Origin: an uncultured Bacilli bacterium
GTDB taxonomy: Bacteria; Bacillota_I; Bacilli_A; RF39; UBA660
Length of the DNA: 32,970 nt
Assembly: GCA_947630055.1 (NCBI GenBank)
Contig: CANRGA010000011.1
Span: 1 to 32,970 of the forward strand
Direction of reading: 5' to 3'
The notes below the pieces were generated by a model that ran no database searches, had not been told where the DNA came from, and saw only the letters and a list, made by a program, of their open reading frames with translations. How positions within the stretch are numbered: the stretch's first letter is position 1; each line of letters begins with the position of its first letter. Shown in pieces: positions 1 to 32,970 of the stretch. The translations under genes and the position numbers were made by a program.

Positions 1-2
1 CT

Positions 3-98
3 AACAACGGAAGATTATATGTACTCTTTCGTTATTGGAAAAGAGTTGTAGATAACTACGACACTCGCTCCATTTTAAATTTAATCAGTCTTAAATAG
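3..98 (+). CDS. C-terminal fragment of a probable surface protein
   Basis: The left edge cuts this gene; frame 3 is open from the first base to a TAG at 96-98, giving about 31 residues. The fragment contains RYWKRVVDNYDTRS and ends in LISLK. It resembles tails of large extracellular proteins of gut Bacillota, from memory only. The stop codon lies in the loop of a good terminator, which supports a real gene end. Function cannot be stated from so little sequence. Confidence 0.5.
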   Translation, partial: NNGRLYVLFRYWKRVVDNYDTRSILNLISLK

Positions 99-111
99 AT
101 TGATTTTTTTA
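83..111 (+). terminator. Intrinsic terminator of the left-edge gene
   Basis: Arms AATCAGTCT (83-91) and AGATTGATT (97-105) pair over nine positions with one G-U wobble, around the loop TAAAT, followed by a T run to about 111. The stop codon of the upstream gene sits in the loop. Confidence 0.75.
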
Positions 112-194
112 TTTTACTCACGTTAATAGCTTGGAATGATTATAATAAAATTTATAAATTATTTTTATTTTATCTTATTTTTTTTTAATTAAAT

Positions 195-225
195 TTGAGT
201 TAAATACCCATACAAATTATATAAT
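195..225 (+). promoter_or_regulatory. Probable promoter of the TasA/SipW-like operon
   Basis: TTGAGT at 195-200 is followed by TATATA at 218-223 (17-bp spacing) overlapping TATAAT at 220-225. The roughly 75-nt leader contains an inverted repeat ATAGCAT/ATGCTAT near 248-262. An AAGGGG ribosome site precedes the ATG at 307. Confidence 0.5.
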
Positions 226-306
226 TTCGCATAAATTATGAGTGGGATAGCATAATGCTATTTCTAATTTAAATGTTAATAATGCTAAATAGAAAGGGGA
301 ATTGAT

Positions 307-807
307 ATGCATAAAAATAAAATGATAATTCTTATAGCCTTTCTTGCAACTATTATTTTAATGACCACCGGTTATTCGACTTTTGCAACCGATTTTACAA
401 TTAATGGAACTGCCGAAATTACTGGTGAATGGGATGTTAGAATAACCAACATAACTGCTACAAAGGTACCTGATGGCTGTGATGCCGGTACACCAACTTT
501 TACTAAAGATTCAATTAATTTCTCAGCTAAACTTAATAAACCAGGTGATGAAATTATTTATGAGGTTACTATCGAAAATTTAGGCACTATTGATGCCGAA
601 TTACAAACAATAATATTTACCGAAGAAATAGATGGTATTGAAGAAATTAACTATACCACATCTGAACTTAAGAAAGACTTAAATGTTGGTGATTCAACTA
701 CTTTCAATATTATGGTAACTTATGTTAAAAAAACTGAAAACATTCCCGATGTTAAAACCAAAACACTAATGGGGATAATAGAATATGTTCAAAAAGAAAA
801 TGTTTAA
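307..807 (+). CDS. TasA/camelysin-like secreted subunit
   Basis: This 166-residue protein opens with a signal peptide (basic MHKNK, then a hydrophobic stretch to about residue 21) followed by GYSTFATDFTINGTAEI. That shape, an aromatic/Ser cleavage zone leading straight into a beta-strand, is typical of TasA, camelysin and other SipW substrates. The rest looks like one beta-sandwich domain; KPGDEIIYEVTIENLGTIDA (about residues 78-97) resembles the TasA-type 'vkNtGt' strand. It overlaps the downstream SipW-like peptidase gene by 23 bp, so peptidase and substrate are probably translated together. It likely forms an extracellular fibre or matrix subunit; that role is inferred from the family and neighbour. 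Start: ATG 307 with AAGGGG eight bases upstream. Confidence 0.7.
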   Translation: MHKNKMIILIAFLATIILMTTGYSTFATDFTINGTAEITGEWDVRITNITATKVPDGCDAGTPTFTKDSINFSAKLNKPGDEIIYEVTIENLGTIDAELQTIIFTEEIDGIEEINYTTSELKKDLNVGDSTTFNIMVTYVKKTENIPDVKTKTLMGIIEYVQKENV

Positions 808-1867
808 AAACAAAAAATTATTTTTTATTTTAATTATTTATACATTAAGTCACATTTTCTTATCTACTAATAATTTATATATTAATTTTATTAATCCATT
901 ATTTTGGTTAATCTTTTTAGTTATTTTTTATCATCAAGATTTAAAAAATAATAAAAAAGAAATTAATAGTACTTTAACTATATCCATTATCTTTTTCATT
1001 CTCTATTTTTCTAGTGGTTTTATTTTTGACTTTAAAAATAGCCCTTATAATCATTCATTAATAAGTATTTTAGAAAATTTAGAAAAAATTATATTACCTA
1101 TATGTGGCACGGAAATAATTCGTTATAAATTACTTAAAAGTAATAAAAGTTTTAGGGCTTTAATAACTATTATAATTATCATCAGTGAAATTAATTTTAA
1201 AGCCCTCTTTCTTTCTCATAACATTATTTTTCTACATTATCTTATTTCTGTGATTATACCAATTATTTTCCAAAATATTTTATTTACTTACTTGTCTTTA
1301 AATTCTAACTACAAAATTCCGATAATTATTAAATTATTTGATAAAGTACCACCAATTATTTTACCAATTATTCCTTATAGTAATTGGTTTATAACAGGAT
1401 CTTTTGCTATCATTAAAGTTTTAATTATTTACTATATATTTAAATATTATATTTATAATAAAAAAACTTTAAAATATTCTAAAAAATCAGTAAGAATATT
1501 TTATCCTTTAAGTATTATTACATCTACTCTACTAGTCTTATTTATGCTCGGAATATTTAATTATAAATCTATTGCCATTCTTTCCAATAGTATGAATCCT
1601 ACATTTAATAAAGGTGATGTTGTCATTTATAAAGATACAAAAAATATTGTACCTGGTGATATTATTGTCTTTCAGTATGGTAGTCAAATTATTGTTCATC
1701 GTCTTATCAGTATAAACGAATATTATGTTACCAAAGGAGATGCCAATAATACGGTAGATTATATTAAGGTGCAAAAAGAAGATATAAAAGGTGTTTATCA
1801 GTTTCATATTAAATATCTAGGTTATCCTTCTATTTGGTTAAATGATTTTTTTACTAAGGAGAATTAA
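785..1867 (+). CDS. SipW-type (ER-type) signal peptidase I with multi-pass membrane domain
   Basis: The 360-residue protein has an N-terminal region of about eight hydrophobic segments (residues 10-240) and a C-terminal S26 peptidase domain (about 255-350). The domain shows SNSMNPTFNKGDVVIYK, with the nucleophile in the SMNP motif, then GDIIVFQ, then VHRLISI with His in place of the Lys of bacterial LepB, and TKGDANNTVD. A Ser-His pair marks the SipW/archaeal/ER branch. The large membrane domain is longer than in B. subtilis SipW. It probably cleaves the TasA-like precursor encoded just upstream. ATG 785 lies inside the end of that gene with GGGG about ten bases before; ATG 800 is an alternative start. 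Confidence 0.8.
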   Translation: MFKKKMFKNKKLFFILIIYTLSHIFLSTNNLYINFINPLFWLIFLVIFYHQDLKNNKKEINSTLTISIIFFILYFSSGFIFDFKNSPYNHSLISILENLEKIILPICGTEIIRYKLLKSNKSFRALITIIIIISEINFKALFLSHNIIFLHYLISVIIPIIFQNILFTYLSLNSNYKIPIIIKLFDKVPPIILPIIPYSNWFITGSFAIIKVLIIYYIFKYYIYNKKTLKYSKKSVRIFYPLSIITSTLLVLFMLGIFNYKSIAILSNSMNPTFNKGDVVIYKDTKNIVPGDIIVFQYGSQIIVHRLISINEYYVTKGDANNTVDYIKVQKEDIKGVYQFHIKYLGYPSIWLNDFFTKEN

Positions 1868-1868
1868 A

Positions 1869-2774
1869 ATGCCAAAAAAATTAATTATTTTAAGTATTAT
1901 TCTTTTAACAGGAATTCTTTTTTTAGAGTTGATTAATAAAAATATCCAAAATAATAGCACTTATCAATTAAACAATAAAACTTATTATAAAGTTAATTTA
2001 AAACCTAATAACTATTTTTCTAGTGATACAATAGATGCTAATAAATATTATATTGCTGCGTCAATCAAAAGTATTGATATTTATTTTGATTACTATTTAA
2101 AGAATAAAACTAAAGATAATATCAATTATGCTTATGATATTACTGCTACTTTAAAAAGTTATGCTGATAATGGTACTAAACTCATTTGGACTAAAGATTT
2201 TCATTTAAAAAATAAAAATAATATAAACAAAAAAGAAATTCATATAAAAGAAAATTATAATTTAGATTACGATTATTACGTTAATTATGTTAAATCTTTT
2301 CAAATCTATTATAATATAAATACGGAAAATTATTTAGATGTTAAACTTAATATTAAAATTAATGGTGAGTATAATTCTTATGTTTTATTAACTATTCCAA
2401 TTAATGAAAATATTGTTGAAATAACGATGAAAGAAGATAATACTTCTTTAAATAACAATATCAAAAATAATAATTTGAATAAAATAATATCCTTTATTTT
2501 TATAGTTATTGCTATTGTTCTTTTAATAAGTAAAATTTTATTTCAGAAAGATAATGAAGAAGATATTTTAAAAGCATATCAAGATATAATTATAAGTCTT
2601 CAAGATAAACCAAATATAAATAGTAATAATATTATATATTTAACGAATTTAAAAGATTTAATTAGTATAGCTATTAATAATAATATAAATATTTTTAATT
2701 ATTATAATAACTACTACACTATTATATATAATACATATTATATTTATATTAAACAAATAAAAAGACATAATTAA
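1869..2774 (+). CDS. Two-TM membrane protein of the SipW locus (DUF5305-like)
   Basis: Starting at ATG 1869, right after the peptidase stop and preceded by AAGGAG, this gives 301 residues. A TM helix (about 5-22) is followed by an external, Tyr/Asn-rich domain of about 185 residues with alternating beta pattern, then a second TM helix (about 205-225) and a cytoplasmic tail. The tail contains NLKDLISIAINNNINIF and a YYTIIYNTYYIYI strand. This layout resembles DUF5305 proteins that sit beside signal peptidases in archaea and some Bacillota; the match is from memory and moderate. It likely helps anchor or assemble the secreted subunit, as inferred from the operon. Confidence 0.55.
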   Translation: MPKKLIILSIILLTGILFLELINKNIQNNSTYQLNNKTYYKVNLKPNNYFSSDTIDANKYYIAASIKSIDIYFDYYLKNKTKDNINYAYDITATLKSYADNGTKLIWTKDFHLKNKNNINKKEIHIKENYNLDYDYYVNYVKSFQIYYNINTENYLDVKLNIKINGEYNSYVLLTIPINENIVEITMKEDNTSLNNNIKNNNLNKIISFIFIVIAIVLLISKILFQKDNEEDILKAYQDIIISLQDKPNINSNNIIYLTNLKDLISIAINNNINIFNYYNNYYTIIYNTYYIYIKQIKRHN

Positions 2775-2796
2775 TTAAATTTTATGCCTTTTTATT
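2761..2796 (+). terminator. Terminator after the SipW-like operon
   Basis: AAAGACATAA (2761-2770) pairs with TTATGCCTTT (2782-2791) with one A-C mismatch, followed by a T-rich stretch. It sits between convergent genes and overlaps the end of the upstream coding sequence. Confidence 0.55.
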
Positions 2797-2805
2797 TGCT
2801 AACAA

Positions 2806-3966
2806 TTATAATTTTTTTAGTTCTTCAGCTAATTCTAATGATTTTAAATTTAAAACTATATCACCATCAGTAGCACCCTCAATAGGATATTTTTCAAAGC
2901 CATCTTTTGTTTCAAATCCTTCAGGATCTACATAAATTATTTTTAATCCTTTAGCACGTGCTTGTTTTTGAATAAATCTTCGATCAGCATGAGAACCTAT
3001 ACAAATTAATGATTTTGCTTTTGTATCAAAATCAATTTTTGGAAAATAATCTTCAATTCTATAAACTCTTAAAGTTTGCTCATCAATACCTAAAACTGAT
3101 GCTAAATGATCAAAATTATTATTAAGTAAAGTTCCTACAAATATGCCTTTTTCATACATTATTTTTAGCATTCGATGAAATTCAGTTGGCTTTGCTTTAA
3201 GACAATTCTTAATTATTTCCGCAAATTCTAAATATTTCAATTTATCTTTAGTTAAAATTTGCTCTACTAAATCATCATCTTCCGCAAAATAAAATCTTGA
3301 ATCACTATGTCTTTGTACTTTATAAATTTCATGCAAATGATAAAGCGGATTAATACCAGCATCAATTGATGGACCACAACCAAGTTCAACTTGAGCAGGT
3401 AAAAATTGTTTTAAATCTCTAATATCATTCACATATGTAGGATTACCTCTTTTATCTTTTTCTCTTATTCCTTTAACTTGTAAATTCCAAACTTGTTCAT
3501 AATATTTGTTATATTCTAAAATATCTTTACTATAAATTACTATATCAATAGTTTTATATCCTTCGATATATTTTTCTTTCGGATGATTTATAAATTCAGT
3601 TATTTTTACTTTTAAATCTTCTTTTTCATATATATCATTATTTAAAATATAATTATTATCTTTTAAACTATTTTTAACTTTACTTACATATTTTTCATAA
3701 TCATCATTTTCTAATCTAACACTTAAATATAAATATGAACTTTTCATTACCAAGTCATCATCTTGAATAGTAAAAGTATGGCGAAAATGAATAGTTCTTC
3801 TTCTATTACTAGATTCATCTTGCCACAAAGAACTTTCTTTATTTATCTCATTTTGACTTCTAAACCATACTCCTTCAAAAGTAAATTCACCATTATGAGC
3901 ATAATTATTATTAAATATTTCTTTTTCTTGCGCATTTAATTTACATATTTTTAAAGGGAAAACCAC
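2806..3966 (-). CDS. Divergent Sir2-fold (sirtuin-related) protein
   Basis: The C-terminal half of this 386-residue protein carries sirtuin-like nucleotide-binding signatures. GCGPSIDAGINPLYHL (197-212) resembles GAGxSxxSGIPxFR. PTEFHRML...GTLLNNNFDHL (260-288) resembles P...H..L...TQNxDxL. SLICIGSHADRRF then IIYVDPEG (319-350) resembles the GtSl..P and i.iN strands. No zinc cysteines and no clear catalytic HG motif are visible, so deacetylase activity is doubtful; NAD binding or hydrolysis is more plausible. Residues 1-190 form an N-terminal region I do not recognise. The start is GTG 3966 with AGAAGG seven bases upstream. It is divergent from the CapA-like gene. Confidence 0.5.
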   Translation of the reverse strand: MVFPLKICKLNAQEKEIFNNNYAHNGEFTFEGVWFRSQNEINKESSLWQDESSNRRRTIHFRHTFTIQDDDLVMKSSYLYLSVRLENDDYEKYVSKVKNSLKDNNYILNNDIYEKEDLKVKITEFINHPKEKYIEGYKTIDIVIYSKDILEYNKYYEQVWNLQVKGIREKDKRGNPTYVNDIRDLKQFLPAQVELGCGPSIDAGINPLYHLHEIYKVQRHSDSRFYFAEDDDLVEQILTKDKLKYLEFAEIIKNCLKAKPTEFHRMLKIMYEKGIFVGTLLNNNFDHLASVLGIDEQTLRVYRIEDYFPKIDFDTKAKSLICIGSHADRRFIQKQARAKGLKIIYVDPEGFETKDGFEKYPIEGATDGDIVLNLKSLELAEELKKL

Positions 3967-3991
3967 TATAAATCCTTCTCTCTTTAAAAGT

Positions 3992-4040
3992 ATTATACTA
4001 TAAAATAAAATTTTTATAAACTTACAAAATATGATATGAT
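3992..4040. promoter_or_regulatory. Back-to-back promoters for the sirtuin-like and CapA-like genes
   Basis: On the minus strand TTTATA (4015-4020) is 17 bp from TATAAT (3992-3997). On the plus strand TTTATA (4013-4018) is 16 bp from TATGAT (4035-4040). The two -35 boxes overlap in the palindrome TTTATAAA, so the genes may compete for polymerase. The plus transcript would have only about a 10-nt leader before ATG 4057. Confidence 0.4.
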
Positions 4041-4056
4041 TATTTTAGTGATTATT

Positions 4057-5253
4057 ATGAAAAGAAAAAAATTTAGAAAAATGTGTTTTTTTATATTAAT
4101 AATTTCTATTATTTTAATAGCAATACTCTATCTTAATAATAAAAAGTTGGGCATAGATAAAATCAATAATAGTGATAATACTACTAAAGAAAAAAGTAAA
4201 AATGACATTAAGGAAGCTAAACTTACAATAGTTGGAGATTTTCTTTTTGAAAGTCCTTTTTATGATGCTATTAATGCAGGTGATGATAGAGATGAATACT
4301 TTTCTTTAGTTAAAGATTATTTTCAAAATGATGATTTATCCATCGGCAATATGGAAGTTGTTATTGGTAATGATAATTTAAAAGTTAGTGGTACTGGTTT
4401 TAATTTTTGTGCGCCAGAATGGGTTGGTAAATTAATGACTACTCTTAATATGGAGGTTTTAAGTACGGCAAATAACCATGCTAATGACCGAGGATATGAT
4501 GGCGTAAAATCATCTATTAACTTTTTTAAAAATAATTCTGATATTATGACTTTAGGCACTAATGAGTTAGAAGAAAATGTAAATAAAGTTCATATTAAAG
4601 AGGTAAATGGCATTAAATTTGGCTTTATTGCTTATACTTATGGTACTAATCAAAAATTAAGTAATGATAAATTATATACTGTTAATTTATATCGCAAAGA
4701 AGATACTTTAGAAATTGATAAAGAAAGAATTAAAAAAGATGTTGATAATATAAAAGATCAAGTTGATGTCATAATTGCCATTGTCCATTTTGGCATTGAA
4801 TTTACTAATGCACCAAATAATGAACAAATTGAACTGGCAAACTATTTAAACTCACTTGGCGTAGATATTTTAGTTGGTAGTCATTCGCATTCAATACAAC
4901 CGATTAAATGGATTGGCGATGAACATAAAACTTTAGTCTATTATTCACTTGGTAATTTTGTCTCTGCTGATGATGATATATCTAGAACTGGGGAAAAATT
5001 TGATAATGCTTATCAATTTGGTTTACTTTCTACTTTAAAAGTAACAAAAAATAATAATAAAATAAATATTAATGATGTTGAGACTATTCCAATTGTTAAT
5101 TATTTTAATAAAGATATGCGTAATTTTAAATTAATACCAATAGATAAATATAATAAAGATTATGAAACCACTCACTACCGGTATCAATATAATTTTAATA
5201 AAGATTTCATTTTAAATATGTATAATGAAGTTATCGATGAAGAATTTCGTTAA
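4057..5253 (+). CDS. CapA/PgsA-family membrane-anchored metallophosphatase-like protein
   Basis: A basic start and one TM helix (about 10-25) lead into an external CapA (poly-gamma-glutamate capsule) domain covering most of the protein. Family motifs in order: LTIVGDFLFE, LSIGNMEVVIG, STANNHANDRG, AIVHFGIEF, GSHSHSIQPI and YYSLGNF. These are the Asp/Asn/His positions of the calcineurin-like fold. No capB/capC/capE partner is nearby, so a capsule role is not supported; wall or surface-polymer hydrolysis is equally possible. I chose ATG 4057 because the only -10-like element overlaps the in-frame ATG at 4036. The 3' end overlaps the convergent next gene by 4 bp. Confidence 0.75.
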   Translation: MKRKKFRKMCFFILIISIILIAILYLNNKKLGIDKINNSDNTTKEKSKNDIKEAKLTIVGDFLFESPFYDAINAGDDRDEYFSLVKDYFQNDDLSIGNMEVVIGNDNLKVSGTGFNFCAPEWVGKLMTTLNMEVLSTANNHANDRGYDGVKSSINFFKNNSDIMTLGTNELEENVNKVHIKEVNGIKFGFIAYTYGTNQKLSNDKLYTVNLYRKEDTLEIDKERIKKDVDNIKDQVDVIIAIVHFGIEFTNAPNNEQIELANYLNSLGVDILVGSHSHSIQPIKWIGDEHKTLVYYSLGNFVSADDDISRTGEKFDNAYQFGLLSTLKVTKNNNKININDVETIPIVNYFNKDMRNFKLIPIDKYNKDYETTHYRYQYNFNKDFILNMYNEVIDEEFR

Positions 5254-5969
5254 TTTTTAATAGTACTAATGCCTGATTTATTTGCTTGCTTTAATTGTTC
5301 ATAACGAGGAACATTATATACTTTACCATCTTTTAAAAATTTAGCTCCTGTTTGTTTAAAATAAAATGGCACTTTATTTTTTTCACATTGCATTTTTAAA
5401 GATAAAACCCATTTATAATCACAAATTCTTGCTTTATCACCTGATTCGCCACCTACTGTTAATTGTTCAATTTTACCACTTTGTAAATATTTAACGATAT
5501 TAATCTCTTCTAGGATTGGTTCAGCAATTATTTCTTTATGCTTTATTGGTAAACTTAAAAGTATCGGTAGTCTTTCATCAGCCATTTCTTGGTTCTCACA
5601 AGTAGCGCATATCGTAACATTGGGATAACCACTACCCCAATCACTAGGAATACATTCCATAAATCTTTCAATTCTTTTGGTAATAATATAAAAATGCACT
5701 TTATCTCTTGTCTTAATCATTTGCCAAATTTCACTTCGCCAAGTATCAGCTTCTGCAATAAAAAAATCTGAAGTCATACAAGTATATACTACTTCCCCAT
5801 CTTTAATATAAAAACTACCATCTCGATATTTTTTAACAGCTAAATTAAAATCTTTTGTTTTAATTACTATATTACTATCTTTAGCATATAAACTATCTCT
5901 TCTAAACATATAACAATTTAAACAACCAGCACTTTTCTTATGACAGCCATGCCAAGGATTCCAAATCAT
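5250..5969 (-). CDS. DUF5131 / phage gp37-gp68-like protein with radical-SAM-like Cys motif
   Basis: The 239-residue protein begins MIWNPWHGCHKKSAGCLNCY, matching the N-terminal W.P..GC....GC..CY signature of DUF5131 (phage Gp37/Gp68 family). The three spaced cysteines suggest an iron-sulfur site related to radical SAM enzymes; that link is family knowledge and the reaction is unknown. Further family-like segments are TSDFF, FYIITKRIERF and GGESGDKARICDYKWV. Length is usual for the shorter family members. Start: ATG 5969 with AGGTGA upstream. Confidence 0.7.
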   Translation of the reverse strand: MIWNPWHGCHKKSAGCLNCYMFRRDSLYAKDSNIVIKTKDFNLAVKKYRDGSFYIKDGEVVYTCMTSDFFIAEADTWRSEIWQMIKTRDKVHFYIITKRIERFMECIPSDWGSGYPNVTICATCENQEMADERLPILLSLPIKHKEIIAEPILEEINIVKYLQSGKIEQLTVGGESGDKARICDYKWVLSLKMQCEKNKVPFYFKQTGAKFLKDGKVYNVPRYEQLKQANKSGISTIKN

Positions 5970-6023
5970 ACGATCACCTGTTAAAAATTATTATAAACTA
6001 ATTAACACTTTTTGCAAATATTG

Positions 6024-6052
6024 TTGCATTTTATTCGTTTTTTTGATATTAT
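6024..6052 (+). promoter_or_regulatory. Promoter of tRNA-His
   Basis: TTGCAT (6024-6029) and TATTAT (6047-6052) are separated by exactly 17 bp, and the mature tRNA begins 14 bases after the -10 box. Confidence 0.7.
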
Positions 6053-6066
6053 TTAACTACCGTTAT

Positions 6067-6143
6067 GGCGGAATTGGTGAAGTGGTTAACACGCCGGATT
6101 GTGGCTCCGGTATGCAAGAGTTCGATCCTCTTATTCCGCCCCA
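6067..6143 (+). tRNA. tRNA-His (GTG anticodon)
   Basis: The acceptor strands GCGGAAT (6068-6074) and ATTCCGC (6133-6139) pair perfectly. The anticodon loop TTGTGGC gives GTG, the T-arm is AAGAG-TTCGATC-CTCTT, and CCA is encoded at 6141-6143. The G at 6067 provides the extra G-1, which faces the discriminator C at 6140, a hallmark of bacterial tRNA-His. It is a single-gene unit with its own promoter and terminator. Confidence 0.95.
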
Positions 6144-6159
6144 TATATGATTTTTAAGG

Positions 6160-6186
6160 CTCGCAAAGTTATGCGAGTTTTATTTT
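6160..6186 (+). terminator. Terminator of tRNA-His
   Basis: CTCGCA (6160-6165) pairs with TGCGAG (6172-6177) around AAGTTA, followed by TTTTATTTT. Confidence 0.8.
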
Positions 6187-6272
6187 GCGAATAATGAAAA
6201 TCAAATTTAAATAAAGCTTTGATATAAAAATTCACTTTATTACAAATAAGTAATTAAAATAAAGGCTATTTT

Positions 6273-6468
6273 ATGATAAAATATTTACTAGAAGAATCAT
6301 ATTTTGAATTAACTAATCATAAAGGGGGAATTAAAGATAAAGAATATTTAACTGGATATAAATATGAGCCTTAGCATTATCGTTATGTTGGTAAAGATGT
6401 TGCCAAATATATATGAAAACGATATAACTTATGAAGAATATTATGCCTATTTTATAGATAATAAATAA
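6273..6468 (+). pseudogene. Remnant of a small gene broken by stops and a frameshift
   Basis: ATG 6273 opens a reading frame (MIKYLLEESYFELTNHKGG...) that meets TAG after TGYKYEP. It continues as HYRYVGKDVAKYI to TGA, then is open in another frame (ENDITYEEYYAYFIDNK) to TAA 6466-6468. The three pieces together look like one acidic/aromatic protein of about 65 residues. I do not recognise the family. The alternative, a short real ORF starting inside at ATG 6386, is less likely. Confidence 0.4.
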
Positions 6469-6477
6469 TTATAACAC

Positions 6478-6498
6478 TGGTTCCACACTGTGTAACCA
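6478..6498. repeat. Imperfect palindrome upstream of the DUF1016 gene
   Basis: Arms TGGTTCCACA and TGTGTAACCA flank a central C. One base differs from perfect symmetry. It matches a perfect version inside the DUF1016 coding region (6884-6904) at 20 of 21 positions. It lies about 30 bp upstream of the putative -35 box of that gene. Confidence 0.8.
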
Positions 6499-6526
6499 AA
6501 TTATTTGAAATTATAATATACAAAAA

Positions 6527-6559
6527 TTGACATTTATTTTAACTTATCAATGCTAAAAT
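6527..6559 (+). promoter_or_regulatory. Possible promoter of the DUF1016 gene
   Basis: TTGACA (6527-6532) is followed by an extended -10 element TGC-TAAAAT (hexamer 6554-6559). The spacing of 21 bp is long, so the extended -10 may act largely alone. Confidence 0.4.
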
Positions 6560-6590
6560 AGATTCTTATAATTTTTAAGGAGGAAAATTT

Positions 6591-7601
6591 ATGAATGATA
6601 TTTTAGTTAATGATAAGTTTTTAATTGAAGATTATTATAATAAAATTAATAACTTAATTATAAAATCAAAAATTAATGTGGTAAAAAATATTAATTATGA
6701 AATGGTTAATTTATATTATAATATTGGAGCAATAATTAATGAAATGATTGAAAAATATAATTTAATTAATTCTCAAAATGAAATTATCAAAGTTTTTTCT
6801 TTAAAATTAACTAAAGAATTTGGTGAAGGCTTTAGTGTTCCAAATCTAAAAAAGATGAAAAAATTTTATCTTACTTACAAAAGTGGTTCCACACTGTGGA
6901 ACCAGTTAAGTTGGAGCCATAATCGATTAATTATGAATATTCCAAATGAAGAAAAAAGAAATTTTTATTTACAAGAAGCGATTAAATCAAAATGGAGTGT
7001 TAGACAACTTGAAAGACAAATAAATAGTTTTTATTATGAAAGATTATTATCTACTAGTAATGAATATAAAGATGATGTTAGAAATGAAATAAATACATTA
7101 GAAAAACAAGAAAATATTAAAGATTTTATTAAAAATCCTTATGTTTTGGAATTCTTAGATATTAAAGATAAAAGATTCTTAGAAAAAGACTTAGAAAATA
7201 ATTTATTAGAGCATTTAAAAGAATTTTTATTAGAACTCGGGAGAGGTTTTTCTTTTGTCGCTAGGCAAAAAAGAATCGATGCTGATGGAGACAATTTTTA
7301 TATTGATTTAGTATTTTATAATTATGTTTTAAAATGTTTTGTTTTAATTGATTTAAAATTGGAAAAATTAACACATCAAGATATAGGACAAATGGATTTT
7401 TATGTTAGATATTTTGATAACGAGATTAAAGAATCATCAGATAATCCTACTATAGGAATTATATTGTGTAGTGCCAAAAATGACACAATTGTCAAATATT
7501 CGATTTTAAATGATAGTAATAAAATTTTTGCTTCTAAATATCAATTATATTTACCCAGTGAAAAAGAATTTATTAAAGAAATTAAAAAATTTCAAAATTA
7601 G
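6591..7601 (+). CDS. YhcG/DUF1016-family PDDEXK nuclease
   Basis: The 336-residue protein has both family domains. The N-terminal DUF1016_N (about 10-155) contains LSWSHNRLIM and KSKWSVRQLERQINSFYYERL. The C-terminal YhcG nuclease (about 175-330) contains LLELGRGFSFVARQKRI, FYIDLVFYN, VLIDLKL and QMDFYVRYFD. The acidic residue of YIDLVF and the DLK (usually ELK) form the expected PD-(D/E)XK site. Such genes often sit in restriction-modification or other accessory loci; none is adjacent here. A perfect 10-bp-arm palindrome lies within codons 98-105 and uses GC-richer codons (CTG, AAC, CAG) unlike the rest of the gene. Start: ATG 6591 after AAGGAGG. Confidence 0.85.
   Translation: MNDILVNDKFLIEDYYNKINNLIIKSKINVVKNINYEMVNLYYNIGAIINEMIEKYNLINSQNEIIKVFSLKLTKEFGEGFSVPNLKKMKKFYLTYKSGSTLWNQLSWSHNRLIMNIPNEEKRNFYLQEAIKSKWSVRQLERQINSFYYERLLSTSNEYKDDVRNEINTLEKQENIKDFIKNPYVLEFLDIKDKRFLEKDLENNLLEHLKEFLLELGRGFSFVARQKRIDADGDNFYIDLVFYNYVLKCFVLIDLKLEKLTHQDIGQMDFYVRYFDNEIKESSDNPTIGIILCSAKNDTIVKYSILNDSNKIFASKYQLYLPSEKEFIKEIKKFQN
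6884..6904. repeat. Perfect palindrome inside the DUF1016 coding sequence
   Basis: Arms TGGTTCCACA and TGTGGAACCA flank one C. It encodes GSTLWNQ of the N-terminal domain, just before the conserved LSWSH motif. The near-copy at 6478-6498 lies 406 bp upstream. Confidence 0.85.
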
Positions 7602-7602
7602 T

Positions 7603-8445
7603 TTACTTAAAGAAATCCTCCCAAGGATTTTTTCTTTTTAATCTTTTTATTGCTTCATCTATTGTTATTTCATCTGGTTTAACTTTATCAAGTTCACTCC
7701 ACTTTATTGGCATCGATATCGTACATTTATCTCTTAATCTAATTGAATAAGGAGCAACACTGGTGGATGATCTGGTATTTCTTACCCAATCAATAAATAT
7801 TTTACCTTTTCTATTATTTAGTCTAATATTACTAGTATATTTATCTGGCCATTTAGTTTCCATAAGTACTGCTATATCTTTAGCCGTTTTTCTAAATTTA
7901 CGCCAAGTCATCTTTGTTTTTATTGGTAGTACGACATGATAGCCTTTACCACCACTTGTTTTTAAATATGCTTTTAAATTTAAAGTATCTAAAATCTTTT
8001 TTAAATCTTTAACACCTTCTCTAACTTTAGCAATATCTAAATTTTTATCTGGATCTAAATCAAACACCATTATATCAGGATATTCTAAATTATTAATCGT
8101 ACTACCCCAAGTATGAAACTCATAACTATTCATTTGAACTTCTGATATTAATCCTTCTCTATTTTTAATATAATAGTAGTCTTCTTTTTTATTATCATCA
8201 TTTTTTAATATTTTTTTACCTATACCTTTATTTTTATTTTCTAAATGTTTTTTAAAAAATTTATCTCCTCCTACACCATCAGGAAATCTAATAACACTTA
8301 TTAATCTATTTTCTAGAAACGGAAGCATTCTATCTGCCACTTTACTATAATATTTAACAATATCAAGTTTAGTTATCTGGGGGTTTTTAAATATCAATTT
8401 ATCTGGATGAGTAATTTCAATATTATCTATTTTTTTATTTGTCAT
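7603..8445 (-). CDS. Stand-alone LigD-type primase-polymerase (PolDom)
   Basis: The 280-residue protein is a single archaeo-eukaryotic-primase-like polymerase domain of the kind fused to LigD in bacterial end joining. Motifs: ITHPDKLIF, DIVKYYSKVADRMLPFL, VIRFPDGVGGDKFF, WGSTINNLEYPDIMVFDLDP with the catalytic DxD, TSGGKGYHVVLP, and FIDWVRN with the third Asp, then TSVAPYSIR. No ligase or phosphoesterase domain is attached and no Ku gene is in the window, so NHEJ partners would have to lie elsewhere; gap filling or primer synthesis is possible. I chose ATG 8445; a TTG at 8490 would add 15 residues, but neither has a clear ribosome site. Confidence 0.8.
   Translation of the reverse strand: MTNKKIDNIEITHPDKLIFKNPQITKLDIVKYYSKVADRMLPFLENRLISVIRFPDGVGGDKFFKKHLENKNKGIGKKILKNDDNKKEDYYYIKNREGLISEVQMNSYEFHTWGSTINNLEYPDIMVFDLDPDKNLDIAKVREGVKDLKKILDTLNLKAYLKTSGGKGYHVVLPIKTKMTWRKFRKTAKDIAVLMETKWPDKYTSNIRLNNRKGKIFIDWVRNTRSSTSVAPYSIRLRDKCTISMPIKWSELDKVKPDEITIDEAIKRLKRKNPWEDFFK
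7613..7638 (+). terminator. Terminator of the DUF1016 gene
   Basis: AAATCCT (7613-7619) and AGGATTT (7624-7630) form a 7-bp stem with loop CCCA, then a T-rich tract. It lies within the 3' coding end of the convergent LigD-like gene, which stops 1 bp from the DUF1016 stop. Confidence 0.6.
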
Positions 8446-8488
8446 ATTATCACTATTTTTATTTTGGAAATTAAGAATACTTTTATAC

Positions 8489-8510
8489 AAAAAAGACTAG
8501 TTAAACTAGC
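8489..8510 (-). terminator. Weak terminator after the AAA+ gene
   Basis: On the minus strand GGCTAGTTTAACTAGTC forms a short AT-rich hairpin followed by TTTTTT. The stop codon TAG of the AAA+ gene lies within the stem. Confidence 0.5.
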
Positions 8511-9426
8511 CCATATTATTTAAATCAACATTTTCATTTTTGATAAAGTCAGCAAATTCAACTTTAAATTTTTCAATTTCTTTTTTTCTTACATCCTCAT
8601 AAACACTTTTAGCATTACAGATAGCTCTATAAAAATGTTTAGTTGTAACAACTTTTTCATTATCATATAAAGCATAAGTAAATGCGTTAGCTACAATAGT
8701 TAAGCAAATATCAGGATATCTACTAGATATTTCATATATTCTTTTATATTCATCAGTCATTTCCACTATAAAACGCATAAATTTTTCAACTTGGAATGGT
8801 TGATAATTAAGTTTAACCCCAATTTGATGCTCAAGTTTAGGAATTGTTCCCATTAATATTTTAACCGTTGTTGGCTTATCAGTTTCTAAAACTTCAATTT
8901 TTTGAAATCTTCGTAAGAATGCTCGATCCCTTAAAATATATTGTTCATATTCTTCATTAGTAGTAGCACCGATCATTTTAATTGCCCCACGATCTAGACT
9001 CGGTTTTAATAGGTTAGCAAAGTCTACTCCACCACTTCTATTAACTAAAAGGTGAGTTTCATCTATAAATAGAATAGTTTTTTCTCGATTAGAAAGTTCT
9101 CTAATAATTGCATCAAGTTTGCTTTGCGTATCTCTGGCATTAGTAGTTGTCCCAATTAAACTTGCCACATTTATTTTAATAACTGTCCACCCTTTAAGAG
9201 CATCTGGTACTAAGTTTTTTTGAATTCGATAAGCAAGTCCTTCAACTATGGCCGTTTTACCAATACCAGCTTTACCTACAAACAGAGCACTTTTTTCTGG
9301 GGTTAAAAGTGTTAAAATACATTGCTTTATTTCTTCATCTCTTGCAATAGCAGGATCCGTAATATATTCCTTACTAGTTAAATTTTCACCATATACATCA
9401 AGTAAAGTTAACATTTCTTCATTCAT
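8506..9426 (-). CDS. Single-module ClpA/ClpB-like AAA+ ATPase
   Basis: This 306-residue protein matches the first nucleotide-binding module of Clp/Hsp100 proteins. Walker A is GKAGIGKTA (51-59), followed by [25 protein letters not shown] comes next; Walker B is ILFIDETH (118-125). [20 protein letters not shown] (136-155) holds sensor 1, and [14 protein letters not shown] (166-179) supplies arginine fingers. It lacks the Clp N-domain, middle domain, second AAA module and ClpP-binding loop. At the pore-loop position, where ClpB has an aromatic KYRG, it reads NARDTQSKL, so threading substrate through a ring is unlikely by the usual route. It may be a remodeller with its own partner, which I cannot name. 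Start: ATG 9426 with AGGGTGA upstream. Confidence 0.75.
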
Positions 9427-9463
9427 TATGCTTCACCCTACTTTAAGTATATCACACTTTTAC

Positions 9464-9491
9464 TTGACAAAAAACTAAAATTATCTATAAT
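9464..9491 (+). promoter_or_regulatory. Promoter of the CFI-box gene
   Basis: TTGACA (9464-9469) and TATAAT (9486-9491) are 16 bp apart. The gene follows with AAGGGGG seven bases before ATG 9521. Confidence 0.75.
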
Positions 9492-9520
9492 ATACATTAC
9501 TTTTCAAAGGGGGATTTTTT

Positions 9521-10105
9521 ATGACAGATATATGTGGACAATGTACAAGACTTGATTGGAACAATAAAGAAAAGTGGTCAAGTGTAGATAAATACTGGTG
9601 TAAAAGTGGCCATGGTTATAGAGAACCAAATGAGAAAAAATGTAATTATGATTTTTGCTATAACCATGAATCTAGTCATACACCTAGTAATGGCTACACA
9701 CCAAGTGGTTGCTATATAACAACAATGGTATGTAATATCTTAGGCTATGAAGATAATTGTTCTCTACTTTCATTACTAAGAAAATTTAGAGAAAATGTCT
9801 TAAAATGTGATTTTAGATATTATCAACTATTAATTCAATATGATATGATTGGTCCTATGTTAAGTAAAGCAATTTTAGATAAAGAAGACAATTATTCTTA
9901 TGCTCTTCATATGTGTAATGATTTTCTTCTACCTTGTGCATCTCTTATCAAAGAAGGTATGTTAGATGGTGCTGTAGAAGTATATAAAAATATGGTTCAA
10001 AGTTTAAGTGACGATTTTAATATAGTAATACCTGAACCTAAAAGATCAGCAAATTATGAAATAAATACTTTAGGAAAAGCTAGAATTTTAAAAGGAAACG
10101 CTTAA
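9521..10105 (+). CDS. Cys-rich CFI-box-like protein
   Basis: The 194-residue soluble protein starts with a cysteine-rich region (CGQC, then C27, C42 and C47) that could bind a metal. SGCYITTMVCNILGYEDNCS and then LLSLLRKFRENVL resemble the 'CFI-box' C-terminal domain (C[FY]ITTA...LG..D....L..LR.fRd). The remaining part is predicted helical. The function of that domain is unknown. The gene stands alone between the divergent AAA+ gene and a structured RNA candidate. Assignment is from motif memory. Confidence 0.55.
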   Translation: MTDICGQCTRLDWNNKEKWSSVDKYWCKSGHGYREPNEKKCNYDFCYNHESSHTPSNGYTPSGCYITTMVCNILGYEDNCSLLSLLRKFRENVLKCDFRYYQLLIQYDMIGPMLSKAILDKEDNYSYALHMCNDFLLPCASLIKEGMLDGAVEVYKNMVQSLSDDFNIVIPEPKRSANYEINTLGKARILKGNA

Positions 10106-10123
10106 AAATTAATGAAAAAGTCC

Positions 10124-10152
10124 TTTACTTTAGGTAACCTATGTAATATAAT
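10124..10152 (+). promoter_or_regulatory. Promoter of the structured RNA candidate
   Basis: TTTACT (10124-10129) is exactly 17 bp from a perfect TATAAT (10147-10152). No open reading frame follows. Confidence 0.65.
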
Positions 10153-10158
10153 TAATTA

Positions 10159-10302
10159 AACAAGACATAGTATATATTAGAAATAATTGTATTATTTCTT
10201 GCGAGTCTGAATCAACACATTAATTTGTGGCGTGGTAAGGACTCGACCCGCTGTCGGTTGGAAGGACCGCTTAAAAGAGCAACTGTAATAGGTTGTTTTT
10301 TT
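10159..10302 (+). ncRNA. Structured small RNA candidate, family undetermined
   Basis: A non-coding stretch of about 145 nt runs from a good promoter to a terminator. It is far richer in G and C than other intergenic DNA here. Visible helices: AGAAATAAT/ATTATTTCT (about 10178-10198, loop TGT); CGAGTC (10202-10207) with GACTCG (10240-10245), enclosing CACA/TGTG; CGGT (10255-10258) with ACCG (10266-10269); and the terminator CAACT/GGTTG (10280-10295) followed by seven Ts. It is not 6S, tmRNA, SRP or RNase P by signature sequences. The raiA RNA class is a guess based on host group and compact GC-rich core; I could not check it. The T tract overlaps the stop codon of the convergent DUF3800 gene. 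Confidence 0.55.
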
Positions 10303-10969
10303 ATTGTAAGTATTTTTTACTTATTTCTTTAAGTTTTGTACTTATTTCAAAACCATTAAAAAAATATTTTTCTTGATTGTTAAGTGCAATATGTTTTTTA
10401 TACATAAAATTAATTTTTTCTAAAACACATAACATATCCGCTATTTGAAATAATCTTTCTTCTTTATGATTAAATTCTTCTATTAATTCATAGTTGTAAT
10501 GTTCAAATACTGCTTTTAGTATATTTTTTAATTTTTCTTGACCATTATCATAGTAAATAATAATGTTATCATATTTTAAAAAATAATCTTTATTATTTTC
10601 CAACATAATTTTTATTTTATTTATAATATCTTGTCTTAATTGTATTTTATTATTTTTATATTTTTTATCTACTACAATTGATTTTGTCTTAATGTCACAT
10701 TTTAAGGCAAAGTAAAATAAAGATGAGAATAATTTTTTTCTATCTTCTAATTTCATTTTGGCATATTCTTTTCGATTAGCAATTAACTCTGCTGTATGAA
10801 TCATACCATTATAATTTAGTGATTTTAATTTTTCATTTAAAAAATCTATTTTAGTTCTTAATGATTTAGAAGTATCATGAAATACAAACGATGCAACATA
10901 TAATTCTGAAGATTTTTCCGTAAAGCCAAAATCACCACTTTCATCAACATAAATTTTTAATTTTGACAT
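10301..10969 (-). CDS. DUF3800 family protein
   Basis: The 222-residue protein begins KLKIYVDESGDFGF, the signature of DUF3800, thought to have an RNase H-like fold with acidic active-site residues (here D8, E9 and D12). Later family-like parts are NIIIYYDNGQEKL and RLFQIADMLC. Members occur on phages and near defence genes; the biochemical role is unknown. A clear GAGGT ribosome site precedes ATG 10969. It is separated from the glycosyltransferase gene by that gene's terminator. Confidence 0.75.
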   Translation of the reverse strand: MSKLKIYVDESGDFGFTEKSSELYVASFVFHDTSKSLRTKIDFLNEKLKSLNYNGMIHTAELIANRKEYAKMKLEDRKKLFSSLFYFALKCDIKTKSIVVDKKYKNNKIQLRQDIINKIKIMLENNKDYFLKYDNIIIYYDNGQEKLKNILKAVFEHYNYELIEEFNHKEERLFQIADMLCVLEKINFMYKKHIALNNQEKYFFNGFEISTKLKEISKKYLQ

Positions 10970-10994
10970 AAGTTACCTCAAAAGTTGGGCAAGC

Positions 10995-11020
10995 AAAAAG
11001 AAGACCTATTATAGTCTTCT
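10995..11020 (-). terminator. Terminator of the glycosyltransferase gene
   Basis: AGAAGAC (10999-11005) and GTCTTCT (11014-11020) form a 7-bp stem; on the minus strand it is followed by a run of Ts. Confidence 0.8.
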
Positions 11021-11074
11021 CTACCCACTTTTAATATTAACTAATAAATTCTTGTTTGTAAATATATTTATATA

Positions 11075-12154
11075 TTATTCATATTTTTCTTTAACAAATT
11101 TAACTAAATCATTTGCGGAATTTCCATTAATAATTAGTCTTTGATTACAAGTTAATTCTTCTTGCAATTGTTTATTATCTAATAATTCTCTTAATTTACT
11201 AACTACTTCTTCAATATTTACAGCTTTTAAACTCATTTTATTTTTTTCATAAAATGTAGCATTATAATTTTCAACACCAGGAATAGGCATCATATGAATA
11301 AGTGGTTTATTTAAAGTTGCTACTTCACTTGTTGTAAGTCCACCTGGTTTAGTTATAACAACTTTGCTTAAATTCATATAAGCATTCATATCTTTTGTAA
11401 AACCTATTACCTCTAAATTATCACTTTTAATTTTTAAAAGTTCATTTTCTAATTTTTCATTATTACCGCATATAACAATAAAATAAATATTAGGAAACTC
11501 ACTAATTAAAGTATTAACTAATTCTTTCATTTTCCCAAAACCCATACTACCAGATGTAAGTAAAACAATATCTTTATCAGTCTTTATTTTAATATTTTTA
11601 ATACTATTTTTAAAGTTAGATGAAACAGGAATGCCTAAAGGAAGTAAGATATCTTCACTAACTCCTTTTTTAACAAAATCATCTTTTAGTAGATTACTTG
11701 GAATAACAAAATAATCTGGTTTAGTTTCATTCCAAAATGGAATACATTCATAATCAGTTGCCACATTTATAAAATGAATATTACAATCTTTTTTAATAGC
11801 AGTCAAAGCCATACTAGGAAATAAATGGGTACAAATAATTAAATCATAATTATTATCTTTAATAAAGTTATATAATTTATCTTTAGCAAGCTTATTCATT
11901 AAATATACTGGACTTGTAATATTACTTTTATTATATAATTCGCCAAGTTTATAAACACCTTTAAACACATTACCATTGCCTCTAGTAGAATCTAAATATA
12001 ATTTTTCTACTAAAGAGGCTCTTTTCTCTCCAATTAATTCTAAATAATCTTGAAAATGACATTCAATATTATTATCTTGAAATTCTTTTGTAATATATCT
12101 AGCACAAGAATTATGTCCTCCACCAGTACTACATGACAATACTAAAACTTTCAT
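11075..12154 (-). CDS. MGDG-synthase/UgtP-type glycolipid glycosyltransferase
   Basis: The 359-residue GT28-family protein resembles plant MGDG synthase and Bacillus UgtP. The N-terminal domain starts MKVLVLSCSTGGGHNSCAR, with the glycine-rich GGGH loop, and has ICTHLFPS and FINVATDYECIPFW. The C-terminal sugar-nucleotide domain has VLLTSGSMGFGKM, VIGFTKDMNAYM and VITKPGGLTTSEVATLNKPL (KPGG..T.E). It likely transfers sugar from UDP-sugar to diacylglycerol at the membrane face, making glycolipid or a teichoic-acid anchor. I chose ATG 12154, which has GGAAG five bases upstream; an upstream in-frame TTG at 12166 overlaps the preceding gene. It is co-transcribed with the membrane protein before it. 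Confidence 0.8.
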   Translation of the reverse strand: MKVLVLSCSTGGGHNSCARYITKEFQDNNIECHFQDYLELIGEKRASLVEKLYLDSTRGNGNVFKGVYKLGELYNKSNITSPVYLMNKLAKDKLYNFIKDNNYDLIICTHLFPSMALTAIKKDCNIHFINVATDYECIPFWNETKPDYFVIPSNLLKDDFVKKGVSEDILLPLGIPVSSNFKNSIKNIKIKTDKDIVLLTSGSMGFGKMKELVNTLISEFPNIYFIVICGNNEKLENELLKIKSDNLEVIGFTKDMNAYMNLSKVVITKPGGLTTSEVATLNKPLIHMMPIPGVENYNATFYEKNKMSLKAVNIEEVVSKLRELLDNKQLQEELTCNQRLIINGNSANDLVKFVKEKYE

Positions 12155-12156
12155 AA

Positions 12157-12783
12157 TTACTTCCAATTATTCCCAAACATATTTTTTAAATATGCACTAT
12201 TAAAGGTATTATCTAAAAATCTTTCATATTTATTTTGCGGAGCAATACCTTTATCACAAGCTTTTGCCCTTACCACACATTGGGCTGTAAACATTACATC
12301 AAAAACTAAAAATATAGAAATATAAACAATTAATTTTTGCCCTACTTTAGGATTAATTTTATCAATTAATTTTTGCATTAAAGGATATAAATATTTTATC
12401 CAAATAATACTTAGTACTCCCCAAATACATGAATAGGCAAGGCAAATACGACCATTGATATTAAGGAAAAAATTAGAATAATTCCAAGCAGTAAATCCTA
12501 AAACAAATTCCATTCCCCAGCTCATAAAATATTCAACTAAAGAACCACCAATAAAACCAATAAGAAATAAGATAAAAATATTTTTATCTTTATATTTTAA
12601 TAAAGCTGCCGTTAAAACACAGGCCCCAACACCATAAATAACATTAAATGGTCCAATAACTAAAGCTGAATGATTGAGCAACATATGATCTATTACAATT
12701 GAGCCAATCCCTTCTAAAACCCAACCAAAAATACTACCAATTAAAAACATATAAAAATAGTCATAAAATTTTAATTTCCTCAT
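12157..12783 (-). CDS. PF06541-like integral membrane protein (putative ABC-transporter type IV)
   Basis: About 208 residues with five or six TM helices. Segments such as FLIGSIFGWVLEGIGSIV, GPFNVIYGVGACVL, FIGGSLVEYFMSWGMEFVLG and NINGRICLAYSCIWG match the Bacillota family annotated 'putative ABC-transporter type IV'. No ATPase partner is adjacent. It ends 2 bp before the glycosyltransferase start, so the two are translationally coupled and may both serve envelope lipid metabolism. The start is ATG 12783 or the GTG three bases earlier; no strong ribosome site is visible. Confidence 0.65.
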   Translation of the reverse strand: MRKLKFYDYFYMFLIGSIFGWVLEGIGSIVIDHMLLNHSALVIGPFNVIYGVGACVLTAALLKYKDKNIFILFLIGFIGGSLVEYFMSWGMEFVLGFTAWNYSNFFLNINGRICLAYSCIWGVLSIIWIKYLYPLMQKLIDKINPKVGQKLIVYISIFLVFDVMFTAQCVVRAKACDKGIAPQNKYERFLDNTFNSAYLKNMFGNNWK

Positions 12784-12906
12784 CACACATCACTTATAGA
12801 AAAGTATATCATAAAATTAGAAGAACAAAAAGTATAAAAATATTTCTTAAATTATATAATAAAATCACAATAAAAATTTTAAATTAATAATTAAATCTTT
12901 TTTGTT

Positions 12907-13635
12907 TTATAAATTTTCAATAATTATTGTATTAAGTAAATCATTAACTTTATCTTCAGTAAAATAGTCACCAATTAGCATGAACATATATCTTTTATTA
13001 TTTTTTAAAATATTTACTTCTTTAATATCATTTTTTTCTCTTATATAGCCCTTTAAATCACCACTTATTTTAGTTAATTTTTGTGGTACCATTATTTGAG
13101 CCACTAAATATGTTGCATAAGCACCTTTTATATCTTTTATGCTAGTAAAAACATTTTTCTTATAATTATTACTAGCTAAAAAATTAAACAATTCTAAATC
13201 ATTAATAACATTATTTTTCTTTAAATAATCTATTCTATCTTGATAAATAGTATTCTTATTATCTGCCCCTTCTAAATTACTTTCTACTAAAAAATAGAAA
13301 TCAAGATAAGTTGGATTAATAGATATAGTTATTTGACTTTTATTAGATTTATTAGTATAAATTACACTTGTATCATCTATATCATTTTTGGTAAAATTTT
13401 TAAAGTCATTTTTTATTTTAATTTCTTTAAATTGTAAATAATCTTTATCATCTAGTTTTTTAGTATTTACAGTTATATTATTATTCATTTTATAAGCATC
13501 ACTTATTTCTTTAAATGAATAATTTAATGATTTATCACTATAATAAGAAATTAAATATAGTTTACAACCAAAATATGCTCCGATTAATAAAACTAATATG
13601 ACTAAAACTATCAATAATCCTTTTTTACTTTTCAT
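12907..13635 (-). CDS. Membrane-anchored protein of unknown function
   Basis: The 242-residue protein has a short basic start and one TM helix (about 5-25, rich in V/L/I), followed by a long external Lys/Asn-rich domain with beta-like alternation. I recognise no family. The segment GAYATYLVAQIMVPQKL is the most hydrophobic part of the domain. I preferred ATG 13635 with GTGGAG eleven bases upstream over the overlapping GTG at 13647. It is separated from neighbours by about 80-120 bp with no clear terminator. Confidence 0.55.
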   Translation of the reverse strand: MKSKKGLLIVLVILVLLIGAYFGCKLYLISYYSDKSLNYSFKEISDAYKMNNNITVNTKKLDDKDYLQFKEIKIKNDFKNFTKNDIDDTSVIYTNKSNKSQITISINPTYLDFYFLVESNLEGADNKNTIYQDRIDYLKKNNVINDLELFNFLASNNYKKNVFTSIKDIKGAYATYLVAQIMVPQKLTKISGDLKGYIREKNDIKEVNILKNNKRYMFMLIGDYFTEDKVNDLLNTIIIENL

Positions 13636-13729
13636 CGCAATTTTCACTCCACTTTATCTAAATAAATTATACTATATTAATATTAACTATTCTACATAAT
13701 ATAACTATAATTATTAATACAAGTTAAAA

Positions 13730-14776
13730 TTATTTTTCTAATTTATTTATATATTCACTTAAAATTAAGGGCATATATCTTTGACTTCTAATAGCATTTA
13801 CCCCAAACTCTTTTAATTTAGTAAACGATAATTTCCCTTTTTCATATCTTGTTATCAAATCTATTTTCATCGCTTTCTTCATTTTTAAATTTTTATCTTC
13901 ATATTCATAAGGAATGTTTATCTCTTTTACTTTAAATTTATACATTATTGATGAATAAGGATTACCAACATATATATAAACAATATCATTTACTTTAATA
14001 TCAGCATTTTGTTTCCATATTATTGTACTTTTTTCTTTTAAAGCATTTTCTATATCAAAATATTTAGGATTAGCTGGTATTATCCATTCACTTACACTAT
14101 TTTTATTTAAAATTGTATAAGCATAACTTTTAGCAATTAAATTCATAATATCTGTATCTTCTACAGTATTATTTAATATAATAGAAATCCAATTATTTTT
14201 ATTCATATGATATGCTGGATAAAATCCATCTAGTTTTAGTAAATCTTTTATTTCATTTGTTTTTAATTTTATATCAATTATTTCTACTTCTTCATGAGAT
14301 TTTTTATCTAATTTATTTTTATCAATATTCATGATTATGCCATACCATTTATGACTATCTTTATTTCTAAAAACACCATAACCAGGATATTTTTCCCATT
14401 CAAATTCGGGATCATCTCCATACTTTTCTTTGATAAATTTTGCTATTCTATTTGCTTGCTCATAAATAAAATCTTTTTTAATAAAGCAATTATTTTTAAT
14501 ATCTTCTAATAAATTTTTAAATTCAGATCTAACTTTACTAACAAAAGAACCTGTATTTTCTTCTACTCGAAAATTAGTATATTCTTCATTAATAGATAAA
14601 TCAAAAATTCTACCTTTAACTACACCATCTTTATTTACTTCAATATCTACTATAAAAGTATCATTCATAATATTTTTAGAATATTTATATAAATCTTTTT
14701 CTTTTTTAAATCCATATTCAGATAATTTAGCAACATCTATTTTTGCTTTTCTAAATACTTCTTCTTCAATAGTCAT
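13730..14776 (-). CDS. MmcQ/YjbR-like protein fused to an EVE/PUA-like domain
   Basis: Three parts can be seen in 348 residues. Residues 1-98 form an N-terminal alpha/beta region. Residues about 100-220 look like a YjbR/MmcQ (CyaY-like DNA-binding) domain, with KYGDDPEFEWEKYPGYGVFR, KWYGIIMNI and DGFYPAYHMNKNNWISIIL. From about 230, EWIIPANPKYFDI, TIIWKQNADIKVNDIVYIYV and the following strands resemble an EVE/PUA-like fold that reads modified bases or nucleotides. The pairing suggests a nucleic-acid-sensing role, but this is inference. Start ATG 14776 follows AGGAGGAAAG. No partner gene is evident. Confidence 0.65.
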   Translation of the reverse strand: MTIEEEVFRKAKIDVAKLSEYGFKKEKDLYKYSKNIMNDTFIVDIEVNKDGVVKGRIFDLSINEEYTNFRVEENTGSFVSKVRSEFKNLLEDIKNNCFIKKDFIYEQANRIAKFIKEKYGDDPEFEWEKYPGYGVFRNKDSHKWYGIIMNIDKNKLDKKSHEEVEIIDIKLKTNEIKDLLKLDGFYPAYHMNKNNWISIILNNTVEDTDIMNLIAKSYAYTILNKNSVSEWIIPANPKYFDIENALKEKSTIIWKQNADIKVNDIVYIYVGNPYSSIMYKFKVKEINIPYEYEDKNLKMKKAMKIDLITRYEKGKLSFTKLKEFGVNAIRSQRYMPLILSEYINKLEK

Positions 14777-14843
14777 TTTACTTTCCTCCTAAAGAAATCT
14801 ACAAATTTTCTCTAGTAAATATTATATCATTTTTTCACACTAT

Positions 14844-15350
14844 TTAAGATAATATAAAAGCAATTGTATTACAGATAACAGCAATAAAGAATAATACGCC
14901 AGCAATTAAATCAGTTTTATCTTTTCTTATTTTATATCGGCTTAAAAATGTAACACAGTTATAAGCACATAATAAACTAACAACAGATGCCATAGATTCA
15001 TCTTTAAAAAATGAAATAAGCATTAAAATAATAGAAAATAAAGCCATACCAATAATACCATATTTCATAGATTTCAAATTTGCTAATTCTGTTAATTTGA
15101 TAATATTTTCTTCACTCTTTTTTTCGATATCTTTATTATCGATAATTTCTCCAGCAAGTATATCATTTACACTTACTTCTAATATTTCACTAAGGGGTTT
15201 AAGTAAAGACATATCCATTAAACATAATCCTCTTTCCCACTTACTTACAGCATTTTTAGTAATACCTAGTTTTTCTGCTAATTCTTCTTGCGTTAATTCT
15301 TTTAACTTTCTTTGTTTAGCAATAAATTTACCAATAATTTCTTGATTCAT
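14844..15350 (-). CDS. XRE-family regulator tethered to the membrane
   Basis: An N-terminal HTH (residues 4-60: LKELTQEELAEKLGITKNAV then SKWERG) is followed by a short linker and a hydrophobic C-terminus with probable TM helices near residues 97-113, 119-135 and 147-167. Such HTH-plus-membrane proteins sense envelope or cell signals in Bacillota. It lies downstream of the VanS-like kinase on the same strand, but a gap of about 120 bp and its own GAAAGGAGAG ribosome site suggest an independent unit. Its target is not shown by the sequence. Confidence 0.75.
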   Translation of the reverse strand: MNQEIIGKFIAKQRKLKELTQEELAEKLGITKNAVSKWERGLCLMDMSLLKPLSEILEVSVNDILAGEIIDNKDIEKKSEENIIKLTELANLKSMKYGIIGMALFSIILMLISFFKDESMASVVSLLCAYNCVTFLSRYKIRKDKTDLIAGVLFFIAVICNTIAFILS

Positions 15351-15471
15351 AACTCTCTCCTTTCAAAAAGAATATAACATTTATAACCTAGTTATTAAAC
15401 ACACCAAAGGTTTACTTTTTAATTTTTGTTTACCAATGTTTTTTAAATTAATTAATAAAAAACTATAATTC

Positions 15472-16563
15472 TTAGCATGGCAATTTCACTATAAATTTTG
15501 TATATCCATTAGTGCTTTCAGCAAATATTTCTCCATTATGTAATTCTACAATTTCTTTAGCTATTGCTAGCCCTAATCCACTTCCACCTGTTTTAGAATT
15601 TCGGGAAAAATCTGCTCGATAAAATTTTTCAAATATTTTTTCTAATTTATCTTGAGGTAATGCACCTTTATTTATAATTTCTATAATTGCATTATTACTT
15701 TCTTTAAATGTTTCAATAGTTATTTTATTATCTTTGCTATAATAAATAGCATTTTTTATTAAATTACTCAATACTCTAGCAATTTTATCTGAATCACCTA
15801 ATATTTTTAATTTATCTTTACACTTTATTTCTATTTTTTTATTATTTTCTTCTAATATAGGATAAAATTCATCAATTAATTGATCAATCATCATATTTAA
15901 ATCTAAGGTTTCTTTATTAATTACAATTGTTTCACTATTAAATCTGGCAATATCAAACAATTCATTAATCAAATCTTCTAACTTATTTGCTTTTGCTAAA
16001 GCTGTTTTTATATACTTTTCTCGTTGTTGTTTTGGCATATCATTAACTTCATCTAATAAAGATAAATAACCTATTGTTGATGTTAATGGAGTTTTTAAAT
16101 CATGTGCTAAGTATACAATTAAATCATTTTTTCTTTGTTCAGTTTCTCGTGCCATTTTTTCGTTTTTTTCTGATTCTTTTTTTAAATTATTTAATTTTTG
16201 TTGTAATTCTTCTAACTCTACTGGCAATTCAATAAAGTCTACTTCTTTATCATATAATTCATTAATGGCTGTTGCTAAATTTTTAATTAAGCTATTATAT
16301 TTAAATAACAATTTTATAATAATTATAAAAATACCAATAGACCAAATAATAAATCCTATAAAAAATAATAAATTATTATTAATATAATTATTTTTTAAAC
16401 TATAATATATCTCAGAAGAGATATCATATATCCATTGAAAATCAGCTAAATCAAAATATAATTCAAAAAATTTAAAAACAATATAAATAATAATAGTCCA
16501 TAGTATTGCTTGAATAAAGGCTTTTTTTATTAATTTATTCAAAAAATTAATTTTATTTTTCAA
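15472..16563 (-). CDS. VanS-like sensor histidine kinase
   Basis: From TTG 16563 the protein is 363 residues and begins LKNKINFLNKL, strikingly like the start of VanS of VanA-type enterococci (LKNKKNDYSKL). Two TM helices (about 17-39 and 65-87) border a short external loop. A linker with coiled coil leads to EQRKNDLIVYLAHDLKTPLT (phospho-acceptor His about 154) and IGYLSLLDE. The ATPase domain shows NLIKNAIYYS, IFEKFYRADFSRN and GGSGLGLAIAKEIV. It overlaps the regulator gene by 11 bp, as in vanRS. No ligase or dipeptidase gene (vanA/H/X-like) is in the window, so it should not be read as vancomycin resistance; a wall-stress sensor is more likely. Confidence 0.85.
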   Translation of the reverse strand: MKNKINFLNKLIKKAFIQAILWTIIIYIVFKFFELYFDLADFQWIYDISSEIYYSLKNNYINNNLLFFIGFIIWSIGIFIIIIKLLFKYNSLIKNLATAINELYDKEVDFIELPVELEELQQKLNNLKKESEKNEKMARETEQRKNDLIVYLAHDLKTPLTSTIGYLSLLDEVNDMPKQQREKYIKTALAKANKLEDLINELFDIARFNSETIVINKETLDLNMMIDQLIDEFYPILEENNKKIEIKCKDKLKILGDSDKIARVLSNLIKNAIYYSKDNKITIETFKESNNAIIEIINKGALPQDKLEKIFEKFYRADFSRNSKTGGSGLGLAIAKEIVELHNGEIFAESTNGYTKFIVKLPC

Positions 16564-17242
16564 TTTTATATCCCACTCCCCAAATAGTTTTAATATATTT
16601 TGGCTTTTTACCATTATCATTCATTTTTTCTCGCAAATGTCTAATATGTACCATTATAGTGTTATTATCATTTCCATAATATTTTTCTTGCCATACTTCT
16701 TTAAATAATTCATCTGTTTTAACAACATTACCGCGATTTAAGCATAAGCACCACATAATAGCAAATTCAATTGGGGTTAATTTTATTTTTTTATCATTAA
16801 AATAAAATTCATGAGTTTTATTATTAATCATAATATTTTGAAAAGAAATAATATTTTTACTATCTTCATTATTTGGATTATATTCAGTATATCTTCTTAA
16901 CTGAGCTTTAACTCTTGCCATTAATTCTAAAGGCTGAAATGGTTTAGTTATATAATCATCTGCCCCTAAATTAAAACCATTTATTTTATCAATTGCTTCG
17001 ATTTTAGCTGTTACAAAAATAATTGGAAACATATATTTTTCTCGAATTTTATTACAAAGTGCAAATCCATCAATATCTGGCATCATAATATCTAAAATAG
17101 CTAAATCAAATTTAACTTTATCTAAAATTTCTAAAACATCTTTACTTTCATAAAATTTATAAACATTATAGTTTTCATTTTTTAAATAAATTTCTATTAA
17201 ATCTGCAATTTCTTTTTCATCATCTACTACTAAAATATTCAT
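16553..17242 (-). CDS. VanR-like OmpR-family response regulator
   Basis: The 229-residue regulator has a receiver domain with D6/D7/D8 in VVDDE, phospho-acceptor D51 in LAILDIMMPD, T78 and K100 in GADDYITKPF. The winged-helix DNA-binding domain includes KLTPIEFAIMWCLC and NTIMVHIRHLREKMN, and ends TIWGVGYKIEK, the same as VanR of VanA clusters by memory. It lies 34 bp downstream of the C39-like peptidase gene and overlaps the kinase, forming one operon. A perfect 11-bp inverted repeat upstream of the operon (18244-18270) is a candidate binding site. Start ATG 17242 has GAGG just upstream. Confidence 0.9.
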   Translation of the reverse strand: MNILVVDDEKEIADLIEIYLKNENYNVYKFYESKDVLEILDKVKFDLAILDIMMPDIDGFALCNKIREKYMFPIIFVTAKIEAIDKINGFNLGADDYITKPFQPLELMARVKAQLRRYTEYNPNNEDSKNIISFQNIMINNKTHEFYFNDKKIKLTPIEFAIMWCLCLNRGNVVKTDELFKEVWQEKYYGNDNNTIMVHIRHLREKMNDNGKKPKYIKTIWGVGYKIEK

Positions 17243-17276
17243 AAAGCCTCACTTATTAAATTATATCAAATATTAT

Positions 17277-18176
17277 TTATAAAGAAAATTCCCATAAATT
17301 TTTTATTTGCGATTTGATACGACTATAATCCCATAAATAATTGCTTCTTATTTTACTATTGGGATCATTTACTTTTATTTTTCCATTTTTAATGCCTGCT
17401 AAAACTATAAAATGCCCATTAAGAGTAAAATCTCCTTTTCGCATGCTACAAATTATGGGATGATTATTTTCTAGGGCATTATAAATAACATCTTTAGATA
17501 AAGAAATTTCTTTTACATTTAGGCCATAATATAATCCCCCTTTAGTTATTAAGTCCCATGTAGTACCAACATTTGGAATATAATAGCCTTTTTCTTCAGA
17601 TAATTTTGCTACTTTATAAGGAGTAATAGTATTATCTCTTTTTAATCCTGCCACTACCATTGCTAAAGAGGTTGGACCACATCCACTTATAGCAATGTTA
17701 CTATTTCCATATTTTCCATATCCCCATCTTTCATCCCATTGATATAATTCAGGAATATTTTCATCTATAATTCCTATATTATCACTATAAACTTTATTTT
17801 TATTTGCAAAATAATTAACAACAAAAGAAGTTAATTCAATATTTCTTGATAAAGATTCCATCAATTCTTCTGGATATTTTTGATAGTTAGAAATAATACT
17901 ATTAATTCGCTGATCTTTTTGGGCAAATTTTTCTAATCTTTTTTTAATAGTTCCTTCTTCAAATTGAAGTATTGAAACATCTTCGTAATTATGATATTGA
18001 CTCATATCATAAATATTAACTTCATCATTAAAATCATAATCATTTTTCTTATCATTTAATTTATTACTATCTTGAATATTTTTCCAAGTTACTAAATATG
18101 AAATATTTATAATTACAAAAATTATTAATATTAATTTTATAATTTTTCTTATTTTTATCTTAGTTCTTTTTTTCAT
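17277..18176 (-). CDS. Membrane-anchored C39-like cysteine peptidase
   Basis: One N-terminal TM helix (about 10-30) is followed by a 100-residue linker and a papain-like C39_2 domain. Active-site candidates are Q146 in LYQWDERWG, C166 in SGCGPTSLAMVV, H255 in NGHFIVLAG and D271 in VNDPNS. The protease or amidase domain faces outside the cell, so a peptidoglycan or surface-protein substrate is likely. It is the first gene of an operon with the VanR/VanS-like pair, suggesting that it is the output or a sensor component. The AAAGGTG ribosome site lies in the loop of an 8-bp inverted repeat (TTTTACAA/TTGTAAAA, 18179-18208) that could limit translation. Confidence 0.75.
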   Translation of the reverse strand: MKKRTKIKIRKIIKLILIIFVIINISYLVTWKNIQDSNKLNDKKNDYDFNDEVNIYDMSQYHNYEDVSILQFEEGTIKKRLEKFAQKDQRINSIISNYQKYPEELMESLSRNIELTSFVVNYFANKNKVYSDNIGIIDENIPELYQWDERWGYGKYGNSNIAISGCGPTSLAMVVAGLKRDNTITPYKVAKLSEEKGYYIPNVGTTWDLITKGGLYYGLNVKEISLSKDVIYNALENNHPIICSMRKGDFTLNGHFIVLAGIKNGKIKVNDPNSKIRSNYLWDYSRIKSQIKNLWEFSL

Positions 18177-18243
18177 AATTTTACAACACCTTTAAAAATA
18201 TTGTAAAATTTTTTTAATTAATAATTATTAATTAAATCTTATA

Positions 18244-18270
18244 TTAATCTTAATTTTTTATTAAGATTAA
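18244..18270. promoter_or_regulatory. Inverted repeat upstream of the C39/VanRS-like operon
   Basis: TTAATCTTAAT (18244-18254) and ATTAAGATTAA (18260-18270) are perfect 11-bp arms around TTTTT. It is not followed by a T run on the minus strand, so an operator is likelier than a terminator. Autoregulation by the VanR-like protein is inferred. Confidence 0.4.
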
Positions 18271-18308
18271 ATTATTAAATAAAAATAAGAGATAATGAGC
18301 TGTGAACC

Positions 18309-18337
18309 ATAAAAAAACTTCCTAACTATAGGAAGTT
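18309..18337 (-). terminator. Displaced original terminator of tRNA-Asn
   Basis: AACTTCCTA (18316-18324) and TAGGAAGTT (18329-18337) form a 9-bp stem, followed on the minus strand by seven Ts. It lies ten bases beyond the tRNA-end repeat at 18347-18363. Before insertion of the element it would have directly followed tRNA-Asn. Confidence 0.75.
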
Positions 18338-18346
18338 AATTTTTAA

Positions 18347-18363
18347 ATGGCGCCCGATGTAGG
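18347..18363. repeat. Left attachment-site direct repeat (displaced tRNA-Asn 3' end)
   Basis: ATGGCGCCCGATGTAGG is identical to 27123-27139, where it forms the 3' end of intact tRNA-Asn. The next base differs (G here, A there). This is the outer boundary of the integrated element. Confidence 0.85.
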
Positions 18364-18405
18364 GATTATACTTATGGTTTAAAATAATTTAATATATATT
18401 TTTTT

Positions 18406-18426
18406 GCCCTTTTTAAGGGCTTTTTT
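18406..18426 (+). terminator. Terminator just inside the left end of the element
   Basis: GCCCTT (18406-18411), loop TTT, AAGGGC (18415-18420), then TTTTTT. It faces right with no plus-strand gene before it in the integrated form. In the circular form it would follow the integrase across the joined att site. Confidence 0.7.
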
Positions 18427-18477
18427 AATTATATAAATTTAAAATTTTATAATTAAATATTTAAAAATTTAATTTTT

Positions 18478-18499
18478 TAAGAGGTAAATAAGAGGTAAA
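18478..18499 (+). repeat. Left arm-type integrase sites
   Basis: Two head-to-tail copies of the 11-mer TAAGAGGTAAA lie 115 bp inside the left att repeat. The same pair is found at 27063-27084. The motif resembles the DR2-type repeats bound by the N-terminal domain of Tn916-like integrases, from memory. Confidence 0.65.
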
Positions 18500-18504
18500 A
18501 TTTT

Positions 18505-18537
18505 TATAAAAAAGATTACCAGTTTCTTGATAATCTT
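18505..18537 (-). terminator. Terminator of the lipoprotein gene (repeat copy 1)
   Basis: AAGATTA (18512-18518) pairs with TAATCTT (18531-18537), and a T run follows on the minus strand. Around it 18506-18548 is nearly identical to 19137-19179. Confidence 0.65.
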
Positions 18538-18556
18538 AATAGTGCAAACTACTTCT

Positions 18557-19027
18557 CTAGTTCTTTTTTGATAACTCAAATGATTTAAAACTTACCCATT
18601 TTTGTTGTTCATCTGGTACATCAAGAGCTTTAACATAAGTCATTTTTAACTTGTTATCTTTTATTTCATAATTGAATTCATTAACATAATCAAACGCATT
18701 ATGAACTTGAATATGAATTGTGTCTTCATCAATTACTTCATAATTTGCTGACACATTTGACCATTTAGGTTCTGATAAAGTATCTAAATATTCTGAATAA
18801 GTAGCTTCTCCGCCTTTTTCAAATTTCCACACAACTTCACCATTGGTGTTGCTTTTACCTGTCCACTCTCCTATAAATTGACTTTCAAGATGATTAGTCG
18901 AAGAGATTTCTTGAGTTGTTTCATCATTAGAATAAGAATCTTCGTTTTTTGTTTCTTTTGGATTACCACATCCTGTTAAACCTACGACCAAAATACTCAT
19001 TAATAATATACTTAATATTTTTTTCAT
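18557..19027 (-). CDS. Small lipoprotein of the element
   Basis: From ATG 19027 (GAGGAGG eight bases upstream) the product is 156 residues. The lipobox VGLTGCG follows a hydrophobic signal, so the Cys is probably lipidated and the protein anchored outside the membrane. An Asn/Glu/Ser-rich linker leads into a compact beta domain: FIGEWTGKSNTNGEVVWKF, then NYEVIDEDTIHIQV, then LKMTYVKA. This looks like a lipocalin or DUF5640-type stress fold, but I cannot assign it. It is the last gene of the element's minus-strand cargo. Confidence 0.7.
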   Translation of the reverse strand: MKKILSILLMSILVVGLTGCGNPKETKNEDSYSNDETTQEISSTNHLESQFIGEWTGKSNTNGEVVWKFEKGGEATYSEYLDTLSEPKWSNVSANYEVIDEDTIHIQVHNAFDYVNEFNYEIKDNKLKMTYVKALDVPDEQQKWVSFKSFELSKKN

Positions 19028-19136
19028 AATCATATACCTCCTCAAAATTAATATATAGTATTTATTAGAATTTGTGTTCCTACTTAATTATACTATATTA
19101 TTTTATAATATGCCACATAGTTTTTTTCTTTTAAAT

Positions 19137-19168
19137 TATAAAAAGATTACCAATTTCTTGATAATCTT
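19137..19168 (-). terminator. Terminator of the membrane-protein gene (repeat copy 2)
   Basis: AAGATTA (19143-19149) and TAATCTT (19162-19168) with flanking sequence nearly identical to copy 1. It ends the 331-residue membrane-protein transcript and is followed by the lipoprotein gene. Confidence 0.65.
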
Positions 19169-19204
19169 AATAGTGCAAATTGTAATTTATTCTTTATAGG
19201 TATA

Positions 19205-20200
19205 TTACTTTTTCTTTGATTCTTTCCATTCTTCCTCATTTGATTTTTCAAATGAATTAGTACGAATATTTAGTTTGTAAAAGTTATATTTATTTGTTTT
19301 TTTATCTATAATATATAAAATCATATTGTCATCATCATACCATCTAATATCAGGTACTTTAAACCCATATTTATTTATAGATATTTTAGAATTTATTTCT
19401 TTTTTAATTTTTTCAAAATCTTCTTTATTATTAATATCATAATCTTTATATAGTTCATCTAGTGCATTATTATAAACACCTTTTAAAAATTCATATTCAT
19501 CTGTTATATTTTTTTCTTTTCTTATTTCATCATAAGAATCATCATCATATATAAATTGTGAAGTTATAAAGTTTTTGGCTTGTGGAAAATCTTTTTCAGT
19601 AAATTCTGCAGCTAGCATTAGAGAAGCAGAAAATACAACTCCAGCCAAAAGTGCTAAAAAGTGATCACCCCAATACAAATCATGTTCTCTTATTTCATTA
19701 ACAATATTTATTATAAATAATGGAATCCATATACCGAATAATATTCTTGATATAATACTACTATAAATTAAATTTAATAAAATTGAATGTGGTGGTACTA
19801 TAATTGAATATATTAAAAACACTAATAAAATAATTGATTCTATTAATATTACTTTTTTATGCTTTGCTTTTCCTTGCTCTTTTGATAATCCTTTTAGAGA
19901 ATTTTGTTTCCACTCATTAGAATTAGACTTAATATATTCATCATACTCATCAGTATTTCTAGTAAAAATCGATTTTAAACGCAATAATATTGCCTTAAAG
20001 TCAATTCGAATGGTGTCTGCAAATAAAGCATACTGAATAAACCTAATTAATTCTACTGCTGAAAAAAATAATATAATAATGGCTTCAACATATAAATCTG
20101 TATCCTTTGCCATATCTAGTATAAAAAAATATATTATGGTAGGAATTCCTAAACATCCTATTGAAAAAAGAATAACAAAAAGAAATAAAAACATTATCAT
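19205..20200 (-). CDS. Multi-pass membrane protein of unknown function (element cargo)
   Basis: The 331-residue protein has TM segments near residues 1-28, 38-58, 118-135, 140-165 and 183-200, with a charged cytoplasmic or external stretch between the second and third. The C-terminal 120 residues are soluble and acidic (FIYDDDSYDEIRKEKN...), ending in a KYGFKVPDIRWYDDDNMILY beta region and a Lys-rich tail. I recognise no family. AAGGAG precedes ATG 20200. Its promoter (TTGACT, 17 bp, TATAAT at 20255-20227) lies beside a tandem repeat that looks like an operator. Confidence 0.65.
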   Translation of the reverse strand: MIMFLFLFVILFSIGCLGIPTIIYFFILDMAKDTDLYVEAIIILFFSAVELIRFIQYALFADTIRIDFKAILLRLKSIFTRNTDEYDEYIKSNSNEWKQNSLKGLSKEQGKAKHKKVILIESIILLVFLIYSIIVPPHSILLNLIYSSIISRILFGIWIPLFIINIVNEIREHDLYWGDHFLALLAGVVFSASLMLAAEFTEKDFPQAKNFITSQFIYDDDSYDEIRKEKNITDEYEFLKGVYNNALDELYKDYDINNKEDFEKIKKEINSKISINKYGFKVPDIRWYDDDNMILYIIDKKTNKYNFYKLNIRTNSFEKSNEEEWKESKKK

Positions 20201-20226
20201 AATTAACTTCTCCTTTTTATATTTAA

Positions 20227-20296
20227 ATTATATATTTATAAATTTATAAAGTCAATATTATTAAATTTTCATATTATTAAATTTTCAATAATATTG
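20227..20296 (-). promoter_or_regulatory. Promoter plus tandem-repeat operator of the membrane-protein gene
   Basis: On the minus strand TTGACT (20250-20255) and TATAAT (20227-20232) are 17 bp apart. Directly upstream lie two exact copies of TATTATTAAATTTTCA (20256-20271 and 20272-20287). The whole is bracketed by CAATATTATT (20253-20262) and its inverse AATAATATTG (20287-20296). The layout suggests a bound regulator, possibly the HTH protein encoded next to it. Confidence 0.6.
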
Positions 20297-20301
20297 TAAA
20301 A

Positions 20302-20505
20302 TCATTTTTTTAAAATAAGCCAAGTTGTTTTTCTTCCTGAACTATATTGAATAATAAAACCGTTATCTTTTAAAATTTTATAATATCTTCTAATCGTTCT
20401 CTCATTAACACCATATTTTTTGGCTAACTCTATTTGAGATACTTTTGGATCTAGTTTTAATTCATTATATATTTTTTTCAACAATTCTTTATTTACTACA
20501 TTCAT
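20302..20505 (-). CDS. Small winged-helix regulator
   Basis: At 67 residues this is little more than one DNA-binding domain. KVSQIELAKKYGVNERTIRR is a clear helix-turn-helix, and YYKILKDNGFIIQYSSGRKTTWLIL gives the wing. It is the third gene of a short operon (20941 to 20302). Its end lies 6 bp from the operator-like repeat of the next gene, so it may regulate that promoter. There is no effector domain. Confidence 0.65.
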   Translation of the reverse strand: MNVVNKELLKKIYNELKLDPKVSQIELAKKYGVNERTIRRYYKILKDNGFIIQYSSGRKTTWLILKK

Positions 20506-20514
20506 TATACTTAC

Positions 20515-20721
20515 TTATTTTTTGATTGCTACTTCATGTTTATTAACTTTATGTTTAAAATCATACATTGAACAAGAAACTATATTTCCAAAAAATTCTT
20601 TTAGTTCTCTAGAATCTTTTTTATATTTATACCAAAAAATAGCTACAAACACAAAAGTTATTATTACAATTATTGCTACAATAAAATATATATACTTATT
20701 AATATAAAACTCTAACCCCAT
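20515..20721 (-). CDS. Small single-TM protein
   Basis: The 68-residue protein has one strong TM helix (about 10-30) and a basic cytoplasmic tail (WYKYKKDSRELKEFFGN then VNKHEVAIKK). I know no family. It sits 9 bp before the HTH gene and 16 bp after the 67-residue gene in one operon, which could be a toxin/antitoxin-like or immunity cassette; this is speculative. Confidence 0.55.
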   Translation of the reverse strand: MGLEFYINKYIYFIVAIIVIITFVFVAIFWYKYKKDSRELKEFFGNIVSCSMYDFKHKVNKHEVAIKK

Positions 20722-20737
20722 AAACTATTCCTTTCTT

Positions 20738-20941
20738 TTACTTATAATGTACTACTTTAATCTTATCTATTTTTCTTTTAAATCTATCTTTTAATTTTTT
20801 ATTAAGAATAGATAAAGATTCAGCAAAATCTTTTTCAAATGTAACACTATCAAAGTTTTGAAAATATCTAGTTGTAAAAACTTCGACATATAATTCAGTA
20901 AAATTTGTAGTTATTTCTTCTAAAAAATCTTGTTTAGTCAT
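20738..20941 (-). CDS. Small soluble protein of unknown function
   Basis: The 67-residue protein has an acidic N-terminal half (MTKQDFLEEITTNFTELYVE) and a strongly basic C-terminal half (LKDRFKRKIDKIKVVHYK). It is first in the three-gene operon and follows an AAAGGAAAT ribosome site and a TATAAT-like -10 element. I recognise no family. It is divergent from the double-HTH gene. Confidence 0.5.
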   Translation of the reverse strand: MTKQDFLEEITTNFTELYVEVFTTRYFQNFDSVTFEKDFAESLSILNKKLKDRFKRKIDKIKVVHYK

Positions 20942-21060
20942 AATTAATTTCCTTTCTAATTTCTACATTATAATTATATCACTTTGTGCGTATTTGGAGA
21001 AGAATAAAGTATTTAACAATTTAAAATGGGAAAATTATTCATATAAGGAATGGTTGTTAT

Positions 21061-21510
21061 ATGAAAGAAAATAGACTTGAACAATTAAAAGATGAAAGAA
21101 ACTTAAAATCAAAAGATGTTGCTAAATATTTACAAGTATATGAATCAACTTATTCAGAATGGGAACATAGTAAAATACCTATACCAACTAAAAGAATAAT
21201 CGAATTAGCAAATTTTTATAATGTTAATATAGATTATATGTTAAATATATCTAAAAATAGAAAAGTTATAAAAGGTAAAACTGAAATTGATTTAATTGAA
21301 ATTGGAAATAGATTAAAAAATATTAGAAAAGAATTAGGATTATCATTAAGAGAACTAGGTGATAAATTAAATACTTCTTTTTCAGCATTAGGTAGTTATG
21401 AAAGAGGCGAACATTTAATTCAAAGTGAAACACTAATATCTTTATGTAAGTTAAGTAACTACTCTATTGATTATATATTGAATAGAGATAAAGAAAAATA
21501 TATCAAATAA
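21061..21510 (+). CDS. Tandem double XRE-type HTH regulator
   Basis: The 149 residues contain two HTH domains: residues 1-58 (LKDERNLKSKDVAKYLQVYE, then STYSEWEHSK) and 77-140 (IRKELGLSLRELGDKLNTSF, then SALGSYERG). Both end with the similar phrase 'NVNIDYMLN'/'NYSIDYILN', so the protein probably arose by internal duplication. It may bind two operator half-sites as one chain. It is divergent from the small operon at 20941. Confidence 0.75.
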   Translation: MKENRLEQLKDERNLKSKDVAKYLQVYESTYSEWEHSKIPIPTKRIIELANFYNVNIDYMLNISKNRKVIKGKTEIDLIEIGNRLKNIRKELGLSLRELGDKLNTSFSALGSYERGEHLIQSETLISLCKLSNYSIDYILNRDKEKYIK

Positions 21511-21511
21511 A

Positions 21512-21599
21512 AAAGTATGCTTTTCACATACTTAAATGACAGTAATGACAGCATTTTTTGGGTGGGGTACACCCATTTTTTAGTGTCATTGCTGTCATT
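21512..21599. terminator. Long bidirectional terminator between convergent element genes
   Basis: First a hairpin AAGTATG/CATACTT (about 21513-21533). Then a large one: AATGACAGTAATGACA (21535-21550) pairs with TGTCATTGCTGTCATT (21584-21599) with one G-U wobble, with inner GGGT/ACCC and flanking T and A runs. The minus-strand gene's stop codon lies within the right arm. Confidence 0.7.
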
Positions 21600-22041
21600 T
21601 TTTCTTATTAAATTCTTTTTCAATTAGTTTTTTAGTTTGTTTTTTAGTCCCTATTATACTCGATACAATAATTGTTTCAAATATTAAAGTAAATATCATA
21701 AAAACTAGTTGAACATAAAAGTTACTAGTTACATTTCCAATGGTTAAATCTAAAAACACTATCATTAAATACATTAAAATATAAATTACACTAGTAACTG
21801 TTGTAATATCATCAAATGACCTTTGAATTACTTTTGACTTTTTATTATCGACATTAAGTCCACTTTTACTATATACTTTTAACAAATAAGTGGTTACAAG
21901 TAAAATTACAGGGGCTAAAAGCCAATATAAACCCATAAAAATTTTATAACTATAAATTCTTGATAAAGTAAATATAGTAATTACTATAATGTTTAAAATA
22001 ATTAATAATATATAAATTGATTTATTAATCCCTTTTAGCAT
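21595..22041 (-). CDS. Four-TM membrane protein of unknown function
   Basis: The 148-residue protein has TM segments near residues 8-28, 35-55, 83-100 and 110-130, and ends in a Lys-rich tail. It overlaps the upstream XRE regulator by 17 bp and has its own AGAGG ribosome site, so the two are coupled. Such regulator/membrane pairs occur on mobile elements; its task is unknown and no family was recognised. Confidence 0.6.
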   Translation of the reverse strand: MLKGINKSIYILLIILNIIVITIFTLSRIYSYKIFMGLYWLLAPVILLVTTYLLKVYSKSGLNVDNKKSKVIQRSFDDITTVTSVIYILMYLMIVFLDLTIGNVTSNFYVQLVFMIFTLIFETIIVSSIIGTKKQTKKLIEKEFNKKK

Positions 22042-22525
22042 TTTCTAACCTCTCTTTCGTTTTAGCACTTTGTAATAATTTAACAATTTCTTCAGCTGAA
22101 TTAATTTGATATTCAGTATCTTCAATTATTTCTTCAATTTTATCTTTTTCTAAATCACTAGTAGATTCATCATTTAATTTTTCTTTAAATGAACTTACAA
22201 CTTCTTTCCAATTATCAATACTACCTAATACATTAATTAATGCCTCATCTATTTGACTACCTCTTAATTCGGAATAGTAATCTTTTACAAATGGATTTAA
22301 AGGTGTTACTTGTATTCCTAATCCAGAAGCATACATTAGATCATTGTAATTAACACCTATATATTTACTAATCTTTCTCAAAGTTTTAGGATTAGGCACT
22401 TCTCTTTCACCTGATTCAATTCTTGAAATTTCAGTATTACTTACTTTACAAAGATTAGCAAGTTCTCTTTGAGATAATCCCTGTGCTTCACGACCTTTTG
22501 CAATCATTTGCCCAACTGATTCCAT
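22025..22525 (-). CDS. XRE-family repressor of the element
   Basis: From ATG 22525 (AAAGGAGA upstream) the product is 166 residues. The N-terminal HTH reads GREAQGLSQRELANLCKVSN and TEISRIESGEREVPNP. The C-terminal part is helical and acidic, probably for dimerisation. It is divergent from the replication/mobilization operon, the arrangement of phage-like or ICE repressors. Repeats TTTTTTGYAAC between the two promoters are candidate operators. There is no metallopeptidase gene of the ImmA type beside it, so the inducing signal is not visible. Confidence 0.75.
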   Translation of the reverse strand: MESVGQMIAKGREAQGLSQRELANLCKVSNTEISRIESGEREVPNPKTLRKISKYIGVNYNDLMYASGLGIQVTPLNPFVKDYYSELRGSQIDEALINVLGSIDNWKEVVSSFKEKLNDESTSDLEKDKIEEIIEDTEYQINSAEEIVKLLQSAKTKERLENAKRD

Positions 22526-22552
22526 AAAAATAAATCTCCTTTCAACAAAACA

Positions 22553-22581
22553 ATTATACATTATTTATACCTTTTTTGCAA
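22553..22581 (-). promoter_or_regulatory. Promoter of the element repressor
   Basis: TTGCAA (22576-22581) and TATAAT (minus strand, 22553-22558) are 17 bp apart. Upstream are direct repeats TTTTTTGCAAC (22572-22582), TTTTTTGTAAC (22592-22602) and TTTTTGTTGAC (22603-22613), likely operators shared with the divergent promoter. Confidence 0.6.
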
Positions 22582-22608
22582 CATTTTTTAATTTTTTGTA
22601 ACTTTTTG

Positions 22609-22637
22609 TTGACAAAGTTTCTAAAAAGAGTTATATT
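22609..22637 (+). promoter_or_regulatory. Main promoter of the replication/mobilization operon
   Basis: A perfect TTGACA (22609-22614) is 17 bp from TATATT (22632-22637). The -35 box overlaps the third putative operator repeat, so the XRE protein could repress it. Confidence 0.7.
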
Positions 22638-22896
22638 GTAACCGATAGGAAACATTTTATATAAAAATGTAACCTATCTGTTCTTTGACAAGATTATAGA
22701 GTCATATCTTAGCCGACAATTATTGACTCGTAAAACAAATACTATGGCACAAAAGATTCCCTATTGGTACGGGAAGTTGTAGATTATCTAAAATCTTCGT
22801 TACATATATGGCTGATAACTATATATACATCCTAAAAGGGAGTTGTTGGGGACACTAAAACCAGCATCATTATTAAATAGAAAGAGAGGTGAATAA
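22638..22896 (+). promoter_or_regulatory. Long structured leader of the replication/mobilization operon
   Basis: About 260 nt separate the promoter from ATG 22897. Pairing elements: GATAGG/CCTATC enclosing ACATTTT/AAAATGT (22644-22678); GAGTCA/TGACTC; TTCCC/GGGAA (22757-22775); AGATT/AATCT just after. No ORF is supported in it. It could hold an antisense-controlled or attenuating leader, or a conserved RNA. Confidence 0.45.
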
Positions 22897-23136
22897 ATGA
22901 ATGCAAAAGAAACTTTAAATCTAATATCTAAACAATGGTGTAATCTAGCTGATTTACAAAAACTAACAGGATTAGGAAAAAATAGCGCACTTAAATTAAA
23001 AAACGAAATAAAAATAGATTTAATGAATAAGGGCTATTTATTACCTAGTAAATTACTACCAATGAATGAAGTAGTCAGTTATTTAAAAATAAATATAAAT
23101 TATCTTCAAAAAATGGCAAAAGAAATAAACAATTAG
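22897..23136 (+). CDS. Small HTH protein, excisionase/replication accessory-like
   Basis: The 79-residue protein contains NLADLQKLTGLGKNSALKLK, an HTH-like segment, and a basic ILPSK-type middle, ending NINYLQKMAKEI. Short proteins like this precede RepA-type ATPases or act as excisionases in integrative elements; the family name is not certain (DUF3173-like is a possibility). Ribosome site GAGAGGTG is close to ATG 22897. The next gene follows after 12 bp. Confidence 0.55.
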   Translation: MNAKETLNLISKQWCNLADLQKLTGLGKNSALKLKNEIKIDLMNKGYLLPSKLLPMNEVVSYLKININYLQKMAKEINN

Positions 23137-23148
23137 AAAGGTTGAAAT

Positions 23149-24102
23149 ATGAAAAAGATAAGTGAAATTAGAAAAGAAAATATAAAAAAAGAATTCATAG
23201 TTGATAACCTTATGAAATCTAATGGACTCTATTGCCTAGTTGCAAGACCAAAAGTTGGCAAATCATTATTGGCACTACAACTTGCTAACTCGGTCGCAAC
23301 AGGCACTGACTTTTTGGGAAATAGAACAAGTCCATCTCCTGTCTTATATATTAGCACTGAAATGGATTCCACGCAAATTTTAAATAGAATAGATATGATG
23401 GGTTTACAATTTAATGATAATAATTTTTTAGTCATAGAACAAAATGTGGGAGAAAGGAAGTTAAACCTTATGGATTTGCAAAGTCAATTTCAAGAGTTTG
23501 CAAATGAATATAATGGTAAACTTGTAATAATAGATATGTTTAGTGGCATTGATTTAAATAATGGTTACGATTTAAACAACTATCAAGATATGGGACAAAT
23601 TGTTATACCAAAATTTAGAGAAATGTGTAAAAAATATAATTTTACTATTCTACTTGTTCATCATTTGAATAAAAATAATACTTCATTAGGAAGTACAGCA
23701 ATAGATGGATCAGTTGATGGCAAAATTACTTTAAAGGAAGACAGCAATATAAAAAATAAGATTATCTTTAACTATGAAAGTAGAGATTTTGAGAGTATTG
23801 ATTTAGTCTTAAAAAGAAATAAAAATTTAATATTTGAAATATCAAAAGTTGAAAGTGATGACTTAAATGTTAATTTAGTTATATTTTTAAATTATGCAAT
23901 AAAGCAACAAGAATTTACTTTTACATCATCTGAAATAACTAGTAAATTAAACTTACAAATTACACCATCAACATTTGGTAGATTATTAAATAATAATATA
24001 GCAAATTTGGAAAAAGAAGGTCTTTATATAGAACAAAAAAGAACAGCCGAAGAAAGAACATATATTGCTAGATATAAAGAACCTGATTATGATAATCAAT
24101 AA
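23149..24102 (+). CDS. RepA-like AAA_25/RecA-fold ATPase
   Basis: The 317-residue protein has a RecA-type core. Walker A is ARPKVGKSLLALQLANSVA (about 33-51), followed by VLYISTEMDSTQILNRI. Walker B is LVIIDMFSGID, then TILLVHHLNK and SLGSTAIDGSVDGKITL. These match the AAA_25/RSF1010 RepA-like hexameric helicase family used in plasmid and mobile-element replication. The last 80 residues look like a winged-helix region. It likely unwinds DNA at the element's origin; the hairpin-rich region that follows directly is a candidate. It is co-transcribed with the small HTH gene. Confidence 0.75.
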   Translation: MKKISEIRKENIKKEFIVDNLMKSNGLYCLVARPKVGKSLLALQLANSVATGTDFLGNRTSPSPVLYISTEMDSTQILNRIDMMGLQFNDNNFLVIEQNVGERKLNLMDLQSQFQEFANEYNGKLVIIDMFSGIDLNNGYDLNNYQDMGQIVIPKFREMCKKYNFTILLVHHLNKNNTSLGSTAIDGSVDGKITLKEDSNIKNKIIFNYESRDFESIDLVLKRNKNLIFEISKVESDDLNVNLVIFLNYAIKQQEFTFTSSEITSKLNLQITPSTFGRLLNNNIANLEKEGLYIEQKRTAEERTYIARYKEPDYDNQ

Positions 24103-24440
24103 TTCTTACTAATAATTTTTGTAACTTTTTCTTAAAAAGTTAAAGTAAAAAATGAACGAGGCAAGTTTTGTTTTCGTAAGAAAATGAAATTGGCGATAGT
24201 GAATATTTTTACAATTTTTAAAAACTTTTTAAAAATTTGCATTAATAATAACTACTACTTTATTAGTTATTATTAATGGTTGTTTGAAGCATTTGCCTTT
24301 TCGTAAGATTAGGCATTTGCGAAAAACAATAAGGGGTTTTTAGGGAACTCCCTAAACTCACGATAATGGGCTATGCCCTAGTGAGATAGGTCATAAATGA
24401 CCTTTACAAAGAAGAATCAGTGAAAGGAGGGTTTTGAAAT
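24103..24440. other. Candidate oriT/replication origin, rich in hairpins
   Basis: No gene lies here. Repeats in order: TTTTTGTAACTTTTT (24116-24130, also at 22593-22607); TTTTCGTAAGA twice (24171-24181 and 24298-24308); AATTTTTAAAAA and its inverse around one C (24213-24237); a perfect 15-bp inverted repeat CATTAATAATAACTA (24240-24254 and 24264-24278); GCATTTGC twice (24289 and 24313); TTTAGGG/CCCTAAA (24339-24356); a nested hairpin CTCAC/GTGAG enclosing GGGC/GCCC (24357-24385); AGGTCA/TGACCT (24388-24403). The nested hairpin nearest the MobV relaxase gene is the best nic-site neighbourhood. Confidence 0.6.
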
Positions 24441-25874
24441 ATGTATGATGGAAAACAAGTTTTAAGATTAGAAACCAAATATAAAGCAAAAGATTTATAT
24501 AATATAGGTATTGAAATGAACGAAAGAAAAGGTACAGGAAACTATGATAAAGAAAGGTCAAAATTTAATGTTAATTATGTATCATTAAATGAAAGAAATC
24601 TATATCAAGAAGTAAAACAAACCTTAAAAAATAGAAATATTGATTATTTAAATAAGCCAAGTACAAATCTACTAAATGGTGTAACATTTACTAGTGGAAA
24701 TGAATTTTTTGAAAGTTTAGGTATGAAATTTGTAAATAGTGATAGAGTTTATAAAACAGGTAATAAAAAGGGACAAATTATAAAAACTCCTGTTATTAAT
24801 TCAGATAAAGATATACCACAAGCTGTTACTTATTTCTTTGATTCATGTATGGACTTTTTAAAAGAACAAGTTGGTGAAGAAAATATATTGCTTGCTCAAA
24901 TTCATTATGATGAAGATACGCCACACTTACAAGCGTATTTCTTACCTATTGTAAATGAAGTTAATAGAAAATGTTATGTTAGAGATGATAAAGGTAATGT
25001 TGTTAAAGAAGAAGTAAAAAACAAATTAGGTAATACTACTATTGTTCCCAAGTTACTTCGAGATGACAAAGGCAAAATTGTATATGAAAAAGTCAAAGGA
25101 AATTTTTTAAATAACGACCAATTTTGGAAAGATAGAGGTGGCAAAAATTCCTATGCTAAAATGCAAGATTCATTCAACAAATTTATTAATGCTAGGGGTT
25201 TTAAATTAGATCGAGGCAATATAGGAAGTAATAAAGAACATTTAACAAAATTAGAGTTTCAAATTGAAGAAAATAAGGCCGAATTAGAAGAGTTAAACAA
25301 AGAAAAGGAAAATACTTTAAAGATTATAGAAAACTCTAAAAATAGTCTAATTAAAGCCAATAAAGAGATAAATAAAGAAGTATTAAATCCGAAGAAAAAT
25401 ATTGTTGGTTACAATTCAAATGATGTTCAAAAAATAATTGATTATTCAAAAAATTTAGAACAAATAAATATTTTACAACAAAGCGAAATTGAAACCAAAG
25501 ATATTACTATTAATAAGTTATCTATGGAAAATGAATCATTTAAAAATAATGAAGATATTAAAAGAAAAAATAATATTATTAAAGAACAAAAAGATACTAT
25601 CAAAGAGCAAAAGAAAGAAATTAATCGGTTAAGTGATTTAGTAGATATTCTAAATAGTAATATTGATAATCTAAAAGAAAAATTTGAAATTGAAATTGAT
25701 AAATGGAAAAAGAGATTTAAAAAACTATGTAATGCCATAGACAAATTATTAGGTAGAAAGCCAAATGAATATGTTGAAGATTATGAAGATCTAGCTGACT
25801 CTATTAATTATGGTTATTATAGTAAAAATAAAGAAAATAAAAAAGATAAAGATGACTTTTATATAGGTATGTAG
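24441..25874 (+). CDS. MobV/Pre-family relaxase
   Basis: The 477-residue protein has the N-terminal Mob/Pre relaxase domain with the metal-binding HYDEDTPHLQAYFLPI (about residues 154-169), the HxDExxPHxQ-like signature of the MobV family. VNYVSLNERNLY near residue 45 and RGGKNSYAKMQDSF near 234 fit the domain. The last 190 residues are charged and helical with long coiled coils. It would nick oriT and lead the strand into a helper conjugation system. It starts at ATG 24441 after GGAGG, directly next to the hairpin-rich region, and the integrase follows after 15 bp. Confidence 0.85.
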   Translation: MYDGKQVLRLETKYKAKDLYNIGIEMNERKGTGNYDKERSKFNVNYVSLNERNLYQEVKQTLKNRNIDYLNKPSTNLLNGVTFTSGNEFFESLGMKFVNSDRVYKTGNKKGQIIKTPVINSDKDIPQAVTYFFDSCMDFLKEQVGEENILLAQIHYDEDTPHLQAYFLPIVNEVNRKCYVRDDKGNVVKEEVKNKLGNTTIVPKLLRDDKGKIVYEKVKGNFLNNDQFWKDRGGKNSYAKMQDSFNKFINARGFKLDRGNIGSNKEHLTKLEFQIEENKAELEELNKEKENTLKIIENSKNSLIKANKEINKEVLNPKKNIVGYNSNDVQKIIDYSKNLEQINILQQSEIETKDITINKLSMENESFKNNEDIKRKNNIIKEQKDTIKEQKKEINRLSDLVDILNSNIDNLKEKFEIEIDKWKKRFKKLCNAIDKLLGRKPNEYVEDYEDLADSINYGYYSKNKENKKDKDDFYIGM

Positions 25875-25889
25875 AAAGGATGTGATTAA

Positions 25890-27014
25890 ATGCCTGTTTA
25901 TCAAGAAAAAAACAAAAAAAAGATTTCTAAAAAAGGTAATAGTTGGTATTTTAGATGTTATTATACTGATATATATGGTAATAAAAAGCAAATGCAATCT
26001 AAAATGTATAAAAGTAAAACTATTGCCAAAGATGAAGAATTAAAATTCTTAACAAGTATAAAAAATAATACTAATGAACAAGATGTCTATTTTGAAGAAT
26101 TGTATAATTCTTGGTGGGAAGTAAAGAAAAAAAAGTTAAAAATTACAAATGCTAATAATTTAAAATTATCATTAGATAAAAATATATTAGCATTTTTTAA
26201 ACCTTTTAAATTAAAATCTATAACTATTAAAGTAATGAATGAATACTTAAATTGGCTAGAAAATAAAGATTTAACAATAAATTACAAAAATTCTATGGTA
26301 AGTTATTGTAAAGAATGTTTTCTATACGGAACAATTTATTATAATTTTGATATAAAAATAGCAAATTGTTTAGTAAAATTTAGAAATGATGTTCCAAAAG
26401 ATAAGCCAAAAGATAGTGAATATAATTTTTGGACATTAGATGAATTTAATAAATTTATACAAAATGTTAATGACTATTATTATAAAGTTGTATTTACATT
26501 TTTATATCGAACAGGATTAAGAATTGGTGAATTTAAAGCACTTAATTGGAATGATATTGATTTAAATAATAAAACTTTAAGCATTTCAAAAGAACTAGTT
26601 CACGGTTTAATAATAACCCCTAAAACCGAAAATTCAATTAGAATCATTGATTTAGACAATTATTTAGTAAAAATGTTAAAAGAATATAAAAAAAAGCAAC
26701 AAAGGTTATATGATTTTAATGATAAATGGTTTGTCTTTGGGGGTATTAAAAATACAAGTAATACAACTTTAAGGCGACATCTTAATAAATATATAAAAAA
26801 ATCAAATGTTAAACATATTACAATTCATGGTTTTAGGCATTCACATGTTTCATTACTTATTTATTTAGGTTGTGATAGTCGTGATGTAGCCGAAAGGATT
26901 GGTGATACTGTTCAAACAGTTGAAAGAACATATTATCATATGTTCCCTAAAAAGAAAAAAGAAACAGTCCAAAAATTAAATGATATAAGTGATATAAATG
27001 GTATTGAAAGATAG
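25890..27014 (+). CDS. Tyrosine site-specific integrase
   Basis: The 374-residue protein has an N-terminal arm-binding domain (ISKKGNSWYFRCYYTDIYGN, about 10-29), a SAM-like core-binding domain (about 60-165) and a catalytic domain. The latter shows LYRTGLRIGEFKALNWNDID (first catalytic Arg), HITIHGFRHSHVSLLIYLG (H-x-x-R) and TVERTYYHMFP (Tyr nucleophile). This is the Tn916/phage-like family. It lies about 110 bp from the right att repeat. It presumably acts on the 17-bp tRNA end and the TAAGAGGTAAA arm sites. The last codons are part of its own terminator stem. Confidence 0.9.
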   Translation: MPVYQEKNKKKISKKGNSWYFRCYYTDIYGNKKQMQSKMYKSKTIAKDEELKFLTSIKNNTNEQDVYFEELYNSWWEVKKKKLKITNANNLKLSLDKNILAFFKPFKLKSITIKVMNEYLNWLENKDLTINYKNSMVSYCKECFLYGTIYYNFDIKIANCLVKFRNDVPKDKPKDSEYNFWTLDEFNKFIQNVNDYYYKVVFTFLYRTGLRIGEFKALNWNDIDLNNKTLSISKELVHGLIITPKTENSIRIIDLDNYLVKMLKEYKKKQQRLYDFNDKWFVFGGIKNTSNTTLRRHLNKYIKKSNVKHITIHGFRHSHVSLLIYLGCDSRDVAERIGDTVQTVERTYYHMFPKKKKETVQKLNDISDINGIER

Positions 27015-27048
27015 ACAAAAAAATTGATCTATCTTTCAATTTTTTTTA
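27003..27048 (+). terminator. Terminator of the integrase operon
   Basis: ATTGAAAGATAG (27003-27014, including the stop codon) pairs perfectly with CTATCTTTCAAT (27029-27040), then T8. The stem is 12 bp. Confidence 0.85.
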
Positions 27049-27062
27049 TTTTTTTGAAAAAT

Positions 27063-27084
27063 TAAGAGGTAAATAAGAGGTAAA
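27063..27084 (+). repeat. Right arm-type integrase sites
   Basis: Two head-to-tail TAAGAGGTAAA copies, as at 18478-18499 and in the same orientation, 39 bp inside the right att repeat. Confidence 0.65.
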
Positions 27085-27113
27085 AATAATAAAACTCCCT
27101 AAAATAGGGAGTT
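27082..27113 (-). terminator. Element-supplied terminator of tRNA-Asn
   Basis: AACTCCCTA (27093-27101), loop AAA, TAGGGAGTT (27105-27113), with a T-rich tract on the minus strand. It differs from the displaced chromosomal terminator (18316-18337) by one compensated base pair in the 9-bp stem. Confidence 0.8.
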
Positions 27114-27122
27114 AAAAGCAAT

Positions 27123-27139
27123 ATGGCGCCCGATGTAGG
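27123..27139. repeat. Right attachment-site direct repeat
   Basis: ATGGCGCCCGATGTAGG is identical to 18347-18363. All but one base of it is the 3' end of the mature tRNA-Asn, including CCA. Confidence 0.85.
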
Positions 27140-27199
27140 ACTCGAACCTACGACCTAACGGTTAACAGCCGTGCGCTCTACCGACTGAGCTAATCGGGC
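27124..27199 (-). tRNA. tRNA-Asn (GTT anticodon)
   Basis: On the minus strand GCCCGAT (27193-27199) pairs with ATCGGGC (27128-27134). The anticodon loop CTGTTAA gives GTT; the T-loop is TTCGAGT; discriminator G and CCA are encoded at 27127-27124. It is intact although an element is integrated at its 3' end. Confidence 0.95.
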
Positions 27200-27211
27200 A
27201 TTACTCCAATA

Positions 27212-27240
27212 GTATAATACAATTTGGAAATAAATGTCAA
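27212..27240 (-). promoter_or_regulatory. Promoter of tRNA-Asn
   Basis: A perfect TTGACA (minus strand, 27235-27240) is followed by TATTAT at 15 bp or TTATAC at 17 bp. Confidence 0.6.
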
Positions 27241-27278
27241 TAATATTTCTTAAAAAATTTGCATTATACTACTGGTTT

Positions 27279-27707
27279 TTATAAATATTTTTTTAAATCA
27301 TCAATATTTTTTTCTAACATTGCTTTAAGTCTATTTGCCAGCACTACTATTTCGGCATCAGTATTATTATATGCATTTATTTTTTCCGTTATTTCAATAA
27401 TACCTTTATTAGTGCCTTCCATCATCATTTTAGCAACAGTTTGATCACTATCATCTTTTAAAAATTTCATTTCACTCATCATTTTACTACTCATCTTAGC
27501 CATTGTACCTACTTCTTCATTTTGTTTGCCATACTTTTTTAAAATATCTTCAGCTTCGGTACAAATACTATCATAATCATCTCGTTGATTTTTTAAAAGT
27601 TTAGCAAATTTTTCATTACTAACTTTCCCAATAACATCATCAATACCAATAACACCCATCTCGGCATTTTTATAAATGTAATTTAAAAACTCAACTTCTT
27701 CACTCAT
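27279..27707 (-). CDS. Helical-bundle protein, possibly ferritin-like (DUF2383-like)
   Basis: From ATG 27707 the product is 142 residues, all predicted helical. Regularly spaced Glu, Met and Lys residues appear, for example FLNYIYKNAEMGVIGIDDVI, then MAKMSSKMMSEMKFL, then VAKMMMEGTNKGIIEITEKI. The pattern suggests a four-helix bundle. No paired E..ExxH iron motif is clear, so metal binding is not claimed. The GTG at 27734 would start inside the terminator of the gene before it, so ATG 27707 is preferred. Confidence 0.5.
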   Translation of the reverse strand: MSEEVEFLNYIYKNAEMGVIGIDDVIGKVSNEKFAKLLKNQRDDYDSICTEAEDILKKYGKQNEEVGTMAKMSSKMMSEMKFLKDDSDQTVAKMMMEGTNKGIIEITEKINAYNNTDAEIVVLANRLKAMLEKNIDDLKKYL

Positions 27708-27717
27708 ATTCTTTTTC

Positions 27718-27749
27718 AAAATAAAATCACCCACTTATATTATGGGTAA
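27718..27749 (-). terminator. Terminator of the RNase J-like gene
   Basis: On the minus strand TTACCCA and TGGGTGA form a 7-bp stem (one wobble) followed by TTTTATTTT. It ends about 10 bp before the next gene's start. Confidence 0.65.
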
Positions 27750-27760
27750 TTTATTTATTA

Positions 27761-29395
27761 TTATACTTCTTGAACAACTGCAATAATCATTGGCTTACAT
27801 TCAGTTTCTTCATATAAGTATTTACTTAATTCTTCTCTTATTTCGACCTTTATTTTATTGTAATCAACAAATGTTGGTGTAATGTTACGATTAATAATAT
27901 TTTCACAAATATGTTTTATTTCTTCAATTAAATCTCTTGAATCTTTAACATAAATAAATCCTCTAGTTGTAACTTCTGGCCCTACTAATAAGACTTTATC
28001 TTTCTTAGAAATAGTAGCACTTATCAAAACAATACCATTTTCTGATAACATTTCTCTATCTTTAATAACAAGTTCACCAACATCTTCTGATGATTTACCA
28101 TCAATTAAGACATCATTTACTTTAATTGTTTCATGATTATCAAGTAATTTACCATTTTCAAATGCAACTACTTCCCCATTTTGTTTTAAAATAATATTTT
28201 CACTTTTGATACCTAATCTACTAGCTAAATTAGCATTATTAACCATATAACGATATTCACCTTTAACTGGCATATAATATTTTGGCTGAACAAGTTTTAT
28301 CATTAACATCAAGTCTTCACTAGATGGATGATGTAAAATAACTTTATCGCTTGGTAAATTAACAATATTACAACCAAATTTAGCCAGTTCATTTTCTAGT
28401 TTTACTAAAGTTTTTTCATTGCTATCATATCTTGGCTCAGCAAAAACAATGGTATCACTATTTTTTAAAGTTATATATTTGTCATAACCATGTAATATTT
28501 TACTGATATTTGCATAAGGATTAGTACGCTCATCACTTATTAATAAAATAGCATTATCATCATCAATATTAGATAAATCCCCAATAATGCCATTTTCAAC
28601 TTCTAAATACTTTTCTTTAATAGCAAAGTTAACAACATTTTGTAACTTTTTACCCATCATAATTATTTTACGATGCGTATTTCTTGCGGCATTAAAAATA
28701 TCATTAATTGTATATAAATGGTATGGCAAAATAGAAAATAATAACCTATGTTCATTATGTTTAACAATATCTTTAAAATAATCTTCTAAACGATGATTAG
28801 GAGATGTATGTCCTTTATGCTCAGAAAAAGTTGATTCACATAACATACATAAAACACCTTGTTTACCAATATAGGCAATTTTACCTAAGTCCATATCATA
28901 AGAGCCAAGCATAGTTGGATCAATAACAAAGTCACCAGTATAGCAAATGGCCCCATCTTTAGAATTAATAACATACATAACGGCATCAGGAATACTATGC
29001 GATACGGAAATAGGAAAAATAGATACATTATCAAAGTTAAGTTTCTTATGTGGTTTTATTTCCACAATATTTTTATCTTCAATACCATATTCTTCTAAAA
29101 CAAATTTGGTAAATTTAGTAGCATATATCTTTATATTAGGAAGTTCCTTAACAAGGTCTGCTACACTACCCATATTTTCACTATGGCCATGGGTAATAAA
29201 TAATCCTTTAATTCTTTTTCTATTTTTAACTAAATAACTATAATCTGGAGTAATATAATCAATTCCTAAAAGATTAGAGTTAGCATATTTAATACCACAA
29301 TCAAAGACAAAAATATCGTTATCGATATCAACTACATAACAATTTTTGCCATTTTCAGCAAGACCACCCAAGCCAAAAATTTTAATTTTACTCAA
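27761..29395 (-). CDS. RNase J homologue with degenerate metal site (J2-like)
   Basis: From TTG 29395 the protein is 544 residues with the metallo-beta-lactamase, beta-CASP and C-terminal regions of RNase J (GLGGLAENGKNCYVV, FVFDCGIKYANSNLLGIDY, SHSIPDAVMYVI, AICYTGDFVIDPT). The usual HGHEDHIGG reads HGHSENMGS (H69, H71, then E73 and N74 in place of Asp and His). Later, IPIHGEYR reads MPVKGEYR and SNVHRLQ reads PYHLYTI. The metal site is therefore broken, as in the inactive RNase J2 partner of other Bacillota. A scaffold or partner role beside an active J1 elsewhere is inferred. A TATAAT box just upstream of ATG 29431 favours the TTG start. Confidence 0.8.
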   Translation of the reverse strand: MSKIKIFGLGGLAENGKNCYVVDIDNDIFVFDCGIKYANSNLLGIDYITPDYSYLVKNRKRIKGLFITHGHSENMGSVADLVKELPNIKIYATKFTKFVLEEYGIEDKNIVEIKPHKKLNFDNVSIFPISVSHSIPDAVMYVINSKDGAICYTGDFVIDPTMLGSYDMDLGKIAYIGKQGVLCMLCESTFSEHKGHTSPNHRLEDYFKDIVKHNEHRLLFSILPYHLYTINDIFNAARNTHRKIIMMGKKLQNVVNFAIKEKYLEVENGIIGDLSNIDDDNAILLISDERTNPYANISKILHGYDKYITLKNSDTIVFAEPRYDSNEKTLVKLENELAKFGCNIVNLPSDKVILHHPSSEDLMLMIKLVQPKYYMPVKGEYRYMVNNANLASRLGIKSENIILKQNGEVVAFENGKLLDNHETIKVNDVLIDGKSSEDVGELVIKDREMLSENGIVLISATISKKDKVLLVGPEVTTRGFIYVKDSRDLIEEIKHICENIINRNITPTFVDYNKIKVEIREELSKYLYEETECKPMIIAVVQEV

Positions 29396-29433
29396 TTTAA
29401 TCACTCTTTCTAAAAAGTTCTTTTGATGCATTT

Positions 29434-29462
29434 ATTATAACAAAAAAAGGGACTAAAGTCTA
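29434..29462 (-). promoter_or_regulatory. Promoter of the RNase J-like gene
   Basis: TAGACT (29457-29462) and a perfect TATAAT (29434-29439), read on the minus strand, are 17 bp apart. A start near 29427 would exclude ATG 29431. Confidence 0.55.
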
Positions 29463-29466
29463 GCCT
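29444..29466 (-). terminator. Terminator of the three-gene family cluster
   Basis: On the minus strand AGG..GACT-TT-AGTC..CCT followed by a T7 run. It overlaps the stop of the last cluster gene and the promoter of the RNase J-like gene. Confidence 0.55.
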
Positions 29467-29993
29467 CTTTTGTTATGATGACTTTCAATTTTAGTACTTG
29501 TCATCCATTCTTTATTGTTTTCATAAAATTTCTTGTGTCTTTCCCATAACTCTTCTTTACTCATAGTATAATAATCTACCATTTGAAGTTCTAAATAAAA
29601 ACAATTTAATAATCTTTTAATATCTTCCATAGTTTCAATATTTTTAATATAGTACCCATTCATATATTTACTATTGCCATGATAAATTTCTATTTTAAAT
29701 CCATACTTATCCAAGAAATATCTTATAAATTGAATCATATAAGAATCACAATTACAATGCGAATCTCCCATTTTTATTATAAAATCTTTACCAGCATTTT
29801 CTTCTGAATAATTTAAAATAGATTCCTTTATAACCGAATATAGACCTACTCCACTTTTAACAAATGAATAATAATCTTCTTCATTTTTTGACACTCTTAA
29901 AGAATCACCATATTTTTTTTCTAATTCTAAGAGATGTTCTCTTTTTTCTTCAATAGAATTATAATTTCCTAATACTTCATATAAATTTTGCAT
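29460..29993 (-). CDS. Paralogous family protein 1 (function unknown)
   Basis: From ATG 29993 (AAGGAAG upstream) the product is 177 residues and begins MQNLYEVLGNYNSIEEKREH. Shared with the next two genes: an N-terminal YEVLG, a 'Y..F...G.GLYS.IK..I' segment, 'I.FIRYFLDKYGFKIEIYH', and a C-terminal 'FYLELQ...Y..MSKEELWE....F..NN.EWM'. I do not recognise the family. It is soluble and mixed alpha/beta. It starts 2 bp after the previous gene's stop, in the same operon. Confidence 0.6.
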   Translation of the reverse strand: MQNLYEVLGNYNSIEEKREHLLELEKKYGDSLRVSKNEEDYYSFVKSGVGLYSVIKESILNYSEENAGKDFIIKMGDSHCNCDSYMIQFIRYFLDKYGFKIEIYHGNSKYMNGYYIKNIETMEDIKRLLNCFYLELQMVDYYTMSKEELWERHKKFYENNKEWMTSTKIESHHNKRG

Positions 29994-29995
29994 AT

Positions 29996-30487
29996 TTATC
30001 TTCCTTCTTTCTTTTTTTCTATCCATTCTTGATTATTTGTAACAAACTCATTATATTCTTGCCATAGTTCTTCTTTAGATTTACTAAAATGCTCTATTTG
30101 TTGTAATTCACCATAAAAACACAATAATAGATCTTTAACACCAGCAACTGTTTTAATATTTTGCAAAAAACATACCATATCAGACGAATAAGAAATATGT
30201 TCTATTTTAAATTTATAATGATATTTATTTAAAAAGTATTCAATATATTGTTGGATTGGTTCATGAATATCCCAATAGAAGCATAAATCATCGCCTTTTA
30301 AATTATTAACAATAGCTCTTTTAATAATACTAAATAAACCATTCTCTTCTTTTTTAATAAAATCTATATAATTAGTTTCAAATATAGATAATTTTAAATC
30401 TTCATTATAACTACTTAATTGTTGTACTCTTAAATTTCTTTCTTCTACGCTTTTAGATGGTCCTAAAACTTCATATAAACTTTGCAT
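29996..30487 (-). CDS. Paralogous family protein 2 (function unknown)
   Basis: The 163-residue protein begins MQSLYEVLGPSKSVEERNLR. It keeps the family phrases FIKKEENGLFSIIKRAI, YIEYFLNKYHYKFKIEH, and FYGELQQIEHFSKSKEELWQ. It is the middle gene of the operon, 1 bp from the preceding gene. No signal peptide, TM or known catalytic motif is visible. Confidence 0.6.
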   Translation of the reverse strand: MQSLYEVLGPSKSVEERNLRVQQLSSYNEDLKLSIFETNYIDFIKKEENGLFSIIKRAIVNNLKGDDLCFYWDIHEPIQQYIEYFLNKYHYKFKIEHISYSSDMVCFLQNIKTVAGVKDLLLCFYGELQQIEHFSKSKEELWQEYNEFVTNNQEWIEKKKEGR

Positions 30488-30488
30488 A

Positions 30489-31364
30489 TTATCTGCTTGT
30501 TTTTCTTCCTTTTAACCATTCTTCATTATTTATAACAAAATTATTACATTCTTGCCATAATTCATCTTGTGATTTACTAAAATACTCTATTTGTTGTAAT
30601 TCCATAAAATAAAAGTTAAATAAATTTCTAATATCTTCAAGAGATTTAATAGTAGGTAAATAATCTTTAAATATTGATTCTCCTCTTTCTATCATTTTAA
30701 TATCTATACCATATTTATTACAAAACTCTTTAATACATTCAAAATTAATATTTAAAGGATTATATTCAAGTATAAATTTCTTACCATCATATTTATATAA
30801 AGCATTTTCTAACAATCTATACAAACCATTTTCTCTATTCATAATAAAATTATTATAATTATTTTCTTGCATAGTTAATCTTAAACTTTCTTCATAATTG
30901 TTCTTAAGTTCATGTATATGGGCTTGTCTTTCTTCAATAGTAGTATATTTATCTAATCTTTCAAAAACACTTGGATTTAAATTCTTTTTTTCAGTTTTAA
31001 TTGTTGCTTTTTTATTAACATATGCTAATTCCTTTTCATATGCAACAAGTATATCTTGTTGTGTTAATCCCTTCTTATGACTTGAATATATTCTTCCAGG
31101 ATAATAATAAGTATAAAAATCTATTAGACTATATTTCTTTAAAAAAGTTAATAAACATCTAAGTATTAAATAATCTGAACTGTTTATTAAATTATAATAA
31201 CTTTCAACAATGGCATCTTCTTTTGTTGCTGCAGAGCATTTATCTATAATATTTTTAAGATCTTTTCTAATAAAATCATTATATTCTTCATTTTCAATAA
31301 AACATTTACCATTTTCTAAAACAGTAAGTTTTTGAAATAAATTTGGATATGAATTTTTAGCCAC
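30489..31364 (-). CDS. Paralogous family protein 3, with two family copies
   Basis: The 291-residue protein holds a clear family copy in residues about 135-291 (TTIEERQAHIHELKNNYEES, NRENGLYRLLENALY, FYFMELQQIEYFSKSQDELW). A diverged copy is likely in 1-120 (ENEEYNDFIRKDLKNII and LRCLLTFLKKYSLIDFY). It starts at GTG 31364 with GAAGTGA upstream. It leads the operon. Three genes therefore carry four copies of one unrecognised domain, formed by tandem duplication. Confidence 0.6.
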   Translation of the reverse strand: MAKNSYPNLFQKLTVLENGKCFIENEEYNDFIRKDLKNIIDKCSAATKEDAIVESYYNLINSSDYLILRCLLTFLKKYSLIDFYTYYYPGRIYSSHKKGLTQQDILVAYEKELAYVNKKATIKTEKKNLNPSVFERLDKYTTIEERQAHIHELKNNYEESLRLTMQENNYNNFIMNRENGLYRLLENALYKYDGKKFILEYNPLNINFECIKEFCNKYGIDIKMIERGESIFKDYLPTIKSLEDIRNLFNFYFMELQQIEYFSKSQDELWQECNNFVINNEEWLKGRKTSR

Positions 31365-31446
31365 AGTATCACTTCTTTCTAACTAAATATTTATTCTAGC
31401 ATATATGTATTTATAAAACAATAAAAAAAATTAATAACAAACGCTA

Positions 31447-32229
31447 TTAACTTTCTCTTTCTTCACTTATAAGATTACTTAAAAATATTATTTTTAAATC
31501 ACGATAATATATTTCTTTTATTAATAATTTATAATCAGTTAAATTAACATTATCATTGATATAAATTATATATCCACTTTTAATATTATTTTTAATACTG
31601 GCTAAATTATAGTTATTTAAAGTAATACTTTCTTGTACTAAATATTTTTTATGCTCCTTACATATATCTATAATTGAATTACTAACTACACAAATATTTT
31701 TATTATTATTACTATTATTAAGTAATGTTTCTACTTTATTATATTCTTTATAATCATTATTTATTTTTTCATAGCTAGCATTAATATCATAAGTATTGTG
31801 ATCTATTAATCTTGTTATTTTAATATTTTTATCACTGGAGTAATTAATAATATCTTGATTATCTTTTACAAGTATTGCTACAGCTTTTTTATTAGCATTT
31901 CCATACTTTATTATTTTATCTTTATTATTTTCTAAAGATACATTGGGAGTTACTTTATCAAATTCTAAATAATAAGAATTAAAAGTATCTAAATGACGCA
32001 TATTATTATAACTTTTTAAAACATTAACAGCATAACCATTAAGCCCTGGAATAATGTATTCTTCTTCGATAACAGCACTCACTGGATTTATATTATATTT
32101 AGCACTATTTTCGTTTATTTCATTAACTAAACTACTATTATTTACCACTATACTACTCATCTTTTCTGTATAATAAAAACTAAATAAAAGAACTGCCATA
32201 AGTCCCATATATTTAAAAAGATTTTTCAT
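31447..32229 (-). CDS. Exported membrane-anchored protein, deacetylase-like fragment
   Basis: The 260-residue protein has an N-terminal TM/signal segment (about 5-22). EEEYIIPGLNGYAVNVLKSY and then TPNVSLENNKDKIIKYGNAN resemble the N-terminal part of some Bacillota polysaccharide-deacetylase-like proteins, and the tail YYRDLKIIFLSNLISEE resembles their end. The NodB metal motif (HxxxH) is absent, so catalysis is doubtful. The similarity is from memory and weak. Start ATG 32229 follows AAAGGAG. The next gene upstream on the strand ends 73 bp away. Confidence 0.4.
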   Translation of the reverse strand: MKNLFKYMGLMAVLLFSFYYTEKMSSIVVNNSSLVNEINENSAKYNINPVSAVIEEEYIIPGLNGYAVNVLKSYNNMRHLDTFNSYYLEFDKVTPNVSLENNKDKIIKYGNANKKAVAILVKDNQDIINYSSDKNIKITRLIDHNTYDINASYEKINNDYKEYNKVETLLNNSNNNKNICVVSNSIIDICKEHKKYLVQESITLNNYNLASIKNNIKSGYIIYINDNVNLTDYKLLIKEIYYRDLKIIFLSNLISEERES

Positions 32230-32301
32230 GACATACTCCTTTATTTAATTATAATAATAAAAGAAAGAGATTATTCTTAAATACTTAGTTATAATTAAGT
32301 T

Positions 32302-32796
32302 TTAATGAAGTACTGTATATAGTTCATCTAAAGCACATTGAACAGTTCCACAATTTGATAAATTTTTAATTGAATTATCATAAATTAATAATTCTGCAGG
32401 TGGATAATCATAATATAATGTACAATAGACTTCTTTATTTGTTCTTATTTTTACACCACCTAAATTTCCCATTGATACAGAATTTTTTACTTCTTGACCA
32501 TCTCTATCAATGCAATAACTTTTATCAGTATTTAATTTATGTCCTTTAGGAAATTCTGGTCCCGTATATTCTTTATATTTACCAGCATTTTCATCATCAG
32601 GTACCATTATAGCAAGCATACCATTATTTTGCATATTTTTAAGTTTTACCTCTGGTAACCCAGCATTAATGTTTATAATAAGCCTTGGTAAAAAGTATAA
32701 AGATACTAATCCAACTAATATTAACATTATTGTAAGTATTTCTTTTTTATCAATTTTTTTTATTTTTTCTAGAATTGTATTTATTTTTGCTTTCAT
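32302..32796 (-). CDS. Membrane-anchored protein with small Cys-containing external domain
   Basis: From ATG 32796 the protein is 164 residues: a basic cytoplasmic start, a TM helix (about 20-42) and an external domain. The domain has YCIDRDGQEVKNSVSMGNL, VKIRTNKEVYCTLYYDY and a C-terminal SNCGTVQCALDELY. The C..D..G...C...Y pattern recurs in surface proteins of uncultured gut Bacillota, from memory. ATG 32805 is only one base from AAGAAGG, so the later ATG is better. No pathway can be given. Confidence 0.5.
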   Translation of the reverse strand: MKAKINTILEKIKKIDKKEILTIMLILVGLVSLYFLPRLIININAGLPEVKLKNMQNNGMLAIMVPDDENAGKYKEYTGPEFPKGHKLNTDKSYCIDRDGQEVKNSVSMGNLGGVKIRTNKEVYCTLYYDYPPAELLIYDNSIKNLSNCGTVQCALDELYTVLH

Positions 32797-32864
32797 TTTA
32801 TCCATACCTTCTTTATTATATTTTTATTATACCATCAATTGTCGTATTTTTGTACACATTTTAT

Positions 32865-32894
32865 AAAAAAATAAGAGTTTATGTAAACTCTTAT
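32865..32894 (-). terminator. Terminator of the gene entering from the right edge
   Basis: ATAAGAGTTTA (32871-32881) and TAAACTCTTAT (32884-32894) form an 11-bp stem followed on the minus strand by a T run. Confidence 0.8.
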
Positions 32895-32970
32895 CAGATT
32901 GTTGACAAAGTGGTATGTTTAAAATGAACATATCGCTTTTTGTTTGAAAAAATTTGAAAAATGTGAAAAA
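32894..32970 (-). CDS. C-terminal end of a gene cut by the right edge
   Basis: One minus-strand frame is open from the window edge to TGA at 32896-32894, with 24 codons ending KRYVHFKHTTLSTI. The stop abuts the terminator stem, as at other gene ends here, which favours a real gene tail. Too short to assign. Confidence 0.35.
   Translation of the reverse strand, partial: FHIFQIFSNKKRYVHFKHTTLSTI

Follow-up and report, generated by a model that had tools for sequence, protein, structure and literature searches.

A structured RNA convergent with a DUF3800 gene in gut Bacilli, and its possible role in restraining a predicted nuclease

The window analysed here, a 32,970-nucleotide stretch of a contig from an uncultured Bacilli bacterium, contains about 145 nt without an open reading frame (ORF) that an initial annotation read as a free-standing structured RNA, possibly of the raiA type and otherwise perhaps new. 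We asked to which class of RNA this locus belongs, with which gene it is linked and how the RNA may act.

The RNA, its fold and its homologues

The promoter proposed on the forward strand (10124–10152) consists of TTTACT (10124–10129), 17 nt and TATAAT (10147–10152), and agrees with the consensus at 10 of 12 positions. Taken alone, this match is no better than chance in AT-rich sequence (two promoter-like sites found in the region vs 3.9 expected). Both hexamers were nearly constant across 11 related loci whose alignment columns average 81% identity, and a TTTACW-TATAAT arrangement was also found upstream of many homologous RNAs in other genera. With its 5′ end placed at about 10159 from the −10 box, the RNA spans 10159–10302 (+ strand, ~144 nt), across which the longest ORF has 35 aa. 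The fold predicted for it has a minimum free energy of −44.1 kcal/mol (z = −5.2), equalled by none of 200 shuffled sequences. Together with the homologues recovered by covariance models, these results give good support to the annotated functional RNA with a promoter and terminator of its own.

The layout of the RNA is P1, P2, ACCCGYGUU, P3, CUUAA and terminator. The 9-bp 5′ hairpin of the initial annotation, AGAAATAAT-TGT-ATTATTTCT, is present in the sequence at 10179–10199, but the minimum-energy fold prefers a longer hairpin, P1 (10161–10201), which shares its 3′ arm with this competitor; a 5′ hairpin is predicted for nearly all homologues, with variable sequence. Both helices that had been picked out for the folded core, CGAGTC/GACTCG and CGGT/ACCG, were found. 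The former belongs to the core hairpin P2 (10202–10245), closed by CGAGTCT/GGACTCG (10202–10208 with 10239–10245) and by UUGGUCU/GGAUCAA in other genera, and the latter (10255–10258 with 10266–10269) to the short hairpin P3 (10255–10269), which reads GGCGC-CAA-GCGCC in most relatives and is followed by a conserved CUUAA. Between them lies a single-stranded linker (10246–10254; ACCCG plus CTGT in the window and ACCCGYGUU in most relatives) that occupies near-invariant columns of our alignment A4 and is a candidate protein-recognition element. Conservation along the RNA is among the highest in this unpaired linker and in P3, and no guide-like region was found. The rho-independent terminator (10273–10302) consists of an A-tract, a hairpin and a T-tract; though a simple terminator scan did not list it, the hairpin appears in the fold, is conserved and is supported by covariation.

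A BLAST search of 197 related genomes brought up roughly ten more copies within the genus, including two arranged in tandem, and the window's own genome contains further copies that the initial annotation did not mention. A first covariance model, built from 13 sequences, extended the class to other genera of the family, with matches in 22 of 386 genomes. The third helix of this model, CCG/CGG (alignment A2), was wrong, and P3 takes its place in a second model, R2, which covers the P2-P3-terminator core and was built from 31 sequences. R2 matched 18 of 38 genomes of the genus (E up to 0.01) and 37 of 288 genomes of the order, with hardly any matches outside the family, where weak ones (E about 5e-4 to 1e-3) were left out of the membership. 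Short AT-rich BLAST matches outside the genus are most likely due to chance, and one that we inspected (L013) sits in unrelated sequence. Pattern matches in Paraburkholderia, Hirschia, Thermoplasmata and four IMG/VR contigs were not covariance-model matches, and we therefore claim no phage link. The RNA class is confined to one family of gut Bacilli, where it is patchy and multi-copy.

Covariation among homologues, which the initial annotation had proposed as a check, was assessed on A4, an alignment made by sequence only on which the helices were named afterwards. In the three core helices 95.9% of the alignment cells were paired, and 15 of 23 pairs had changed on both sides. None of 500 shuffles of A4 reached any of five measures, and slid structures paired in only 32–51%. 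P2 was paired in 98.2% of cells, with changes on both sides in five of its seven pairs, and P3 had such changes in four of six pairs. The changes in P2 are blockwise, from UUGGUC/GAUCAA to CGAGUC/GACUCG. The helices were seen again in 46 distinct sequences, a set that is independent in part and whose alignment was fitted to the model.

Class of the RNA and linkage to a DUF3800 gene

The Infernal search against Rfam that had been suggested, raiA included, matched no Rfam family. With Rfam 15, the window RNA was without a match at gathering score, and at E up to 10 the RNA alone gave only two snoRNA lines (E 1.1 and 3.2), which are eukaryotic families, lie far below gathering scores and are chance. 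Ten homologous loci searched against Rfam up to E 1 likewise gave no match for the class. The annotated exclusion of 6S, tmRNA, SRP and RNase P thus stands, as none gave a covariance-model match (gathering score, E up to 10). The raiA suggestion fell by the same search: raiA RNA (RF03072; ModT, PMC11706538) is also a free-standing structured RNA in Bacillota, but the window RNA did not match it at E up to 10.

The gene on the opposite strand, which the initial annotation had not mentioned either, extends over 10301–10969 (− strand) and encodes a 222-aa DUF3800 protein (Pfam PF12686, E 1.5e-9) with a predicted RNase H fold; the T-run of the RNA terminator overlaps its stop codon by 2 nt. We mapped ORFs around 77 RNA matches, which include redundant copies of one place, and found one protein cluster beside the majority, encoded on the opposite strand and beginning a few bases past the RNA end. 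So that the gene would not be looked for solely in the company of the RNA, we then searched 288 sampled genomes of the order with a protein profile alone and compared the result with the RNA matches from the same genomes. All intact genes of this DUF3800 subfamily had a convergent RNA (27/27; intact genes without RNA, 0/27), at a spacing of 5–14 nt from the aligned coding end. The profile was built from RNA-paired proteins, but it separates the scores widely: no intact gene fell between E 7e-83 and the 1e-10 cut-off.

RNA and protein have also changed jointly (Mantel r = 0.889, p = 0.0001 between their distance matrices; 51 adjacent pairs), which could also come from linked inheritance alone. 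Proteins of the DESG type pair with RNAs bearing a CGAG-type P2 and those of the DETG type with UUGG-type P2 RNAs, except for a TGGGCC variant (L110) and CTGGUC (L136). Since the window's own genome holds both types (contigs C11 and C30), each with its matching RNA, this matching is not just species history. In our preferred reading the RNA and the convergent DUF3800 gene are the two halves of an RNA-protein cassette; their tail-to-tail pairing is near-obligatory in the genomes sampled. That the RNA is instead a stand-alone trans-acting sRNA or raiA-type RNA with an accidental DUF3800 neighbourhood seems very improbable: its own promoter and terminator, and its occasional occurrence without DUF3800, would suit such an RNA, but linkage to 27 of 27 intact genes at the same spacing in many gene contexts contradicts this reading, and neither raiA nor any other Rfam family matched up to E 10. 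Upstream of the RNA, a 194-aa Cys-rich ORF (9521–10105) had no match in Pfam. Of the other mapped loci, L005, the closest relative, is alone in having it beside the RNA, and we therefore do not count it to the cassette.

RNAs adjoin DUF3800 genes elsewhere in these bacteria. In the same genus, genes of other DUF3800 subfamilies bear DUF3800-I and -VII RNAs at their 3′ end, encoded on the other strand; another genus of the family (G407) has a DUF3800-VIII RNA arranged tail-to-tail in the same way. Because these Rfam-listed classes nearby share the convergent layout, we count the window RNA, a conserved structured RNA in convergent, 3′-adjacent position to DUF3800, to the DUF3800-associated kind. 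Like it, DUF3800-I, -VII and -VIII RNAs (RF02969, RF02967 and RF03075) are structured, listed as sRNAs, convergent and adjoining or overlapping the DUF3800 3′ end. In contrast to them, the window RNA has the consensus P2-ACCCGYGUU-P3-CUUAA-terminator and a partner from another DUF3800 subfamily, and it shows no detectable sequence or structure match to any of the three. The annotated possibility that the RNA is new thus held in that no Rfam 15 family matches it, but it is not an isolated RNA: it is a class unlisted in Rfam, of a known DUF3800-associated kind. Absence from Rfam is not the same as never having been described; putative noncoding RNAs associated with DUF3800 are attributed to Weinberg et al., 2017 (doi 10.1093/nar/gkx699) where that work is cited (PMC10910872, ref. 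59), and some of its motifs may be missing from Rfam. Further hairpin-rich stretches without an Rfam match lie 3′ of other DUF3800 genes (L141, L147, L151, L155 and L165), and those in L147, L151 and L141 are apparently codirectional with the gene, not convergent.

The partner protein and the pattern of gene loss

DUF3800 has been read as an RNase H-fold nuclease (PMC10910872; PMC12669027). The AlphaFold2 model of the DUF3800 protein is confident (pLDDT 92.9) and had its best solved fold matches in RNase HII/H2 (Foldseek E 8e-4; VIA Z 8.1), followed by Argonaute PIWI domains; a Z of 8 to RNase HII is modest, and profile-profile comparison of DUF3800 with RNase HII/HIII gave a probability of 0.7%, which does not confirm sequence homology. 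The residues D9, E10, H58, D141 and D178 were invariant in 39 sequences. The RNase H fold is thus a prediction that draws mainly on the model and the same two papers (PMC10910872; PMC12669027), and we infer nuclease activity for the protein.

Broken DUF3800 genes with the RNA still adjoining were found in five places (G000:C16, G055:C58, G530:C30, G032:C85 and G030:C9). Orphan RNAs that keep promoter and fold next to no gene remnant occurred in L099, L103, L199, L133, L074/L253, L197, L183, L248 and L249, orphans in decay in L246, L247, L250 and L251, and one with an altered linker in L107. These genomes are metagenome bins, so L112, whose RNA lies at the end of a contig, was left out of the orphans. 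Loss of the gene before the RNA fits a protein that is harmful without its RNA, which is support and not proof. The asymmetry is statistically weak, since the DUF3800 gene has about five times the length of the RNA and, as the larger mutational target, would mostly be lost first under neutral decay; from the relative lengths, we estimate the chance of no RNA-first loss in ~16 one-sided loci at roughly 5%.

Beside some orphan RNAs (L103, L107, L199 and L216) we observed a 34-nt tandem repeat (GGTGATTCCGACYATAACAGGAACTTAAAAAAGC) in up to three or more copies. Together with a terminator-like hairpin, the repeats lie on the strand opposite the RNA, at the place that DUF3800 takes in related loci, and these stretches look like a type III antitoxin array. 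In L107 an ORF of 210 aa follows the repeats; it is Fic-like, with an E of 0.002 that does not reach the Pfam cut-off, and is split in two in L103. The aligned flank of L199 and L216 showed no such ORF. In L099, a gene with a HipA_C domain (618–1481, E 1e-12) stands in DUF3800's place, convergent with and 20 nt from the orphan RNA (1501–1584); ORFs related to this one occur close to the RNA at three more loci.

Copies of the RNA are patchy, occurring in about one-eighth of the sampled genomes of the order with one to six copies per genome. Extra copies beside one DUF3800 gene are common (often two or more), and these are separate units, each with promoter-like and terminator sequences. The named relatives are metagenome-assembled Bacilli, mostly of apparent animal-gut origin (rabbit, ruminants and poultry), and include Candidatus Onthousia. 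The cassette loci lie in many unrelated contexts; a defence-island setting gave no clear sign, the flanking genes being mostly housekeeping genes. A phage collection gave one partial DUF3800 protein match and a plasmid collection none. Elsewhere in the window, positions 22897–27199 hold a probable integrated mobilisable element, named from the ORF list, in which an integrase-like ORF (25890–27014) adjoins a tRNA gene (27127–27199, − strand) and which also includes a relaxase-like ORF (24441–25874) and an AAA/RepA-like ORF (23149–24102).

How the RNA may act on the protein

The convergence of the two genes within a few nucleotides raises the possibility of an arrangement without a stable complex, in which the RNA acts on the expression of DUF3800 or of other genes, through base pairing or as a terminator common to both directions, or else is cut by DUF3800 as its substrate. 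The terminator at 10273–10302, with its A-tract and T-tract, could indeed end both convergent transcripts, but a plain terminator would not keep P2, the linker and P3, nor be duplicated with its own promoter. In a comparison limited to the mRNA start (43 pairs), the mean duplex energy was −24.2 for cognate mRNAs vs −24.0 for non-cognate and −25.1 for shuffled ones. We consider this group of explanations unlikely, and the same comparison, with cognate energies no better than the controls, gives no support to a type I antisense antitoxin. Given the conserved linker and P3, the lack of a guide-like part and the lack of specific mRNA pairing, the simplest reading is a direct RNA-protein complex.

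Such a complex could be an active one, with the RNA as a required scaffold, guide or activator of a DUF3800 ribonucleoprotein in the manner of omega RNA or tracrRNA. The obligatory pairing and joint change would fit equally well; the RNase H fold is common to RNA-guided enzymes, with Argonaute PIWI domains ranking beside RNase HII, and DUF3800 proteins occur alongside Cas12a2 and type VI-F CRISPR loci (PMC10910872; PMC12669027). Against a cofactor speak the lack of a guide-like region, the variable parts being paired (P1 and the P2 loop) and the unpaired linker highly conserved, and the persistence of intact RNAs without the gene, not expected for long of a cofactor. We hold this explanation, the chief competitor of the one we prefer, to be possible though doubtful.

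The loss asymmetry and the precedent of RCd22 and AbiF lead us to favour restraint over activation, and whether the RNA binds and restrains the DUF3800 nuclease, as RNA antitoxins do, seems to us evenly poised. The RNA would fold into P1, P2, linker and P3 and bind its own DUF3800 protein directly, probably via the end of P2, the ACCCGYGUU linker and P3. The bound RNA would hold the nuclease inactive, and loss or turnover of the RNA, for example in phage attack, would free the enzyme. The principle would be that of an RNA antitoxin, in a gene layout other than that of type III systems.

In Clostridioides difficile, RCd22 neutralises the neighbouring toxin AbiF by direct binding (PMC12373285). 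That RNA, too, is structured and stands beside its protein gene, and it acts in cis and in trans; in contrast to the DUF3800 cassette, AbiF is an Abi_2 protein and not RNase H-like, and RCd22 carries two repeated motifs and precedes the toxin gene on the same strand. Type III toxin-antitoxin systems (ToxIN, CptIN and TenpIN; PMC5086642) also have an RNA that restrains a nuclease, an activity that is only proposed for the window RNA. Their RNAs consist of short tandem repeats and precede the toxin gene within a shared operon, whereas the window RNA is a single unrepeated core, convergent with its partner gene and with a promoter separate from that of the gene. The window cassette thus has neither a tandem repeat array nor an RNA upstream in the same operon, and because of this layout we do not file it under type III.

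DUF3800-linked RNAs have no assigned function in the accessible literature. We tentatively suggest, with somewhat less than even confidence, that all of them, the present class included, are the RNA halves of a widespread, unrecognised system that serves defence or works as a toxin-antitoxin pair: a structured RNA, convergent with the nuclease gene and transcribed on its own, would keep an RNase H-fold nuclease from acting. The present cassette is a clean test case, with a compact RNA of defined core and an obligatory single-domain partner of 222 aa; it offers both RNA-protein types in one genome, and the orphan RNAs and broken genes serve as natural controls. Should restraint of the enzyme by the RNA hold true, RNA families now listed separately would unite into a single kind of RNA-protein control system, and a mechanistic frame would emerge for the DUF3800 proteins beside Cas12a2 and type VI-F loci.
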